This document shows positions 1 through 64,000 of a DNA stretch of 64,000 bases, one piece after another; within the stretch, counting starts at the first letter, position 1; each line of letters opens with the position of its first letter. Where the stretch lies: NCBI RefSeq assembly GCF_028867965.1, contig NZ_JAPQNT010000001.1, forward strand, positions 372,001-436,000. The letters run 5' to 3'. Origin of the DNA: Flavobacterium sp. SUN046. Its GTDB lineage: Bacteria; Bacteroidota; Bacteroidia; Flavobacteriales; Flavobacteriaceae. The notes below the pieces were generated by a model. The model was not told the origin of the DNA and made no database searches. It was given only the letters and a program-made list of their open reading frames with translations. The translations under genes were made by a program, and so were the position numbers.

Positions 1-675
1 GAAAATGAAAACAAAATCAACTTTTTATTAGGTCGTTTTCCGCAACCAATTGTTAGAGATAAAGCAGTTTTTGAAAGTCAAGTGCCTCAACAAATTCAAT
101 CTGGAATTCCTTCACAAATGTTGGTGAATCGTCCTGATATCAAACAAGCTGAATTGGAATTATTTGCATCAAAATGTGATGTTAAAGCTGCACAAGCCGA
201 ATTTTATCCATCATTTAATATTTCTGGCGGATTAGGATTTCAAGCTTTCAAACCATCTTATTTATTTACTGCGCCAGAATCGATTGCTTACTCATTACTT
301 GGAGAATTAACAGCGCCATTAATCAACAGAAATGCCATAAAAGCAGAATTCAATAAAGCAAAAGCATTTCAAGTACAAGCAATGTACAATTATCAAAAAA
401 CAATTTTAAATGGTTATGTTGAAGTTTCCAATGAATTGTCAAACATTAAAAATTTGCAACAATTGTATGATTTAAAAAACAAAGAAGTACAAGCACTGAA
501 CAGTTCGATTTCAATTTCAAATGATTTATTTAAGTCAAGCAAAGTAGATTATTTTGAAGTTTTAATGACGCAACGCGATGCGCTTTCTTCAAAACTAGAA
601 TTAATTGAAGCTAAAAAACGACAATTTAACGCTGTGATAAATGTTTACCGTGCCTTAGGTGGCGGTTGGAAATAA
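1..675 (+). CDS. Outer membrane efflux protein (TolC/NodT-type), C-terminal part
   Basis: The reading frame is open from the first base of the window, so the gene's 5' end lies outside; 224 codons remain. The visible protein is the last half of a TolC-family outer membrane channel. It has a loop with NFLLGRFPQPIVR, the family-typical stretch MLVNRPDIKQAELEL (a conserved RPDI/A motif before the second repeat), an alpha-helical section and the ending YRALGGGWK. TolC-type channels form trimers that connect an inner-membrane pump and periplasmic adaptor to the outside. The rest of the presumed RND operon must lie upstream. A strong hairpin at 729-760 ends transcription. The family call is firm; the substrate cannot be told. 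Confidence 0.88.
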   Translation, partial: ENENKINFLLGRFPQPIVRDKAVFESQVPQQIQSGIPSQMLVNRPDIKQAELELFASKCDVKAAQAEFYPSFNISGGLGFQAFKPSYLFTAPESIAYSLLGELTAPLINRNAIKAEFNKAKAFQVQAMYNYQKTILNGYVEVSNELSNIKNLQQLYDLKNKEVQALNSSISISNDLFKSSKVDYFEVLMTQRDALSSKLELIEAKKRQFNAVINVYRALGGGWK

Positions 676-728
676 TATGTTTTAAAATATAATACTTGAG
701 TATCGAGTTAGTAGTTTTTACTCAATGA

Positions 729-760
729 AAAAGGTTCTAAGTTTGCGCTTAGAACCTTTT
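729..760. terminator. Bidirectional Rho-independent terminator
   Basis: A perfect 13-bp inverted repeat (AAAAGGTTCTAAG / CTTAGAACCTTTT) encloses a 6-base loop, with A and T runs at the two ends. It sits between two convergent genes and can serve both. Confidence 0.85.
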
Positions 761-847
761 GGTATTTAGGGTTTTTATATAATTGGAATTAAAAAAAGTG
801 AAGTTTTTAGTTTTAAAATATCCGAAAAATTTAATTAATTACTTTTT

Positions 848-1657
848 TTAATGATTTTGTAAATACCAACAAATATAATCTTCAGTAATTCGATTTAAAT
901 CGAATGCTTTAAATGTAATTGACTCTTTTGGAATTATTTCACGAACAACTTCGTTTGCTAATAAATTTACAAAACCATAACTAACTATAAAATTTTTATT
1001 ATACCACTTTATAATAGGTTGTCCTATTTTATTATTAGTGTATGAAAATTCATAAGTAACACTATTTTCTTCTGAGTATAAAGTAATTCTGGCCATTTTC
1101 CAATATCCAATAACTAGCATTTGTTTAGATGATAAATTTAAAGATGAAATAAACTTATCAAATTTATCAAATTGTTTTATTGAGTCAATTACATGATTTC
1201 TATATTCACAATCAAACAGTCCGTAACAATCAATCTTATAATTCAAGCCAATTCTTCGAGCCAATTTTTTTATTTGTCTTTTGGTTGGCATATTTAATCT
1301 TGACTTTAGAAATTCAAAAGAGAAATTTTCCTTATTTGAATTTACATTAACTATTAAATCAGTAATAAGGTTTGAATCAATTTCTTTATTACGTTTCTTT
1401 ACTAATGAATCTTGACTAAATATTGTTGCTTTTTTTCGTGATTTTGACCAAAATTTTTTATACTTTAATAAAAAGAAAGTTTCGGATTCAGATTTCTCTA
1501 AAGTAAATAATTCTGACCTAGAATAAATACCGTTTTGGGGAAAACACTGATTTCCATAACCATAAAAAATCTCAATTTTTTTTATTGTATCAAGGGTTTG
1601 TCCAGAACTAATTGTTGTACAAAAGATGAAATAAAAGAGAAGTTTTTTCATTGTCAT
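848..1657 (-). CDS. Secreted protein of unknown function, paralogue of the gene at 7130-7930
   Basis: This 269-residue protein begins with a hydrophobic signal peptide ending near SSGQ and has no domain I recognise. It is clearly related to the protein encoded at 7130-7930. Shared blocks are DTIKKIEI-YG-G-QCFP near residue 22, GLFDCEYRN near residue 145, GQPI near residue 212, and a C-terminal AFD-NRIT-YI-WYL. The conserved cysteines in QCFP and in C-GLFDCEYRN suggest disulfides in the exported form. A second ATG two codons in (1651) is an equally good start. The 23 bases before the start contain GTTAGCATACATTTTT, almost the same as the upstream element of the paralogue. The function is unknown. 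Confidence 0.7.
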   Translation of the reverse strand: MTMKKLLFYFIFCTTISSGQTLDTIKKIEIFYGYGNQCFPQNGIYSRSELFTLEKSESETFFLLKYKKFWSKSRKKATIFSQDSLVKKRNKEIDSNLITDLIVNVNSNKENFSFEFLKSRLNMPTKRQIKKLARRIGLNYKIDCYGLFDCEYRNHVIDSIKQFDKFDKFISSLNLSSKQMLVIGYWKMARITLYSEENSVTYEFSYTNNKIGQPIIKWYNKNFIVSYGFVNLLANEVVREIIPKESITFKAFDLNRITEDYICWYLQNH

Positions 1658-1701
1658 GTATTCAAAAAATGTATGCTAACTTAAAACCTCAGTATCTCTA
1701 T

Positions 1702-2667
1702 CTACAAATCATTCAACATCTTAGAAATTTCATCTAATTTCGGAGTCAAAATAATTTCTATTCTTCGGTTTTTAGCTTTGCCTTCTGGTGTATCATTGCT
1801 CATTAATGGTGCAAATTCTCCACGACCAGCAGCGGTTAAATTTTGTTTATTTACGCCTTTGTTTTCTGAAAGAATATTTACAATTGCAGTAGCCCTTTTA
1901 GTAGATAAATCCCAGTTACTTTCAATTCCGCCACCAAGATTACCCATAATTTTATCGTCATCAGTATGACCTTCAATTAGTACTGATAAATCTGGATTTT
2001 GTGCTAAAACTTTTCCAACCTCAACAACAGCGGTTTTTCCTTCTGCTCCTACGGCCCAACTTCCTGTTTGAAACAACAATTTGTTTTCCATAGAAACATA
2101 AACTTTTCCGTCTTTTTCATGAACTGTTAATCCTTTGCCGTCGAACGCTTTTAGCGATTTCATCAAGGTTTCTTTTAACTTTTTCATGCTGGCATCTTTA
2201 GCAGCAATATAAGATTCTAATTCGCTTAATCGTTTTGAACTTGCATCTAAATCGGCTTTCAATTTATTCAATCGGTCTTGTTCAGCAGCTAGCGATTTTT
2301 CTTTGGCTTCTAATTGTGCTAATAATTCACGATTTTTATTAATGTTCGAAGTTAATGCATCGTTACTGTCTTTTTCTAAAGCATTGTATGAAGCTTGAAG
2401 TGTTTTAAAACTTTTATCTTTAGCTGCATAATCAGCAACAAGTTTATCATGTTCCGCTTTTAATTTATCATAATCGGCTTTCAATTTAGCACCATCAAGT
2501 TCTAATTGATTTTTAGTTTTATTCAAGCCTTCATTGTCATCAGCCAACTTTCGGTTTTCTTTTTTTAAATCGGCAAATTTATTTTCTAAATCATTGTATA
2601 TTTTTTTAGAAACACAAGATGAAGAAAGTGCCAATACTAATAATCCTAGGGAAATCTTTTTAATCAT
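1702..2667 (-). CDS. OmpA-family peptidoglycan-associated lipoprotein
   Basis: The protein has a lipoprotein signal (MIKKISLGLLVLALSSSC, lipidated Cys near residue 18). A long charged coiled coil follows (about residues 25-170), then a C-terminal OmpA/MotB domain (about 200-315). The OmpA domain shows IEGHTDDDKI, NWDLSTKRA and NRRIEIIL, the residues that grip diaminopimelate in peptidoglycan. It likely tethers the outer membrane to the wall. I place the start at 2667 rather than the in-frame ATG at 2694, because the shorter form begins directly with the signal peptide. A TAATTTTG promoter element also lies 24 bp upstream of 2667, at 2692-2699. It is transcribed alone, with exonuclease III upstream in the same direction. 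Confidence 0.9.
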   Translation of the reverse strand: MIKKISLGLLVLALSSSCVSKKIYNDLENKFADLKKENRKLADDNEGLNKTKNQLELDGAKLKADYDKLKAEHDKLVADYAAKDKSFKTLQASYNALEKDSNDALTSNINKNRELLAQLEAKEKSLAAEQDRLNKLKADLDASSKRLSELESYIAAKDASMKKLKETLMKSLKAFDGKGLTVHEKDGKVYVSMENKLLFQTGSWAVGAEGKTAVVEVGKVLAQNPDLSVLIEGHTDDDKIMGNLGGGIESNWDLSTKRATAIVNILSENKGVNKQNLTAAGRGEFAPLMSNDTPEGKAKNRRIEIILTPKLDEISKMLNDL

Positions 2668-2691
2668 TTTTTTATATTTATGGAATTGACC

Positions 2692-2699
2692 CAAAATTA
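2692..2699 (-). promoter_or_regulatory. -7 promoter element TAATTTTG of the OmpA gene
   Basis: On the minus strand this matches the Bacteroidetes -7 consensus TANNTTTG, 24 bp before the chosen start. I see no clear -33 TTTG at the standard spacing. Confidence 0.4.
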
Positions 2700-2765
2700 A
2701 ACCATCAAAATGGTAGTTTATCTATTAAAAAATAGTGTTATTGACATTGTTATTAACAAAAAACA

Positions 2766-3527
2766 CTAATCAATTTCAACCACAATTGGGCAATGATCCG
2801 AATGTTTAGCTTCAGGCAAAATTACCGCTCTAGTCATTCTGTCTTTTAAGTTTTCAGATACTAAATTATAATCTATTCGCCAACCTTTATTGTTTCCGCG
2901 TGCTCCAGCTCGGTAACTCCACCAAGAATAATTGTGCGGTTCTTTATTAAAATGACGAAAACTATCAATAAAACCTGATTTCATAAAACCATCCAACCAA
3001 GAGCGTTCTTCGGGTAAAAATCCCGAAACAGTTTTATTTCTAATTGGATCATGAATATCGATTGCTTCGTGACAAATGTTGTAATCGCCACAAATTACCA
3101 AATTCGGAATTTCATTTTTTAAAGCGTTTACATAATTTTGAAAATCATCCATATATTTAAATTTATGGTCCAATCGATCAAAATTAGTTCCCGATGGCAA
3201 ATACAAACTCATAACTGAAATAGAATCAAAATCGGCACGAATATTTCTTCCTTCAAAATCCATGTGTGCTATTCCAGTTCCATAAACTATTTTTTGGGGT
3301 TCGATTTTAGACAAAATTGCAACACCAGAATATCCTTTTTTGTTAGCCGAAAAATAATATTGATACGGATAACCTGCTGCTGTGATATCTTGAGTTGGAA
3401 TTTGATCTTCCGTAGCTTTAATTTCTTGAAGACAAATAACATCGGGATTGGCTTGTTGCAACCAATCTAAAAACCCTTTAGTAATTGCTGCACGAATACC
3501 ATTTACATTGTAGGATATGATTCTCAT
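2766..3527 (-). CDS. xth: Exodeoxyribonuclease III
   Basis: This 253-residue protein is a full-length ExoIII/AP endonuclease of the EEP fold, acting on abasic sites and 3' ends in base excision repair. Visible motifs, in order, are the start MRIISYNVNGIRAA, the metal-binding LQEIKA, the central GDYNICHEAIDI, the RIDYNLVS block and the terminal catalytic SDHCPI. The length matches the family. A promoter on the minus strand, TTTG-N18-TATTTTTG (3548-3577), lies 20 bp before the ATG. It appears to be a single-gene unit. Confidence 0.95.
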   Translation of the reverse strand: MRIISYNVNGIRAAITKGFLDWLQQANPDVICLQEIKATEDQIPTQDITAAGYPYQYYFSANKKGYSGVAILSKIEPQKIVYGTGIAHMDFEGRNIRADFDSISVMSLYLPSGTNFDRLDHKFKYMDDFQNYVNALKNEIPNLVICGDYNICHEAIDIHDPIRNKTVSGFLPEERSWLDGFMKSGFIDSFRHFNKEPHNYSWWSYRAGARGNNKGWRIDYNLVSENLKDRMTRAVILPEAKHSDHCPIVVEID

Positions 3528-3547
3528 AGTTAGTTTTTATAGTTTTT

Positions 3548-3577
3548 CAAAAATAGTTAAAATGACTCAAAATCAAA
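3548..3577 (-). promoter_or_regulatory. Bacteroidetes-type promoter of xth
   Basis: On the minus strand, TTTG (3577-3574), an 18-bp spacer and TATTTTTG (3555-3548) match the TTTG/TANNTTTG housekeeping consensus, 20 bp before the start codon. Confidence 0.6.
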
Positions 3578-3657
3578 ACCTAAGCCAGTAATTATAATAA
3601 ATGTTTAACAACACATTCGATTTCGTCATTTTTTAGAGGTAAATTCGTAAGAATTAG

Positions 3658-3665
3658 TATCTTTG
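3658..3665 (+). promoter_or_regulatory. -7 element TATCTTTG before the bifunctional acyltransferase gene
   Basis: It matches TANNTTTG 25 bp before the ATG at 3691. A -33 box at the usual spacing is not clear. Confidence 0.4.
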
Positions 3666-3690
3666 TTACTCGCTCAAAAACAAAAAATAA

Positions 3691-5496
3691 ATGGGTTTAG
3701 TAACTGCAAAAGAAGTTGCAAAAGCAATAAATGCTGATAAATACGGTGTATTCGGAACTTTTTCTGGATGGTTACTCATGAAAGTTCTTAAAATATCTAC
3801 ACTTAATAAAATTTATGACCGAAACAAACATTTAAAAGATGTTGAGTTCTTAAATGCTATTTTGGATGAGTTTCAAATTAAGTTTGAAATACCCGAAGAA
3901 GATTTAAAACGATTACCTAAAGATGGCGCTTATATTACAATTTCCAATCATCCGCTTGGAGGAATTGACGGAATTTTGTTATTGAAATTAATGCTTGAAA
4001 GAGAACCTAATTTTAAGATTATTGCTAATTTTCTTCTTCATAGAATTGAACCTATGAAGCCTTATATTATGCCGGTGAATCCATTTGAAAATCACAAAGA
4101 CGCCAAGTCAAGTGTGATTGGAATAAAAGAAACTTTACGCCATTTAAGTGACGGAAAACCTTTAGGAATGTTTCCTGCAGGAGAAGTATCTACCTACAAA
4201 GACGGCAAACTAGTAGTTGACAAAACTTGGGAGGAAGGTGCTATTAAAGTAATAAGAAAAGCTCAAGTTCCTGTAGTTCCAATTTATTTTCATGCTAAAA
4301 ACAGTCGTTTGTTTTACTTACTTTCTAAAATAAATGACACTTTGCGAACTGCTAAATTACCATCGGAATTATTGACTCAAAAAGATCGAATAATTAAGGT
4401 TCGAATTGGCAAAGCAATTTCTATTGCTGAACAAAATGAACATGAATCAATTGAAGACTATTCAGAATTTTTAAGGAAAAAAACCTACATGTTGGCGAAT
4501 TCTTTTAATAATGAAAACAAACTGATTAATGTTTCTAACTTTCCTAATTTAAAAGCAACTAAAAGTCCTAAAAAAATTGTTACGCCTGCCAATCAAGAGA
4601 AAATGATTGTTGAGGTTAATAAACTAAGAGATACTGATTGCCGATTATTACAGAGCAAAAATTATGAAGTTTTTTTTACTGAGGCGATTAAAATTCCAAA
4701 TGTATTACATGAAATTGGCCGTTTGCGTGAAGTGACTTTTAGAGAAGTTGGTGAAGGCACTAATGAATCTATAGATTTAGACAAATACGATCAATATTAC
4801 CATCACATGTTTCTTTGGGACGATGAAACCAAGCAAATTGCTGGAGCTTACCGAATGGGATTGGGTTCAGAGATTTATCCAAAATATGGCATGGATGGAT
4901 TTTACCTTAATGATTTATTTCGTTTTGAAAGTGAATTGCATGAGATGATGCACAATTCTATCGAAATGGGTCGCGCTTTTATCATTAAAGATTACCAACA
5001 AAAACCAATGCCTTTGTTTTTACTTTGGCGTGGAATTATTCACACTACTTTACGTTATCCTGAACATAAGTATTTACTTGGCGGAGTAAGTATTAGTAAT
5101 CAATTTACCGATTTTTCTAAATCGCTAATGATTGAATTCATGAAATCCAATTATTACGATCCTTACATTGCGCAATATGTGCATCCAAAAAAAGAATTCA
5201 AAGTCAAACTAAAAGATGCTGACAAAGATTTTATTTTTGATGAAGCTGAAGCCGATTTGAACAAATTTGATAAAATAATTGATGAATTAGAACCCGGAAA
5301 TCTTCGTTTACCTGTTCTTATTAAAAAATACATCAAACAAAATGCCCGACTTGTTGCTTTTAATGTTGATCCGTTATTCAACAATGCTATTGATGGCTTA
5401 ATGTATATTCGAATTGCGGATATTCCTGAAAGCACAATGAAACCTGTTATGGAAGAATTTCAAGCTGAATTGGAGCGTAAGTTGGGTGAGAAATAG
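3691..5496 (+). CDS. Bifunctional PlsC-like plus GNAT-type acyltransferase (OlsF-like, aminolipid synthesis)
   Basis: The 601-residue protein has two acyltransferase halves. The N-terminal half (about 1-290) is a PlsC-type O-acyltransferase, with NHPLGGIDG near residue 86 in place of the usual NHX4D, and FPAGEVS near residue 163 in place of FPEGTRS. The C-terminal half (about 320-590) is a GNAT-fold N-acyltransferase like OlsB/hemolysin, with LREVTFREVGEG, AGAYRMGLG and a conserved EMGRAFI. This order is that of OlsF, which makes ornithine lipids from ornithine and two acyl donors; related fusions make glycine lipids. The amino acid used here cannot be read from sequence. The stop codon is directly followed by the palindromic repeat array. 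Confidence 0.8.
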   Translation: MGLVTAKEVAKAINADKYGVFGTFSGWLLMKVLKISTLNKIYDRNKHLKDVEFLNAILDEFQIKFEIPEEDLKRLPKDGAYITISNHPLGGIDGILLLKLMLEREPNFKIIANFLLHRIEPMKPYIMPVNPFENHKDAKSSVIGIKETLRHLSDGKPLGMFPAGEVSTYKDGKLVVDKTWEEGAIKVIRKAQVPVVPIYFHAKNSRLFYLLSKINDTLRTAKLPSELLTQKDRIIKVRIGKAISIAEQNEHESIEDYSEFLRKKTYMLANSFNNENKLINVSNFPNLKATKSPKKIVTPANQEKMIVEVNKLRDTDCRLLQSKNYEVFFTEAIKIPNVLHEIGRLREVTFREVGEGTNESIDLDKYDQYYHHMFLWDDETKQIAGAYRMGLGSEIYPKYGMDGFYLNDLFRFESELHEMMHNSIEMGRAFIIKDYQQKPMPLFLLWRGIIHTTLRYPEHKYLLGGVSISNQFTDFSKSLMIEFMKSNYYDPYIAQYVHPKKEFKVKLKDADKDFIFDEAEADLNKFDKIIDELEPGNLRLPVLIKKYIKQNARLVAFNVDPLFNNAIDGLMYIRIADIPESTMKPVMEEFQAELERKLGEK

Positions 5497-6058
5497 GTCT
5501 TCGACTGGCTCAGACTGACAGTTGTTTTCAGAATTGTTTTTTGTAATAGATTATATGAATTTTATACTACTATCAATTAGTAGCACGTTGTCACACTGAG
5601 CTTGTCGAAGTGCTCTTAAATTAATAACATGAAATCTTATTTTGTTTACATATTAAAATGTAGTGATAATTCTTATTATACAGGATTTACAAATAATCTC
5701 GAAAGAAGACTTCAAGAACATCATTCTGGAAGAAATAAAGATTGTTATACTTTCGATAAAAGACCTATTGAATTAATGTGGTTTGAAACATTTAATGATG
5801 TATTAGATGCGATTGCTATCGAAAAGAAAATTAAAGGTTGGACAAGAATAAAAAAAGAAGCATTAATTGCTGAAGATTGGGATAAACTTGTTTTATTTTC
5901 TAAAAATTATACAGAATTTGGAAAACCTCAACCATAAAAGTCTTCGACAGTCTCAGACTGACAGTTGTTTTCAGAATTGTTTTTTGTAGTAGATTATATG
6001 AATTTTATACTACTATCAATTAGTAGCACATTGTCATACTGAGCTTGTCGAAGTGCTC
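5497..6058 (+). mobile_element. Repeat-flanked GIY-YIG unit, copy 1
   Basis: The unit is a 119-bp palindromic repeat (5497-5615), a 13-bp leader, the nuclease gene (5629-5937) and a second direct copy of the repeat (5940-6058). The 5' repeat begins immediately after the stop codon of the acyltransferase gene. Calling it a mobile element is inference from its structure; no target duplication was established. Confidence 0.55.
5629..5937 (+). CDS. GIY-YIG nuclease family protein, copy 1
   Basis: This 102-residue single-domain protein of the UPF0213/YhbQ-like GIY-YIG group has the two-strand signature YFVYILKCSDNSYYTGFT (VYI and YTG equivalent to GIY and YIG). The helix NNLERRLQEH carries the usual catalytic arginine, and IEKKIKGWTR carries the usual metal-binding glutamate. 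The fold cuts DNA in homing enzymes, UvrC and some transposition systems; stand-alone small members are poorly characterised. By eye the gene is base-for-base identical to the one at 6201-6509. It lies between two direct copies of a palindromic repeat, which points to a role tied to those repeats. Confidence 0.9.
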   Translation: MKSYFVYILKCSDNSYYTGFTNNLERRLQEHHSGRNKDCYTFDKRPIELMWFETFNDVLDAIAIEKKIKGWTRIKKEALIAEDWDKLVLFSKNYTEFGKPQP

Positions 6059-6068
6059 GCTTAAAAAA

Positions 6069-6630
6069 GTCTTCGACAAGCTCAGACTCACATTTGTTTT
6101 CAGAATTGTTTTTTGTAGTAGATTATATGAATTTTATACTACTATCAATTAGTAGCACGTTGTCACACTGAGCTTGTCGAAGTGCTCTTAAATTAATAAC
6201 ATGAAATCTTATTTTGTTTACATATTAAAATGTAGTGATAATTCTTATTATACAGGATTTACAAATAATCTCGAAAGAAGACTTCAAGAACATCATTCTG
6301 GAAGAAATAAAGATTGTTATACTTTCGATAAAAGACCTATTGAATTAATGTGGTTTGAAACATTTAATGATGTATTAGATGCGATTGCTATCGAAAAGAA
6401 AATTAAAGGTTGGACAAGAATAAAAAAAGAAGCATTAATTGCTGAAGATTGGGATAAACTTGTTTTATTTTCTAAAAATTATACAGAATTTGGAAAACCT
6501 CAACCATAAAAGTCTTCGACAGTCTCAGACTGACAGTTGTTTTCAGAATTGTTTTTTGTAGTAGATTATATGACTTTTATACTACTATCAATTAGTAGCA
6601 CATTGTCACACTGAGCTTGTCGAAGTGCTC
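6069..6630 (+). mobile_element. Repeat-flanked GIY-YIG unit, copy 2
   Basis: It repeats the organisation of 5497-6058 with the same spacing: repeat 6069-6187, nuclease gene 6201-6509, repeat 6512-6630. The 5' repeats of the two units differ at five positions and the 3' repeats at two, while the gene between them is unchanged. Confidence 0.55.
6201..6509 (+). CDS. GIY-YIG nuclease family protein, copy 2
   Basis: The 309-bp gene is identical to 5629-5937 and encodes the same 102 residues with an intact GIY-YIG core. The shared 13-base leader (TTAAATTAATAAC) before each ATG is also identical. Because both copies are open and unmutated, either the duplication is very recent or the sequence is held constant by selection or gene conversion. 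Its 3' flank runs into four consecutive palindromic repeats. Confidence 0.9.
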   Translation: MKSYFVYILKCSDNSYYTGFTNNLERRLQEHHSGRNKDCYTFDKRPIELMWFETFNDVLDAIAIEKKIKGWTRIKKEALIAEDWDKLVLFSKNYTEFGKPQP

Positions 6631-6640
6631 GCTTAAAAAA

Positions 6641-6759
6641 GTCTTCGACAAGCTCAGACTGACAGTTGTTTTCAGAATTGTTTTTTGTAATAGATTATAT
6701 GACTTTTATACTACTATCAATTAGTAGCACGTTGTCATACTTAGCCTATCGAAGTGCTC
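6641..6759. repeat. 119-bp palindromic repeat without gene
   Basis: Full-length unit of the array, spaced 129 bp from its neighbours. The 3' arm reads ACTTAGCCTATCGAAGTG, a variant shared with the next copy. Confidence 0.85.
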
Positions 6760-6769
6760 GCTTAAAAAA

Positions 6770-6888
6770 GTCTTCGACAAGCTCAGACTGACAGTCGTTT
6801 TCAGAATTGTTTTTTGTAGTAGATTATATGAATTTTATACTACTATCAATTAGTAGCACATTGTCATACTTAGCCTATCGAAGTGCTC
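6770..6888. repeat. 119-bp palindromic repeat without gene
   Basis: Full-length unit with the same altered 3' arm (ACTTAGCCTATCGAAGTG) as the copy at 6641-6759, so these two probably arose by local tandem duplication. Confidence 0.85.
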
Positions 6889-6898
6889 ACTTAAAAAA

Positions 6899-6996
6899 GT
6901 CTTCGACAAGCTCAGACTGACAGTCGTTTTCAGGATTGTTTTTTGTAGTAGATTATATGAATTTTATACTACTATCAATTAGTAGCACATTATCAC
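6899..6996. repeat. Truncated last unit of the palindromic array
   Basis: It matches the 119-bp unit up to the beginning of the 3' arm (CACATTATCAC), then changes abruptly to unrelated sequence (GTTTCTCGGCTTCACGATG). This marks one edge of the array. Confidence 0.8.
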
Positions 6997-7002
6997 GTTT
7001 CT

Positions 7003-7127
7003 CGGCTTCACGATGTTGCGGACTTTGTAACCGCGTATTTTCTATTACTACTTAATTTCTTGCGAAAAGATAAACATAATTTTTAGCAATTTATCCGCAA
7101 TCTCGTGAAACCTATGTTAGCAGACGT
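7003..7127. repeat. Long imperfect inverted repeat downstream of the 7130-7930 gene
   Basis: The stretches TTCACGATGTTGCGGA (7007-7022) and TCCGCAATCTCGTGAA (7094-7109) are near-complementary arms about 70 bp apart. Next to them GTTAGCAGACGTTTT (7116-7130) mirrors AAAATGTCTGCTAAC (7942-7956) on the other side of the neighbouring gene. The structure resembles recombination sites around gene cassettes, but it does not fit the integron attC consensus. Confidence 0.5.
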
Positions 7128-7129
7128 TT

Positions 7130-7930
7130 TCAATTCTCTAGGTACCAGCGTATATATTCATTTGTTATTTTATTAAAATCAAAAGCGTCGTAGGTGATAG
7201 TATTTTTAGGAATTAATTCTCTTATTTTTTCATTTGCTATAAGATTGACAGATATTGAACTTAAAATATATTTTTGGTTATAGGTTTTTTCTATTGGTTG
7301 ACCAATCACATTGTTGACAAACGAAAAATTATAAGATATAACATTATTTTGAGAGGTGATGGTAATTCTAGCTAAATTTTGATAACCAATATGCAACATT
7401 GGATGATTTGTTAGATTCATCTTATCAACAAAATTGTTGAAATGGACGAATTTTTTTATAGAATCAATTGTCTCATTTCTATATTCGCAATCAAATAATC
7501 CATCACATTCAATCGCATACGAGCGATCTAATTCTTTAGCTAATTTCTTAATTCTGTGAGTTGTTGGCTTATTAATTTTTGAACTTAGAAAGTTATAAGA
7601 AAAATTCTGCTTGTCAGTGTTTAGACTTATTATTAAGTCTGATAATACTTTTGAATCGCATTTTTTGTTAATGTTTGTTACAGAAGAATCTTTGCTAAAA
7701 ACTGTTGCGTTTTGTTCTGAAATGTGCCAAACTTTATGAAGCGTAACCAATTCAAAATTGCCGTCATTGTTTTTTTCAAAAGTAAATTTTTCTGATTTTG
7801 CATAAATTCCATCTTTAGGAAAACACTGTGCGCCAATTCCATAATAGATTTCTATTTTCTTGATAGTATCTAACGTTTGCCCAAATACAATATTTGCGTA
7901 CAAAAACAAAAAAAGTAGTATTTTATTCAT
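7130..7930 (-). CDS. Secreted protein of unknown function, paralogue of the gene at 848-1657
   Basis: The 266-residue protein has a signal peptide (MNKILLFLFLYANIVFG). It shares blocks with the 848-1657 product along its whole length: DTIKKIEIYYGIGAQCFP, CDGLFDCEYRNETIDSIK, NNVIGQPIEK and a C-terminal ITNEYIRWYLEN. I recognise no catalytic motif. The gene is bracketed by a 15-bp-arm inverted repeat with one mismatch (7116-7130 and 7942-7956), one arm 11 bp from the start codon and the other abutting the stop. Together with the array next to it, this suggests arrival as a discrete insertion. The function is unknown. Confidence 0.7.
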   Translation of the reverse strand: MNKILLFLFLYANIVFGQTLDTIKKIEIYYGIGAQCFPKDGIYAKSEKFTFEKNNDGNFELVTLHKVWHISEQNATVFSKDSSVTNINKKCDSKVLSDLIISLNTDKQNFSYNFLSSKINKPTTHRIKKLAKELDRSYAIECDGLFDCEYRNETIDSIKKFVHFNNFVDKMNLTNHPMLHIGYQNLARITITSQNNVISYNFSFVNNVIGQPIEKTYNQKYILSSISVNLIANEKIRELIPKNTITYDAFDFNKITNEYIRWYLEN

Positions 7931-7954
7931 AGTTCTGATTAAAAATGTCTGCTA

Positions 7955-7978
7955 ACACTGAGCTTGTCGAAATGCTCG
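7955..7978. repeat. Half copy of the palindromic repeat abutting a stop codon
   Basis: CACTGAGCTTGTCGAAATGC matches the 3' arm of the 119-bp repeat with one change. It ends exactly where the stop codon of the M48 protease gene (7979-7981) begins. Confidence 0.7.
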
Positions 7979-8779
7979 CTAATAATTCTCAACCTGCTTT
8001 TTATAATCATCCCATTCTTTTTGGGTGAGAATTTGCTTCTTTTGGAATTTTTTACCTTTTAAATAATCTAAAATATATTTTGCACGCTCTTCTGATTCTG
8101 GATGCGTTGAAATCCAACCGAAACCTGATGGAATATCGTGCTTTTGAGCTAATTCATACATAAAATCAGCCATTGGCTCTGGATTAATATCTGCTTTAAG
8201 CAAATACTTTACACTTTGCATATCTGCTTCTTTTTCTAAAGCTCTATCATATGCAGTTGAAGATAACGTTTTGAATACTTCTTTCACAATCTGACCACCT
8301 TTTCCGCCACTTGCAGCAGCAAGTAATACCGATAATCCTACTTCTTTAGAAAGTTTTTTCATAACATGATTATTCTCTATATGCGCTATTTCGTGACCTA
8401 AAACTCCTTGTAACGCTTCTTGTTTTTTGCAATCTGTAATTAATCCTGTGTAAACAACCAAATGATTATTTGGCAATGCAAAAGCATTAATTTCGGCTTT
8501 TTTTAAAATATGAATTTTTAAAGAATCACGTTCAATGCCATTAGCTTTACAAATTGGATTAATTAACTTATCTAAAGTTTTTACAATAGTATCATTGGTA
8601 ACAACTTCTCCTGTTTGTTGAATATCATCCCAAATTAAATCTCCTATTTTATTTTCGGCAGAAGTAGTTCGCTTTTCAATTTCGAAAAACTTTACAAAGT
8701 TGACTTGGGTTAATCCAAACCACAATCCGAAAAATGCCACACCAATTATTAGTCCTTGAAAAATGGTTTTATTTATCAT
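7979..8779 (-). CDS. M48-family zinc metalloprotease
   Basis: This 266-residue membrane-anchored peptidase has one N-terminal transmembrane segment (about 8-28), then a Ste24/HtpX-like catalytic domain. The domain has GHEIAHIENNH (zinc-binding HEXXH) near residue 128 and a downstream EKEADMQSVKYL supplying the third zinc ligand. Near the C-terminus GFGWISTHPESEERAKYI is the usual substrate-groove block of BepA/LoiP-type proteases, which act on envelope proteins. Its start overlaps the upstream gene by 11 bp, so it is the last gene of a four-gene unit. The stop codon touches a half palindromic repeat. Confidence 0.9.
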   Translation of the reverse strand: MINKTIFQGLIIGVAFFGLWFGLTQVNFVKFFEIEKRTTSAENKIGDLIWDDIQQTGEVVTNDTIVKTLDKLINPICKANGIERDSLKIHILKKAEINAFALPNNHLVVYTGLITDCKKQEALQGVLGHEIAHIENNHVMKKLSKEVGLSVLLAAASGGKGGQIVKEVFKTLSSTAYDRALEKEADMQSVKYLLKADINPEPMADFMYELAQKHDIPSGFGWISTHPESEERAKYILDYLKGKKFQKKQILTQKEWDDYKKQVENY

Positions 8780-9209
8780 TTGGCTTGCAGATTAAGTTAG
8801 TAATATTTCCGAAAAACCATTGTTGTACGTGCTTTCCTTTTCGGGTTTGAACAGCGCAATAAATAGTTGAAACAAATTCTGTAATATTGAATAAAAGAGC
8901 AGTAAATATATAAGCAAAATAGCGATTACTTACATGTTCATCTCCAAAAATAATAGAAATTGTCCACCAAAATCCAAAACTATTCATACACAACAATGCT
9001 GCTTGCGAAACCAATGCCTGCATGCAGTGCCATCTTACAAAATAAGTTCCTTTTCTATTACCTAGAAAAAAGAAAAAGGTAGCTAAGAGATTGATTATAG
9101 GCAACGGTAAACCTACTACTAAAGCAACTAAAGACATCAAATAACTATTGGATGCCTTTTCAGATTCGTGATCTGATGGTTTGTAGGGAAAAGTAATTTC
9201 TTGTATCAT
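8769..9209 (-). CDS. DUF4870-like membrane protein
   Basis: The 146-residue protein has about three hydrophobic segments (roughly 25-48, 68-90 and 95-120) and the pattern FFFLGNRKGTYFVRWHCMQALV. That pattern resembles the FVRFHAMQAL block of DUF4870/Tic20-like proteins. The molecular role is unknown. It overlaps its upstream neighbour by 4 bp and its downstream neighbour by 11 bp, so translation is probably coupled across the operon. Confidence 0.7.
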   Translation of the reverse strand: MIQEITFPYKPSDHESEKASNSYLMSLVALVVGLPLPIINLLATFFFFLGNRKGTYFVRWHCMQALVSQAALLCMNSFGFWWTISIIFGDEHVSNRYFAYIFTALLFNITEFVSTIYCAVQTRKGKHVQQWFFGNITNLICKPNDK

Positions 9210-9610
9210 ATTCCTTTATAAATGTTCCAAATCCAATTTAAAATTACCAAAACAATCAAAAATATTGCCAATGGCTTGTAATTTATGATTGTTTCGGTTT
9301 TTTTGTAATTTCTATAAAAAGTTTCCTTTTTAAAAAGCAAATCAAAGATAATCCAAAACGGAATTATCAACATAAGCAGAGCAACAATTATTCCAAAAGG
9401 ATTCATTAGCAAAGATGGCAATAATTCTCCTTGAAAAAGTAATTTTACAGCTCTTGTTGTACCGCACGAAGGACAAGGATAACCAGTCACATTTTTTATT
9501 ATACAAAAACTCATTGAAGAGCTACTTGAATGAAAAAGTGAATAAAAAAAGTAAGCGTATCCAGAAAAAATAACTACCAGTAAAACACTGTATAGTTTAG
9601 ATTTAGACAT
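9206..9610 (-). CDS. DUF2752 membrane protein
   Basis: The 134-residue protein has the diagnostic DUF2752 motif CIIKNVTGYPCPSCGTTRA near residue 37 and three predicted membrane helices. The clustered cysteines suggest metal or redox chemistry, but no biochemical role is established for the family. It is second in the operon, 3 bp after the TM2 gene. Confidence 0.85.
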   Translation of the reverse strand: MSKSKLYSVLLVVIFSGYAYFFYSLFHSSSSSMSFCIIKNVTGYPCPSCGTTRAVKLLFQGELLPSLLMNPFGIIVALLMLIIPFWIIFDLLFKKETFYRNYKKTETIINYKPLAIFLIVLVILNWIWNIYKGI

Positions 9611-9613
9611 TCT

Positions 9614-9952
9614 TTAGTAAAGCGAATTTTGAAAAGACTCCATGTTTTTTTCACGCGCTGCACTTGAAATAGAAAACCAATCAATAATAGTCCATATTCC
9701 AAATCCTCCACAAGTTAACAACTTTGCAATTCCAAGTCCAGTATCACCAATGTAGAATCTATCCATTCCAAAATTACCACCCATTACAGATAAAAGTTGA
9801 GCCGTATCGGGAGTTTTAAATTGCATTATTTGTACGTTTTGCCATTTAGAGTCATCCAAACTTAGAAGCTTTTCTCTAACTGAATTCAAATGATGAGCTT
9901 CAAAATATTTTGAGTTTGCAATCATGAACATGTCTACTTTATTAGATTCCAT
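9614..9952 (-). CDS. TM2-domain membrane protein
   Basis: This 112-residue protein has a soluble N-terminus and a TM2 module. The module shows GGNFGMDRFYIGDTGLGIAK, a DRF motif between two helices, followed by TCGGFGIWTIIDWF. TM2 proteins occur in many bacteria with unassigned function. It is the first gene of the unit 9952 to 7979 on the minus strand, whose genes are spaced by 3 bp or overlap. Confidence 0.88.
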   Translation of the reverse strand: MESNKVDMFMIANSKYFEAHHLNSVREKLLSLDDSKWQNVQIMQFKTPDTAQLLSVMGGNFGMDRFYIGDTGLGIAKLLTCGGFGIWTIIDWFSISSAAREKNMESFQNSLY

Positions 9953-10036
9953 AATAATTTTATTTTGGTTAGTATTTTGTTTTGAATTGTCTAAAATATA
10001 AAATTTATTGAATTAGTACACTATTTATTACAAAAG

Positions 10037-11005
10037 TTACGTGTTAAGAATGAATTTTATTATTTTATCAACTATTGTTTGGGCTAATTTCTCATGACTT
10101 TCATAGGTCCAACCAGCAATGTGTGGTGTTAGCAATACATTTTCTGCTTCAAGTAAATATTGAAATGCAGCTGGTTGGTCCCTCGACTGCGCTCGGGAAG
10201 ACAAAAAAAGATTTTCAAATGATAATTTTTCATATTCCAAAACATCTAATCCAGCTCCGAGAACTTTTCCAGATTTTAAAGCTTCAACCAAATCGGCAGT
10301 AACCACATTTTTACCTCTTGAAGTGTTGATGAACCAAAACGACTTGGCAAAAGCATTTATAAAATTGGTATTTATTAATTTATCGGTTGCTTCTGTCCAC
10401 GGAATATGCAAACTCAAAACATCTGTTTTTTGCTGTAATTCTTGAAGTGAAACTTGAGTTGCATTTTCATCGCCAACGTTTTCCTGAATATCATAAAACA
10501 GCACTTCTACATCAAATCCGCGAAGTTTTTTGGCAAATGATTTTCCCATGTTTCCGTAACCAATAATTCCGATGGTTTTATTTTCTAATTCAAATCCGCG
10601 GTTGCCTTCGCGAACCCATTTTCCTTCACGAACCAATTTATCAGCACGATTTAGTTTGTTCATTAATGACAATAACATTCCAAGTGCGTGTTCGCCAACG
10701 GCATTTTGATTTCCTTCTGGCGCTGCAATTAAGTGAATTCCTTTTTCTTGTGCATAATCGCAATCAATGCTTTCCAATCCGGCACCAACACGTGCGATGA
10801 ATTGTAAATTGGTAGCTTTATCTAAAAATGATTTATCAATTTTGAATCTGCTTCGAATTACAATTCCGTTATAGTTTTGAATTTTGGTTTCAATTTCTTC
10901 TTTGGTGGATGTGAAATCTTCTTCATTTTGAAAACCAGCATTTTCTAGTTGGTTCCATAATAATGGATGATTGCTGTCGATGTGGAGGATTTTAATGTTT
11001 TTCAT
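10037..11005 (-). CDS. D-2-hydroxyacid dehydrogenase (3-phosphoglycerate dehydrogenase-like)
   Basis: This NAD-dependent dehydrogenase has an NAD-binding GYGNMGKSFAKKL (after IGII), a substrate-binding ARVGAGLESID, a catalytic TSRGKNV region and the catalytic histidine in LLTPHIAGWTYES. It resembles SerA-like enzymes that open serine synthesis, but it lacks a C-terminal ACT domain (322 residues). I set the start at 11005 (MKNIKILHID); the longer in-frame ATG at 11044 reads through a GCAAAG-type repeat. Just before the catalytic histidine block, SSRAQSRD is encoded by a palindrome of the dispersed repeat family (10179-10203) that appears inserted in frame. Confidence 0.88.
   Translation of the reverse strand: MKNIKILHIDSNHPLLWNQLENAGFQNEEDFTSTKEEIETKIQNYNGIVIRSRFKIDKSFLDKATNLQFIARVGAGLESIDCDYAQEKGIHLIAAPEGNQNAVGEHALGMLLSLMNKLNRADKLVREGKWVREGNRGFELENKTIGIIGYGNMGKSFAKKLRGFDVEVLFYDIQENVGDENATQVSLQELQQKTDVLSLHIPWTEATDKLINTNFINAFAKSFWFINTSRGKNVVTADLVEALKSGKVLGAGLDVLEYEKLSFENLFLSSRAQSRDQPAAFQYLLEAENVLLTPHIAGWTYESHEKLAQTIVDKIIKFILNT
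10179..10203. repeat. Short palindrome inserted in frame within the dehydrogenase gene
   Basis: The sequence contains TCGACTGCGCTCGGGAAGAC, flanked by the complementary GTCC. It has the TCGACTGCGCTC core seen again at 41.8, 44.1 and 44.2 kb. It encodes the atypical peptide SSRAQSRD. Confidence 0.75.
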
Positions 11006-11374
11006 TTTACCGCAAAGGCGCAAAGCTTTTCGCAAAGCTCGCAATGTTATTTTTGATTGTTAAAGATAAACATTTTTTAATCCTGCAAGGTTTTTTTTAA
11101 CCTTGTAGGTGTTTTGATAAAAAAATTAAACCTACAAGGTTAAAAAAAACCTTGCAGGTGAATCTAATTTATTTAAAGTCAATAGTTGAATTTAATAGGT
11201 TTTAGTTTAAAAACAGAAACAAACACAAAAGACAAATACTAACTAACCCCGACTGAAATGGAAATCTTGGCATTGCTAGAAAATAATTGTTTATTATTTA
11301 TAAAGCTATGCAATGACAAATTGGGAATGTAAGCCGGGAAAATGGCTTGTAGATAAAGTCCAAACGATTCGTTT
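11006..11374. other. Gene-free stretch filled with palindromic repeats
   Basis: No credible gene is seen. It contains a GCAAAGGCGCAAAG-type repeat (11010-11042). A cruciform follows with perfect 29-bp arms (11082-11110 and 11130-11158), each arm itself palindromic around CCTGCAAGG and CCTTGTAGG. A third element (about 11246-11348) starts CCCCGACTGAAATGGAAATC, ends AAGCCGGGAAAATGGCT, and contains an imperfect hairpin (CATTGCTAG / CTATGCAATG). It separates mgtE from the dehydrogenase. Confidence 0.7.
11082..11158. repeat. Perfect 29-bp-arm inverted repeat
   Basis: The arms 11082-11110 and 11130-11158 are exact reverse complements across a 19-bp loop. It may double as a transcription terminator, though it resembles a dispersed repeat more than a simple terminator. 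Confidence 0.85.
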
Positions 11375-12724
11375 CTAAAATCCTAATATTAATCGAGCTA
11401 TAGTAAAATATAATAAAATCCCAAAGACGTCATTAGTTGTAGTAATAAATGGTCCAGTTGCAATAGCTGGGTCAATCTTGTTTTTATGAAGAAATAAAGG
11501 TACTAAAGTTCCTAAAGTTGCAGCAAATAAAATTACTACAATCATTGAGATTGAAATTGCAATTCCAACTTGGTATTGTTGAAACATTATGGAATGATAA
11601 ATTAGCAAAAACAATGATATTATAGTTCCAGAAATCATCGCTACTATTAATTCTTTTTTGAAATAATTTTTACTAAATTCCTTCAAGGAACCATTTGCCA
11701 AACCTTGAACAACAATTGCAGATGCTTGAACTCCAATGTTTCCAGCAGTTGCAGAAAGTAGTGGAACAAAAATAATAAGAGTTGAATATTTTGTATATGC
11801 TGCTTCATTTCCTTTTAAAACAAAAGAAGCTACAATTTCAATTACCATTCCAATCAAAAGCCAAGGTAAACGACCTTTTATCATTTCTAAAACGCTATCT
11901 CCAGCTTCAACATCTTGTGTGATACCTGCTGCCATTTGGTAATCTTTGTCGGCTTCTTCTTTAATAACGTCAACAATGTCGTCAATGGTTACGCGACCTA
12001 CCAATCGTCCCATTTCATCAACTACTGGAATTGCTTCCAAGTCATATCGTTGCATGATTCGAGCTACCTCAACATTTGGTGTATTTACTTTTACATAATC
12101 TACCTTTTTGATGTAAACTTCACTAATCATGGTTTTGGTAGAAGTCGTCAATAAGTCTTTTAGAGAAAGTCTGCCTTTAAGTCGGTTTTCATCATCAACA
12201 ACATATATTGAATGCACACGAGTTACGTTTTCAGCTTGATGGCGCATTTCTTTTACGCAAGTTAGCACATTCCAATTTTCATTGACTTTTACTAACTCTT
12301 TTCCCATCAATCCACCGGCTTCATCTTCGTTGTAGCGCAATAAATCTACAATATCTTTGGCGTGCTCAACGTCTTCAAGTTCTGATATTACTTCTTCTTT
12401 TTTGCTTTGCGAAAGTTCGGCAATAATATCTGCAGCATCATCGGTATCAAGTTCGTCTAATTCTTCTGCAATTTCTTTTGGCGATAGTCCGTTAAGGATT
12501 TTTTCACGAACATCTTCTTCTAATTCGGTTAGAATTTCGGCGGTGATTTCACTATCTAAAATTTTGAAAATATAGATTGCTTCTTCGATTTCTAACTCAT
12601 CGAAAATTTCAGCAATATCAGCATGGTGCAAATCGTTCAACAAAATTTCCAGTTCCTGGTCGTTTTTTTGATGAATTAATTGCTCAATTTGAACTAAAAG
12701 TTCTTTGCTGATTTTAAATTGCAT
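11375..12724 (-). CDS. mgtE: Magnesium transporter MgtE
   Basis: The 449-residue protein has full MgtE architecture. An acidic N-terminal helical domain (about 1-130) carries repeated [21 protein letters not shown] blocks. Two CBS domains follow (about 135-255; [28 protein letters not shown]), then five membrane helices (about 275-449) starting at [10 protein letters not shown]. The [14 protein letters not shown] segment forms the ion pore. MgtE is a Mg2+ channel gated by Mg2+ binding to the N and CBS domains. Its start codon overlaps the end of rsmA by 11 bp (ATGCAATTTAA), so the two are translationally coupled. Confidence 0.96.
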
Positions 12725-13493
12725 TGGCTTCTATTTTTTGGGTTAGTTCAATGAACTGTTCTACAGACAATTGCTCGGGACGAAGATCGAAAATTTTATC
12801 TTCTCTTAAATTATCGGACAAATTTAATGATTTTAAACTATTTCGCATAGTTTTTCTGCGTTGTTGAAATGCCATTTTTACAACGGTGTAAAGCATTTTT
12901 TCATTGCAAGCCAAAGTGTAGTTTTCTTTTCGACGCATGCGCATTACACCTGATTTCACTTTTGGTGGCGGAATAAAAACCGTTTCATCAACAGTAAATA
13001 AATATTCTACATCGTAAAATGCTTGTGCTAAAACCGATAGAATTCCGTAAACTTTACTTCCTTTTTTGGAGCAAATGCGTTCGGCAACTTCTTTTTGAAA
13101 CATTCCTGAAAATTCTGGAATTTGATTGCGGAATTCTAAAGTGCGAAATACAATTTGTGTAGAAATATTATACGGAAAATTTCCAATTATGGCGAATTGC
13201 TTTCCTTCGAAAACTTCGTTTAGATTCCATCTCAAGAAATCTTTAGAGATGATTTTGTCTTTTAATTTCGGGAAATTCTCATCTAAATAAGTAACCGATT
13301 CGGTATCGATTTCAATTACATAAGTGTTGATGGGTTTTTCTAATAAATATTTGGTTAAAACTCCCATTCCTGGACCGATTTCTAAAATATCGTTGTATCC
13401 GTCAAGATTCAACGTATCGGCAATTGCTTTGGCGATAGATTCGTCTTTTAAGAAATGTTGTCCGAGGTGTTTTTTGGCTTTTACTTTTTCCAT
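12714..13493 (-). CDS. rsmA: 16S rRNA dimethyladenosine transferase RsmA (KsgA)
   Basis: It methylates two adjacent adenosines in helix 45 of 16S rRNA in late 30S assembly. The 259-residue sequence has [11 protein letters not shown] at the N-terminus and the SAM-binding [15 protein letters not shown]. The catalytic NFPYNIS replaces the usual NLPYNIS, and [12 protein letters not shown] sits in the C-terminal part. The ATG at 13493 is preferred; the longer GTG start at 13505 lies in a dispersed repeat (CACGAAGGCTCTAAGTCGC). The gene overlaps mgtE by 11 bp. Confidence 0.96.
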
Positions 13494-13496
13494 GTT

Positions 13497-13531
13497 GTTT
13501 GCCACGAAGGCTCTAAGTCGCTAAGGTTTTA
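13497..13531. repeat. Dispersed repeat of CACGAAGGCTCTAAG type
   Basis: The 35-bp stretch between rsmA and the DUF4286 gene reads GCCACGAAGGCTCTAAGTCG and continues CTAAGG. It looks like a short mobile-type repeat and creates a false upstream start for rsmA. Confidence 0.4.
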
Positions 13532-13533
13532 TT

Positions 13534-13857
13534 CTAATTCGTTTGAAAAAACTCCGAAACCAATTCCAATTCGGTTCTAAATGCTAACATTTTATCCCCA
13601 AAAAGTTGTTGTCCTTCTTCTCTTAATCTTGGTGCGTCTTCGTCGTAATAACGTTGTAATGTTGCTTTACTATCAGTTGTATATTGAATGGCATAGGTTA
13701 CTCCGCCCATTTCTTCTTCAACCAAAACCTTAACCATTCGTGCCGATGAGAATTTGCCAGTTGCGAGAACATCATTAATGTGTTTTGCTTGCATCCATCG
13801 CAACCATTGGTCGTGCACACTTTCGTGGATGTTTATTGTTACGTTATATACTATCAT
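13534..13857 (-). CDS. DUF4286 family protein
   Basis: The 107-residue ferredoxin-like protein has MIVYNVTINIHESVHDQWLRW and a central GGVTYAIQYTT. It matches the small DUF4286 family, which commonly neighbours rsmA in Bacteroidetes. No function is known. It is likely cotranscribed with rsmA and mgtE, 40 bp upstream of rsmA's start. Confidence 0.82.
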   Translation of the reverse strand: MIVYNVTINIHESVHDQWLRWMQAKHINDVLATGKFSSARMVKVLVEEEMGGVTYAIQYTTDSKATLQRYYDEDAPRLREEGQQLFGDKMLAFRTELELVSEFFQTN

Positions 13858-13873
13858 ATTTTGTCTATTAAAA

Positions 13874-13895
13874 CACTTCGACTGCCCTCAATGTG
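13874..13895. repeat. Degenerate palindromic repeat CACTTCGACTGCCCTCAATGTG
   Basis: An intergenic relative of the TCGACTGCGCTC palindrome family, located between the TPR gene and the DUF4286 gene. Confidence 0.55.
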
Positions 13896-13924
13896 GCAGC
13901 AATTTTTTACAATTGACTCTGTTT

Positions 13925-15703
13925 TTAAATTTCTTTATCGCCGCGAAGTTTTCTGTATTTCTTTTGTGCCGTGACATAATAAATACTGTCTTCGTGCTTG
14001 GTAATTATTTCTTCATAAAGCGGTTTGGCTTTTTCAGAATCATTCAATTGATTGTAAATTTCAGCCGAATAAAATAAGGCTTCATCTATGTAAATACTTT
14101 CTTTGAAATTGTCTAAAATTTGCTTGTAATTAGCTAATGCAGATGCGGTATCGCCCATACTTTCATAAATTTTTCCGATTCTTAAAAGTGTGACAGGTTC
14201 AATCGCATCTCCTTTATTTTCTTTTAAAATTGCTTGAAATGCAGTTAATGCATCTTGTTTTTTATCTTGAAATAAAAGAAAATCAGCTCTTGAGAATTTC
14301 TTTAATGCTACTTGCGTAGAATCTTCAACAGTATTGTCTGAAATTAATAAAAACAAATCTAAAGCATCATTTGCAATTAATTGAGTTGATGCTGATTTTA
14401 GTACTTCCAATTGATGGTTTGCCCATTTAAAATCGGCTTTATAATAACTTGTTTTCGCAATTTTTAAATTGGCTTCTTGACCAATCGGGCTGTTATTTCC
14501 ATCACTTTCAATTTGAGAATAATAGATTAATGCTTGATTGAATTTTTCTTCAAATAACAATATATCTGCTAAATCCATTTTCACATCAGCAATTTGCTCT
14601 CTGATAAGTGGCATTTCTAGAGCGTTTTTCAAAATTGTTTTTCCGCTTTCAGGATCTTTTAAAGTAAACGTTGCAAAATGAGCCTTAAGTTTTAATAATG
14701 AAAGTGAATACGGACTCACGCCAAACTCTTTAATTAAATTATCCAATTCTAAATTAATTGCTTGATAATCTTTAGGTTGCGCTTTTTTGATTTTCATTTC
14801 CATCAAATACGAATGTGCTTTAATCTGCAAATCTAAATCTTTAGTGTTTTCAAGAACAAAATTTAGTATTTCTATTGCCGATTCTTCATCGCCTTCTTCA
14901 ATTGCCATTTGACCTAAATTTACAATATTAGCAAACGATTCGGGATTTCGTTTATAAATTGCTTTTTCTTGAATAAATGCTTTTCCGTATTCTTTAAGTT
15001 GCACATAATACCAACTCAGATATTCATTCCAAAAAATATCTTGTGTTTTTTGAACTCTTATTAAAAGTGCTTTTTTTAAAGATTCATTGAATGTTACATC
15101 AGTATCTTCCGTCATAAATCGGGATAATTGATTTTGAATCATTACCAAATTTTGCGGATTTTTGTTAGATTCTGTTAAAAACATTTCAAGCATCATATCA
15201 GTATCGCCTTTTTGACCGTAAAGCAACGCCATTTGAAAATTAAAATTGTATTTTGGCTCCAAATCCAAGGCAATCTGATAGGATTGAAGAGCATAATCAA
15301 TTAATGCTTTTCGCTCGAAAACAGCTGCAATTTGATAAACTTCATTAGGGTTTTTTCGAATTTTATCCAGTGCTTGCTCATAGTATTTTTTGGCTTTATC
15401 TTGATTTTTTTGCAATTGAAAATTATATCCTAATTCTACCAAAAAATTACCTTGTTTGTATTTGTCCAATCGGTCTTGAATTGCTTTTTCAGCTTTTTCA
15501 AACTGTGATAATTGTTGGTAACATTCTACAGTTTTTTGAAAATAATTGAAGTTATTTGGCTGCGATTTTAGCAATTCTTCATAACTAATTAATGCTTTTT
15601 CAAACTCGCCTCTATCGAAATAATTTTGCGCTAATTGTTCATTTTGAGCATGAACAAAAAACGTAATCGTTATAAAAAATAAGGTTAAAATAAGTTTTTT
15701 CAT
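13925..15703 (-). CDS. Secreted tetratricopeptide repeat protein
   Basis: The 592-residue protein has a signal peptide (ending near VHAQ). It is then built almost wholly of helix-turn-helix TPR-like repeats, clear examples being YFDRGEFEKALISYEELLK near residue 30, the repeat around residues 85-120, and YKQILDNFKESIYIDEALFY near residue 535. TPR solenoids bind proteins; in Bacteroidetes such exported proteins often assist envelope or gliding complexes, but no partner is visible here. It is transcribed away from serS's 3' end in the same direction, after a hairpin-bearing 78-bp gap. Confidence 0.85.
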   Translation of the reverse strand: MKKLILTLFFITITFFVHAQNEQLAQNYFDRGEFEKALISYEELLKSQPNNFNYFQKTVECYQQLSQFEKAEKAIQDRLDKYKQGNFLVELGYNFQLQKNQDKAKKYYEQALDKIRKNPNEVYQIAAVFERKALIDYALQSYQIALDLEPKYNFNFQMALLYGQKGDTDMMLEMFLTESNKNPQNLVMIQNQLSRFMTEDTDVTFNESLKKALLIRVQKTQDIFWNEYLSWYYVQLKEYGKAFIQEKAIYKRNPESFANIVNLGQMAIEEGDEESAIEILNFVLENTKDLDLQIKAHSYLMEMKIKKAQPKDYQAINLELDNLIKEFGVSPYSLSLLKLKAHFATFTLKDPESGKTILKNALEMPLIREQIADVKMDLADILLFEEKFNQALIYYSQIESDGNNSPIGQEANLKIAKTSYYKADFKWANHQLEVLKSASTQLIANDALDLFLLISDNTVEDSTQVALKKFSRADFLLFQDKKQDALTAFQAILKENKGDAIEPVTLLRIGKIYESMGDTASALANYKQILDNFKESIYIDEALFYSAEIYNQLNDSEKAKPLYEEIITKHEDSIYYVTAQKKYRKLRGDKEI

Positions 15704-15723
15704 TATTTAGTATTAAAAAACAA

Positions 15724-15760
15724 TGTACTAAAGTAACACATTTTGTGCCAATTTAGTACA
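15724..15760. repeat. Nested inverted repeat between serS and the TPR gene
   Basis: Perfect 9-bp arms TGTACTAAA (15724-15732) and TTTAGTACA (15752-15760) enclose a smaller CACA/TGTG pair. It could be the serS terminator or an operator for the downstream TPR gene. Confidence 0.5.
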
Positions 15761-15781
15761 TTATTGCATTAAGATTAACTT

Positions 15782-17053
15782 TTAGTTAATAGTATCAAAT
15801 CCGGTGTACTTGCGCAACACTTCTGGAATTACAATGCCGTTAGGAGTTTGATAGTTTTCTAAAATTCCTGCTAAAACTCTTGGTAAAGCAAGTGAACTTC
15901 CGTTTAAGGTATGTGCCAATTGGTTTTTACCATCTTTATCTCTGAATCGCAATTTTAAGCGGTTTGCTTGAAAAGTTTCAAAATTAGAAACAGATGAGAT
16001 TTCCAGCCATCGATCTTGAGCAGTTGAAAACACTTCAAAATCGTAGGTTAATGCCGACGCAAATCCCATGTCGCCGCCACAAAGACGTAAAACTCGGTAA
16101 GGCAATTTTAATTCATCTAAAATTTCTTTAACGTGAGCTACCATTCCGTCAAGCGCTTGGTATGATTTATCTGGGTGTTCAATGCGAACAATTTCTACTT
16201 TATCAAATTGATGCAAACGATTTAATCCACGAACGTGTGCACCCCAAGAACCAGCTTCACGACGAAAACATGGCGTGTAACCTGTGCACAAAATAGGCAA
16301 TTCGGATTCATTTATAATCACATCTCGAAAGATGTTGGTTACTGGAACTTCTGCGGTTGGAATTAAATATAAATTATCTTTAGAATCATGATACATTTGA
16401 CCTTCTTTATCAGGCAATTGACCAGTTCCATAAGCTGATGCTTCGTTAACTAAATGTGGGACTTGGTATTCTAGATAACCTGCATCGGTATTTTTATCTA
16501 AAAAATAAGAAATTAAAGCACGTTGTAATTTGGCTCCTTTTCCTTTATAAACAGGAAAGCCTGGTGCTGTGATTTTGGTTCCTAATTCAAAATCTACTAT
16601 ATCGTATTTTTTAATCAATTCCCAATGAGGCAATGCGCCTTCATGTAATTTAGGAATTTCTCCTGATTCAAAAACATTTAGGTTTTCTTCAGGAGTTTTT
16701 CCAACCGGAACAATATCGGCAGGAAGATTGGGCAACAAATACATTTTTTGAGTTAAGTCTTGAGTTATAGCTTCTAATTTATCGGCTGCAGCTTTACTTT
16801 TTTCTTTTAATGAAACGTTTTTTAATTTTAAAATCTCTGCTTTAGATTTTTCTCCGTTTTTCATTAAATCACCAATATCTTTGGATAATTTATTAGATTC
16901 TGACAAAGCATTATCCATTTCTGCTTGAATACTTCTTCGGTTTTCATCCAGTTGAACAACTTCTTCTACAAGCGCTTTAGCATCCATATTTCTTTTGGCT
17001 AAAGCTGTAATTACTTTCTCTTGATTTTCTCTAACAAAGGCTATTTGTAACAT
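15782..17053 (-). CDS. serS: Seryl-tRNA synthetase
   Basis: The 423-residue class II synthetase charges tRNA-Ser. Its N-terminal antiparallel coiled coil (about 30-105) binds the tRNA long variable arm. The catalytic core shows LIPTAEVPVTN, motif 2 CFRREAGSWG, EISSVSNFETFQANR and motif 3 HTLNGSSLALPRVLAGILE. The length is normal. A TAAATTTG promoter element lies 21 bp before the start. Confidence 0.97.
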   Translation of the reverse strand: MLQIAFVRENQEKVITALAKRNMDAKALVEEVVQLDENRRSIQAEMDNALSESNKLSKDIGDLMKNGEKSKAEILKLKNVSLKEKSKAAADKLEAITQDLTQKMYLLPNLPADIVPVGKTPEENLNVFESGEIPKLHEGALPHWELIKKYDIVDFELGTKITAPGFPVYKGKGAKLQRALISYFLDKNTDAGYLEYQVPHLVNEASAYGTGQLPDKEGQMYHDSKDNLYLIPTAEVPVTNIFRDVIINESELPILCTGYTPCFRREAGSWGAHVRGLNRLHQFDKVEIVRIEHPDKSYQALDGMVAHVKEILDELKLPYRVLRLCGGDMGFASALTYDFEVFSTAQDRWLEISSVSNFETFQANRLKLRFRDKDGKNQLAHTLNGSSLALPRVLAGILENYQTPNGIVIPEVLRKYTGFDTIN

Positions 17054-17074
17054 GACTTAATTTTTATAAGATTG

Positions 17075-17082
17075 CAAATTTA
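17075..17082 (-). promoter_or_regulatory. -7 element TAAATTTG of serS
   Basis: Minus-strand match to TANNTTTG, 21 bp before the serS ATG. No clear -33 TTTG at standard spacing. Confidence 0.4.
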
Positions 17083-17204
17083 TGAAATTGGTTTCTATTT
17101 AAAGAACATTATAAAAAAGAATGTACTTCACTTTAAAGCTGTCAATAATAGCATATTAATACAATTTTAATAAAGTTTTACCAAGCAACGATTTGAAATA
17201 ATAC

Positions 17205-17212
17205 TATATTTG
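17205..17212 (+). promoter_or_regulatory. -7 element TATATTTG of the M1 peptidase gene
   Basis: Exact TANNTTTG match, 19 bp before the ATG at 17232. Confidence 0.4.
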
Positions 17213-17231
17213 CATAAAATTGCATAATAAA

Positions 17232-19157
17232 ATGAAAAAAACCTACTTATTCTTTTTTCTAATCACAATTACGTTTTCATTTGCTCAAAAACAACAAGAA
17301 AACTTAAACGAAATTGTAAATTCTGAAATGAAATCGGCATACAAGTTACTGAATGTTGCAGTAAACGCCAATACATTAAATTATGATGTTACTTATCATC
17401 AATTAGAATTTACGGTAGATCCATCAGTTTATGCTATTAACGGAAAAGTAACTACTACATTTACTGCATTATCAAATATGAATACAATAACTTTTGATAT
17501 GGCAAACGAATTGACTGTGAGCTCTGTAAAAATGAATGCTATGAATTTAACTTTTGCTGAAAGTGGAAATAATGAATTAGTGATTACTTTACCTGCAACT
17601 CAACTTGCTGGAACAAGTGGAACTGTTGAAATTACCTATTCAGGTACTCCACCATTAAATGGTTTTAATGCTTTTACAACTCAAGTAAGACCCAATGGCA
17701 GCAACACTTTGTACACGCTTTCAGAGCCTTTTGGAGCTAGAGATTGGTGGCCTTGCAAACAAGATTTGAACGATAAAGTAAACTCAATTGATGTTTACAT
17801 AACGGCTCCTTCTCAATACATTGCAGTTTCTAATGGTGTTGAACCTGAAGCTCCAGTTGTTAATGGCGCCAATAAAACAACCCATTTTCATCATGGCTAT
17901 CCTATTCCGGCCTACTTAATATGCATGGCGGTTACTGATTATTCTGTTTACAATCAATCTGCTGGAACTGCACCAAATACATATCCTATTGTTAATTATA
18001 TTTATCCAGAAGATTTTGATGCCACTTTACAAACGCAATTAGATCAAACGCCTTTAATTTTGGATTTATATAGTAATTTATTTGAAATTTATCCATTTCA
18101 TAATGAAAAATATGGCCATGCACAATTTGGTTGGGGTGGCGGAATGGAGCATACAACGGTTTCATTTATGGTTGGTTTTGAAAGACAATTAATTGCGCAT
18201 GAAATGGCACATCAATGGTTTGGTGACAAAATAACTTGCGGAACGTGGAAAGACATTTGGTTAAACGAAGGTTTTGCTACTTATGTGGCGTCAATGGTTA
18301 TTGAAAATTTTGACGGAAGTGCCGCATTCGTTACAGACAAGACTAATATGATCAACAGTATAACTTCTCAAACTGGAGGAGCAGTTTACTTAACAGATAC
18401 CGAAGCTACTAATGTAAATCGTATTTTTAGCTCGAGATTATCATACAATAAAGGCGCAATGGTTTTAAATATGTTGCGATTAAAATTAGGCGATACCAAT
18501 TTTTTTCAAGGAATTAGAAATTATTTAGCCGATAGTAATTTAGCCTACAAATATGCAACAACAACCGATTTTAAAACTAAGATGGAAGCTGTTTATGGCT
18601 CAAGTCTAACCGAATTTTTTAATGATTGGATTTACAAACAAGGTTATCCGACTTATGCAATAACTGCACAAAATTGGGGTGCTGGTCAAGTTAAAATCAC
18701 TGTAAATCAATCACAATCTAACGCATCGGTTACTTTTTTCGAAATGCCTTTACCAATACGTATTACTGGAACTGGCGGACAAGTATATGATACAATAATC
18801 GATAACACAACTAATAATCAACAATTTATCATATCTGTACCTTTTTCAATGACAGGATTTCAGTTTGACCCTAAAAAAGATATTATTACAAAAAATAATT
18901 CGGTTACCTTAACCAATGATTCTTTCGAGTTGGAAAAAGCAATTGCAGTTTATCCAAATCCGGTAATTGACGAATTACATATTCAAATGCCTTCAGATAT
19001 ATCAATTGAAAAAATAACTGTATTTAATAATTTAGGTCAAAAAGTAATAGAAAATAAAGCATTAGATTTTTCTATTTCAAATCTTTCATCAGGAGTACTT
19101 TTCGTTCAAATTGAAACTTCAAAAGGAATATTTCATAAAAAAATTATAAAAAATTAA
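17232..19157 (+). CDS. Secreted M1 aminopeptidase with T9SS sorting domain
   Basis: A signal peptide (MKKTYLFFFLITITFSFAQ) is followed by an aminopeptidase N-like domain. The substrate-binding motif GGMEHTT stands in for GAMEN, and the zinc site HEMAHQWFG with NEGFAT supplies the third ligand. About 75 C-terminal residues form a type A sorting domain (VYPNPVIDELHIQM, then a terminal basic FHKKIIKN). It is therefore exported by the type IX secretion system and attached to or released from the cell surface, where it trims peptides. The start at 17232 is chosen over 17220 because the signal peptide follows directly. Confidence 0.93.
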   Translation: MKKTYLFFFLITITFSFAQKQQENLNEIVNSEMKSAYKLLNVAVNANTLNYDVTYHQLEFTVDPSVYAINGKVTTTFTALSNMNTITFDMANELTVSSVKMNAMNLTFAESGNNELVITLPATQLAGTSGTVEITYSGTPPLNGFNAFTTQVRPNGSNTLYTLSEPFGARDWWPCKQDLNDKVNSIDVYITAPSQYIAVSNGVEPEAPVVNGANKTTHFHHGYPIPAYLICMAVTDYSVYNQSAGTAPNTYPIVNYIYPEDFDATLQTQLDQTPLILDLYSNLFEIYPFHNEKYGHAQFGWGGGMEHTTVSFMVGFERQLIAHEMAHQWFGDKITCGTWKDIWLNEGFATYVASMVIENFDGSAAFVTDKTNMINSITSQTGGAVYLTDTEATNVNRIFSSRLSYNKGAMVLNMLRLKLGDTNFFQGIRNYLADSNLAYKYATTTDFKTKMEAVYGSSLTEFFNDWIYKQGYPTYAITAQNWGAGQVKITVNQSQSNASVTFFEMPLPIRITGTGGQVYDTIIDNTTNNQQFIISVPFSMTGFQFDPKKDIITKNNSVTLTNDSFELEKAIAVYPNPVIDELHIQMPSDISIEKITVFNNLGQKVIENKALDFSISNLSSGVLFVQIETSKGIFHKKIIKN

Positions 19158-19182
19158 CCACAATCAACATATTTAGTAAAAA

Positions 19183-19205
19183 GTAAGGCGAAAACCTTAC
19201 TTTTG
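19183..19205 (+). promoter_or_regulatory. rseP promoter with overlapping hairpin
   Basis: The -7 element TACTTTTG (19198-19205) lies 29 bp before rseP. Its first bases are also part of the stem GTAAGG-N6-CCTTAC (19183-19200), followed by TTTT, which may end the upstream M1 peptidase transcript. Confidence 0.4.
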
Positions 19206-19234
19206 CCTTTTATAACAATACTGAAATACAAAAA

Positions 19235-20581
19235 ATGGAATTTGCAATTAAACTAGCTCAGTTTCTTCTGAGCCTATCAATACTTATTATTCTTCACGAA
19301 TTAGGACATTTTATACCTGCCAAATTATTTAAAACTAGGGTTGAAAAATTTTATCTTTTCTTCGATGTAAAATATTCTTTACTAAAAAAGAAAATCGGCG
19401 AAACAGAATACGGAATCGGTTGGCTACCACTTGGCGGTTACGTTAAAATTGCCGGAATGATTGACGAAAGCATGGACACAGAGCAAATGCAAGGCGAGCC
19501 ACAACCTTGGGAATTTCGTTCTAAACCAGCTTGGCAACGTTTAATTATTATGTTGGGCGGAGTTACGGTAAACTTCATTTTAGCATTTATCATTTATATT
19601 GGAATGACTTTTTTTTATGGCGAACAATACATTGCTAATGATAATGTGAAAGATGGAATTTGGATAAACAATCCAACGGTTGAAAAGTTGGGATTTAAAA
19701 CTGGTGACAAAATAGTATCTATCGATGGCGTAAAAGTGAAAAAATTTGGAGACATTAATAAAGAGTTATTTCTTGCTAAAGAAGTTGTTTTAGACCGTAG
19801 CGGAAAAGAAATAAAAATAAAATTACCGATTAATTTTATTGATCAAATGTTGAAATCGGAAAGAAGTTCTTTAATTAATCTTCGAGTTCCATTTGTTATT
19901 GGTGCTGTTCCTAACGAATCTCCAAACAAAGGTGTTTTAAAACCAAAAGACCTAATTCTTAGTTTCAATGGTCAAAAAGTGAAATATGCCGACGAATTAA
20001 TTGAAACAGCCAAAAATTTTAGAGGAAAATCAGTACCATCAATTATTAAACGTGAAGGAAAAGATATCGCAGTTAATTTAAAAATCAATGATAGTGCGAA
20101 ATTTGTAGTGCAACAACAAACAATACTTCTTTATGACAACATAGAAAAATTGGATTTATATAAAATCAACAAACAAGAATATGATTTCTTCCAATCTATA
20201 CCAGTAGGAATTAATAAAGGTTTTGACGAGCTAGCAAGTTACGGAAAACAACTTAAAGCTATTTTTACGCCAAGTACAGGCGCATACAAAGGTGTTGGAG
20301 GATTTGGAGCTATATTTAATATTTTCCCAACTTCTTGGAGCTGGTTTGCTTTTTGGAATATTACCGCATTATTATCAATTATGCTAGGAGTTATGAACTT
20401 ATTACCGATTCCGGCTTTAGATGGCGGACATGTAATTTTTCTTTTATTCGAAATTGTATCAGGAAAAAAACCAAGTGATAAGTTTTTAGAAAAAGCGCAA
20501 ATGGTTGGTATTGTTTTACTTATTGCGCTACTTTTATTCGCAAACGGAAATGATATTTACAAAGCAATAGTTGGAAAATAA
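19235..20581 (+). CDS. rseP: RIP metalloprotease RseP
   Basis: The 448-residue site-2 intramembrane protease cleaves membrane anchors in regulated proteolysis (anti-sigma factors, signal peptide remnants). The first helix carries HELGHFIPA (zinc HEXXH). GGYVKIAGM follows, then two PDZ-like regions (about 135-200 and 215-285), and a C-terminal helix bears NLLPIPALDGG with the third zinc ligand. The architecture and length are standard. It precedes tRNA-Asn. Confidence 0.96.
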   Translation: MEFAIKLAQFLLSLSILIILHELGHFIPAKLFKTRVEKFYLFFDVKYSLLKKKIGETEYGIGWLPLGGYVKIAGMIDESMDTEQMQGEPQPWEFRSKPAWQRLIIMLGGVTVNFILAFIIYIGMTFFYGEQYIANDNVKDGIWINNPTVEKLGFKTGDKIVSIDGVKVKKFGDINKELFLAKEVVLDRSGKEIKIKLPINFIDQMLKSERSSLINLRVPFVIGAVPNESPNKGVLKPKDLILSFNGQKVKYADELIETAKNFRGKSVPSIIKREGKDIAVNLKINDSAKFVVQQQTILLYDNIEKLDLYKINKQEYDFFQSIPVGINKGFDELASYGKQLKAIFTPSTGAYKGVGGFGAIFNIFPTSWSWFAFWNITALLSIMLGVMNLLPIPALDGGHVIFLLFEIVSGKKPSDKFLEKAQMVGIVLLIALLLFANGNDIYKAIVGK

Positions 20582-20607
20582 AAAAAATAAAAAATTATCG
20601 TTTTTTG

Positions 20608-20638
20608 TTTGCAAAAAATAAAAAACGCTTTATATTTG
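20608..20638 (+). promoter_or_regulatory. Perfect Bacteroidetes promoter of tRNA-Asn
   Basis: TTTG (20608-20611), exactly 19 bp, then TATATTTG (20631-20638) match the TTTG-N19-TANNTTTG consensus fully. The tRNA starts 50 bp downstream, leaving a short 5' leader. Confidence 0.8.
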
Positions 20639-20687
20639 CAACCGCTTAGCAGATGATTCATCATCTTAAAAGCAAAAAAATACAGTT

Positions 20688-20761
20688 TCCTTCTTAGCTC
20701 AGTTGGTTAGAGCATCTGACTGTTAATCAGAGGGTCCTTGGTTCGAGCCCAAGAGAGGGAG
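20688..20761 (+). tRNA. tRNA-Asn (anticodon GTT)
   Basis: A complete cloverleaf can be folded: acceptor stem TCCTTCT/AGAGGGA, D arm GCTC-AGTTGGTTA-GAGC, anticodon arm TCTGA-CTGTTAA-TCAGA, and T arm CTTGG-TTCGAGC-CCAAG. The anticodon is GTT. The discriminator base is G, and CCA is not encoded. Confidence 0.97.
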
Positions 20762-20768
20762 CTTTTTA

Positions 20769-20799
20769 AAAGACTATCAGCAATGATAGTCTTTTTTTT
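20769..20799 (+). terminator. Rho-independent terminator after tRNA-Asn
   Basis: 11-bp stem AAAGACTATCA/TGATAGTCTTT with a GCAA tetraloop followed by a T run. Confidence 0.9.
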
Positions 20800-20810
20800 A
20801 TTTATAAAAT

Positions 20811-21005
20811 CTATGATTCATCTTTAGTTGTTTTCACCAAGCTAATTCCTGAGATGAAAAACACAATTCCTAACATACCATAAACCACTAACGATTTTAT
20901 ATCGCGTGTGCTTCCTGATGTAGCTGTAAAGACAAAAGCAGTGTAAATCAATCCTCCTATTCCCAATAAAGTTAATAGTGCTCCAAACATTCTTTTTAAA
21001 TTCAT
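20811..21005 (-). CDS. Small two-helix membrane protein
   Basis: The 64-residue protein has two hydrophobic segments (about 8-27 and 40-58) and a short polar link with SGSTRDIK. Compact proteins of this kind are common and conserved in flavobacteria. No function is assigned. It runs convergently to tRNA-Asn. Confidence 0.65.
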   Translation of the reverse strand: MNLKRMFGALLTLLGIGGLIYTAFVFTATSGSTRDIKSLVVYGMLGIVFFISGISLVKTTKDES

Positions 21006-21232
21006 AATTGTAGTTTTTTGTTTATTCTACAAAGTTGAATTTTAAAATAGCTATGCGTGTTATGTAAGTTTGAGAATGTGTTATATGTTGATGGGTTTTA
21101 TTTAAAATTAATTTTTTATTCTCATCAACCAACAGATTATATATCTTGTAACAAGTTTGACAAGATTAGATTAGCTTTATATGGAAAGATTTTTTAGAAC
21201 ATCATTTAAACACAATATTTTGATAGATACTA

Positions 21233-21826
21233 CTAACCGCGCTTCAACCATCCAGTAACACTAAACCTACGTTCATTTGTAACTAAAACTTCGTGTTCTA
21301 AATCTTGACTTTTAAAGAAAACTGTTTTACCTTGTGTGGGTGCAATTGTTTGGTTATTATTGGTTTGGTATATTTTTAATTCACCACCATCTGTAGGTTT
21401 CCAATTGGGATTTAGGTAGCTAATCATCGAAAATTGCCGTTTAGCATCATCTTCAAATTGATCAAAATGTGGTTTGTAAAAACTTCCAACTTCATACAAA
21501 GAGTAATGAAATTCATAACTTTTTATATTGGTAAAACAACTCTGGTTTAAATGTGCTACAAAAGCATCCATTTTATCAAAAAAAGCGTTTTCAAATTCAT
21601 TATTATGCTTTCTATCCAACCAATAAATCTTATCATTTCGAATGGTGTTGTCATAAATCATTTTGCTGTCATTGCCTACACCAGCAGCTTTCATTTGGTG
21701 ACTTTCATTTAATGTCAACATATTTTGTTTAAGGTGTTGGCACAAATCATCACTTAAAAAATCGTCGGCTATTCCAACATTATTTTCTATAAAACTTGTA
21801 ATTAAAGTTTCAAAACTGGCATCCAT
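21233..21826 (-). CDS. 2-oxoglutarate and Fe(II)-dependent oxygenase (prolyl 4-hydroxylase-like)
   Basis: The 197-residue protein of the P4Hc fold has iron ligands in HFDQF near residue 118 (HxD). The distal histidine is in DLEHEV, and the 2-oxoglutarate-binding arginine lies in RRFSVTGWLKRG at the C-terminus. The segment SMISYLNPNWKPTDGGELKIY is characteristic of the family. It would hydroxylate a protein or small substrate that the sequence does not reveal. It is a single-gene unit. Confidence 0.88.
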   Translation of the reverse strand: MDASFETLITSFIENNVGIADDFLSDDLCQHLKQNMLTLNESHQMKAAGVGNDSKMIYDNTIRNDKIYWLDRKHNNEFENAFFDKMDAFVAHLNQSCFTNIKSYEFHYSLYEVGSFYKPHFDQFEDDAKRQFSMISYLNPNWKPTDGGELKIYQTNNNQTIAPTQGKTVFFKSQDLEHEVLVTNERRFSVTGWLKRG

Positions 21827-22030
21827 AGTGCATTTTTACTTGATAAGACAAGTTGGAGCAAGGTAATCAATTTTAATTTGCTTATCCGTTATATAAAAAG
21901 TAGAATATCCTTAAAATAAATAGTGAACTTTTACTAAAATCTACTTTAAATTATATTTTATTTAAAAATTATCTTTTAACCCTAATTTTTTTAAGCATTT
22001 TATGTTTATGAATGATTATTTTTTAATTTT

Positions 22031-22049
22031 ACCCTATTAAATTTAGGGT
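22031..22049 (+). promoter_or_regulatory. Candidate operator ACCCTA-N7-TAGGGT before the ammonium transporter
   Basis: An inverted repeat with 6-bp arms lies 20 bp before the ATG at 22070, with a further ACCCTA half-site at 21979-21984. No regulator can be assigned from the window. Confidence 0.35.
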
Positions 22050-22069
22050 TTATATAAAATAAAATCAAA

Positions 22070-23407
22070 ATGGCAATAGAAAAACGTTGGATATCGGCTT
22101 TTATAATTATTACTATTGTAGCAATCACTGGTTTGTTTTGGCCGCATGAACAGGCTTCGGTTTCTCAATCGTTCAACGATACTACGGCTATTAATTTTGC
22201 CGATGTGGCTTGGTTGCTTACTGCTTCGTGTTTAGTATTATTAATGACTCCGGGTTTATCGTTTTTTTATGGCGGCATGGTTGGCAAGAAAAATGTTATT
22301 TCAACTATGCTAAAAAGTTTTATTTGCCTTGGTGTAATTAGTCTACTTTGGGTTGCAGTTGGCTTTAGCTTGTCTTTTGGAAGTCCAATAGGTATTACAA
22401 TTGACGGACACCATTATGGTATTATTGGAAATCCGTTTGACTATGCTTTTTTCAATCAAGTTGATGTTTTGCCTAATAAAACTCTTGGTTCTTCAATACC
22501 ATTTATTCTTTTTGCTCTTTTTCAAATGAAATTTGCCGTAATTACTCCTGCTATTATAACTGGAGCTTTGGCAGAACGCATCCGATTTATCTCGTTTTTA
22601 TTATTTATTTGTTTGTTTACCATTTTTATTTATGCGCCACTTTGCCACATGATTTGGCATCCAAACGGATTGTTGGGAAGTTATTTTGGCGTGAAAGATT
22701 TTGCTGGCGGAACTGTAGTTCACATGAGCGCAGGTTTTGCAGCGCTTGCAGGTGTGATTGTGTTGGGCAAACGAAAAAATAGCGAACATATACCTACTAA
22801 TATACCATTTGTGCTATTAGGAACTGGCTTATTATGGTTTGGTTGGTTCGGATTTAATGCTGGCTCAGCACTCGCAGCCAATGCAACTGCAGCAATGGCA
22901 TTTGCAACTACAACAATCGCATCAGCATCGGCAATGATGACTTGGGTATTTTTTGACAGAATAAATGGCAGAAAAGTATCAGCACTTGGCGCTTGTATTG
23001 GAGCCGTTGTTGGCTTGGTAGTAATTACACCATCGGCAGGATATATCACAATTCCGCAGAGTATTTTCTTCGGATTTATAGGAGCCATCGTTTCAAATAA
23101 AATGGTGTATTGGAAAAAACTAAAACAAATTGACGACACTTTAGACGTATTTGCATGTCACGGTGTTGGCGGAATTATGGGAATGATACTAACTGCAATT
23201 TTTGCTCAAGGAGAAAATGCAAGTCTGTTGCATGGTGGTTGGCATATTTTTGGACACCACATGATGGCTTTGGTTTTGGTAAGTGTATTTACTTTTGGTG
23301 GTGCTTATATTTTATTCAAATTTACAAATGCAATAATTCCGATAAGAGTAAGCGAGGAATCTGAAGACATTGGCCTAGATTTATCACAACACGGAGAAAA
23401 ATTTTAA
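22070..23407 (+). CDS. amt: Ammonium transporter (Amt family)
   Basis: The 445-residue channel has about eleven membrane helices. Signatures include TPGLSFFYGGMVGKKN near the N-terminus, TGALAERIRF, the pore-lining HMSAGFAALAG and FACHGVGGIMGM with the second pore histidine. It imports ammonium. No glnK/PII gene follows, although amt and glnK are often paired, so PII control must come from elsewhere or be absent. An inverted repeat upstream may be its operator. Confidence 0.95.
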   Translation: MAIEKRWISAFIIITIVAITGLFWPHEQASVSQSFNDTTAINFADVAWLLTASCLVLLMTPGLSFFYGGMVGKKNVISTMLKSFICLGVISLLWVAVGFSLSFGSPIGITIDGHHYGIIGNPFDYAFFNQVDVLPNKTLGSSIPFILFALFQMKFAVITPAIITGALAERIRFISFLLFICLFTIFIYAPLCHMIWHPNGLLGSYFGVKDFAGGTVVHMSAGFAALAGVIVLGKRKNSEHIPTNIPFVLLGTGLLWFGWFGFNAGSALAANATAAMAFATTTIASASAMMTWVFFDRINGRKVSALGACIGAVVGLVVITPSAGYITIPQSIFFGFIGAIVSNKMVYWKKLKQIDDTLDVFACHGVGGIMGMILTAIFAQGENASLLHGGWHIFGHHMMALVLVSVFTFGGAYILFKFTNAIIPIRVSEESEDIGLDLSQHGEKF

Positions 23408-23453
23408 CACGCTTATTTCCAAACTTTTTTCTACTTTTATAAAAACTAAAAGC

Positions 23454-23948
23454 ATGAAAAAAATATTATTATTATTGTTGACTTCAACAATAGTTTTTGC
23501 ACAAAAAAGTGAAGCTGATAAAACTGAGATAAATACCACTTTAAATAATTGGCACAAAGCTGCTGCTACAGCAAATTTTAAAGATTACTTTGATGTTCTA
23601 ACTGATGATGCCATTTATATTGGTACCGATGCAACTGAAAATTGGAATAAAGTACAGTTTCAAGCCTTTGCAAAACCCTATTTTGACAAAGGAAAAGCTT
23701 GGAATTTTTCAGCCCTAGAACGCCATATCTATTTTTCTAAAGATGGCAAAATGGCTTGGTTTGATGAACTTTTAGACACTCAAATGAAAATTTGTCGCGG
23801 TTCTGGAGTTTTAGTAAAAATAAAAAATAAATGGTTTATAAAGCATTACGTATTATCGATGACAATTCCAAACGACACAACTAAAGACGTTATCAAAATA
23901 AAAACTCCTATTGAAGATGTCATTTTAGAAAAATTAAAATCCAAATAA
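23454..23948 (+). CDS. Secreted SnoaL/NTF2-like (DUF4440-type) protein
   Basis: The 164-residue protein has a signal peptide (MKKILLLLLTSTIVFAQ) followed by an NTF2-like fold. Its first helix INTTLNNWHKAAATANFKDYF leads into the typical DDAIYIGTDATENW strand. The fold serves in small hydrolases and ligand-binding proteins, and the substrate is unknown. It lies 46 bp after amt, possibly cotranscribed, and is closed by a hairpin at 23981-24004. Confidence 0.78.
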   Translation: MKKILLLLLTSTIVFAQKSEADKTEINTTLNNWHKAAATANFKDYFDVLTDDAIYIGTDATENWNKVQFQAFAKPYFDKGKAWNFSALERHIYFSKDGKMAWFDELLDTQMKICRGSGVLVKIKNKWFIKHYVLSMTIPNDTTKDVIKIKTPIEDVILEKLKSK

Positions 23949-23980
23949 AACCCTTTATTTCTTACCGTTATAAAAAAAAT

Positions 23981-24004
23981 AAACTCTTTTTAGAGTTTTT
24001 TTTT
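23981..24004 (+). terminator. Rho-independent terminator
   Basis: Stem AAACTCT/AGAGTTT with a short T loop, followed by a run of T. Confidence 0.8.
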
Positions 24005-24072
24005 GTTTAAATAAAACCAAACTGTTTTTTATCTCGTAAATCAATTTATAACAAGAACAAAAAACAAGAACA

Positions 24073-24501
24073 ATGAAAATTAATAAAAAAGTTAAATTCG
24101 CTATTTACAGCGTTTTAGGATTCTTCCTATTGCTGTTTGTGATTTTGGTTTACCACATCGCTACAGCCAAACCAGTTGAAAATGCTACAATACAAGTTAG
24201 CCGAATAGATTTTGACAAACCGTTTGATTCTTCTACTACGGTTGAAATTAAAAAAGAACTTCATTCTATTGCCGGCGTAAAATCTGAAATTATTGTGAAA
24301 AAAAATGTTGTAGTGTATTTTCATGACAACAGAGTTGCAGATTCTAAAAAAATCTATGATGAATTAATGACTAAAGGAAACTATAAAGCAGAACGGTTTG
24401 TACTTCCTGCTAATATGTTAAACAAACAAGTTTGCCCGGTAATGAAAAGAGATGGCATTAGCTATAAATTTACCAAACTTATACAAGGAATTTTTAATTA
24501 A
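24073..24501 (+). CDS. Membrane-anchored protein with HMA-like fold
   Basis: The 142-residue protein has one transmembrane helix (about 12-33) and a periplasmic region. The pattern SSTTVEIKKELHSIAGVKSEIIVKKNVVVYFHD, with a later helix, resembles a heavy-metal-associated beta-alpha-beta-beta-alpha-beta domain but lacks the CXXC metal site. A single cysteine occurs in NKQVCPVMKR. The next gene, 19 bp away, encodes a haemoglobin-like lipoprotein, so the pair is probably cotranscribed. The function is not known, and the HMA call is a fold guess. Confidence 0.55.
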   Translation: MKINKKVKFAIYSVLGFFLLLFVILVYHIATAKPVENATIQVSRIDFDKPFDSSTTVEIKKELHSIAGVKSEIIVKKNVVVYFHDNRVADSKKIYDELMTKGNYKAERFVLPANMLNKQVCPVMKRDGISYKFTKLIQGIFN

Positions 24502-24520
24502 TCTTTAAATATATATTGTT

Positions 24521-25111
24521 ATGACTAAGTATTCAAAATTCGCATTAATTGCGCTAGTACTAGGAGCATCATTTTTTACTTCTTGTAGTAAAGATAACGA
24601 AGATACTCCAGCAGCAACGCCTTCAATCTACGCTAGATTAGGTGGAACAACATTGGTTCAAGATCCAGACGCAGCTACTGGTGTAATGATTGAACAAGGC
24701 CGTTTAAGTTACAGAAAAGTAGTAAACACAACTATTGGTTTAATTGTTGCTGATGTGCAAAACAATGCGCCAGGAAATTTATCAGCTCATTTCGCACCAT
24801 TACTAGGTGAAGTTGGAGCTGGAAACACAACAAATTTAGCTGAATTGGTTGACAATTTAACTGACTTTTTCTCATACAACACTGGCGGCACAAATGCTGT
24901 TAATGTTTATTCGGGATTGTCAATGGTTGACGCCCACAATCCAGCTGTTAACACAAGAATGGGAGTAAAAGCAACTAGTGCTAACTACGACAAATTTGAA
25001 GGTTATGTAGGTGCTGCCGCTGTTCAAAACGGTGTAGCTGCTAACACACAACTTTATACAGATGTTGTAGCGGTATTAGAATCGTTAAGAGCTCCAATTG
25101 TTCAACAATAG
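24521..25111 (+). CDS. Exported lipoprotein resembling a group I truncated haemoglobin
   Basis: The 196-residue protein has a lipoprotein signal with the lipobox around FFTSC (Cys near residue 22). The remainder follows the truncated-globin pattern: SIYARLGG at the start, FFSYNTGG, YSGLSMVDAH with the expected proximal histidine, a NYDKFEGYVG helix, and a closing VVAVLESLRAPIVQQ. Globins of this class bind haem and O2 or NO. A lipid-anchored periplasmic form would be unusual, since they are normally cytoplasmic. Haem binding is inferred from motif position only. It ends at a strong terminator. Confidence 0.6.
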   Translation: MTKYSKFALIALVLGASFFTSCSKDNEDTPAATPSIYARLGGTTLVQDPDAATGVMIEQGRLSYRKVVNTTIGLIVADVQNNAPGNLSAHFAPLLGEVGAGNTTNLAELVDNLTDFFSYNTGGTNAVNVYSGLSMVDAHNPAVNTRMGVKATSANYDKFEGYVGAAAVQNGVAANTQLYTDVVAVLESLRAPIVQQ

Positions 25112-25129
25112 AGTTTTTGTTTAGAGTGG

Positions 25130-25165
25130 AGGCGTTACCTTGTTCTTGGGGTAACGCCTTTTTTT
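25130..25165 (+). terminator. Rho-independent terminator
   Basis: Perfect 10-bp stem AGGCGTTACC/GGTAACGCCT, 10-base loop, then a T run. It ends the two-gene unit with the haemoglobin-like lipoprotein. Confidence 0.9.
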
Positions 25166-25172
25166 ATGCTTA

Positions 25173-26120
25173 TTATTTTTTCTTTTTCAAATTTTCTAGC
25201 ATTTCAACAGTCATATTTTCAAGGTTAAAATCATTACTCCAACCCCAATCTTCTCTTGCATTAGTATCATCTATAGAAGCCGGCCAACTATCAGCAATCT
25301 TCTGACGAAAATCGGGATTGTAATCTATGCTAAAATTAGGATAATGTTTTTTAATTTCTGATGCAATTTCTTTAGGCGAAAAACTCATCGCCGATAAATT
25401 ATACGACGAACGTATTTTAACTGAATCAACATCAGCTTGCATAATTTTAATTGTAGCTTTTATTGCATCGTCCATATACATCATTGGCAACTCTGTGTTT
25501 TCTGCAAGAAATGAAGTGTATTTTCCTTCTTCAATTGCTTTGTGATAAATATCTACAGCATAATCAGTTGTGCCGCCACCAGGCTCGGTTGTCCAACTAA
25601 TTAATCCAGGATAACGAATGCTTCGCACGTCAACACCATATTGATGATGGTAATATTCACACCAGCGTTCGCCTGTTTGTTTAGAAATTCCGTAAACGGT
25701 TGTTGGTTCCATTATGGTATATTGTGGTGTATTATGTCTAGGCGTTGTTGGTCCGAAAACGGCAATACTTGAAGGCCAAAATACTTTTTTTATTTTTCCA
25801 GCTTTCGCCAAATTTAAAACATGAAATAGCGAGTTCATATTCAAATCCCACGCAAATGCTGGATTCTTTTCAGCTGTAGCCGATAATAAAGCTGCCATTA
25901 AATAAACATCTGTAATTTGATACTGCTCAATTAAATGTTCTATTTGATTATAATCTAGAGCGTTTACAACTTCAAATATTCCGTTGTTAACGATGTCATT
26001 GTTTAGTTTTCTTATGTCGGATGCAATTACGTTGTCGTTCCCATAAACTGCACGTAATTTTGTAGTAAGTTCGGTGCCAATTTGTCCGCAAGCACCAATG
26101 ATTAATATTTTAGTTGTCAT
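25173..26120 (-). CDS. L-threonine 3-dehydrogenase, SDR type
   Basis: The 315-residue extended short-chain dehydrogenase has an N-terminal NAD site IIGACGQIGTEL and the catalytic YGISK (Tyr/Lys) near residue 143. SIRYPGLISW and a C-terminal DDTNAREDWGW are typical of the epimerase-like threonine dehydrogenases known from Flavobacterium and related bacteria. It would oxidise L-threonine to 2-amino-3-oxobutyrate in threonine breakdown. A sugar epimerase is the alternative, but the substrate-loop pattern favours threonine. Its promoter element TATCTTTG lies 19 bp upstream. Confidence 0.85.
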   Translation of the reverse strand: MTTKILIIGACGQIGTELTTKLRAVYGNDNVIASDIRKLNNDIVNNGIFEVVNALDYNQIEHLIEQYQITDVYLMAALLSATAEKNPAFAWDLNMNSLFHVLNLAKAGKIKKVFWPSSIAVFGPTTPRHNTPQYTIMEPTTVYGISKQTGERWCEYYHHQYGVDVRSIRYPGLISWTTEPGGGTTDYAVDIYHKAIEEGKYTSFLAENTELPMMYMDDAIKATIKIMQADVDSVKIRSSYNLSAMSFSPKEIASEIKKHYPNFSIDYNPDFRQKIADSWPASIDDTNAREDWGWSNDFNLENMTVEMLENLKKKK

Positions 26121-26139
26121 AGTTTGTTTGTTTGTGTTA

Positions 26140-26147
26140 CAAAGATA
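26140..26147 (-). promoter_or_regulatory. -7 element TATCTTTG of the threonine dehydrogenase gene
   Basis: Minus-strand TANNTTTG match, 19 bp before the ATG at 26120. Confidence 0.4.
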
Positions 26148-26290
26148 ACGTTTTCGGCAGAAAAGAGTTCAACATTCAATATCCGTTGTTCAAAATTCTT
26201 TGTTTCGAAATGTTAATTAACAAATTATAAAGATTAAAACAATCACTAAACATTTATAAAACCTTTCACAAAATCTCTAAAACAAAACTC

Positions 26291-26306
26291 TACTTTTGTA
26301 CTTTTG
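26291..26306 (+). promoter_or_regulatory. Tandem -7 elements TACTTTTGTACTTTTG
   Basis: Two back-to-back TANNTTTG matches end 22 bp before the start at 26329. Only one need be used. Confidence 0.4.
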
Positions 26307-26328
26307 TAATTCTTTAGTAAAACCCACA

Positions 26329-26907
26329 ATGAAATTAAAATCAATTTATTTAGTTCTTTTTTCAATAGTTTTATTTTCTTGTAAAAACGACAACCAATTA
26401 CTTCTTCTTGAACAGAAAAAAGAAGCGCAAAAAAAAGAAGCAATTTTCGACAATATAAATCGTGGATGGACTTTTTCTATCACGCCAGTTGAGCCTACAA
26501 CCCAATCCAAGATAAACGGTTGGATGGAATGGCGTAACTTTTTAACAGAAATTAATCAGAAACCTAAAAGTAGTATTGGTGCTTTTCAAAAGAAAGCTTC
26601 GGTTTTATCTAAAAAAGTTGCTGATTTAAATAATGGAATTCCCGGTGAATTTAATAAACCACAAATAAAAGCTCGAATTGCAGTACTAAACACCAAAGTA
26701 AGAAGTTTGGATTTATTTATTCATTTAAATCAAATTCCATCTTCCAAAGTGGTGAAATTAATAGGCGAAATTAATACCGAAATTGACTATTTTCAATTAC
26801 AAATGGAGCAAATTGTAACTAAAAGTAAGATTCCTATGGAAGAAGGCGAATCGGATATTATTAAAATGAAAGATACAGCCAGAGCAATTCCTGACGAATT
26901 GAAATAA
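26329..26907 (+). CDS. Hypothetical lipoprotein upstream of mfd
   Basis: The 192-residue protein has a lipoprotein signal (MKLKSIYLVLFSIVLFSC) and a charged helical N-terminal stretch rich in Lys/Gln/Glu. The rest is alpha-helical with no recognised domain. I set the start at 26329, since the longer frame from 26296 reads through the promoter elements. It ends 11 bp before mfd and may be cotranscribed with it. The function is unknown. Confidence 0.7.
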   Translation: MKLKSIYLVLFSIVLFSCKNDNQLLLLEQKKEAQKKEAIFDNINRGWTFSITPVEPTTQSKINGWMEWRNFLTEINQKPKSSIGAFQKKASVLSKKVADLNNGIPGEFNKPQIKARIAVLNTKVRSLDLFIHLNQIPSSKVVKLIGEINTEIDYFQLQMEQIVTKSKIPMEEGESDIIKMKDTARAIPDELK

Positions 26908-26918
26908 AAACCAAAGAA

Positions 26919-29900
26919 TTGAGTAAAAATACCATCACTTCTACTTATCAAAAATCGGCTAAGGTTCAACTTTTAGCCAACGCTTTAGAACAACGCGACA
27001 CCAAAATCAACGCCAAAGGATTACTGGGTTCGGCATTGTCTTTTGTCATTCAAGCTGCTTTTGAAAAATCGGAATTGCCTTTTCTATTGTTGTTCAGTGA
27101 CAAGGAAGAAGCTGCCTATTACTTGAACGATTTAGAGCAATTAATCAATGGTGAAGATGTGCTTTTTTATCCAGGTTCGTACCGTCGTCCGTACCAAATT
27201 GAAGATACCGATAACGCTAATATTCTATTAAGAGCCGAAGTTTTAAACCGAATTAATTCAAGAAAAAAACCAGCGATTATTGTTTCTTATGCGGAAGCAA
27301 TTTTTGAAAAAGTCGTAACCAAAAAAGAACTTGAAAAGAACACTTTAAAGATTTCTGTAAATGATAAAATTGCAATTGATTTCATTAACGAAGTTCTATT
27401 TGAGTACAATTTTAAACGAGTTGATTTTGTTACAGAACCAGGCGAATTCTCTGTTCGTGGCGGAATTGTAGATGTATTTTCGTTTTCAAATGATAATCCG
27501 TATCGAATAGAGTTTTTTGGAAACGAAGTCGATTCTATCAGAAGTTTTGATGTTGAAACCCAACTTTCGATCGAAAAACTGAAGAAAATTTCGATAATTC
27601 CGAATGTAGAAAATAAGTTTTTTGAAGAAAATCGAGAGAGTTTTCTAGATTATATCAACGAAAAAACAGTGCTTTTTATCCAGAATACCGATCTACTCGG
27701 ACAACAATTGGATAAATTATTTGATAAAGCATCGGAAGCATTTTCTAAATTAGAAGCAACCGTAAAACATGTTTCACCCGAAAATTTATTTGTTAATCAA
27801 AACCAATTTTTGAAGAAAGCCATTTACTTTTCGGCAATAGAATTGAGCAATGCACCAACTTTTGCAATTGATAAAACCATAGAATTTCACATTCAACCGC
27901 AACCTTCTTTCAACAAACAATTTGATTTGTTGTTAAATAATTTAAACGAAAATCACTTCAACGGAATCAAAAATTATTTATTCTGTTCCAATGAAAATCA
28001 GGCGAGTCGTTTTAAAGACATTTTTGAAGATATCGACGAAGACAATTCTGAAACTATTTCAAAAAAATATAAAACCGTAGTTCTTCCATTATATCTAGGA
28101 TTTATTGACGAAGAAAACCAAATTGCGTATTACACTGATCATCAAATTTTTGAACGTTACCATAAATTCAACATCAAAAATGGCTATTCTAAAAAGCAAA
28201 CTATTACGCTAAAAGAACTGAATTCGCTAGTTGTTGGCGATTATGTAACGCACATCGATCACGGAATTGGAAAATTTGGTGGTTTGCAAAAAATTCAAGT
28301 CGAAGGCAAAACACAAGAAGCAATAAAATTAGCTTATGCCGATAATGATATTGTGTATGTGAGCATTCATTCGCTCTACAAAATTTCAAAATACAACGGA
28401 AAAGACGGAGCGCCACCAAAAATTTACAAACTTGGTTCAGGTGCATGGAAAGCGTTGAAACAAAAAACCAAAGCGCGTGTAAAACACATTGCTTTCAATT
28501 TGATTCAATTGTATGCTAAACGTCGATTGGAAAAAGGATTTGCTTGTGCACCAGATAGTTATTTACAAAAAGAACTAGAAAGTTCGTTTATTTATGAAGA
28601 TACGCCTGACCAAATAACCTCAACTCAAGACGTGAAAGCCGATATGGAATTGGATCGTCCGATGGATAGATTGGTTTGTGGCGACGTTGGATTTGGTAAA
28701 ACAGAAGTTGCAATTCGTGCCGCATTTAAAGCTGTCGATAACGGAAAGCAAGTTGCCGTTTTGGTTCCAACAACAATTTTGGCGTACCAACATTATCGAA
28801 CATTTTCTGAACGATTGAAAGACATGCCGGTAACGATAAATTATTTGAACCGCTTTAGAACTGCCAAAGAAAAAGCCCAAACCATCAAAGAATTAGGCGA
28901 AGGAAAAGTTGATATTATTATTGGAACGCATCAATTGGTTAATAAAGATGTAAAGTTTAAAGATTTAGGTTTGTTGATTGTTGATGAAGAACAAAAATTT
29001 GGTGTTAACGTAAAAGACAAATTGAAAACCATTGCTGCCAATGTTGATACTTTAACTTTAACGGCAACTCCAATTCCGAGAACGTTGCAGTTTTCATTGA
29101 TGGCGGCTAGAGATTTATCAGTAATTACGACGGCTCCGCCTAATAGATATCCGATTGAAACCAATGTTGTTCGATTTAATGAAGAGTTAATTCGCGATGC
29201 TGTTTCCTATGAAATTCAAAGAAACGGTCAAGTTTTTTTCATCAATAATCGAATTGAAAACATCAAAGAAGTTGCTGGAATGATTCAAAGATTGGTTCCA
29301 GATGCACGAGTTGGAATTGGTCACGGACAATTGGACGGAAAAAAACTAGAAGAATTGATGTTGGCTTTTATGAATGGTGAATTCGATGTTTTGGTAGCAA
29401 CTACAATCATTGAAAGCGGTTTGGATGTACCGAATGCGAATACCATTTTCATCAATAATGCTAACAATTTTGGATTGTCCGATTTGCATCAAATGCGTGG
29501 TCGCGTTGGTAGAAGCAATAAAAAAGCGTTTTGTTATTTCATTACGCCACCTTATTCTATGATGAGTAGTGATGCGCAAAAACGTATCAATGCACTGGAG
29601 CAATTTAGTGAGTTGGGAAGCGGTTTCAATATTGCTATGAAAGATTTAGAAATTCGTGGCGCTGGAGATTTATTAGGTGGCGAACAAAGTGGTTTTATCA
29701 ACGAAATTGGATTTGATACGTATCAAAAAATCATGAACGAAGCCATTGAAGAATTGAAAGAAAACGAATTCAAAGAATTATATCCAGCTGAAAACGATAT
29801 TGAAACTAAAGAATATGTCAAAGATTTACAAATTGACACCGATTTCGAATTGTTATTTCCAGATGAATACATCAATAGCATTACTGAACGATTGAATTTG

Positions 29901-30275
29901 TACAACGAATTGAGTTTGATTAAAAACGAAGAAGCGCTGCAATTATTCGAACAGAAGTTGATTGATAGATTTGGAGCGTTGCCCAAAGAAGCTTTGGCTT
30001 TACTAAATAGCATCCGAATAAAATGGAAAGCTACGACAATCGGAATTGAAAAATTAATCATGAAACAAGGCAAAATGATTGGTTATTTTGTTGGTGATCA
30101 ACAAAGTGATTTTTACCAATCAAATCGTTTTATAAAAATGCTACAATTTGTGCAACAAAACAGCACTCTTTGTAAAATGAAGGAAAAAGAAACTAAAAAC
30201 GGACTGCGTTTGTTATTGACTTTTGAGAATGTTAAGAGCGTTAATAAGGCTTTGGAGTTGATTAATCGAATATAA
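26919..30275 (+). CDS. mfd: Transcription-repair coupling factor Mfd
   Basis: This 1118-residue SF2 translocase releases stalled RNA polymerase and recruits UvrA. Visible are the N-terminal UvrB-like module (YPGSYRRPYQIED), the RNA polymerase-interacting CarD-like domain (VVGDYVTHIDHGIGKFGGL near residue 437), Walker A in CGDVGFGKTEVAIRAAF, DEEQKFG, TATPIPRTL and HQMRGRVGRSNKKAFCY. The C-terminal TRCF domain closes the protein. No ATG precedes the conserved N-terminus, so translation appears to begin at TTG (26919). The length is normal. Confidence 0.96.
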   Translation: MSKNTITSTYQKSAKVQLLANALEQRDTKINAKGLLGSALSFVIQAAFEKSELPFLLLFSDKEEAAYYLNDLEQLINGEDVLFYPGSYRRPYQIEDTDNANILLRAEVLNRINSRKKPAIIVSYAEAIFEKVVTKKELEKNTLKISVNDKIAIDFINEVLFEYNFKRVDFVTEPGEFSVRGGIVDVFSFSNDNPYRIEFFGNEVDSIRSFDVETQLSIEKLKKISIIPNVENKFFEENRESFLDYINEKTVLFIQNTDLLGQQLDKLFDKASEAFSKLEATVKHVSPENLFVNQNQFLKKAIYFSAIELSNAPTFAIDKTIEFHIQPQPSFNKQFDLLLNNLNENHFNGIKNYLFCSNENQASRFKDIFEDIDEDNSETISKKYKTVVLPLYLGFIDEENQIAYYTDHQIFERYHKFNIKNGYSKKQTITLKELNSLVVGDYVTHIDHGIGKFGGLQKIQVEGKTQEAIKLAYADNDIVYVSIHSLYKISKYNGKDGAPPKIYKLGSGAWKALKQKTKARVKHIAFNLIQLYAKRRLEKGFACAPDSYLQKELESSFIYEDTPDQITSTQDVKADMELDRPMDRLVCGDVGFGKTEVAIRAAFKAVDNGKQVAVLVPTTILAYQHYRTFSERLKDMPVTINYLNRFRTAKEKAQTIKELGEGKVDIIIGTHQLVNKDVKFKDLGLLIVDEEQKFGVNVKDKLKTIAANVDTLTLTATPIPRTLQFSLMAARDLSVITTAPPNRYPIETNVVRFNEELIRDAVSYEIQRNGQVFFINNRIENIKEVAGMIQRLVPDARVGIGHGQLDGKKLEELMLAFMNGEFDVLVATTIIESGLDVPNANTIFINNANNFGLSDLHQMRGRVGRSNKKAFCYFITPPYSMMSSDAQKRINALEQFSELGSGFNIAMKDLEIRGAGDLLGGEQSGFINEIGFDTYQKIMNEAIEELKENEFKELYPAENDIETKEYVKDLQIDTDFELLFPDEYINSITERLNLYNELSLIKNEEALQLFEQKLIDRFGALPKEALALLNSIRIKWKATTIGIEKLIMKQGKMIGYFVGDQQSDFYQSNRFIKMLQFVQQNSTLCKMKEKETKNGLRLLLTFENVKSVNKALELINRI

Positions 30276-30312
30276 AAATAAAAACCATCCGATTAAAGAT
30301 AGTTTTTATTTT
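30275..30312. terminator. Bidirectional terminator between mfd and the reprolysin gene
   Basis: 11-bp stem AAAATAAAAAC/GTTTTTATTTT, beginning in the mfd stop codon and ending 16 bp before the convergent gene's stop. Confidence 0.7.
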
Positions 30313-30327
30313 ATAAAAAAGCAAAAT

Positions 30328-32526
30328 CTACTTTCTAACAACTTTAAAGTTAGCTTCTTTATCACCTTCAAATTTCAATTTAAAGAAATAAGTTCCAACA
30401 GCAAATGACGAAATATCTACATTTGTATTGAGCGAATTAGTTTGATTTTCATATAATAATTGTCCTGTAACACTATAAACCAGAACTTGACTAATTGGTG
30501 TTTTAGAATTTATAGTAACTTTACCGTTAGTCGGATTTGGAAAATAACTAAAATCAAGATAACCATTGTAATTGTTTACACTTAAATTAGGCGTGCAAGA
30601 TATGTTAGCAATAAAGCCAGCATCTACAACACCTTGATCTGAATAGAATTTTACTGTTAACGAACCATCAGCAGCAGACGATGTAAATGTTCCTGGATTG
30701 GTAGTTCCAGTAAAACCTAAACCTGGGCTAAGTTGTGGCGCAGCAGTTGTATTTCCGTCATAAATATTAAGATAATCATAATCGACTTCTAAGGCAAAAT
30801 CAGTAAAAGTCAAAACAATATTATTATTAGCTACATTGGGAATTATTGTTCTTACAACGGTTTCCATATTAGTATAATCACCTGATATTCCACCTGTATC
30901 GGTATATTGTATTCCGTTACAAAAATCAGCTGCAGTAACAAAAATTAATTGTCTTCCATTGGATGTTAAACCTGCTGAACAACTCGGACTAACTTCAACT
31001 ACATAATACGTATTAGGACTTAAACCCGATACTGAGTAATTATTTGTAGTAACATTTATCCAACTTCCTGCGGTTCCGCCAAATGGATATACTCTAACTT
31101 TCCAAGCCGTAAAGGTTCCTGAATCAACCCAAGTTACAACTGCATCGGTACTTGTAACAGTATTAATTTCAATAGAAGAAACCGTATTAATGCAGGTATT
31201 AATGCAATCTGTACTTAAACACGGACCACCATTTACGGCCGCAAGAACTCTGTTTTTAGGCTGAGTTCCAAATCCGTTACTAAATTTAATCCCAACACCA
31301 CTTACTAAATGACAATAACTCATTATAGTACCTTTTTGCGTTGATGACGGAATTGTTAATGGGTTAGTTCTACACGAATAACCCTCGGCAGAAGCGCCTT
31401 GAGCTGATGATGCACAATTATCAATTGCGGTATTATTGTTGTTCCAAACACAAGCATGTGTGTGTGGTGAACCTAATAAATGTCCGAATTCATGCGTAAT
31501 AACTTCAATTGTCCAAGAATAAGTTGGAACGGTACTATACGAAAAATTTACATCGGCGTAGCTAAAATTATCTTGAGAACAAAGTCCGTTAATTCCAACC
31601 GCAACGCCACCAAGTCCGCCTGGATCAATGCCTACTAATTGACCAACATCACCATCAAATACTGGTCTAACTTCATTAAACTTATACAAATACGCTGTAG
31701 ATGAAGTTCCGATTCCTTCATAAGGATCTTGGGTTGTCCAAATGAACATCGATTTTAAAGATACCGTTATTGCGTCATTATTGTACAACGTTTGAACATT
31801 ATTAAAAACCGAAGTCATCCAATTGGTTGTAGTTGTGGTGCTATTAGAATTGGATTGAAAAAGATTGTAATCAATTTCAAAATACATAGTTACACATCGT
31901 GTGCTTGCTATATCTCTATTAGCATTTGTAGTTTCTTTATTGCGAATTGTTTCATCATCTTTAAACGAACATTCATAACCATTTTGAATTTTCAAATTAG
32001 AATCTGCATAAATAATATAATCTGTAGTATTGTTAATTTTATCTAACTTACCAATTATTAAATTAGATAATTCATCGTTGGATACCATTCCGTTTAATTC
32101 ATTTTCAAAGAAATTAAAACAGGCTACCGAAGTATAATCTCCATTTACAATTCCTCTGTAATACACACCTTTGTTATAACTAATGTTTTTCTGTTTGTCG
32201 GTATCTACATGAAAATCTTCTGAAAACAAATCTACTTTGTATAAATCAAGAGTAACTATTTTTCCGTTGTAAGGAAAATTAATTTCAATATTTTGATATT
32301 TATTGGCAACAATATCATTTACAACTTTTTTATCAATTGTAGCATTAGTAGCATTTTCAACTATTTTATTTATACTAATGTCGTTATTTGCTACTAATTT
32401 TAAAACAGAAAATGGTTTGAAAAATGTACGTTGAGTTTCTAATTCTTGAATCTTTTTTGCAACTTCATGTTGAGCAAACAAGAAAACAAAACTAAACAAT
32501 GAGGCTATTGTAAAGATTTTTTTCAT
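30328..32526 (-). CDS. Secreted reprolysin-like metalloprotease with FN3, CUB and T9SS domains
   Basis: The 732-residue protein has a signal peptide (ending LFAQ), a propeptide (about 20-200), and an M12B-type zinc protease domain. The domain has the extended zinc motif HEFGHLLGSPH near residue 350, followed by a cysteine-rich section and the Met-turn IMSYCH. An FN3 domain follows (about 450-535), then a CUB domain (about 540-645, DYDYLNIYDGNTT) and a C-terminal type A sorting domain (FSYFPNPTNGKVTI ending FKVVRK). It is therefore a T9SS cargo that degrades extracellular proteins. Confidence 0.92.
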   Translation of the reverse strand: MKKIFTIASLFSFVFLFAQHEVAKKIQELETQRTFFKPFSVLKLVANNDISINKIVENATNATIDKKVVNDIVANKYQNIEINFPYNGKIVTLDLYKVDLFSEDFHVDTDKQKNISYNKGVYYRGIVNGDYTSVACFNFFENELNGMVSNDELSNLIIGKLDKINNTTDYIIYADSNLKIQNGYECSFKDDETIRNKETTNANRDIASTRCVTMYFEIDYNLFQSNSNSTTTTTNWMTSVFNNVQTLYNNDAITVSLKSMFIWTTQDPYEGIGTSSTAYLYKFNEVRPVFDGDVGQLVGIDPGGLGGVAVGINGLCSQDNFSYADVNFSYSTVPTYSWTIEVITHEFGHLLGSPHTHACVWNNNNTAIDNCASSAQGASAEGYSCRTNPLTIPSSTQKGTIMSYCHLVSGVGIKFSNGFGTQPKNRVLAAVNGGPCLSTDCINTCINTVSSIEINTVTSTDAVVTWVDSGTFTAWKVRVYPFGGTAGSWINVTTNNYSVSGLSPNTYYVVEVSPSCSAGLTSNGRQLIFVTAADFCNGIQYTDTGGISGDYTNMETVVRTIIPNVANNNIVLTFTDFALEVDYDYLNIYDGNTTAAPQLSPGLGFTGTTNPGTFTSSAADGSLTVKFYSDQGVVDAGFIANISCTPNLSVNNYNGYLDFSYFPNPTNGKVTINSKTPISQVLVYSVTGQLLYENQTNSLNTNVDISSFAVGTYFFKLKFEGDKEANFKVVRK

Positions 32527-32600
32527 AATTGTATTTATAAATTCTGTGTAAAGTTACTAAAAATCAAATTAGTACTCCTACTATATAAAGTATTTGACTG

Positions 32601-32960
32601 TTAAAAATAGTAAAAAGCTTCTTCAATATGATCCATTTTAAATTCTTTTCCTTCTTTGTAGATAGCGATGATATCAAATCGAACTTCAAGATCTAAATCA
32701 TTGGAAATCACATATTCATTTACGGCTTTCACTAAAAGTTGGATTTTACTGGATTTTACAAAATCTTGTGGCAAACCAAATTCTATTGACGAACGAGTTT
32801 TTACTTCTACAATGGCTAAAGTGTTTTCTTTTTGAGCAATAATATCGATTTCGGCTTTTTGGAAAGCCCAATTGGTTTCGAGAATTTCATAACCGTTTTG
32901 TTGCAGAAATTCTACAGCCAATTCTTCACCAAGTTTTCCTAAATCGTTGTGTTCTGCCAT
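32601..32960 (-). CDS. YraN family protein (UPF0102)
   Basis: The 119-residue protein has a PD-(D/E)XK nuclease-like fold. GKLGEELAVEFL near the N-terminus, the active-site-like AEIDIIA and VEVKTRSS give the D...E-x-K arrangement. The family is nearly universal, sometimes linked to recombination or repair, with no settled function. It stands alone, 44 bp from the stop of the LD-carboxypeptidase gene upstream. Confidence 0.92.
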   Translation of the reverse strand: MAEHNDLGKLGEELAVEFLQQNGYEILETNWAFQKAEIDIIAQKENTLAIVEVKTRSSIEFGLPQDFVKSSKIQLLVKAVNEYVISNDLDLEVRFDIIAIYKEGKEFKMDHIEEAFYYF

Positions 32961-33004
32961 GTCATTGCATGAAACGAAGATATATCGTCTGCTTAATTAT
33001 TGCT

Positions 33005-33967
33005 TTATTCAAAAACCACTTTGCTTTCTAAATCATTTACGTCTAAAGAAACTTGCTTTCCAAGAATCAAAGCATGATTATCTGCCATGTGACCAGCCGG
33101 AAAATTATAAATTATTGGAATGTTATATTTCTTGGTAACATCATCAATTATTTCTAGTACATTTTTGCCCCACGGAATTTCATTATCGTGCATTTTAGTC
33201 ATGCCACCAACGATGATTCCTTTTAAACTTTCAAGGCAACCGTTGCGTTTTAAGTTCATCAGCATTCTATCAATATGGTATAAATATTCGTCTAAATCCT
33301 CTATAAATAGAATTTTATCGTGACAATCAATTGCCGATGACGAACCTAACAAACTGTATAAAATTGATAGATTTCCTCCAACCAATTCGCCTTTTGCCTT
33401 TCCATAGCGATTCATTTGATCGCATGGAACTGTGTATTCTAAATGTTCTCCAAACAATGATTTCCGCAAACTTTCTTTGGCTTCTTCGGTTGCTTTAGAA
33501 CTCACTGGCATTATTCCGTGAATAGATGCGTATCCCATTGTATTCAAATGACTGTGCAAAACCGTTACATCGCTAAAACCTATAATCCATTTGGGAGATT
33601 GTTTGAATTTTGTAAAATCTAATAAGTCAATCATTCGCACTGTTCCGTAACCACCACGAACACACCAAATTGCTTTGATATTTGGATTGTCAAGTTGCTT
33701 TTGAAAATCGGCTGCGCGTTGTTCATCTGTACCGGCAAGCTGGTTGTTATCTAAACCTATTGTTGAACCAATAACCACTTCCAATCCCCAATTCTTTAAC
33801 CAGGAGATGGCTGGTTTTAAATTATCATCGATGTTTTTACGTGCCGTTGCAACTATTGCGATTGTGTCGCCTTTTTTTAAATAAGGAGGAATTATCATCT
33901 TTTTTTGAGCTTGAATTGTTGGGATAAATAGCATAAATAATACTATCAATAAATATTGTTTTTTCAT
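33005..33967 (-). CDS. LD-carboxypeptidase (peptidase S66)
   Basis: The 320-residue exported enzyme trims tetrapeptides to tripeptides in murein recycling. It has a signal peptide (ending IQAQ), the nucleophile-elbow GFSDVTVLH with the catalytic serine, FIEDLDE with the catalytic glutamate, and the histidine in PAGHMADNH. The length is typical. A periplasmic location follows from the signal peptide, whereas LdcA of E. coli is cytoplasmic. TATATTTG lies 23 bp upstream. Confidence 0.93.
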   Translation of the reverse strand: MKKQYLLIVLFMLFIPTIQAQKKMIIPPYLKKGDTIAIVATARKNIDDNLKPAISWLKNWGLEVVIGSTIGLDNNQLAGTDEQRAADFQKQLDNPNIKAIWCVRGGYGTVRMIDLLDFTKFKQSPKWIIGFSDVTVLHSHLNTMGYASIHGIMPVSSKATEEAKESLRKSLFGEHLEYTVPCDQMNRYGKAKGELVGGNLSILYSLLGSSSAIDCHDKILFIEDLDEYLYHIDRMLMNLKRNGCLESLKGIIVGGMTKMHDNEIPWGKNVLEIIDDVTKKYNIPIIYNFPAGHMADNHALILGKQVSLDVNDLESKVVFE

Positions 33968-33990
33968 TTTTGATTTTGAAAACTATGTTA

Positions 33991-33998
33991 CAAATATA
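33991..33998 (-). promoter_or_regulatory. -7 element TATATTTG of the LD-carboxypeptidase gene
   Basis: Minus-strand TANNTTTG match, 23 bp before the start at 33967. Confidence 0.4.
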
Positions 33999-34027
33999 TA
34001 AATTAAGTTCAATTGAAATCTATTGCT

Positions 34028-34035
34028 TATTTTTG
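34028..34035 (+). promoter_or_regulatory. -7 element TATTTTTG of metG
   Basis: TANNTTTG match, 23 bp before the metG ATG at 34059, in the divergent gap shared with the LD-carboxypeptidase gene. Confidence 0.4.
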
Positions 34036-34058
34036 CAACTTATATACCGAATTTTATC

Positions 34059-36116
34059 ATGTTAGAAAATCCAAAAAGATATACAATTACTGCTGCTTTA
34101 CCTTACACAAATGGTCCTATTCACATTGGTCATTTAGCTGGTGTTTATGTACCAAGTGATATTTATGCGCGTTATTTGCGTTTGCAAGGAAAAGATGTTG
34201 CCTTCATTTGCGGAAGCGATGAACACGGCGTTGCAATCTCAATGAAAGCTAAAAAAGAAGGCATTACGCCGCAACAAGTCATTGACAAATACGACGGAAT
34301 TATTCGTCAATCGTTTCTAGATTTCGGAATTTCATTTGATAATTACTCTAGAACTTCGTCTAAAATTCATCACGATACAGCGCAGGAATTTTTCAGAAAA
34401 TTATATGAACAAAATGATTTTATTGAAGAAGTTACCGAGCAATTGTATGATGCTAAAGCCGATCAATTTCTAGCCGATAGATTTGTAACTGGAACGTGTC
34501 CTAAATGTGAAAACCCCGAAGCTTATGGTGATCAATGCGAGCGTTGTGGTTCGACTTTGAATGCAACCGATTTAATAAATCCAAAATCGACAATTACTGG
34601 AGAAACTCCAATTTTGAAATCGACTAAACATTGGTTTTTACCTTTGGATAGATACCAAGATTTTTTACAAAAATGGATATTAGAAGAGCATGCTAAAGAT
34701 TGGAAAGTAAATGTTTTAGGTCAAGTAAAATCATGGTTAGACGACGGATTGAAACCTCGTGCAGTAACTCGAGATTTAGATTGGGGAATTGATGTTCCGG
34801 TTGAAGGTGCCGAAGGAAAGAAATTATACGTGTGGTTTGACGCACCAATTGGATACATTTCTGCAACCAAAGAATGGGCTGCAAGAGAAGGAAAAAACTG
34901 GGAAGATTATTGGAAAAAAGATGACACAAAATTGGTTCATTTTATAGGAAAAGACAATATCGTTTTTCATTGCATCATTTTTCCAGCGATGTTGAAAGCC
35001 GAAGGAACTTACATTTTACCGGATAATGTTCCAGCAAATGAGTTTTTGAATTTAGAAGGAAACAAATTGTCAACTTCTAAAAATTGGGCGGTTTGGTTGC
35101 ATGAATATTTACAAGATTTTCCAGATAAGCAAGATGTGTTGCGTTACGCTTTGACCGCAAATGCACCAGAAACGAAAGACAATGACTTTACTTGGAAAGA
35201 TTTTCAAGCGAGAAATAACAATGAATTAGCAGCAGTTTTTGGAAATTTCATTAATCGTGTCGTGGTTTTGACTAATAAATATTATAACGGAATTGTTCCA
35301 ACACCAAACGAATTTTCTGAAGTTGACGAACAAACTTTAGCCGAATTAAAAGCGTATCCAGCAGTAATTTCTTCTTCAATTGAACGTTACAGATTTAGAG
35401 AAGCACAGATGGAATTAATGAACGTTGCGCGCTTAGGAAATAAATATTTAGCCGACGAAGAGCCATGGAAAATGGTGAAAGAAAACCCAGAACGAGTAAA
35501 AACTCAAATGTATGTTGCTTTGCAAATTGCTTCCGTTTTAACAACATTATGTGAACCATTTTTACCATTTACTTCAAAAAAATTGACTAAAATTTTAAAC
35601 ATCGAAGTTAACGATTGGAATCTGAAATTTGAAAAATGGGATTTAACTATAGCCGGACATCAAATTGGTCAAGCCGAAATATTATTTGCACAAATAGAAG
35701 ATACCGAAATTCAAAAACAAATTGACAAATTAGAAGCAACAAAAAAAGCAAATGTGATGGAAAATCAAGTTGTAGAACCACAAAAAGAAACGTCAACATT
35801 TGAAGATTTCTCAAAATTAGACATTCGAGTTGGAACTATTTTAGAAGCTGAAAAAATGCCAAAAGCAAACAAATTGTTGGTTTTAAAAGTGGATACTGGT
35901 TTAGACATAAGAACCATAGTTTCAGGAATTGCAGAACATTTTTCGCCCGAAGAAGTAGTTGGAAAACGTGTTACAGTTTTAATAAATTTAGCTCCAAGAG
36001 CGTTACGTGGCGTTGAAAGTCAAGGCATGATTTTGATGACCAATGACAAAGAAGGCAAACTGGTTTTTGTAAATCCGGATGCTGATGGTGTTGCGAATGG
36101 TGCTTTGATTAGTTAA
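34059..36116 (+). CDS. metG: Methionyl-tRNA synthetase
   Basis: The 685-residue class I synthetase has the HIGH motif in [11 protein letters not shown], a four-cysteine zinc knuckle ([18 protein letters not shown], about 147-164), and KMSKS-equivalent KLSTSKNW. The anticodon-binding helices end about residue 560, and a C-terminal EMAP/Trbp111 tRNA-binding OB fold follows ([18 protein letters not shown]). The ATG at 34059 is preferred over the TTG at 34023, which would add residues encoded by the promoter. Confidence 0.97.
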
Positions 36117-36124
36117 AATTATTC

Positions 36125-36202
36125 ACCGCAAATTCGCGAATTTTTTAAAAATACAAAACATAATCTCGTCAATTCTCATTTAAAAATCTGCGAATTTGCG
36201 GT
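36125..36202. repeat. 21-bp-arm inverted repeat between metG and add
   Basis: Arms 36125-36145 (ACCGCAAATTCGCGAATTTTT) and 36182-36202 match as reverse complements at 19 of 21 positions across a 36-bp loop. It is the kind of hairpin repeat seen at several other gaps and could act as a terminator for metG. Confidence 0.7.
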
Positions 36203-36213
36203 AAAAAAATTAC

Positions 36214-37218
36214 ATGAAAAACTTCATACAAAAACTTCCAAAAGCCGAATTACATTTACACATCGAAGGTTCATTTGAACCTGAATTAATGTTCGCTTTG
36301 GCACAACGCAATAAAATAGAAATTCCATATAAAAGCATTGAAGAAGTTAAAGAAGCTTACAAATTTTCGTGTTTGCAAGATTTCCTAAACATCTATTATG
36401 CAGGTGCGAGTGTCTTAATTAATGAACAAGATTTTTACGAATTGACAATGGCCTATTTCACACATTGTCACGAGGAAAATATTGTTCACACCGAAATCAT
36501 GTTTGATCCACAAACACATACAGAACGCGGAATTGCATTTGAAACTGTAATCAACGGAATTCAACGTGCACGAAATGAAGCGCACGAAAAATGGAATATT
36601 TCTTCCTTATTAATCATGAGTTATTTACGTCATTTATCTGAAGAAGCTGCTTTTGAAACTTTGAAACAATCGTTACCATACAAACATTTGATTAAAGCAG
36701 TTGGTTTGGATTCATCAGAAAATGGAAATCCGCCATCAAAATTCTATAACGTTTTTGAAGCTTCTGCCAAAGAAGGTTATGTTTTGTTAGCTCATGCTGG
36801 CGAAGAAGGTCCAGCAGAATACGTTTGGGAAGCCATTGATGGATTAAAAATCGTTCGTATAGATCACGGAAATAATTGCCTAACAGATGATAAATTAGTT
36901 GCCGAAATCATCAAAAGAGATATGGCGCTAACGGTTTGTCCGCTATCTAATTTAGAGTTAAAAGTCGTAACCGATTTGAAACAACATCCATTAAAAACTA
37001 TGTTGAACAAAGGCATCAAAGCAACAGTAAATTCAGATGATCCAGCGTATTTTGGCGGTTATTTGAATCAGAATTTTATTGCGATTCAAGAAGCATTGAA
37101 TTTATCGAAAGAAGATTTAGTGGTTTTGGCTAAAAACTCGTTTCAATATTCGTTGTTGGATGAAAATAGTAAAACTGAATTGATGAATTTAGTTGATGAA
37201 TATGCTTTAAAAAATTAA
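36214..37218 (+). CDS. add: Adenosine deaminase
   Basis: The 334-residue amidohydrolase-fold enzyme converts adenosine to inosine for purine salvage. Its motifs are KAELHLHIEGSFEPE (zinc HxH), HAGEEGPAEYVWEAID with the zinc histidine and catalytic glutamate, RIDHGNN, and NSDDPAYFGGYL with the zinc and catalytic aspartates. An adenine deaminase of the same subfamily is an alternative. The HAD gene follows at 4 bp, suggesting an operon. Confidence 0.9.
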   Translation: MKNFIQKLPKAELHLHIEGSFEPELMFALAQRNKIEIPYKSIEEVKEAYKFSCLQDFLNIYYAGASVLINEQDFYELTMAYFTHCHEENIVHTEIMFDPQTHTERGIAFETVINGIQRARNEAHEKWNISSLLIMSYLRHLSEEAAFETLKQSLPYKHLIKAVGLDSSENGNPPSKFYNVFEASAKEGYVLLAHAGEEGPAEYVWEAIDGLKIVRIDHGNNCLTDDKLVAEIIKRDMALTVCPLSNLELKVVTDLKQHPLKTMLNKGIKATVNSDDPAYFGGYLNQNFIAIQEALNLSKEDLVVLAKNSFQYSLLDENSKTELMNLVDEYALKN

Positions 37219-37221
37219 AAC

Positions 37222-37911
37222 ATGAACCTAAAAGTAATAGCCTTCGACGCCGACGACACCTTATTCGTTAATGAACCTTATTTTCAAGAAACAGAAGAAA
37301 AATTTTGTGCTTTAATGAGCGATTATTTATCAAAACAAGGATTATCTCAAGAATTATTCAAAACCGAAATTGCCAATCTCGACTTGTACGGCTATGGAAT
37401 AAAAGGTTATATTCTTTCAATGATTGAAGCTGCGATGAAAATTTCTAACAATACTATTTCTATTGAAATTATCGAAAAAATTATTCAATACGGTAAAGAA
37501 TTGTTAGAAAAACCAATTGAATTACTAGACGGAGTTGAAGAAACATTGAAAGAATTACACGGAAAATACAAATTAATTGTTGCAACTAAAGGCGATTTAA
37601 AAGACCAACAAAGCAAGTTACACCGTTCGGGTTTGGGACATTATTTTCATCATATTGAAGTAATGGCTGACAAGCAAGAACTGAATTACACGAAACTTTT
37701 AACACGTCTAGAAATTGAACCTAGTGAATTTTTTATGATTGGAAATTCACTAAAATCAGATATTTTACCTGTATTAGCAATTGGTGGTTATGCCGTTCAT
37801 ATTCCGTTTCATACAACTTGGGAACACGAAAAAATTAGTCATAATGTAGAACACCAAAACTTTAAAACTCTAGAAAAAATTGCTGACGTTTTACCGATAT
37901 TGTTGAAATAA
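37222..37911 (+). CDS. HAD-superfamily hydrolase
   Basis: The 229-residue phosphatase has the nucleophile block FDADDTLFVNEPYF, motif II in VATKGDLKDQQSKL, and motif IV in FMIGNSLKSDILPVLAIGG. The alpha-helical cap lies between motifs I and II (C1 type). The position 4 bp after add fits a nucleotidase in purine salvage, but the substrate is not shown by sequence. Confidence 0.88.
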   Translation: MNLKVIAFDADDTLFVNEPYFQETEEKFCALMSDYLSKQGLSQELFKTEIANLDLYGYGIKGYILSMIEAAMKISNNTISIEIIEKIIQYGKELLEKPIELLDGVEETLKELHGKYKLIVATKGDLKDQQSKLHRSGLGHYFHHIEVMADKQELNYTKLLTRLEIEPSEFFMIGNSLKSDILPVLAIGGYAVHIPFHTTWEHEKISHNVEHQNFKTLEKIADVLPILLK

Positions 37912-37944
37912 TTAAATAATTCGTGAAATTTGTGTCAAAAAAAA

Positions 37945-38571
37945 ATGAAACAAAAACTAAACCTAGAAACCTGGAACCGAAAAGAACATTTCTTGTTTTT
38001 CAAACAAATGGAAGAACCTTTTTTCGGAATTACAACAACAATTGATTGTACTAATGCTTATGCAAAATCTAAAGTGTTAGACGTTTCGTTTTTTACTTAT
38101 TATCTGCACAAAACTTTGGAAGCAGTAAATGCAATTGAACCTTTTCGTTATCGAATAATTGACAATGAAATCTATATTTTTGACCAAATTGACGCATCAG
38201 CGACAATACTTCGAGAAGATAAAACTTTTGGATTTTCATTAATTGAATTTTCAGAAAATTTGAAAACTTTTTCAGAAATAACTTTTAAAGAAATTGCGAG
38301 AATTCAGACGACTACCGGACTTTTAACTACAGAATATCCTGAAAATTTAATTCATTTTTCGGCTTTGCCTTGGGTAAATTTTACTTCTTTTTCTCATGCG
38401 CGAAGTTTTTCTTATCCCGATAGTTGTCCGAAAATATCATTTGGGAAAATGATGATTGAAAATGGAAAGAAAACAATGTCAATGTCAATTCACGTGCATC
38501 ACGGCTTAATGGATGGCTATCACGTGGGACAATTTGTAGAATTATTTCAGGAATTGATGAACGAAAATTAA
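37945..38571 (+). CDS. Chloramphenicol acetyltransferase-like protein
   Basis: The 208-residue protein has the CAT fold throughout. Markers are the N-terminal WNRKEHFLFFKQMEEPFFGIT, the PWVNFTSFSHA core, and the active-site HVHHGLMDGYHVGQFV with the catalytic histidine. In the signature HH[SA]xxDG[FY]H, the small residue after HH is Gly here instead of Ser or Ala. It is chromosomal and lies behind add and the HAD gene, so it may acylate another substrate rather than give resistance. The start at 37945 is chosen; the longer TTG start at 37930 is less likely. Confidence 0.85.
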   Translation: MKQKLNLETWNRKEHFLFFKQMEEPFFGITTTIDCTNAYAKSKVLDVSFFTYYLHKTLEAVNAIEPFRYRIIDNEIYIFDQIDASATILREDKTFGFSLIEFSENLKTFSEITFKEIARIQTTTGLLTTEYPENLIHFSALPWVNFTSFSHARSFSYPDSCPKISFGKMMIENGKKTMSMSIHVHHGLMDGYHVGQFVELFQELMNEN

Positions 38572-38577
38572 CGTTTT

Positions 38578-39012
38578 TTAATTGTCGTAAACTGTCCAAT
38601 TAGAACCGTCACTGATTATAAGAATCGTTCTGTAATGGTTGTCATACATATAAATAGTTGAAACTCCGCCAGAAGTTAAACCTTTAAAAAAGAAATTACC
38701 AGCAGTTGTAGTTAATTTAGCTGTATTTGTATTGTTTATATTTCTCAAAAAGTAAATTCTACCTGGAAATAAAATCGGACTCGGTAGCTTGAATTCCTGA
38801 TCGGTTGCTTGCGGATTTACAGAAATGTACACGCCATCATCTATAAATGTTGTCAAATTGCTTCCAACTAAAGTTATTGTTTTTACAGATAAATTTCCGT
38901 TAATATCAAGTGTGCTTTGAGGTGCAATTGTGTTAATTCCGACCTGAGAAAAGCTGCTTTTAAAGCAAAAAAATATCGAAATAATTAATACAATTTGTTT
39001 GAAATTAAACAT
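38578..39012 (-). CDS. Hypothetical secreted protein
   Basis: The 144-residue product has a signal peptide (MFNFKQIVLIISIFFCFKSS) and the N-terminal pattern QVGINTIAPQSTLDINGNL. That pattern is common in Bacteroidetes surface proteins that carry tail-fibre-like beta repeats; the rest is beta-rich. Upstream in-frame ATGs at 39084 and 39036 exist, but the signal peptide starts at 39012. A 14-bp palindrome lies 73 bp upstream. It converges with the acetyltransferase gene with a 6-bp gap. Confidence 0.65.
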   Translation of the reverse strand: MFNFKQIVLIISIFFCFKSSFSQVGINTIAPQSTLDINGNLSVKTITLVGSNLTTFIDDGVYISVNPQATDQEFKLPSPILFPGRIYFLRNINNTNTAKLTTTAGNFFFKGLTSGGVSTIYMYDNHYRTILIISDGSNWTVYDN

Positions 39013-39084
39013 GTTTAGAAATTTAGAATATAACATGAAATAAATGTAAACATTATATTTTAGAGTGTAAAAACAAAAATGCAA

Positions 39085-39098
39085 CGAAAACGTTTTCG
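39085..39098. promoter_or_regulatory. Perfect palindrome CGAAAACGTTTTCG
   Basis: The 14-bp perfect palindrome has the central CG and symmetric form of LacI/GalR-family operators. It lies upstream of the secreted protein gene starting at 39012. No such regulator is in the window. Confidence 0.4.
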
Positions 39099-39196
39099 TG
39101 TTTACAACTTCTTAAATTTAAACATAAAAATTTAATGTTTTATTAAAAAAAGTGAGGGAAAATAAGATTTTAATAGTCTTATTAACTTTTCAACCT

Positions 39197-39646
39197 TTAG
39201 ACTGCTTTCAATAAAGCAATAATTGCGTCGCCATATTTATCTGATTTCACTTCGCCAAAACCTTTTATTTTTCTCAATTGACTATTGTTTTCAGGCTTTT
39301 GTAATGAAACATTTAAAAGTTCTGAATTATGGCATATCATATAATGTGGCAAATTCAATTCAATAGCCTTTTCATTTCGCCATTGTTTTAGATTTTGATA
39401 AATCAATTGTTCTCTTTCAGATAAATCAGATTCTTGTTTAACTTCAATTGTTTTTGTTTCCTCTGATTTTGTTTCAATCAAATCTTCATAATGTACTAAA
39501 ACCGACCAATAACTTTTATTTTCAAGTTCTATAAAATGAGTATCAGATTTTTTAAAGCTGACCATTTCTAAAAAATCATTCAAACTATTTTGATCTATTT
39601 CTAATTCGTTTTCAGTCAATCGTATGGTGAATATTTTAACTTTCAT
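39197..39646 (-). CDS. HRDC-domain protein
   Basis: The 149-residue protein has a C-terminal HRDC domain (about 80-149; LIYQNLKQWRNEKAIE through LRKIKGFGEVKSDKYGD), a nucleic-acid-binding module of RecQ helicases and RNase D. The N-terminal part (about 1-75) is unassigned. There is no helicase domain, so this is a stand-alone HRDC protein. It lies 92 bp after ssb in the same direction. Confidence 0.85.
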   Translation of the reverse strand: MKVKIFTIRLTENELEIDQNSLNDFLEMVSFKKSDTHFIELENKSYWSVLVHYEDLIETKSEETKTIEVKQESDLSEREQLIYQNLKQWRNEKAIELNLPHYMICHNSELLNVSLQKPENNSQLRKIKGFGEVKSDKYGDAIIALLKAV

Positions 39647-39738
39647 CTTTTCTTAGTTTTAAAAAAAGATGCAAATGCCACGAAAGAACTTTTCATTTAT
39701 CGATTGCATAAATCGTGGCAGTTACAGCTTTTTAAGAA

Positions 39739-40071
39739 TTACTTTCCAATTAACAGAATTTCGTTGGCAACAACTTCAGTAACATAACGTTTGTTACCAT
39801 CTTTGTCATCATAACTTCTGTGAGTAAGCTTACCTTCAATTGCTACTTCTTTTCCTTTTACCACATATTTTTCGATTACGTCAGCAGTTTTTCCCCAAGC
39901 GGTAATTCGGTGCCATTCGGTGTTTTCTACTTTGTCTCCGTTTTCTTTGTAATAAACTTCGTTGGTTGCAATAGTTAAATTAGCAAGTTTTTTTCCTCCG
40001 TCAAGATTTTTGATTTCTGGTTCTTGTCCTACAAATCCAATTAATTGTACTTTGTTTCTTAATGCGTTCAT
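39739..40071 (-). CDS. ssb: Single-stranded DNA-binding protein
   Basis: The 110-residue OB-fold protein has NKVQLIGFVGQEPEIK, TEWHRITAWGKTADVIEKY and VAIEGKLTHRSYDDKDGNKR. It lacks the acidic C-terminal tail (DDDIPF type) that recruits repair and replication partners in most SSBs, ending at ILLIGK. It may therefore be an auxiliary short SSB alongside a full-length one elsewhere. Confidence 0.93.
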   Translation of the reverse strand: MNALRNKVQLIGFVGQEPEIKNLDGGKKLANLTIATNEVYYKENGDKVENTEWHRITAWGKTADVIEKYVVKGKEVAIEGKLTHRSYDDKDGNKRYVTEVVANEILLIGK

Positions 40072-40281
40072 GGCTTTTAATTTAAATTGTTATTATTATG
40101 TGTGTATATTTTGTCGGTTGTTAGAAATCAGTTTCTCATTTCCGACGATGCAAAGTTGTAGCGAGTTGCAAACTTTATTCGGTACATAACCGCTTAATTT
40201 CGGTTGTAAATGTTTGTAAGCGTTTGTAATTGGAAAATAATTTATATATTTGATTGATTTTAAAAGGGATAATCAAAATCA

Positions 40282-40626
40282 ATGCTTGAAGAAAAAATAA
40301 TTAGAAAATTTCCATTATTTGAATTATTTGTAGAAAATAATCATTTGATTGTAAATAATTACGACCATTTAAAAGACAATTGCGTCATCAATATTAAAGA
40401 TATTTCTCATCTAGAGTTAATAAAAAAAGTATCTTTTTTTGACAAGATAATTGAAGTTTATTTTGGTGTTATTGGTTTTTCAAAATCAAATGAATTACGA
40501 ATACATTTAAAAAACAGTTTTAAAGATATTATTTTAACAAATTGTGATATTTCAAAAGTAGAACTAATTATTTACAAAATAAATCATTCTATTAATGAGC
40601 TAGCAAACAAGACAAAAACAATCTAG
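40282..40626 (+). CDS. Hypothetical protein
   Basis: The 114-residue protein has mixed beta/alpha content, with no signal peptide, membrane helix or recognised motif. It has alternating hydrophobic strands (VEVYFGVIGF-like) that could fit a PH-like or small beta domain. Its stop codon is embedded in a palindromic element at 40625. The function is unknown. Confidence 0.55.
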   Translation: MLEEKIIRKFPLFELFVENNHLIVNNYDHLKDNCVINIKDISHLELIKKVSFFDKIIEVYFGVIGFSKSNELRIHLKNSFKDIILTNCDISKVELIIYKINHSINELANKTKTI

Positions 40627-40690
40627 CCCTGATTGCCGTGGAATCTCGTTTTTTGAACGAGATGAAACAGAAAGCAGGAATAAGGAAACC
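40625..40690. repeat. Palindromic intergenic element
   Basis: It starts AGCCCTGATTGCCGTGGAAT, contains the perfect 8-bp stem ATCTCGTT/AACGAGAT around TTTTG, and continues GAAACAGAAAGCAGGAATAAG. It resembles the element near 11246. It creates in-frame codons upstream of the VOC gene. Confidence 0.55.
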
Positions 40691-40727
40691 AAAAATGCTC
40701 GAGCCATTCGCTCCTAAAAAAAATAAA

Positions 40728-41093
40728 ATGATGGAACATAAAGCAAAATCTATTCGCGCTTTTATTGGTGCTAAAAACTTTGAAGTTTCTAGAAGTTTTT
40801 ACCGTGATTTGGGTTTTAAAGAAAATGTAATTTTTCATAACATGAGCTACTTTGAAACCAATAATTTGGGTTTTTATTTACAAGATGCTTATGTAGAAGA
40901 TTGGATAAACAACACGATGGTTTTTATGGAAGTTAATGATGTAAATAACTTTTGGAAGGAATTAATTCAACTCGAGCTTACATCAAAATATGATACTGTA
41001 AAACTTGTGCCAGTTCGTGAACTTGATTGGGGAAAAGAATGTTTTGTTCATGATCCATCTGGTGTTTTATGGCATTTTGGGGAATTTATTTAA
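40728..41093 (+). CDS. Glyoxalase/bleomycin resistance (VOC) family protein
   Basis: The 121-residue single VOC-fold protein has paired beta-alpha-beta-beta-beta modules: IRAFIGAKNFEVSRSFYRDLGF, then the C-terminal LDWGKECFVHDPSGVLWHFGEF. The likely metal ligand histidine and glutamate sit in HFGEF. Family members are glyoxalases, dioxygenases or antibiotic-binding proteins, and the substrate is unknown. The start at 40728 (or 40731) is preferred over 40638, because the longer form would be encoded by the palindromic element. Confidence 0.85.
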   Translation: MMEHKAKSIRAFIGAKNFEVSRSFYRDLGFKENVIFHNMSYFETNNLGFYLQDAYVEDWINNTMVFMEVNDVNNFWKELIQLELTSKYDTVKLVPVRELDWGKECFVHDPSGVLWHFGEFI

Positions 41094-41144
41094 TCTATAA
41101 TTTAATTCGTTCCTATTGGAACTGATTTTATAAAACAACATATT

Positions 41145-41495
41145 ATGAGCAAAACCTGTTTAGAATGCAACGAAAAAATTGTAGGTCGTGAAGACAAAAA
41201 ATTCTGTAGCGACGGTTGCCGTAACGCTTATAACAATAAAATCAACAAAGACAGCAACAATTACATGCGCAATGTGAACAACAAATTACGCAAAAATTAT
41301 CGTATTTTGGCAGAAGCAAATCCAGATGGAAAAGCAAAAATTACGAAAACTAAATTACTAAGTAAAGGATTTGATTTTGAGTTTTTTACCAATATTTTAA
41401 ACACAAATACAGGTAATACCTATCATTTTGTTTACGATCAAGGTTACAGAAATCTAGAAGACGATTATATAATGCTGGTTCGAAAAGAATATTAA
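41145..41495 (+). CDS. Zinc-ribbon protein conserved in flavobacteria
   Basis: The 116-residue protein has an N-terminal treble-clef/zinc-ribbon of four cysteines (CLECNEKIVGREDKKFCSDGC, about 5-25) and a C-terminal region. That region has GFDFEFFTNILNTNTGNTY and FVYDQGYRNLEDDYIMLVRKE, of unknown fold. It probably binds nucleic acid or protein. Its stop lies 1 bp before the M28 peptidase ATG, so the two are probably cotranscribed. Confidence 0.7.
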   Translation: MSKTCLECNEKIVGREDKKFCSDGCRNAYNNKINKDSNNYMRNVNNKLRKNYRILAEANPDGKAKITKTKLLSKGFDFEFFTNILNTNTGNTYHFVYDQGYRNLEDDYIMLVRKEY

Positions 41496-41496
41496 A

Positions 41497-43899
41497 ATGA
41501 AAAAAACCTACACTTCAGTATATTCGATTTTAGCATTAATTGCGATTTTATTTGGCGTTTTCTATTGTATGATGCCACAAAGTTACGACACAACAGAAGC
41601 GCCACTTTCTGAATTTTCAACCAAACGTGCTTTGGAAAAAGTCAAAGAAATAACAGTAAAACCACATTTTGTAGGTTCACAAAATCACGAAGTTGTTGCA
41701 AACTATTTAGTCAAAGAATTACAAAATTTAGGATTAGAAACTTCACTTCAAGAAGGTTTTACAATGACCGAAAAAGGAACTTTGGTCAAATCTAAAAACA
41801 TTTTAGCTAGGATAAAAAGCACCTCGACTGCGCTCGGTGTGACAAAAAATTCAAAGGTATTATTGTTACTTTCACATTACGATTCTGCGCCACATTCGTT
41901 TTCTAAAGGTGCAAGTGATGATGCTTCGGGTGTAGCAACAATTTTGGAGAGTGTTCGGGCATTTTTACATACAAAAACCAAACATAAAAACGACATTATA
42001 ATTCTATTTTCGGATGCTGAAGAATTAGGATTGAATGGCGCAGCACTTTTTGTAACCCAACATAAATGGGCAAAAGAAGTTGGATTAGTGTTGAATTTTG
42101 AAGCGCGTGGTTCGTCTGGACCAAGTTATATGCTGATGGAAACGAATCAAGGAAATGCCAAAATGGTAGATGCTTTTTCAAATGGAAACGCAACTTATCC
42201 AGTTTCCAATTCGTTGATGTACAGCATTTATAAAATGTTGCCCAACGATACCGATTTGACTGTTTTTAGAGAAAGTGGAAAAATTCAAGGTTTCAATTTT
42301 GCTTTTATTGATAGTCATTTCAACTATCATACGATGCAAGATTCTTACGAACATTTGGATCCAAAAACGTTGGCGCATCAAGGAACGTATTTATTTCCGA
42401 TGATGAAGTATTTTTCAAATGCCGATTTGACTAATCTAAATTCTACTGATGATAAAGTCTATTTTTCAATTCCGTTTGCGTTTTTAAGCTACCCATTTTA
42501 TTGGATTTTACCGATGTTAATTTTAGCTTTCGGATTGGTTTTCTTATTTATGTTTATAGGATTAGGCAAACAAGTCTTGCGAATGGACGAAATTATTAAA
42601 GGATTTATTCCGTTTTTTGGTACATTAGTAGTAAGCGGAATTGTAACGTATGTTGGATGGAAATTACTACTAGGTTTTTATCCAGAATACAACGATATTC
42701 TTCAAGGATTTACTTACAACGGACACGATTACATCTACGCATTTGTGAGTTTGACATTGGCAATTTGCTTTTTATTTTATAACAAAGAAGCCAAACGAAA
42801 TAGCGAAATGAGTCAAATAATCGCTCCGTTAATCATTTGGTTGTTGATTAATACTGGACTATTTTTCAAACTTCAAGGCGCAGGATTTTTAATAATTCCG
42901 GTGATTTCTAGTTCGTTGATGTTGGGCTATTTTGTGCTTACTCAAAAGTCGAATTCATTATTGAATATTCTATTTGCCATTCCAACTTTGATTATAATTG
43001 CACCGTTTATTCAAATGTTCCCAATCGGATTGGGATTGAAAATTTTGGTTGGAAGTTCGGTTTTAACGGTTTTAAGTTTCGGATTATTGCTTCCAATTTT
43101 TGGTTCGTTTACACAAAAGAAACTTTGGGCAACGTTCTTCCTTTTAGTAGCCATCGGATTTTTTGTAAAAGCACATCAATCGTCAGGTTATGTATACGGA
43201 AAAGCAAAACCAAACAGTTTGGATTATGTTTTAAATGCGGACACCAACAAAGCGTATTGGGCAACTTACGATACCAATTTAGACGAATGGACAAAAGGCT
43301 ATTTGGGCGAAAAACCAAAAGATGCAAAACCATTAAATACTAATAAATTATACAGCAAATACGGTTCAGAATTTACATTTATGGCAGATGCGCCAATGAA
43401 AAATGTGGCAAAACCAACAATAGAATTTGTAAAAGATTCCACAATTGGAACTCAACGTTATTTAAAAATTGTGATTACTCCAAACAGAAAAGTCAATCGT
43501 TATGACATCTTTTCGAATACTAAAATCAATAATTTGAAAGCAAATGGTGTGAAATCTATTGATTTAAAAAGTAACATTATTGCTAAAAATACTTCTAAAA
43601 TTTTGAGTTATTATGTTGTGGATAACATTCCGTTGACGTTGGAATTTTCAATTGCTTCTAATAAAAAATTGGATATGAATTTAGTCGAAAGTTCATTTGA
43701 TTTAATGAGTAATCCATTATTCTCAATGTCAAAACGACGCGATTGGATGATTGCAACGCCATTTGTTTTGAATGATGCAATTATCATCAAACAGAAAATA
43801 AAGGCAAGTTTAATTTTGGAAGATAATCCGAAGTTAAAACCTTCTAGAAGATTGGTTTCAAAGGATTCTTTGAATGTTGCTGTTGATAGTTTGAAATAA
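41497..43899 (+). CDS. M28-family peptidase with membrane domain
   Basis: The 800-residue protein has an N-terminal helix (about 7-27) and a periplasmic M28 aminopeptidase domain (about 50-310). The domain has the metal ligands LSHYDSAP, GASDDASGVAT, SDAEELGLNGA and a later SHFNYHTMQDSY. Eight or so hydrophobic helices follow (about 330-570), then a C-terminal beta-rich region. The architecture resembles Fxna/ERMP1-type membrane peptidases. Near residue 108, the sequence STSTALGVTK arises from a palindromic repeat inserted in frame (41818-41843). Confidence 0.9.
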   Translation: MKKTYTSVYSILALIAILFGVFYCMMPQSYDTTEAPLSEFSTKRALEKVKEITVKPHFVGSQNHEVVANYLVKELQNLGLETSLQEGFTMTEKGTLVKSKNILARIKSTSTALGVTKNSKVLLLLSHYDSAPHSFSKGASDDASGVATILESVRAFLHTKTKHKNDIIILFSDAEELGLNGAALFVTQHKWAKEVGLVLNFEARGSSGPSYMLMETNQGNAKMVDAFSNGNATYPVSNSLMYSIYKMLPNDTDLTVFRESGKIQGFNFAFIDSHFNYHTMQDSYEHLDPKTLAHQGTYLFPMMKYFSNADLTNLNSTDDKVYFSIPFAFLSYPFYWILPMLILAFGLVFLFMFIGLGKQVLRMDEIIKGFIPFFGTLVVSGIVTYVGWKLLLGFYPEYNDILQGFTYNGHDYIYAFVSLTLAICFLFYNKEAKRNSEMSQIIAPLIIWLLINTGLFFKLQGAGFLIIPVISSSLMLGYFVLTQKSNSLLNILFAIPTLIIIAPFIQMFPIGLGLKILVGSSVLTVLSFGLLLPIFGSFTQKKLWATFFLLVAIGFFVKAHQSSGYVYGKAKPNSLDYVLNADTNKAYWATYDTNLDEWTKGYLGEKPKDAKPLNTNKLYSKYGSEFTFMADAPMKNVAKPTIEFVKDSTIGTQRYLKIVITPNRKVNRYDIFSNTKINNLKANGVKSIDLKSNIIAKNTSKILSYYVVDNIPLTLEFSIASNKKLDMNLVESSFDLMSNPLFSMSKRRDWMIATPFVLNDAIIIKQKIKASLILEDNPKLKPSRRLVSKDSLNVAVDSLK
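41818..41843. repeat. Short palindrome inserted in frame in the M28 peptidase gene
   Basis: ACCTCGACTGCGCTCGGTGT followed by GAC is the same TCGACTGCGCTC core as at 10.2 kb, in the opposite orientation to the host gene. It reads as STSTALGVT. Confidence 0.75.
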
Positions 43900-43904
43900 T
43901 ATTA

Positions 43905-43983
43905 GCCACAGATGAAACGGATATTACAGATTTATACGGATTTTAAATTTATGAGGATTAGATTGCATCGTTCCTCGCAATGA
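43905..43983. repeat. Two short dispersed repeats before the SDR gene
   Basis: GCCACAGATGAAACGGATATTACAGATTTATACGG (43905-43939) and GATTGCATCGTTCCTCGCAA plus TGAC (43961-43984) look like two further dispersed repeat types. The second supplies the ATG at 43980, an alternative start of the gene that follows. Confidence 0.55.
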
Positions 43984-43985
43984 CT

Positions 43986-44837
43986 ATGAAACAAATAAGC
44001 ATTTTAGGTTGCGGTTGGTTGGGATTACCTTTAGCCAAATCGTTATTAGAAAAAGGATATTTAGTAAATGGTTCAACGACTTCGATAGAAAAAATTCCTA
44101 TTTTAGAAAAAATTGGAATTAATCCGTTTATTGTCTCACTGAGCGCAGTCGAAGTTTCTGATGAAACGAAGATTTCCATTGAAGATTTTTTAGAAAATTC
44201 AACTATTTTAATCATTGATATTCCACCAAAACTGAGAGATTCTTCAACTGCGCTCGGAAAGACATTTGTTGGAAAAATTCAAAATCTAATTCCGTTTATA
44301 GAAAAATCTTCTGTTGAAAAAGTGATATTTGTGAGTTCAACTTCGGTGTATGCAGATGATAATTCTACATTTACAGAAGATTCCAAACCTCAGCCCGAAA
44401 CTGAAAGCGGAAAACAATTATTAGAATCTGAAAATCTATTACAAAGCAATAAAAATTTTCAAACAACTATTATTCGTTTTGGTGGATTAATAGGCGAAGA
44501 CAGACATCCAATAAAGTTTTTAGCTGGAAGAACAAATGTCGAAAATCCGAATGCCCCAATTAATTTAATTCATCAAGAAGATTGCATTGGAATAATTGAA
44601 ATTATAATTGAAAAAGGACTTCGACAAGTTCAGTCTGACAACCGTGATTTTAATGACATTTTCAATGCAGTTGCACCATTTCATCCAACTCGAAAAGAAT
44701 ATTATACTCAAATAGCATTGGAACTAAATTTGCCTTTGCCAGAATTTGACGAAAGTAAACCGTCAGTTGGAAAATTGATTTCGAGTGATAAAATCGAATC
44801 AGTTTTAAACTATAAATTCAAAAACAACTTACAATGA
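43986..44837 (+). CDS. NAD(P)-binding SDR-family protein with three repeat-derived insertions
   Basis: The 283-residue protein of the YeeZ-like NAD-dependent epimerase group has a Rossmann GCGWLGLPLAKSLL at the N-terminus and FVSSTSVYADD with the SDR-like serine/tyrosine. RFGGLIGEDRHPIK and FNAVAPFHPTRKEYY are typical of the family. Three stretches are encoded by palindromic repeats: VSLSAVEVS (44132-44157), SSTALGKT (44238-44264) and GLRQVQSD (44618-44640). The frame stays open through all three. The start at 43986 is preferred; the ATG at 43980 comes from a repeat. Confidence 0.85.
   Translation: MKQISILGCGWLGLPLAKSLLEKGYLVNGSTTSIEKIPILEKIGINPFIVSLSAVEVSDETKISIEDFLENSTILIIDIPPKLRDSSTALGKTFVGKIQNLIPFIEKSSVEKVIFVSSTSVYADDNSTFTEDSKPQPETESGKQLLESENLLQSNKNFQTTIIRFGGLIGEDRHPIKFLAGRTNVENPNAPINLIHQEDCIGIIEIIIEKGLRQVQSDNRDFNDIFNAVAPFHPTRKEYYTQIALELNLPLPEFDESKPSVGKLISSDKIESVLNYKFKNNLQ
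44132..44157. repeat. In-frame palindromic repeat, SDR gene, site 1
   Basis: Contains TCACTGAGCGCAGTCGAAGT, the GAGCGCAGTCGA core, read as VSLSAVEV. Confidence 0.75.
44238..44264. repeat. In-frame palindromic repeat, SDR gene, site 2
   Basis: Contains TTCAACTGCGCTCGGAAAGA, a one-base variant of the core in the opposite orientation, read as SSTALGKT. Confidence 0.7.
44618..44640. repeat. In-frame palindromic repeat, SDR gene, site 3
   Basis: Contains ACTTCGACAAGTTCAGTCTG, matching the 5' arm of the 119-bp array unit with one change, read as GLRQVQSD. Confidence 0.7.
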
Positions 44838-45076
44838 ATTTTAAAGATTTAATTGGAACAATCGGAGTTGGAATAATTTTGATTGCTTATTTTCTAAATA
44901 TGTTTTCCATTATCAAAAAAGATGGAATATTGTACTTGATCCTAAACATTATAGGAGCTGGAATTGCATGTTTTGCTTCGGTTCTAATTCATTATATGCC
45001 TTTTATAATTTTAGAAGGCGCTTGGGTTTTGGTTAGTATTATTGGTTTGATTAAAACATTAAAAATTAATCCTTAA
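44834..45076 (+). CDS. Small membrane protein of the CBU_0592 type
   Basis: The 80-residue protein has three hydrophobic helices (about 5-25, 31-52 and 55-75) and the family pattern IGTIGVGIILIAYFLNMF. It may relate to small drug-transporter-like folds; no function is established. Its ATG overlaps the stop codon of the SDR gene by 4 bp, so the two are translationally coupled. Confidence 0.78.
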   Translation: MNFKDLIGTIGVGIILIAYFLNMFSIIKKDGILYLILNIIGAGIACFASVLIHYMPFIILEGAWVLVSIIGLIKTLKINP

Positions 45077-45788
45077 AAAAAGGCATTCCCTTTTCCTCTT
45101 GTATTTTTCGTTTCAATTAGAAATTCTTCTTCTGTTACAACTTTGCCTTGTTTGGGTTTTGCTATAATAAACATTTCCATCTTATCATCTGATAAAATTT
45201 CGGTGCAATAATATTTTCTTTTTTGATTTGTCATTTCTAATATCAACCCATCTAATCCTCCAAAATTTAATGGGCCAATTGAATATTTTAATGTTGGACA
45301 ATACCAAGCTTCAGTAACAAAAGTTTTATTTATACCGTTTATTGTTTTTATCTCTTTAGAAATTGCCTTTTTACAAGTATATCCTAATATTTGTTTTGAT
45401 TCATCAATTAATTCCCAATGAAAATCTTTTTGAGGACTTTGGATTAAAAAATAATTATCTAAAAAATTCCTTTGCTCCAGATATTGTTTGGTTTTTAAAT
45501 CAAAATAATACGTTTGATCACCTCCAAAAACTTTGCCCATATTTGTATCCGAATATGATTTTGAATCAACTAAATACCATAAAGATTCTGTGTTTTTTAT
45601 TTTTAAAGAAAAGTTAAATCATCCAATTCAGAAAACATTTTTTCGAGATAAGGTTTGATTATTTCATAATTTGTGTCAGCTGAATCTACCATAGAACCAG
45701 CACTTGTAACTTTATATACAAACTCTATTTTAGCTTGTGAAAAAAGATTCAAACTTATAAATAAAAATAACAAAACTATTTTCTTCAT
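45073..45788 (-). pseudogene. GLPGLI-family secreted protein, frameshifted
   Basis: The N-terminal reading frame (45788-45603) encodes a signal peptide and AKIEFVYKVTSAGSM, ending at a stop after DDLTFL. The next frame continues without a gap, reading FSLKIKNTESLWYLVDSKSY and on through MGKVFGGDQTYYFD to a C-terminus with GPLNFGGLDGLILEM, the GLPGLI motif in modified form (45073). A single missing base in the run ACTTTTCTTT near 45608-45611 would explain this. The intact protein would have about 238 residues. It is either a real inactivation or a base-calling error. Confidence 0.8.
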
Positions 45789-45869
45789 TTCTGTAATTTT
45801 AAAACATCATTTTATAAAAACGAAAAGAAACGCAATTTCTTACGTCTCGTTTCATATTTATTTTAAATC

Positions 45870-47927
45870 TTACCAAATTCTAACTCGTTTATCAGGAGCA
45901 ACATACATTCCGTCGCCTTCTTTAATATTAAATGCTTGTGCAAAAGTATCTAAATTCAATAAAGGCACATAAGCTCTATAATTTGCTGGTGAATGCGGAT
46001 CGGTTTTTACTTGATTTTTCAAAGCTTCATCACGAATTTTTCCTCTCCAAACGGTTGCCCATGACATGAACAAACGTTGCTCTGGAGTATATCCGTCAAT
46101 TAAACCTGGATTTCCGTGTTCTTTCAAATACAATTGTAAACCATCATAAGCAGCGTTGATTCCGCCTAAATCTCCAATGTTTTCGCCTAATGTAAATTTA
46201 CCATCAACATGAATTCCAGGAAGTGGCTCTAATGCTGAATATTGGTCTGCTAAAGCGCCACCAAGTGCTGTGAATTTAGTTAAATCGTCTGCCGTCCACC
46301 AATCAATAAGGTTTCCTTCGGCATTGTAACTTGCGCCTTGATCGTCAAATCCGTGAGAGATTTCGTGACCAATTACAGCTCCAATTCCACCATAATTTAC
46401 AGCTTCGTCAGCTTTGTAATCGTAGAATGGAGGTTGTAAAATAGCTGCTGGAAATACAATTTCGTTATACGATGGATTGTAGTACGCATTAACCGTTTGT
46501 GGCGACATTCCCCATTTAGTTTTATCAACAGGCTTGCTTAAATCTGCTAAATCTTTTTTCCATTGCCACATTGAAACATTTTTCAAGTTTTGGTAATAGC
46601 TTCCGCCTTCTGCTGGACTTTTTACAACTAAAGCAGAATAATCTTCCCATTTGTCTGGATATCCAATTTTGATAGTCAGTTTATCCAACTTTTCAATTGC
46701 TTTCACTTTCGTTTCTGGCGACATCCAAGTCAAATTATTGATTCTATTTTTGTAAGCACGAATAAGATTTTGAATCATATCAGCCGCTTTAGTTTTAGCT
46801 TCTGCTGGAAACATTTTCTCAACATATAATTTCCCTAAAGCTTCACCAACTGTTCCATTAACTACTTGAAGTGCTTTTTCGTGACGCGGTCTTTGTTTTA
46901 AAGCTCCAGTCAATGTTTTTCCGTAGAAATCAAAATTAGCTGATTCAATGTTTGTAGATAATTGTCCAGCCGAACCTCTCAACAACATCCAACGCATATA
47001 AGCTTTCCAATCTTCCACTTTATTTTCAGTAAAAATAGTTTGCAAAGCAGCCATATATCTTGGTTGAGATACAATTACTGTATCTAGTTTTGCAATTCCA
47101 ATTCCTTTGATATATGTATTCCAATCTACAATTGGCACCATTTTTTGTAAATCGGCAACAGCAGTTGGATTGTATTGTTTTTTAGAATCTCTTCTTTCAA
47201 CTCTATCCAATCTTGGTTTAGACATTTGAATTTCTAAAGCCAAAACTTTATCAGCATCTGTTTTTGCTTGTTCTGGTTTTTCACCTAAAAATTGCAACAT
47301 TTTAGCAACGTGAAGTACATATTTTTCACGTTTTTCTTTAGAATCTTTATCATCCGAAACATAATAATCTCTATCTGGCAAACCTAATCCACCAATTCCA
47401 ACACTTACTACATTTCTGTTACTGTTTTTTTCGTCAGCACCAATTCCAAATCCGAAGAAACCTACTCCGCCACCTTTGGCTTCAGTTTCCATCATTAATT
47501 TTTGCAAATCTTTGATGTTTTTTACCGCATCAATTTTAGCTAAATCTGCCTTAATTGGTGTAATTCCTTGTTTGTTTCTAGCTACAGTATCCATTGCAGC
47601 TTTGTACATGTTAACTGCTTTTCCTTGATCGGTAGTCGATTTGTACTTTGGATTTTTAGCCGCTTCTTTCAAAATTGCCAAAGCATCTTTATCGGTATTC
47701 TGACGTAATTCGTCAAAACTTCCCCAACGCGTTTTATCTGCAGGAATTTCGGTATTTTTCAACCATGTTCCATTTACAAATTTGAAAAAATCATCATTTG
47801 GTCTAACTGATTTATCCATTAAATCTAGATTTAGACCCGGTTTCTTTTGTTGTGCATTAGCTTGACCTATAGCTAAAAATCCTGTAGCTACAAGTAAGCC
47901 AAATTTTAAATTGGTTTTAATTTTCAT
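45870..47927 (-). CDS. M13-family metallopeptidase (PepO/neprilysin-like)
   Basis: The 685-residue secreted endopeptidase has a signal peptide (ending ANAQ) and an N-terminal M13 domain beginning MDKSVRPNDDFFKFVNGTW. The catalytic part has NAYYNPSYNEIVFPAAILQPPF, zinc site VIGHEISHGFDDQG and GENIGDLGGI with the third ligand. The C-terminus DPHSPANYR...FNIKEGDGMYVAP matches the family. It degrades oligopeptides in the periplasm or outside. The length is standard. Confidence 0.95.
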   Translation of the reverse strand: MKIKTNLKFGLLVATGFLAIGQANAQQKKPGLNLDLMDKSVRPNDDFFKFVNGTWLKNTEIPADKTRWGSFDELRQNTDKDALAILKEAAKNPKYKSTTDQGKAVNMYKAAMDTVARNKQGITPIKADLAKIDAVKNIKDLQKLMMETEAKGGGVGFFGFGIGADEKNSNRNVVSVGIGGLGLPDRDYYVSDDKDSKEKREKYVLHVAKMLQFLGEKPEQAKTDADKVLALEIQMSKPRLDRVERRDSKKQYNPTAVADLQKMVPIVDWNTYIKGIGIAKLDTVIVSQPRYMAALQTIFTENKVEDWKAYMRWMLLRGSAGQLSTNIESANFDFYGKTLTGALKQRPRHEKALQVVNGTVGEALGKLYVEKMFPAEAKTKAADMIQNLIRAYKNRINNLTWMSPETKVKAIEKLDKLTIKIGYPDKWEDYSALVVKSPAEGGSYYQNLKNVSMWQWKKDLADLSKPVDKTKWGMSPQTVNAYYNPSYNEIVFPAAILQPPFYDYKADEAVNYGGIGAVIGHEISHGFDDQGASYNAEGNLIDWWTADDLTKFTALGGALADQYSALEPLPGIHVDGKFTLGENIGDLGGINAAYDGLQLYLKEHGNPGLIDGYTPEQRLFMSWATVWRGKIRDEALKNQVKTDPHSPANYRAYVPLLNLDTFAQAFNIKEGDGMYVAPDKRVRIW

Positions 47928-48118
47928 AATATATAAACTTATTATTAGTTTGATTGTTTGAAGTTATTGGTAGTAAAATCAATGTTTTTGTTACAAAACA
48001 AAATTTATATTGAATAACTCCACAACAAATCTATTAAAATTAAACCAATCAAATGTTAAAAAACACTTAACACCATCAGTTTATTTCATTGTATTAAAGT
48101 TATAATTGACCTAATTCG

Positions 48119-48126
48119 TACTTTTG
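48119..48126 (+). promoter_or_regulatory. -7 element TACTTTTG of the SCO gene
   Basis: TANNTTTG match, 14 bp before the ATG at 48141. Confidence 0.4.
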
Positions 48127-48140
48127 CAAAAAATAAAAAG

Positions 48141-48836
48141 ATGCTATCTAAAATCAAACAATACAGAATTTTCATTGGCTTTTTTGTGATTTTTTCAATC
48201 GTAACCATTAGTGCTTTTTATACGGTATTAAAACCAAAAAAATCATTACAAATTTACAATCCAAGTGATGTGAATCCGGAATTAGTGGATACTACAGTGC
48301 AATACGTTGCTATTGACCACACAATTGCGGATTTTGCTTTTGCCAATCAAAACGGAAAAACGATTACCCAAAAAAACTACGCTGGAAAAATTTATGTAGC
48401 CGATTTTTTCTTTACAACTTGCCAATCAATTTGTCCGAAAATGACTAACAATATGGTTTGGTTACAAAATCAAATTAAGAATAATCCTAAAGTAATGTTG
48501 CTTTCGCATTCGGTTACACCTGATATTGACAGTGTTTCTGTTTTGAAAAAATATGCTTTAGAAAAAGGCGTTATCGACAGTAAATGGAATTTAGTTACCG
48601 GAAATAAAAAAGACATTTACTACATTGCAAGAAAATCTTATTTGGCTGTAAAAACTGGAAAACCATCAGAAATGTATGACATGGTGCATACCGAAAATTT
48701 TGTTTTAGTTGATTCTAAAAGAAGAATTCGTGGTTTTTATGACGGCACCAATTTAGATGGTCCAACCGAACCCGGAATTAAAAACGTGAAACAACTATTG
48801 GAAGATATTAATTTTCTTTGTGAAGAAGAGAAATAA
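48141..48836 (+). CDS. SCO1/SenC family protein
   Basis: The 231-residue protein has one N-terminal transmembrane anchor (about 8-30) and a thioredoxin-like domain. The domain has FFFTTCQSICPKM (the CxxxC copper/redox site, Cys near residues 95 and 99) and the distal ligand histidine in DMVHTENFVLVD. SCO proteins deliver copper to the CuA site of cytochrome c oxidase or keep its cysteines reduced, in the periplasm. It is followed after 104 bp by feoAB, which probably has its own promoter. Confidence 0.92.
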   Translation: MLSKIKQYRIFIGFFVIFSIVTISAFYTVLKPKKSLQIYNPSDVNPELVDTTVQYVAIDHTIADFAFANQNGKTITQKNYAGKIYVADFFFTTCQSICPKMTNNMVWLQNQIKNNPKVMLLSHSVTPDIDSVSVLKKYALEKGVIDSKWNLVTGNKKDIYYIARKSYLAVKTGKPSEMYDMVHTENFVLVDSKRRIRGFYDGTNLDGPTEPGIKNVKQLLEDINFLCEEEK

Positions 48837-48906
48837 TTTTCTGGATTTATTGTGATAAACATTTCTTAAACTTGACAATTATCATAGTTTTTCCATTCCA
48901 AATTAG

Positions 48907-48914
48907 TACTTTTG
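48907..48914 (+). promoter_or_regulatory. -7 element TACTTTTG of feoAB
   Basis: TANNTTTG match, 26 bp before the feoA ATG. The preceding GACAATTATCATAG (48875-48888) has the AT-rich GATAAT-like character of Fur sites, but I cannot call it a Fur box with any confidence. Confidence 0.35.
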
Positions 48915-48940
48915 TATTTTAATTCAATCTAAATAAAGGT

Positions 48941-49177
48941 ATGCAAACTTCAATTGCTGAACTTAAAATTGGTCAAAAAGGAATCATTTCTGATTTCAAT
49001 ATTGAGGAAATCCCACTAAAACTGCTCGAAATGGGTTGTTTGCCTGGAAATTCTGTTGAATTAATTCAAATTGCACCTTTTGGTTGTCCACTTTATTTTA
49101 ATGTAAATGATTCTCACGTTGCCATTCGATTAGAAACCGCCAAAGAAATAACAGTTGTCATTGAAACTAAAAATTAA
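48941..49177 (+). CDS. feoA: Ferrous iron transport protein FeoA
   Basis: The 78-residue SH3-like protein has LKIGQKGIISDFN, LLEMGCLPGNSVELIQIAPFG and a terminal VAIRLETAKEITV, all typical of FeoA. It associates with FeoB at the inner membrane and influences Fe2+ uptake. Its TAA stop overlaps the FeoB ATG by one base (TAATG), a sign of translational coupling. Confidence 0.93.
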   Translation: MQTSIAELKIGQKGIISDFNIEEIPLKLLEMGCLPGNSVELIQIAPFGCPLYFNVNDSHVAIRLETAKEITVVIETKN

Positions 49178-51282
49178 TGGCAAAAGAATTCATCAAAGTA
49201 GCGTTAATTGGAAATCCAAATACTGGTAAAACTTCGGTTTTTAATCAGCTTACTGGTTTGCACCAACAAGTTGGAAATTATCCTGGAATTACCGTTGAAA
49301 AGAAAATTGGAACATGTAAACTTTCTGATAATCAAAAAGCTACCATTCTAGATTTACCCGGAACTTATAGTTTGAATGCAAGTTCAATTGACGAAAATGT
49401 AGTCATTGAATTATTGATGAACAAAAAAGACGAGAATTTTCCAGACGTTGTTGTAGTGGTTTCTGAAGTAGAAAATTTGAAACGAAATTTACTGCTTTTT
49501 ACTCAAATTAAAGATTTAGAAATTCCAACTATTTTGGTCATCAACATGAGTGATCGAATGAAATTGAAAGGAATTGAATTGGATATTCCTTATCTAGAAA
49601 ATCAACTGAAAACCAAAATTGCATTAGTAAGTTCGAGAAAAAATATCGGAATTGAAGCTATTAAAAATTTGATTCTAAATTACGAATCACTTTCCCACGA
49701 ACCTTGTTTGAATGCTTCAACAATTGATGTTGAATATTTTGATAAACTTCGGAAAGCATTTCCAAATCAATTGGTTTATAAACTTTGGTTAGTAATTACG
49801 CAAGATGTAAATTTCTTGAATTTGGAGCGAAACGAAATGAAAAGTTCGTTCACAAAATCGCATGCCGACTTAAAGCGTTTGCAACAAAAAGAAACTATAA
49901 AAAGGTACCAATTCATCAACGATATTCTAAAAATTGGTCAGAAAATTGACACTTCAAAAGCGTCAGATATTCGAGCAAAATTAGATCGAGTTTTAACACA
50001 TAGAATCTTTGGATATTTAATTTTCTTTGTGATATTATTCACTATTTTTCAATCTATTTTTGATTGGAGTAGCATTCCGATGGATTTTATTGATAGTTCG
50101 TTTGCCAATTTGGCTTCATACACAAAACTACATTTGCCAAGTGGTGAATTCACTGATTTATTGAGCGAAGGAATTATTCCCGGAATTGGCGGAATCCTAA
50201 TTTTTATACCACAAATTGCATTTTTATTTCTGTTTATTTCTGTTTTAGAAGAAAGTGGTTACATGAGTCGTGTAGTCTTTTTAATGGATAAAATCATGCG
50301 AAAATTTGGACTTTCTGGTAAAAGTATTGTGCCTTTAATTTCAGGAACAGCTTGCGCAATTCCAGCCATAATGGGCGCAAGAAATATTGAAAATTGGAAA
50401 GAACGTTTGATTACAATTTTAGTAACACCTTTTATAACTTGTTCGGCACGATTACCAGTTTATGCTATTTTAATTGCTTTAATAATTCCACAGAAAAAAA
50501 TACTAGGATTTATAAGTCTGCAAGGTTTGACTTTGATGATTTTGTATTTGCTAGGATTTGGGGTAGCGATATTATCCGCTTACATTTTGAATAAAATTTT
50601 AAGAATAAAATCGAAATCTTATTTTGTAGTTGAAATGCCAAGTTACAAAGTTCCGCTACTTAAAAATGTTGGAATTAATGTTTTAGAAAAAACCAAATCG
50701 TTTGTTTTTGGAGCTGGAAAAATCATTTTAGCAATATCAATAATTCTATGGTTTTTGGGTTCTCATGGTCCGGGAAGTGATTTTAAAAATGCGCAAAAAA
50801 TTGTTGAAAACGAAGTTTATTCAAGTTCGTTAAAAATAAATCCATCGGTAATTCCTGATAGAGTTTCCGAATATAAATTAGAACATTCGTATATCGGAAT
50901 CATAGGAAAATCAATAGAACCAGCGATAAAACCATTAGGTTACGATTGGAAAATTGGAATTGCAGTTGTAAGTTCATTTGCCGCGCGTGAAGTTTTCGTT
51001 GGAACGCTTGCAACAATTTACAGTGTTGGTAGTCATAGCGATGAAGAAACGACTATAAAAGACCAAATGAAACACGAAATTAATGCCAACGGAAGTTCCG
51101 TTTTTAACTTTGCAACTGGTATTTCATTGTTGTTATTTTATGCTTTTGCAATGCAATGTGTTAGTACTTTAGCGATTGTTAAAAAGGAAACTAATTCATG
51201 GAAATGGCCAATAATTCAATTGGTTTTTATGAGTGGATTTGCTTATTTAACGGCGCTTTTGACTTATCAATTTCTGAAATAA
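49177..51282 (+). CDS. feoB: Ferrous iron transporter FeoB
   Basis: The 701-residue protein has an N-terminal G domain (about 1-175; GNPNTGKTSVFNQLTG as P-loop, DLPGTYSLNA, and NMSD as the guanine-binding motif). A helical GDI segment follows, then a membrane domain of about eight helices with the paired gate motifs IPQIAFLFLFISVLEESGYMSR and ISGTACAIPAIMGAR. It imports Fe2+ across the inner membrane. Its partners in the window are FeoA and the Cys-rich peptide at 52174. Confidence 0.97.
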   Translation: MAKEFIKVALIGNPNTGKTSVFNQLTGLHQQVGNYPGITVEKKIGTCKLSDNQKATILDLPGTYSLNASSIDENVVIELLMNKKDENFPDVVVVVSEVENLKRNLLLFTQIKDLEIPTILVINMSDRMKLKGIELDIPYLENQLKTKIALVSSRKNIGIEAIKNLILNYESLSHEPCLNASTIDVEYFDKLRKAFPNQLVYKLWLVITQDVNFLNLERNEMKSSFTKSHADLKRLQQKETIKRYQFINDILKIGQKIDTSKASDIRAKLDRVLTHRIFGYLIFFVILFTIFQSIFDWSSIPMDFIDSSFANLASYTKLHLPSGEFTDLLSEGIIPGIGGILIFIPQIAFLFLFISVLEESGYMSRVVFLMDKIMRKFGLSGKSIVPLISGTACAIPAIMGARNIENWKERLITILVTPFITCSARLPVYAILIALIIPQKKILGFISLQGLTLMILYLLGFGVAILSAYILNKILRIKSKSYFVVEMPSYKVPLLKNVGINVLEKTKSFVFGAGKIILAISIILWFLGSHGPGSDFKNAQKIVENEVYSSSLKINPSVIPDRVSEYKLEHSYIGIIGKSIEPAIKPLGYDWKIGIAVVSSFAAREVFVGTLATIYSVGSHSDEETTIKDQMKHEINANGSSVFNFATGISLLLFYAFAMQCVSTLAIVKKETNSWKWPIIQLVFMSGFAYLTALLTYQFLK

Positions 51283-51320
51283 TTGGTTCGATTTTTGATA
51301 AATAAATCTAAATTTATTTT

Positions 51321-52169
51321 ATGAAAAAAATACTTTTATTTGTTTTTACTATTGCATGTTTATCGACTTTTGGGCAAAATAAATTAGATAAATCCAAAAA
51401 AGAGCTTTCAGGCGGAAGTAGTTCTTCTAAAAATAATTCTAGCACAACTACATCCAATTCCAGTTCAAATAGCTCTTCGAGTTATAAATCCAATTCTGGT
51501 GGCGGTTCAGATATATTTTTTAATCTTTTCTTCAACATTACTTTCGGAGTTGTAAAATACGGAATGATTGGCGACTATAAAAACGAAAACCATTTGTACA
51601 GCAATTTAACTCCGTATCCTTATTATAATGGAAAATCGGGTAATTTTGAAAACTCAGATACAGTTTCTGTTACTAAAAACAAAGCCAGAATTGATGTTGA
51701 AAATAGTTTTGTTTATGAAAACAGCAACTTATACGGAAACCATTTGAAAGCCAAAATTCGTCCTTTTCAATATTTATATTTGCAATCAGATTTTCATCAA
51801 TTGTTTGAATTTGATAAAATTGACAATACCAATAACCGACTTTCTTTGTTTCAATTTAACATAGGTTATGACAGAATTCGATTTGAAAAGTTTAACTTTG
51901 GTTGGACATTAGGCGCAACTTATGTTGGAAATGAAGTGAAAAAAGCAGGATTTGCTTACGGATTGAATGCCGAATATTTTATGGGAAACCGAATAAGTTT
52001 TATGACTTCTGGAAAATGGAGTCGCATTAATGGTTTTCCAGTAAATGCATTTGAATTACAAAGTAAATTTCATAGAAAAAATTACTACTTTTCACTTGGG
52101 TTTGAACATCTTAAAATTGCGTCTCCAAATTATAATTTTATCGCACTTGGTGGCGGCATTTATTTTTAA
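51321..52169 (+). CDS. Secreted beta-barrel-like protein with Ser/Asn-rich linker
   Basis: The 282-residue protein has a signal peptide (ending TFGQ), a low-complexity Ser/Asn/Thr linker (about 30-60), then amphipathic beta-strand patterns. Aromatic ends occur such as FNFGWTLGATYVG, KAGFAYGLNAEYF and a terminal FIALGGGIYF. An outer-membrane barrel with a C-terminal aromatic residue is likely. It sits between feoB and the FeoB-associated peptide, 38 bp after feoB, which suggests an iron-related role, though nothing else shows it. Confidence 0.7.
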   Translation: MKKILLFVFTIACLSTFGQNKLDKSKKELSGGSSSSKNNSSTTTSNSSSNSSSSYKSNSGGGSDIFFNLFFNITFGVVKYGMIGDYKNENHLYSNLTPYPYYNGKSGNFENSDTVSVTKNKARIDVENSFVYENSNLYGNHLKAKIRPFQYLYLQSDFHQLFEFDKIDNTNNRLSLFQFNIGYDRIRFEKFNFGWTLGATYVGNEVKKAGFAYGLNAEYFMGNRISFMTSGKWSRINGFPVNAFELQSKFHRKNYYFSLGFEHLKIASPNYNFIALGGGIYF

Positions 52170-52173
52170 AATT

Positions 52174-52293
52174 ATGCAACAAATATTAGTTTACTTCGCT
52201 TTAGGAATAGCACTAGCCTATTTATACAACAAGTTTTTTGGAAAGAAAAAACCAAAGAAAAACTGTGGTGATAATGATTGTGGTTGTAGTTAA
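52174..52293 (+). CDS. FeoB-associated Cys-rich membrane peptide
   Basis: The 39-residue protein has one membrane helix (about 4-20), a lysine-rich segment (KKKPKK) and a C-terminal NCGDNDCGCS with three cysteines. That is the pattern of the small FeoB-associated proteins found next to feoB in Bacteroidetes. It probably supports Fe2+ transfer or redox near FeoB. I place the start at 52174 (MQQILVYFALG), 4 bp after the preceding stop. The ORF in this frame extends further upstream but lacks support. Its end overlaps the convergent gene by 4 bp. Confidence 0.82.
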   Translation: MQQILVYFALGIALAYLYNKFFGKKKPKKNCGDNDCGCS

Positions 52294-52676
52294 TCTATAA
52301 ATGTTATTTTTAAATACTGCTTTTTGGGTTTTACAACAACTCCATCTTTAGGTGCAGGCAAAACTCCAATACCTTTTATCTTTTTGGAATAATAAGTTTC
52401 AAACCATTTGAAATTCTCGTCTTTATTTTTAGAATTAAATGTCAGTGTTTTTGATTCTACAAATTTCTTGTCTTTGTAAACATCAATTACAACCGAAACT
52501 TCGCCAGCCCAAATACATTGCACGCCTTCGGGACAACGTGAATCATCAAAAACGGTATTCAATTTTAAATAATATCCAGTTTTTGGAATACACTTTTTGG
52601 GTGTGATCGAAATTTCGCTTTGAGCAAAAATTGGAAACGTAAAAAACAATATATAAATTAAAAAGACTTTTTTCAT
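52290..52676 (-). CDS. Hypothetical secreted protein
   Basis: The 128-residue protein has a signal peptide (ending IFAQ) and a small beta-rich domain with paired cysteines in DDSRCPEGVQCIWAGEVSVV. That motif recurs in secreted Bacteroidetes proteins of unknown function. It is downstream of the RND cluster (permease stop 52689; start 12 bp after) and so may be the last gene of that transcription unit. Confidence 0.7.
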   Translation of the reverse strand: MKKVFLIYILFFTFPIFAQSEISITPKKCIPKTGYYLKLNTVFDDSRCPEGVQCIWAGEVSVVIDVYKDKKFVESKTLTFNSKNKDENFKWFETYYSKKIKGIGVLPAPKDGVVVKPKKQYLKITFID

Positions 52677-52688
52677 ATCAATTTTTGT

Positions 52689-55600
52689 TTACATCAAATG
52701 ATGGAAGTGTTTGTTATTTCTATAAATCAAACTCAATAATGTTGGCAAAACAATTAACAACAAAGGCATTGCAATTAAAAATCCTCCAATTACTGCAATT
52801 GCTAATGGTTGGTGCAATTCTGAGCCAGTTCCAATTCCGATTGCTAGCGGTAATAAAGCAATAATTGCGCCTAATGCAGTCATTAATTTGGGACGCAATC
52901 TGGTAGAAATTGAATAAATCAACGAACCATTAATGTCTTGCGAAACCTTAAACGTTTCTCGAAATTGCAGAAAAGTGAATATTGCATTTTCACTAATAAT
53001 TCCAACAATCATGATAATTCCAGTGTAACTTCCAACATTTAAAGGCGTATTGGTAATGAAAAGCAATAAATAACTTCCAGAAATTCCTAAAACTGAAATT
53101 AAAAGTATGATTAATGCGACTCTAAAATCTCTGAAAAGAAATAAAATAACGCCAAAAACTAATAATGACGAAGCAATTAAAATCATTAATAATTCTTTGA
53201 AGGATTGTTGTTGCTCTTTGTAAGCACCGGCATATTCAATATAATAACCGTTTGGCAAATGAATTTCGGCTGCGACTTTAGTTTTTATATCACTCATTAC
53301 CGTTCCTAAATCTCTGTTGTTTAGTCGTCCGGTAATAACGCTCATCATTTGCAAATTCTCACGTTCAATTTCGGCATCACCAGTATTTGGAGTTATGGTA
53401 ACTAAATTTGTTATCGGAATTGAATTCCCATTGGGTAGAAAAACCTTCAATTTTCGTATTTCTTCGATGCTGCGTTTTTCAGAATTTTGATAAATCAAAC
53501 GCACTGGTGTTGCACGTTCATTTTCTAATAAACTACCAACAACATTGCCTTCAAGGGCAGTTTGCATTTGAAATTGTAAATCGGCTGGCGTGATTCCGAA
53601 TTGTGCCAATTGTCGGTAATTTGGAATAATATTCACCGTTGGACCAGTTAATACAATTCCGTCAAAAACATCCGCGGTTCCTGGTATTTTTTCAACAATT
53701 GCAGTTACTTTTTTGGCAATTTTTTGTAATTCTCGCTGGTTATTTCCATAGACTTTTACTTCAATTGGGGCAACCGAACTCATTAAATCGCCCAACATAT
53801 CACCAATAACTTGACCAAAATCTATTCGCAAAGCTGGTTGTGATGCTTCAACTTTTTGACGAATATTATCAATAACGTCGATGCTTGTTTTGCTTCTTTT
53901 TTTCTTTAATTGAATTAAATAATCACCGCGATTTGGTTCGGTAATAAAAAATCCCATTTGAGTTCCTGTTCGACGGCTATACGCTTCAACTTCGGGTGTT
54001 TTTATGATTATTTTTTCGACTTCTTTCAACATTCTGTCGGTTTCTTCAAGTGAAGTTCCTGGTGGAGATTCATAATCTAAAACGATACTTCCTTCGTCCA
54101 TTTCTGGTAAAAAACCCGTTTCTAAATTAGGTAAAATGATAAAAATTGAACCAATTAAAACGATGCAAAAAACAATACTAATTATAGGTTTTGAAATAAA
54201 ATAAGCTACCCAATTTTGAGTTTTTACTTCATGAATCGGAGTTGAATCAACTGGTTCATCGTTGTTTTTTTGCGTTTTTGTCAGCATTAAATAAACCACC
54301 GGAAGTAACAACCAAGTAACAAAAAATGAACAAACCAAAGTAATTATCATCGTGTCTGTAAGCACTTTAAAATAAGAACCCGCAACGCCACTCATCAAAA
54401 CAAATGGAATAAAAATTACAATCGTACTTATAGATGAACCTAACATTGCAGGAAATAAATAATGAATTGCTTTTTGCAAAAGCGAAACCGTTGGCTTGTC
54501 AGGATGTTCTTCGTGTGTGCGATGAATTTGTTCTACAACAACAATTGCATCGTCAATTATTAAGCCCAAAGCAGCAGCAATTGCGCCCAAAGTCATGATA
54601 TTAAAGGTTTCGCCAGTAAAATACAAAACGATTAATGTTAAGGATAATGTAACCGGAATTATGATTAGAATAGTTGCGCTAGCTTTGGCGGATTTCAAGA
54701 ATAAAATAGCCACAATTATTGCTAATAAAAGTCCAATTAACAAACTGTCGGTTACACTTCTAACGGCATCATTTACAAAAGTTGCTTGCTCATAAAACGG
54801 TGCGATTTTTATTCCTTTTGGTAAAATTTGTTTCAATTTTGCCAATTTAACTTGCATTTCTTCCGAAATTGAAATCAAATTGGAATTAGGTTGTTTTATA
54901 ACCGCTACTAAAATACTTTCTTTACCGTTGGCATTGATTTTTATATATTCTTTTGCTTCTCTAATTTCTACCGAAGCGATGTCTTTTAAAGTAACAATTC
55001 CTTTGCCATCGTTGCTAATAACCAAATTTTCAAGCTCGTCTTTTTTATCTACTTGCGCATCAGTAATCGTTAAATATAAATACCTATAATCGGATAAATA
55101 ACCATTGGATTTTATGAAATTTGTCGTACTCATTACTTGCGTTATTGTCGCTGGAGTAATGCCACGAGCTGCCATTTTATCAAAATCTAAAGCCAACCAA
55201 TATTCTTTTTCTTTACCGCCAATAATTCTAATTTCACTAACACCTTCTATTTGGGATAAAAATGGTTTTATGGTATAATTTGCAATTTTTTTGAGTTCAA
55301 TTGCCGATTTTCCTTCGCCTTCAATTGCATATCCAATTACCGGAAGAATCGACGGATTCATTTTCTCAACCGTAATTTGAACTTCTGGCGGTAAATCATT
55401 TTTTATTTGATTTATCTTCGATTCGATGTTGGTTTTATTCAAATTAATATCCGAGTTCCAATCCATAAAAGCTGAAATTTCACAACTTCCACGACTGGTT
55501 GTACTTCTAACAGTTTTTAAATTGGGAACTTTTTTTATAGCATTTTCGAGAGGTTTGGTAACCGTAATCATCATTTTGTCAATTGGCTGTTGACCAGCAT

Positions 55601-55742
55601 CGGCAATGATTTTTATCTTCGGAAATGTGATTTCTGGAAACAAACTGGTTTGCAGTTTCGAATACGCAAAAATTCCGCCTATAATTATTAGAAAAATTAT
55701 TGTGCTTAAACCGTTTTTATGTCTGACGAAAAAATTGTTCAT
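52689..55742 (-). CDS. RND efflux transporter permease
   Basis: The 1017-residue inner-membrane pump of the AcrB/CzcA superfamily has twelve predicted helices and two large periplasmic loops. It shows LIDDAIVVVEQIHR in helix 4, which carries the proton-relay aspartates, the porter-domain block GYLSDYRYLYLTI, and the C-terminal PLAIAVIGGFLIAMPLLL. It exports drugs, metals or lipophilic molecules using the proton gradient. The substrate is not identifiable. The adaptor and outer-membrane channel genes are directly upstream on the same strand. Confidence 0.93.
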   Translation of the reverse strand: MNNFFVRHKNGLSTIIFLIIIGGIFAYSKLQTSLFPEITFPKIKIIADAGQQPIDKMMITVTKPLENAIKKVPNLKTVRSTTSRGSCEISAFMDWNSDINLNKTNIESKINQIKNDLPPEVQITVEKMNPSILPVIGYAIEGEGKSAIELKKIANYTIKPFLSQIEGVSEIRIIGGKEKEYWLALDFDKMAARGITPATITQVMSTTNFIKSNGYLSDYRYLYLTITDAQVDKKDELENLVISNDGKGIVTLKDIASVEIREAKEYIKINANGKESILVAVIKQPNSNLISISEEMQVKLAKLKQILPKGIKIAPFYEQATFVNDAVRSVTDSLLIGLLLAIIVAILFLKSAKASATILIIIPVTLSLTLIVLYFTGETFNIMTLGAIAAALGLIIDDAIVVVEQIHRTHEEHPDKPTVSLLQKAIHYLFPAMLGSSISTIVIFIPFVLMSGVAGSYFKVLTDTMIITLVCSFFVTWLLLPVVYLMLTKTQKNNDEPVDSTPIHEVKTQNWVAYFISKPIISIVFCIVLIGSIFIILPNLETGFLPEMDEGSIVLDYESPPGTSLEETDRMLKEVEKIIIKTPEVEAYSRRTGTQMGFFITEPNRGDYLIQLKKKRSKTSIDVIDNIRQKVEASQPALRIDFGQVIGDMLGDLMSSVAPIEVKVYGNNQRELQKIAKKVTAIVEKIPGTADVFDGIVLTGPTVNIIPNYRQLAQFGITPADLQFQMQTALEGNVVGSLLENERATPVRLIYQNSEKRSIEEIRKLKVFLPNGNSIPITNLVTITPNTGDAEIERENLQMMSVITGRLNNRDLGTVMSDIKTKVAAEIHLPNGYYIEYAGAYKEQQQSFKELLMILIASSLLVFGVILFLFRDFRVALIILLISVLGISGSYLLLFITNTPLNVGSYTGIIMIVGIISENAIFTFLQFRETFKVSQDINGSLIYSISTRLRPKLMTALGAIIALLPLAIGIGTGSELHQPLAIAVIGGFLIAMPLLLIVLPTLLSLIYRNNKHFHHLM

Positions 55743-55745
55743 TTT

Positions 55746-56651
55746 TTACTTATTAATCTTAACCTTAATAGTATCGGCAACACCATAATTTCCAGTTAAT
55801 AAAATTTCATCTTTCGCAGTTAAAATTGGTGCTACAACTTCAATTTTATCATCAGTTTCAACACCTTTTTTAATTGGAATTTTTACCGCAGTATTTTTAT
55901 TTATCATTTTCATAATCCAAAAATTAGTTTCGGTTTCATCTGATAAAACAGCCGATTTTGGTAATGAAATTGACTTTGGATTGGACGATTTTGTAATTCT
56001 AACTTTAACCACTAAATTTTCCGGAATATCGTTTTTATTGCATTTCAAAATCACATTTTGAGTTTGAGAAGCCATATCAACTGTTGGCATAAATTTGTAC
56101 GAAGTAGCATTTATGGAAGTTCCATCGGGTAAAAAAACCTGAAATTGCTTGTTCAACGCAACGTATTTTTTTAATTCATAAGGCAAACTTAATAAAATCG
56201 CAAAACTCGAAGCATCATTAATCGTCGCCAATTGATCGCCATCTTGAACATAATCGCCATTTTGCACATTTATGTTGGTTATGTAACCACTAGTTTCTGC
56301 TTTTACATTAATTGCACCGCCAAAATTTAAAGTTGGATCTATTTTATTTATTGTGTTTCCTAGTACTTTGGATTCTCTAGTTTTTAGTGAAAAAAGTGTT
56401 TTTCCACGACTTACATAATCGTTAGATTGCACGTTTACAGAACTCAAATAACCAGTTGCATTGGCTTTTATAACATTTTTTACCAAATAAGTTGCCGTTG
56501 CATTCAAATCGACATAACTTGTAACTCCAGAAGTATCAATTTTAGTTAGTGTTACCGGAACGCTTGTATCTATTGGAGTTTCTTCTTGAACATTCTTTTT
56601 GCAAGAAGCTAAAAAAGTACTAATTAGTAGTAAAAAAAGTATTTTTTTCAT
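55746..56651 (-). CDS. RND efflux periplasmic adaptor (MFP)
   Basis: The 301-residue lipoprotein (lipobox FLASC) has the membrane fusion architecture: barrel-sandwich lipoyl halves (GYLSSVNVQSNDYVSRGKTLF and GYITNINVQNGDYVQDGDQL) with a very short or absent helical hairpin between them, then a beta-barrel and a C-terminal region. At 301 residues it is at the short end of the family. It spans the periplasm between pump and channel. It lies 3 bp before the permease gene and 4 bp after the TolC-like gene. Confidence 0.92.
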   Translation of the reverse strand: MKKILFLLLISTFLASCKKNVQEETPIDTSVPVTLTKIDTSGVTSYVDLNATATYLVKNVIKANATGYLSSVNVQSNDYVSRGKTLFSLKTRESKVLGNTINKIDPTLNFGGAINVKAETSGYITNINVQNGDYVQDGDQLATINDASSFAILLSLPYELKKYVALNKQFQVFLPDGTSINATSYKFMPTVDMASQTQNVILKCNKNDIPENLVVKVRITKSSNPKSISLPKSAVLSDETETNFWIMKMINKNTAVKIPIKKGVETDDKIEVVAPILTAKDEILLTGNYGVADTIKVKINK

Positions 56652-56655
56652 TTCA

Positions 56656-57894
56656 TTATTCGTTTAAATTCCAATAATTTAGCTCGTTAATTAATTGCAA
56701 TTTATTAATTGTATTTTGAGAAATCGCATTTTTAATAGCAATTAAATTTCCCACGGCAATAGCGTATTCTGTAATTTGTGCATCGCCAGTTACCAATAGC
56801 TTTTTGTTAGCATCAATCAATGCTTCGACTACAATTAATTGCGATTGCAATTGTTTTTCAATTTCAGATGCTTGTTTTAATTTTTGATTTAGCATCAAAA
56901 GTTGCTGCTTGTATTGTTTGGAAAAACTGGTTTTATATGCCGAATTAGTTTCTAAATTCACAGTCATTTTTTGATGATTTAACGAACGTTGTCCACCATC
57001 ATAAATCGGAATTGAAAGTCCAGCGCCAACACTTACCCCAAAATTTTTGTGGGGCGTAATTAAAAAACTAGACAAATATCCAGCATCTGCAAGCAATGAA
57101 AATTGTGGTTTATAAGCGTTATCGATTAATTTATTTTGATTCTGAAATTTCAAACTATCGATTTCAAATTGTTTGAAGAAGATGCTTTTTTCAGAATTTT
57201 GAATTGATTTCAAATTAATATCTGGTTTTTTCAAACTTACCGAAGTCGTATCAACTTCGCCTGAAATATAATTCAGAAGTGCCAAATCACTCTGATATTG
57301 TTGCTTAAATTGCAAAACCGTAAGTTCTTGTTGCTTTACCGTTGAAATAAAAATCAAATAATCTGTTTGTTTGTAAACCGAATTTTGAGTTAATTTTTTT
57401 AAAATTGAAGCTTCGTCTTTTAAAAGCTTTTCTACTTTTTGATTATAGGTAATTTGTTCTGAAGTTCCTGATGCAACAATGTATTGCGATGTAATTGCTT
57501 TGTTCAAATCTTTAATAGCAATTTTTTTGTTAACCACTAAAGCGTCTTTGATTAACTTATACGTATTGGCTTGAGTATTGATAACGCTTTTGGGAATAAT
57601 ATTCTTTTTAACACCAACCAATGCTGACAAAACGTGAGTATTTGTAACCGACGAATCATACCCAACACTATCAATTAGTGGTGCATAATAGGCACTTGCA
57701 TTTCCGCTAACTTGTGGTTTATATGATGCTCGAACCAACAAACTATCCAAAGTATTAGAGCGCACTTGATTTTTTAAATCGGTAAGTAACGGCGAATTTT
57801 TTTGAGCTTTTTCTATATAATAATTCAAATCTTTTTCTTGAGAATAGGATTTGAAAAAACAACAGCATAAAATAAAGAATATCTTAAATTTCAT
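56656..57894 (-). CDS. TolC-family outer membrane protein
   Basis: The 412-residue channel has a signal peptide (ending SYSQ), two long helical hairpin repeats and the strand NFGVSVGAGLSIPIYDGGQR, typical of the TolC beta-barrel/helix junction. It provides the outer-membrane exit of the RND system encoded next to it. A terminator-like hairpin (57910-57951) lies upstream, so readthrough from the beta-propeller gene is limited. Confidence 0.9.
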   Translation of the reverse strand: MKFKIFFILCCCFFKSYSQEKDLNYYIEKAQKNSPLLTDLKNQVRSNTLDSLLVRASYKPQVSGNASAYYAPLIDSVGYDSSVTNTHVLSALVGVKKNIIPKSVINTQANTYKLIKDALVVNKKIAIKDLNKAITSQYIVASGTSEQITYNQKVEKLLKDEASILKKLTQNSVYKQTDYLIFISTVKQQELTVLQFKQQYQSDLALLNYISGEVDTTSVSLKKPDINLKSIQNSEKSIFFKQFEIDSLKFQNQNKLIDNAYKPQFSLLADAGYLSSFLITPHKNFGVSVGAGLSIPIYDGGQRSLNHQKMTVNLETNSAYKTSFSKQYKQQLLMLNQKLKQASEIEKQLQSQLIVVEALIDANKKLLVTGDAQITEYAIAVGNLIAIKNAISQNTINKLQLINELNYWNLNE

Positions 57895-57909
57895 TTGATA
57901 AAAATAAGA

Positions 57910-57951
57910 AAAAAATCACAACTAAGATTTTCAAATTAATTGTGATTTTTT
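57910..57951 (-). terminator. Hairpin between the beta-propeller and TolC genes
   Basis: 12-bp perfect stem AAAAAATCACAA/TTGTGATTTTTT across an 18-base loop. It can terminate or attenuate transcription running into the RND operon. Confidence 0.7.
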
Positions 57952-57958
57952 AGTTGTT

Positions 57959-58984
57959 TTATTTTGAACTTTCAAGAACAAGAATTACAAAAGAATCAGG
58001 TTCTAATCCTGGTCTTGGCTTGGGATTTTCGGTTGTTGGTTCGGGTTTCGCTCCAAAATTAGCAGTTGATAAATACAATTGCCCAGAAGTTGGATTAATT
58101 GCAATAGTTCTAGCACCTTTTTGGGTTGTAACATTTTCTAAAACCGAAAATTTATTAGCCGTTTCTTCTTTAACAACTGTAACTGTACCAACGCCATTAG
58201 ACGAAAATATCAATTTATTTTTAGCATCAAAAGCCACGCCATCGCAACCTTCGCCGATTTTTACGGTTTGAATAGTTTTACCTGTTAAAGCATCAACAAT
58301 TACCATCATTTCGTTTCCACAAACTGAAAATAATCGGTTAGTTTCGGTATCCAATGCTAATCCAGATGGTTCGTCTCCGGGTTTAATACTCCATGTTGCT
58401 GTAACTTCAAGGGTTTTTGTGTCAACGGTTTTGATTTCGTTTTGATCTTCAATATTTACATAAAACAAACCTTTAGTATTGGTAACCGCAAATTCTGGTT
58501 TTCCACCTAACTGAATTGACTTGATTTCCTTATTTGTGTTAGCATCTATAACCGTTGCGTCACTACTTTTTGCATTAAAAGTAAAAACATAATGCGAAAA
58601 TTTGTCATACATAATAGCATCTGGTTTTATACCTTTAATTGCTACTTTTTCGATTAATTCAAATGTGGTTAAATTAACAACTGAAACCGAATTGTCCTTT
58701 CCACAACTAATAAATGCTTTGTTCAAATCGTTAGCAATTGCAATTCCGTGAACGCCTTTTGTATCTTGAATTGTAGCAATTGTTTTGTCTGTTTTTAAAT
58801 CGATAACGTTTACAACACTTCCGTGAGAAACGAATAAATGTTGGTTTACATTATCAACCGAAAGATAATCCCAGCCTTCATTTCCTGGTGCATTTATCTT
58901 TTTAGAAACTTTGTAGAATTGTGCGTTACTAGCTGTTAGACAGGTAATTGCCAGTGCTAAAATTAATTTTTTCATCGTTTTCAT
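57959..58984 (-). CDS. Secreted beta-propeller protein (YncE/YVTN type)
   Basis: The 341-residue protein has a signal peptide (ending ASNAQ) and about seven repeats of the YVTN pattern. Examples are VNVIDLKTDKTIATIQDTKG, VVNLTTFELIEKVAIKG and MVIVDALTGKTIQTVKIGEG. Such propellers bind ligands or partner proteins in the periplasm. It follows the PepSY-like gene by 3 bp and is separated from the RND genes by a hairpin. An ATG at 58975 is an alternative start. Confidence 0.85.
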   Translation of the reverse strand: MKTMKKLILALAITCLTASNAQFYKVSKKINAPGNEGWDYLSVDNVNQHLFVSHGSVVNVIDLKTDKTIATIQDTKGVHGIAIANDLNKAFISCGKDNSVSVVNLTTFELIEKVAIKGIKPDAIMYDKFSHYVFTFNAKSSDATVIDANTNKEIKSIQLGGKPEFAVTNTKGLFYVNIEDQNEIKTVDTKTLEVTATWSIKPGDEPSGLALDTETNRLFSVCGNEMMVIVDALTGKTIQTVKIGEGCDGVAFDAKNKLIFSSNGVGTVTVVKEETANKFSVLENVTTQKGARTIAINPTSGQLYLSTANFGAKPEPTTENPKPRPGLEPDSFVILVLESSK

Positions 58985-58987
58985 AAA

Positions 58988-59404
58988 TTAGTCTTTAGAA
59001 GCTTTAATCAAATTTCCTTTTTCGTCAAACAATAAATCTTGACCATTAACCTCAGCTTCAAAAGTGATTTTTTTATTTGAATCTGTAATTTTAGCGGCGC
59101 TTTTTATTTTCTGTTTTGGATAATTTTTAGATACATAATCGGTAATTGATTTGGATAACGTTGTAACTGGAATTTCAGCTTCTGTTTCTAGAATTTTACC
59201 TTTTGCATCCAGTAAAACTGATTTTCCGATTTTATCTTCTGTGAAACCAGCTTCGTAATTTCCGTTTTCTTTTTCCCATTTTACTTTTTTGATTAAAGGA
59301 TATTGCTTAGAAAAAGAGGTTTTTACTTCTGCAGGAATATTTTTTTGAGCAAACGCGCCAAAAAAACTTAAAATTGCGACAACTGTAATTATTGAATTTT
59401 TCAT
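58988..59404 (-). CDS. Secreted PepSY-like (DUF2874) protein
   Basis: The 138-residue protein has a signal peptide (ending GAFAQ) and two PepSY-like repeats. The first has VKWEKENGNYEAGFTEDKIGKSVLLDAKGKIL, and the second has ITFEAEVNGQDLLFDEKGNL. The fold resembles beta-lactamase inhibitory protein; family members are periplasmic and bind or inhibit proteins. It is first in the cluster with the beta-propeller and RND efflux genes. Confidence 0.82.
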   Translation of the reverse strand: MKNSIITVVAILSFFGAFAQKNIPAEVKTSFSKQYPLIKKVKWEKENGNYEAGFTEDKIGKSVLLDAKGKILETEAEIPVTTLSKSITDYVSKNYPKQKIKSAAKITDSNKKITFEAEVNGQDLLFDEKGNLIKASKD

Positions 59405-59545
59405 TTTATAAAATTTATTTTTTATAAAAATAGTATTTAATCCAATTACAAAATGGAATTCTGTTCAATATTAAGACACATTTAAGGTTATTGCCAATTA
59501 AAAAAGCAACAAAATTATAGCATTTGTAACTACCAACAGAAAAAC

Positions 59546-59968
59546 TTACTTGTTTTCAAAACCAAATCTAATTGCTTCTTCAAGAATAGAAACATCAATA
59601 TCTTTTAGTGTTTTAAACTTAATACAATAACCTGTTACACTCGCTTTTCCAATTTTCTCGCCGTAGGTTTGGGCTAAATAAGTTTTATCTTTTATGCCAA
59701 GAATGTAAACCGAAATTCCAGTTTTATTTGCGCTAATACCTATTTGAAACCAATCTCGTGTTTCGCCATTAGCATATTTCATTGTGTGAAATCCGTATCC
59801 GATATTTGGGTTGGCAACAATTTTATTTTCATTATTTTTCCCATCAAAAAACCATAACTTACTTTCTGGAGCAATTTGAAGCGTCATGTGATGTAAATCT
59901 AGCATTTCACTTCGTTTTGGCTCGGGTTGACTTGAGATGTAACTGCTTATTTGTTCTTGGATGTTCAT
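59546..59968 (-). CDS. DUF1801 family protein
   Basis: The 140-residue cytosolic protein has the DUF1801/YdhG-like pattern: a helical N-terminus, WFFDGKNNENKIVANPNIGYG, then ISANKTGISVYILG and a C-terminal helix VSILEEAIRFGFENK. The family is widespread with no proven activity. It is a single gene with no partner nearby. Confidence 0.75.
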   Translation of the reverse strand: MNIQEQISSYISSQPEPKRSEMLDLHHMTLQIAPESKLWFFDGKNNENKIVANPNIGYGFHTMKYANGETRDWFQIGISANKTGISVYILGIKDKTYLAQTYGEKIGKASVTGYCIKFKTLKDIDVSILEEAIRFGFENK

Positions 59969-60040
59969 GAGTTTTGATGATTATTTTGCGAAAGTAAATT
60001 TTAATTTATTTTTCAAATCAGTTAAAACTTTTAGTTAACT

Positions 60041-61174
60041 TTAAAAAGGAAGTTCGTCAAGTTCAAAACTTAATGCATTTAAGAGTCTTTGAAAAAGTTT
60101 ATTTTTATTTGCTTCATCTTTTACAAAGGGTAAAACTTTTTGTTGTAGCTCCTGATTCAATTTTCGAAATTCAAATTTTTTCAGAATAATTCTATTGTCT
60201 ATAGATGAAATTCTATTTTGTACTTTAACTATAACTTGATTGTCAACTTTGTTGTTGAAATCTTTATACTCGTCAAATTTGTTCCAATTTAATAATTTAG
60301 GTATTTCAATAATTAGAGCTTCTTCATAAATTGCCATTAAAATTTCATTTAAATTAATTTTTTTTACTTCTTCGTATGAAAAAGTATTTACGAAAGAAAT
60401 TGAATTACTAAATTTTTCTGTATAGAAATCAAGCATGATTTCAAACTGTTTTTCAATAACTTTTTCATATTCTTCTTTATCGTTACCTAATATCTCTTTT
60501 CCGACTGATGTCAACATTTCATTCATTCTAAGGGCAACATTATTTAATTCAGAAATTGTATCTAAAATTTTGTTATCAGATGATTGCTTTTTTAAACCTT
60601 CCAAATACAGATAAAATAATCCTGCAAATTGATTTTTTATGAAACTTTCAATTTGTTCAACTTTATCAAATGTTTTGATAGGCTTTGATTTTACAATGTC
60701 TAAAAATTTAAAAATATTAATATGATCAACGTGTGCAAATTTAAATTTTTTCTTAGCTGTATTTGGTTTACTATATAATTCGTCAAAAAAATCTTGATTT
60801 TCCTTATAAGTTTCGTAATCAGAATTTACATTCTTGTCAACAAATATTAAAACAGGAATGTTTTTTGCTAACGAGGTTTCGAACTCTCTTCGAGTTATTG
60901 AAATAAATTCATCATCATATTTTTTCCTTTCCTCTTCAGCACTTGAAGAATTCATTGGACTACCATATCTACCACCAATAATTAATATCATTATATGACA
61001 CAAACCAACCTCATAATAGGCAGACTGGTCTATTGGTGCTCCGTGTTGATATGTTATTTTATCACTTTCAAATAGTATTGGTTCAAAACCATAAATTTCA
61101 ATAAACTTTTCTAGTCTTTCTCTTACGTGTTTTAAATCATAATATGTAGAACTTATAAATACTCTTGGAATCAT
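60041..61174 (-). CDS. DUF4062-domain protein
   Basis: The 377-residue protein has an N-terminal DUF4062 domain (about 1-160). RVFISSTYYDLKHVRERL at the start and MILIIGGRYGS near residue 63 resemble the TIR/NTP-handling fold. A helical C-terminal half follows. DUF4062 domains often sit on multidomain NTPases or defence-type proteins; here no other domain is recognised. The gene is isolated, with AT-rich gaps on both sides, and may be an acquired accessory gene. The function is unknown. Confidence 0.75.
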   Translation of the reverse strand: MIPRVFISSTYYDLKHVRERLEKFIEIYGFEPILFESDKITYQHGAPIDQSAYYEVGLCHIMILIIGGRYGSPMNSSSAEEERKKYDDEFISITRREFETSLAKNIPVLIFVDKNVNSDYETYKENQDFFDELYSKPNTAKKKFKFAHVDHINIFKFLDIVKSKPIKTFDKVEQIESFIKNQFAGLFYLYLEGLKKQSSDNKILDTISELNNVALRMNEMLTSVGKEILGNDKEEYEKVIEKQFEIMLDFYTEKFSNSISFVNTFSYEEVKKINLNEILMAIYEEALIIEIPKLLNWNKFDEYKDFNNKVDNQVIVKVQNRISSIDNRIILKKFEFRKLNQELQQKVLPFVKDEANKNKLFQRLLNALSFELDELPF

Positions 61175-61477
61175 ATTTTTACTTTTTAAGAATTAACGAA
61201 GTAATTTATAAATATTTCAAACACCTTAAATCATAGAATAAATAGATTAATGTTTGTGAAAAATATTTTCTTAAATTTCTATCTCTCAAATATATTGAAA
61301 AATATCAATCATAAAATAAATTATCTTTTATAACTCAAATCTCTGACACATATAGAAACGAAAACCCTGTTATTGCAATAATTTAAATGAGTTATTAAAT
61401 TGCTTTTTTCCTCGCAATAACAGATTGCAAAAGATAGCTGGAAATCTATCTGCCGACAAGCAAGTAGCTCCCAAAAA
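61175..61477. other. Gene-free AT-rich stretch with palindromic repeats
   Basis: I see no gene. It contains an inverted repeat with perfect 10-bp arms CTGTTATTGC (61367-61376) and GCAATAACAG (61414-61423), around CTTTTTTCCTCGC. A second small stem follows, GATAGCTGGAAATCTATC (61433-61450). The TTCCTCGCAA piece recalls the repeat at 43961. Confidence 0.65.
61367..61423. repeat. Inverted repeat related to the CTCGCAATGAC-type element
   Basis: Perfect 10-bp arms. The 3' half contains TTTTTTCCTCGCAATAAC, similar to the TTCCTCGCAATGAC element at 43971-43984. Confidence 0.55.
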
Positions 61478-63349
61478 CTAATTCTTAACAATAAACAAAG
61501 GAATAGAAATTTTATGACGCAATTTATCTACAGTTGTGCCAAATAAAATGTCTTTCAAACCAGTATGACCGTGCGTTCCCATTACTAAAATGTCAAAATT
61601 AGATTCGTTTACAATTTTCGGAATGGCTTTATTTGGTTTTCCAAATCCTAATTTTGTTGTTACTTTAAACCCTTTATTGGTTAACATTTCTTGGTATTCG
61701 CATAGTAATTTTTCATCAATTGTCGTTTCGTGGTCTTCAATATTTTCTCCATAAAAAATGGCTCCAATAGTTTCTACAACGTGAATTAAAGTATAATTAG
61801 CATCTTTTCCGCCCAATTCAAAAGCAGAATTTATAGCAATTTGATCAGCATCCGAAAAATCTACAGAAATGGCAATATTCTTTTTGCTGTAAGTAGCCAC
61901 TTTAGAAAAATTCAATTCGAAATTATGAGGCAAATGGCTTGTAATTTCATGTTTTGCTTTAGTTATAAAGGGTTTTAAAACAATATAAAGTAGCAAAATC
62001 AAAAAACCGAATGCCAGCGGAACAACCGTCAACCAAAGAATTATTGGATTATCCGAAGTTTGTAACCAACCTTGTATTTCATCAAAAACCAATTTGGCAT
62101 TCAACGAAACAATGATTAAAGCTACAATCCAAGAAGCAATTTGAGTGGTTTTTGAAATTTCAAAACCTTTCATTTTTGATTTATCCGAAACAAAATGTAT
62201 CAACGGAATTATGGCAAATCCAAGTTGCAAACTCAAAATAACTTGACTAAAAATCAGCATTTTTCCGGTTACACTTTCGCCATAAACTAAAATAACAATA
62301 ACAGCAGGAACAATCGCAATTAATCTTGTAATTATTCGTCTAACCCAAGGTTGAATTCTTAAATTTAGATAACCTTCCATAATGATTTGCCCAGCTAAAG
62401 TTCCTGTAATTGTGGAGCTTTGTCCAGCAGCAATTAGTGCAACTGCAAATAAAATGGGTGCCCATTTGTTTCCTAACATTGGCGAAAGCAACTTGTAAGC
62501 ATCTTGAATTTCTGCAATCTCAAAAAATCCATTTTTATGAAATGTGGCTGCTGCCAAAATCAAAATTGCTGCATTTACAAAAAAAGCAAGGTTTAAAGCA
62601 ATGGTTGAATCAATAAAATTGTATTTCAATGCTTGCTTAATTCCAGCGTTACTTCTATCAAATTTCCGAGTTTGAACCAAAGACGAATGCAAGTACAAAT
62701 TGTGTGGCATCACAGTCGCACCAATAATTCCGATTGCTATATATAAAGCCGCTTGCGAAGGCAATGTTGGAATTAATCCAGTTAAAACTTTACCGACTTC
62801 TGGCTGTGCAAAAATCATTTCAAATACAAACGAAAACCCAATTATCATTACTAATGCAATAATAAAAGCTTCCATTTTTCGCATACCTTTATTAATTAAA
62901 AACAATAATAGAAAAGTATCTAAAACGGTAATCATTACGCCTTGAATTAATGAAATGTCAAATAACAAGTTCAATCCTATTGCCATTCCTAAAACTTCAG
63001 CCAAATCACAAGCAGCAATTGCAATTTCAGCAAGAAAATAAAGAATATAATTGATAAAAGGCGAATACGTTTCTCGAGAAGCTTGCGCCAAATCACGTTG
63101 CGTAACAATTCCTAATCGTGCACTTAAACTTTGTAAAAGCAACGCCATCAAATTACTCATCAACAAAACCCAAAGTAAGGAATAGCCAAACTGACTTCCT
63201 CCAGCCAAATCTGTTGCCCAATTTCCCGGATCCATGTAGCCAACACTTATCAAATAAGCTGGTCCAAGAAAGGCTAAAATTTTTCTGAATCCAGTTTTTT
63301 TACCTTCTGTAGCAATCGATTGATTTACTTCTTCTAATGATTTACCCAT
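61478..63349 (-). CDS. Nramp divalent metal transporter fused to a universal stress protein domain
   Basis: The 623-residue fusion is an Nramp membrane part (about 1-460, eleven or so helices) with the metal-site motifs DPGNWATD in helix 1 and GATVMPHNLYLHS in helix 6. A cytoplasmic C-terminal UspA domain (about 480-623) shows NIAISVDFSD and the nucleotide-binding GTHGHTGLKDILFGTTVDKL. It most likely imports Mn2+ (or Fe2+) with proton symport; the Usp domain may sense ATP. It is preceded by the MntR-type regulator gene with a 3-bp gap, so the two are probably cotranscribed. Confidence 0.92.
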   Translation of the reverse strand: MGKSLEEVNQSIATEGKKTGFRKILAFLGPAYLISVGYMDPGNWATDLAGGSQFGYSLLWVLLMSNLMALLLQSLSARLGIVTQRDLAQASRETYSPFINYILYFLAEIAIAACDLAEVLGMAIGLNLLFDISLIQGVMITVLDTFLLLFLINKGMRKMEAFIIALVMIIGFSFVFEMIFAQPEVGKVLTGLIPTLPSQAALYIAIGIIGATVMPHNLYLHSSLVQTRKFDRSNAGIKQALKYNFIDSTIALNLAFFVNAAILILAAATFHKNGFFEIAEIQDAYKLLSPMLGNKWAPILFAVALIAAGQSSTITGTLAGQIIMEGYLNLRIQPWVRRIITRLIAIVPAVIVILVYGESVTGKMLIFSQVILSLQLGFAIIPLIHFVSDKSKMKGFEISKTTQIASWIVALIIVSLNAKLVFDEIQGWLQTSDNPIILWLTVVPLAFGFLILLLYIVLKPFITKAKHEITSHLPHNFELNFSKVATYSKKNIAISVDFSDADQIAINSAFELGGKDANYTLIHVVETIGAIFYGENIEDHETTIDEKLLCEYQEMLTNKGFKVTTKLGFGKPNKAIPKIVNESNFDILVMGTHGHTGLKDILFGTTVDKLRHKISIPLFIVKN

Positions 63350-63352
63350 AAT

Positions 63353-64000
63353 TTATTGCACTTTTATAAATAAATTTTCTGCTATTTTATTAGAAATTGA
63401 AATGGTATTCGAATTCAAAATTATAGTTAATGACGAATCAAATTCTTCTCGTGAAATAACTTTTATAGTTGAACCTAATGAAATATTTTGTTTGTCTAAA
63501 TATTGTAGAAATTCTACCGACGAATTTTTTACGCCAACACATACATAATTAGTGTTTATGACTGCCTCAGACAATAAAAATTTATCAATTTTAACCAATT
63601 CACCTTTGGCATTTGGAATTGGATCGCCATGCGGATCAAAAGATGGAAACCCAAGAAATTCATCTAATTTATTGATTAATTTTTCCGATTTTATATGTTC
63701 TAATTCTTCGGCTATTTCATGAACTTCATCCCAGGAAAAATTTAATTTATCCACCAAAAAGACTTCCCACAAGCGGTGTTTTCTTACAATCATTTTAGCC
63801 GAATAAAACCCTTTTTCGGTCAATGTTACACCTTGGTATTTCTGATAAGAAACCAATTCTTTTTCAGCAAATTTCTTTAACATATCAGTTACTGATGAGG
63901 CTTTAGTGTCCAACATTCCTGCAATTGCATTTGTGTTTACACCTTTAGGCGAAACCAGCGATAAATGATAAATAACTTTGATATAATTTTCTTCTGAAAT
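63353..64000 (-). CDS. DtxR/MntR-family metal-dependent regulator, 5' end cut off
   Basis: The reading frame is open to the last base, and 215 codons are visible. The N-terminal helix-turn-helix reads NTNAIAGMLDTKASSVTDMLKKFAEKELV. A dimerisation/metal domain follows (HRLWEVFLVDKLNFSWDEVHEIAEELEHIKSEKL), with the HEIAEELEH metal-ligand helix, then a C-terminal FeoA-like SH3 domain. It probably represses the Nramp gene when Mn2+ or Fe2+ is sufficient. The ATG at 63916 is internal; the true start is outside the window. Confidence 0.92.
   Translation of the reverse strand: MSEENYIKVIYHLSLVSPKGVNTNAIAGMLDTKASSVTDMLKKFAEKELVSYQKYQGVTLTEKGFYSAKMIVRKHRLWEVFLVDKLNFSWDEVHEIAEELEHIKSEKLINKLDEFLGFPSFDPHGDPIPNAKGELVKIDKFLLSEAVINTNYVCVGVKNSSVEFLQYLDKQNISLGSTIKVISREEFDSSLTIILNSNTISISNKIAENLFIKVQ

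Follow-up and report, generated by a model that had tools for sequence, protein, structure and literature searches.

Two identical genes for a small nuclease lie within an array of palindromic repeats in Flavobacterium sp. SUN046, which raises the question of whether the enzyme and the repeats form one system and whether the enzyme drives the spread of the repeats. The window, i.e. the whole stretch of DNA analysed, comprises 64,000 nucleotides, and the array occupies positions 5497-6996. Its seven repeat units, with a period of 129 bp where they stand in tandem, and its two identical nuclease genes had been described in a sequence-only reading and are borne out here. The left arm of unit 1 (5497-5520, + strand) reads GT-CTTCGACTGGCTCAG-AC-TGACA and its right arm (5589-5612, - strand) begins with TGTCA. 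The left arms of units 2 to 6 are found on the + strand at 5940-5963, 6069-6092, 6512-6535, 6641-6664 and 6770-6793, and the corresponding right arms on the - strand at 6032-6055, 6161-6184, 6604-6627, 6733-6756 and 6862-6885, the last two with three mismatches each in the core. Unit 7 (6899-6996, + strand) consists of a left arm and spacer without a right arm. The two gene copies (5629-5937 and 6201-6509, + strand) are offset by 572 bp, and their identity extends 82 bp upstream and 64 bp downstream. The order at the gene is TGTCA-arm-gene-arm-TGACA, the gene filling the short gap from a right arm to the next left arm, which measures 17 bp at gene-free junctions. Two hypothetical genes that resemble each other, 848-1657 and 7130-7930 (both - strand), flank the array region on both sides.

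The repeat unit had been described as a 119-bp palindrome. A repeat unit is indeed present, but it consists of two hairpins separated by an AT-rich spacer, because every arm forms a bulged hairpin with its own TGACA foot. The main difference between left and right arms lies in two covarying foot base pairs, which read GT..AC versus CA..TG. Covariation was tested by comparing the two bases before the core with the two bases after it, using 2000 shuffles. The two foot base pairs are complementary in 27/28 and 26/28 arms of the own genome (shuffled mean 11-12) and in 29/31 and 28/31 arms of genome G079 (shuffled means 10 and 19); three or four types of pair occur at each position in these two sets. 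Among the genus loci described below, the values are 59/60 and 56/60 for class-A arms and 49/52 and 39/52 for class-B arms. Complementarity exceeds every one of the 2000 shuffles in all four sets, which is evidence for pairing and gives no exact probability since related copies are not independent. The same test found no excess at the third pair position in the own genome, G079 or genus class A, and a raised value in genus class B (14/52 vs 8.7, p 0.0035). The TGACA foot is present in 23/28 arms of the own genome, 29/31 of G079, 50/60 of genus class A and 40/52 of genus class B. Predicted folds of single arms have stems that range from weak to strong depending on class; for the class-E arm, as typed, the predicted fold is not the drawn hairpin. 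A known RNA family was considered and rejected, the four weak matches, all to one Rfam family, scoring 20.8-26.3 bits where the gathering score is 97.

The arms are not confined to the array. The arm CTTCGACAAGCTCAG occurs 15 times in the window with up to three mismatches, compared with 0.84 expected and a maximum of 4 in 100 shuffles, and CTTCGACWRGCTCAG has 34 exact copies in the 3.37-Mb genome vs 0 for the reversed pattern. It had been claimed that the palindrome core recurs in the window inside genes. This holds for the copy at 44619, part of a class-A arm (44617-44640, + strand) that lies in frame within the gene at 43986-44834, but the copy at 7958 belongs to a lone dispersed right arm (7951-7974, - strand) with a decayed foot, which is intergenic. 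The arm residues of gene 43986-44834 are absent in 21/29 homologues fetched from other genomes; the other 8/29 have some residues at that position, several of them arm-like. Among the dispersed arms of the own genome, 5/21 are within an open frame of at least 150 codons, two (L012 and L026) seemingly upstream of the start. At L002 the arm is in frame within a biotin-synthesis-like gene; over this stretch, the 120 listed proteins (query included) comprise 30 of equal length, two longer and 88 shorter, and some have another arm-like peptide at the same place. Arm-like stretches of another class (CTCGACTGCGCTCGG, up to two mismatches) are found in the window at 10182, 41823, 44139 and 44243, two of the four within gene 43986-44834.

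The 102-residue protein is a GIY-YIG protein (PF01541, 8.5e-19) with a single Pfam domain and no match among the NCBIfam models. Its closest solved structures belong to UPF0213 (1zg2, 3.9e-12; 1ywl, 7.8e-11), and both this similarity and the conserved Y, Y-x-G, R, H, E and K place it in that family. Y7, Y17, G19, R27, E65 and K69 are invariant across 32 sequences, and we take these residues to be the catalytic ones of a GIY-YIG protein. The predicted model has a mean pLDDT of 89.3. Comparison of the window gene with L038 gave dN 0.111 and dS 1.236, and with L039 dN 0.195 and dS 1.367; L041 vs L042 gave dN 0.102 and dS 0.784, and three clade-B pairs were similar. One of the seven pairs was saturated, and dN/dS was below 0.15 in all six computable pairs, so that the nuclease gene is, judging by these ratios, under purifying selection. 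Some clade-A genes (L040, L041, L042 and L043) seemingly enter the flanking arm, whose TGACA foot would then provide the stop codon (TGA). The own genome has six PF01541 matches including both window genes; L033 is a 101-aa gene with a different palindrome before it, L034 is a small gene adjoining a tRNA, and the remaining two are inside long frames. A profile search of the own genome for the Y1 transposase (PF01797) gave no match, which rules out a RAYT as the mover there.

Whether such nucleases are regularly found beside palindromes was examined in the genus, where 80/101 genomes have a homologue at 1e-3. Loci were fetched in sets of 30 and 60 more (weaker matches in part), the own-genome loci were added, and 92 genes were kept after removal of repeats and of frames longer than 200 aa. 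The repeats could be chance palindromes or ordinary terminators, i.e. AT-rich intergenic inverted repeats that occur beside any gene. An inverted repeat of the same score (at least 14, within 250 bp) does occur at 13/112 flanks of control genes in the same loci, 12 of the 13 downstream, but it occurs at 47/92 nuclease genes (p 4e-11). The shared content of the flanks, compared without class labels, is also at odds with chance: among 599 protein pairs of at least 60% identity, 77% have three or more common 11-mers near the gene, compared with 22% of 303 pairs in control windows 2 kb away. Sharing falls to 32% near the gene vs 15% in the control at 50-60% identity, is little or not above control below approximately 50%, and shows no excess near the gene at 35-45%. 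Together with the foot-pair covariation, these control flanks, far windows and shuffles rule out chance palindromes, and this explanation retains a negligible probability.

The motifs beside the gene follow the protein. In a FastTree phylogeny built from proteins of at least 78 aa (85 genus homologues), neighbouring motifs switch with clade, and a class motif lies within 600 bp of the gene in 78/85. Six of the seven homologues without one have palindromes recognised by eye, and L034, of the tRNA type, has none. Homologues therefore do not commonly lie away from palindromes in the genus, nor across phyla, as described below. A strict count required an exact arm within 500 bp and covered 68 genes in six clades (the other 24/92 genes being left out). 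An exact own-class arm is present at 61/68 of these loci (A 8/8, B 7/7, Cs 7/8, D 16/18, E 20/24, F 3/3), and six entries of the clade/class table lie off the diagonal, two of which represent the class-E pattern found in clade B; the diagonal is partly so by construction, the off-diagonal entries less so, because clade borders were drawn on the tree leaf order with the motif tags in view and class motifs were taken from the same flanks. Where one genome has nucleases of at least two of the six clades, the comparison can be made within that genome: the own-class arm is present at 35/38 genes and the arm of a co-resident clade at 3/38, two of these three arising because the class-E pattern also reads some class-B arms. 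On these comparisons of sequence, the pairing of nuclease and repeat is strongly supported.

Copy number in the genome also follows the nuclease. Ten or more class-A cores are found in 7/7 genomes with clade A vs 10/94 others (1.6e-6), ten or more class-B cores in 7/7 genomes with clade B vs 9/92 others (1.9e-6; two genomes in which the gene is broken or truncated were set aside), and ten or more class-D cores in 12/18 genomes with clade D vs 6/82 others (4.2e-11; one genome left out), p-values that overstate independence because the species are related. Copy numbers are not raised for unmatched pairs of clade and class among A, B and D, apart from clade D with class A (0.003). The number of palindromes is thus related to the presence of the gene, each of clades A, B and D going with many copies of its own class and the pair of D with A being the exception. 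Orphan populations also exist: in 27 class-by-genome cases (A 10, B 11, D 6) at least 10 copies are present without an intact cognate gene, and in two of the 11 class-B cases the gene is broken or truncated. The largest is G079 with 142 class-B cores, where the class-B core is absent from the flanks of the three of its seven PF01541 matches that were read. In the class-A orphan cases G038, G056 and G098, the flanks of a gene of another clade hold the class-A core. Another GIY-YIG gene beside the class-B repeats was considered and rejected: the 11 genomes without clade B have 68 PF01541 matches, and of 22 flanks read, covering all 11 genomes, only that of L334 (G006, E-type) has a class-B core within 500 bp, a single one. 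Orphan populations exist, and therefore repeats can outlast, or lack, their gene.

Such orphans would suit a nuclease that serves its host. A structure-specific enzyme could trim or resolve the hairpins or cruciforms of a resident repeat, which would have spread via slippage, recombination or another transposase, the gene being kept for regulation or by linkage. This explanation, which we consider unlikely though worth weighing, would also agree with the purifying selection on the nuclease gene and with gene neighbours that are kept in several genomes, the flanks of L039 and L038 resembling, by reading, the left and right neighbours of the window. It leaves unexplained why each clade has its own class of arm within one genome, and it is weakened by the lack of a Y1 transposase match in the own genome.

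Filled and empty versions of one site bear on the same choice. Six of the seven intact clade-B loci, as well as L052, where the gene is broken by a stop, have the gene and its palindromes between the same two genes, which we take to be fabH and cutC; these neighbours were not seen at L044. No class-B arm is present within 1.5 kb upstream of cutC in any of the 11/11 genomes without an intact clade-B gene, and a tblastn search for the nuclease in the same interval of the same genomes gave only trivial matches (E 0.87 or worse). The end of fabH was missed by the pattern in these 11 genomes and is plain by eye shortly before cutC. In G079 the gap between fabH and cutC holds a palindrome of another class. 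That 11/11 genomes lack both the nuclease and class-B arms at this site is a further observation that a host-serving nuclease would leave unexplained. Two dispersed sites of G079 also differ between genomes: an arm pair at one is common to G079 and G008 and absent in G004, G007, G002 and G014, and a single arm at the other is present in G079 and in none of five other aligned genomes. Presence and absence are seen at both, the flanks being too diverged for exact ends or for a target duplication of the kind that marks a MITE or insertion sequence.

Relatives beyond the genus show the same association. A plasmid collection provided 16 loci, and palindromes were seen by eye in 14/14 relatives other than YazA and YhbQ, at one side only in Photobacterium and Rhizobium tumorigenes; the YazA and YhbQ loci, one each, have flanking palindromes in 0/2. 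The foot varies, being TGAAC in Sphingomonas, and Methylobacterium and R. tumorigenes have a CCTC-like one. On an Azospirillum lipoferum 4B plasmid (L162), the annotated suf cluster has a GIY-YIG gene between sufB and sufC, flanked on either side by palindromes. A genome scan used nine E-type query proteins, and the best 80 of at least 573 relatives were kept, nine of which had too little flank, leaving 71 loci; the set leans to the E type because the queries are E-type, most of them from loci where palindromes had already been seen. Among these loci from the best 80 of at least 573 relatives, 63/71 have a 14-mer upstream of the gene that recurs downstream of it, 54/71 have a tagged hairpin (stem of at least 7, TGAC foot, within 400 bp) and 70/71 have one or the other, compared with 2/60 and 4/60 in control windows 1.6-2.0 kb away. 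They include loci from Bacteroidota, Patescibacteria, Anaerolineae, Ignavibacteriales, UBP14, LCP-89, Armatimonadota and alpha-, beta-, gamma- and deltaproteobacteria. The foot in this set is GAC with A or G, giving a 5' tag of TGTC or CGTC. Near-gene similarity climbs with protein identity from 50 to 70%, and that of far windows does not; pairs at 45-50% identity show no near-gene excess, and above 70% close relatives share near-gene and far windows alike. The YazA and YhbQ relatives without such repeats would be expected of a host-serving nuclease, but recurrence in many phyla would not be explained by it.

The tags of the nearest arms mostly point away from the gene, in 44/60 upstream and 39/57 downstream arms of the genus and in 34/49 and 41/54 of the cross-phylum scan (on these strict patterns, 16/85 genus loci and 12/71 scan loci are armless on both sides). 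A gene between two arms with outward tags looks as if inserted into a palindrome, and the enzyme could accordingly act in a homing-like manner, cutting insert-free arms so that break repair copies the unit in. The gene would then be a selfish passenger of pre-existing palindromes, and the dispersed copies would owe it nothing. Homing enzymes with GIY-YIG domains are known (according to the accessible part of PMC1564403), but the present protein has no second domain (102 aa, PF01541 only), and copy numbers rise with the presence of the clade, which a passenger would not cause. This explanation appears improbable, clearly more so than a host-serving nuclease.

The GIY-YIG enzyme is instead probably the cognate processing enzyme of hairpin REPs, RAYT-like in role and unrelated to RAYT, and it would drive their spread. 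We infer that the enzyme spreads the repeats, since this explains most simply the match of clade and class, the copy numbers and the site found empty. An enzyme of the UPF0213 kind would recognise the hairpin as single-stranded or extruded DNA, ending in an unpaired TGACA or TGACG foot (5' TGTC or CGTC tag), and it would presumably cut at or near the foot. Host repair would then copy or join the resulting ends elsewhere. GIY-YIG enzymes are hydrolases that act without a covalent intermediate, and joining would for this reason need host functions, which are assumed. The gene-bearing unit (TGTCA-arm-gene-arm-TGACA) would spread in this way, and gene-free arms and arm pairs far more often, giving rise to the REP population. 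An autonomous repeat-gene-repeat unit with gene-free copies, comparable to REPs and their RAYTs with a GIY-YIG enzyme in place of the transposase, had been proposed from the letters of the window, and the comparisons of genomes lend it support.

A small GIY-YIG clade adjoins tRNA genes, with loci in the own genome (L034/L108, C1:56605), G057 (L326 and L336), G079 (L340), G063 (L332 and L342), G017 (L349 and L331) and G053 (L348). At several of the loci read, a second copy of the tRNA 3' end, comprising T-arm and acceptor, comes after the gene, and in G057 the gene and tRNA-end unit is in tandem. L329 (G095) differs in that the gene is flanked by two tRNA-Pro sequences, one partial and one whole. 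The tRNA T-arm is a hairpin, and this clade may be a branch of this kind that targets tRNA.

A wider reading, to which we incline slightly, is that GIY-YIG enzymes and TGTC/CGTC hairpins together make up pan-bacterial hairpin replicators, the source of CGTC-tagged REPs including dRS3, with the tRNA T-arm type as a side branch, and convergent with RAYT and REP through an unrelated enzyme and hydrolytic chemistry. Given a candidate enzyme and, for each clade, a hairpin that matches it, the open question of the CGTC-REP enzyme becomes one for a test-tube assay. If the reading is true, known repeats such as dRS3 would be explained, and two unrelated enzyme folds would have converged on hairpin populations of one kind. 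A set of small nucleases that differ in hairpin specificity would also be useful in studying how hairpin DNA is read. No link between GIY-YIG enzymes and REPs was found in the literature searched, preprints and most subscription papers lying outside it, so that an earlier report is possible. In the accessible text of each, the term 'giy' is absent from the RepRanger paper of 2025 (PMC12306157), an HuH survey of 2018 (PMC6006769) and a Coxiella MITE paper (PMC5896051), and 'palindrom' is absent from a GIY-YIG phylogeny of 2006 (PMC1564403).

Several known systems resemble the present one in part. UPF0213 proteins (BH0048, 1zg2; EF2693, 1ywl; B. subtilis YazA; E. coli YhbQ) share the GIY-YIG residues, but YazA and YhbQ, at one locus each, are without flanking palindromes. 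Unlike GIY-YIG homing endonucleases, the protein has 102 aa and a single Pfam domain, and its gene is free-standing between palindromes. Rickettsia palindromic elements likewise lie inside genes; compared by description alone, RPE-4 and RPE-6 correspond to CGTC REPs, and no nuclease partner is mentioned for them in the accessible part of PMC3733652. As described there, CGTC-tagged REPs are known from five phyla and are short hairpins with an unpaired CGTC tag, often TGTC or CCTC, found mostly as head-to-head pairs and in some cases in genes; CGTC-1 of Neisseria is dRS3, and the repeats 'apparently lack a dedicated transposase' (Di Nocera, De Gregorio and Rocco 2013, PMC3733652). The term 'giy' does not occur in a text search of that paper, and its accessible part notes that bulged repeats may have been missed. 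The arms described here look like these repeats in having an unpaired tag beside a short stem-loop, as seen in the TGACA foot of the own genome (23/28) and the tagged hairpins of the scan (54/71 loci from the best 80 of at least 573 relatives). Cross-phylum E-type hairpins beside GIY-YIG genes fit by eye, including one N. gonorrhoeae locus, and E-type arms such as ATTCCCGC-CTTC-GCGGGAAT follow the CGTC stem rule (8-9 bp stem starting with AT pairs, loop of 4-5), whereas class A, B, C and D arms have bulged, interrupted or other stems that depart from it. With the REP/RAYT system the present one shares a single gene, cognate hairpins nearby and hairpins dispersed through the genome as a population. 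The palindrome classes also find a parallel in TnpAREP, for which the accessible part of PMC8266576 describes bulged and perfect REP groups with cognate enzymes and co-evolution of enzyme and repeat. The enzyme here is GIY-YIG (PF01541) whereas RAYT is a Y1 HuH transposase, and the tag is TGTC or CGTC whereas RAYT REPs have GTAG. On this evidence, the system is by enzyme and tag not a REP/RAYT system, although it works like one.
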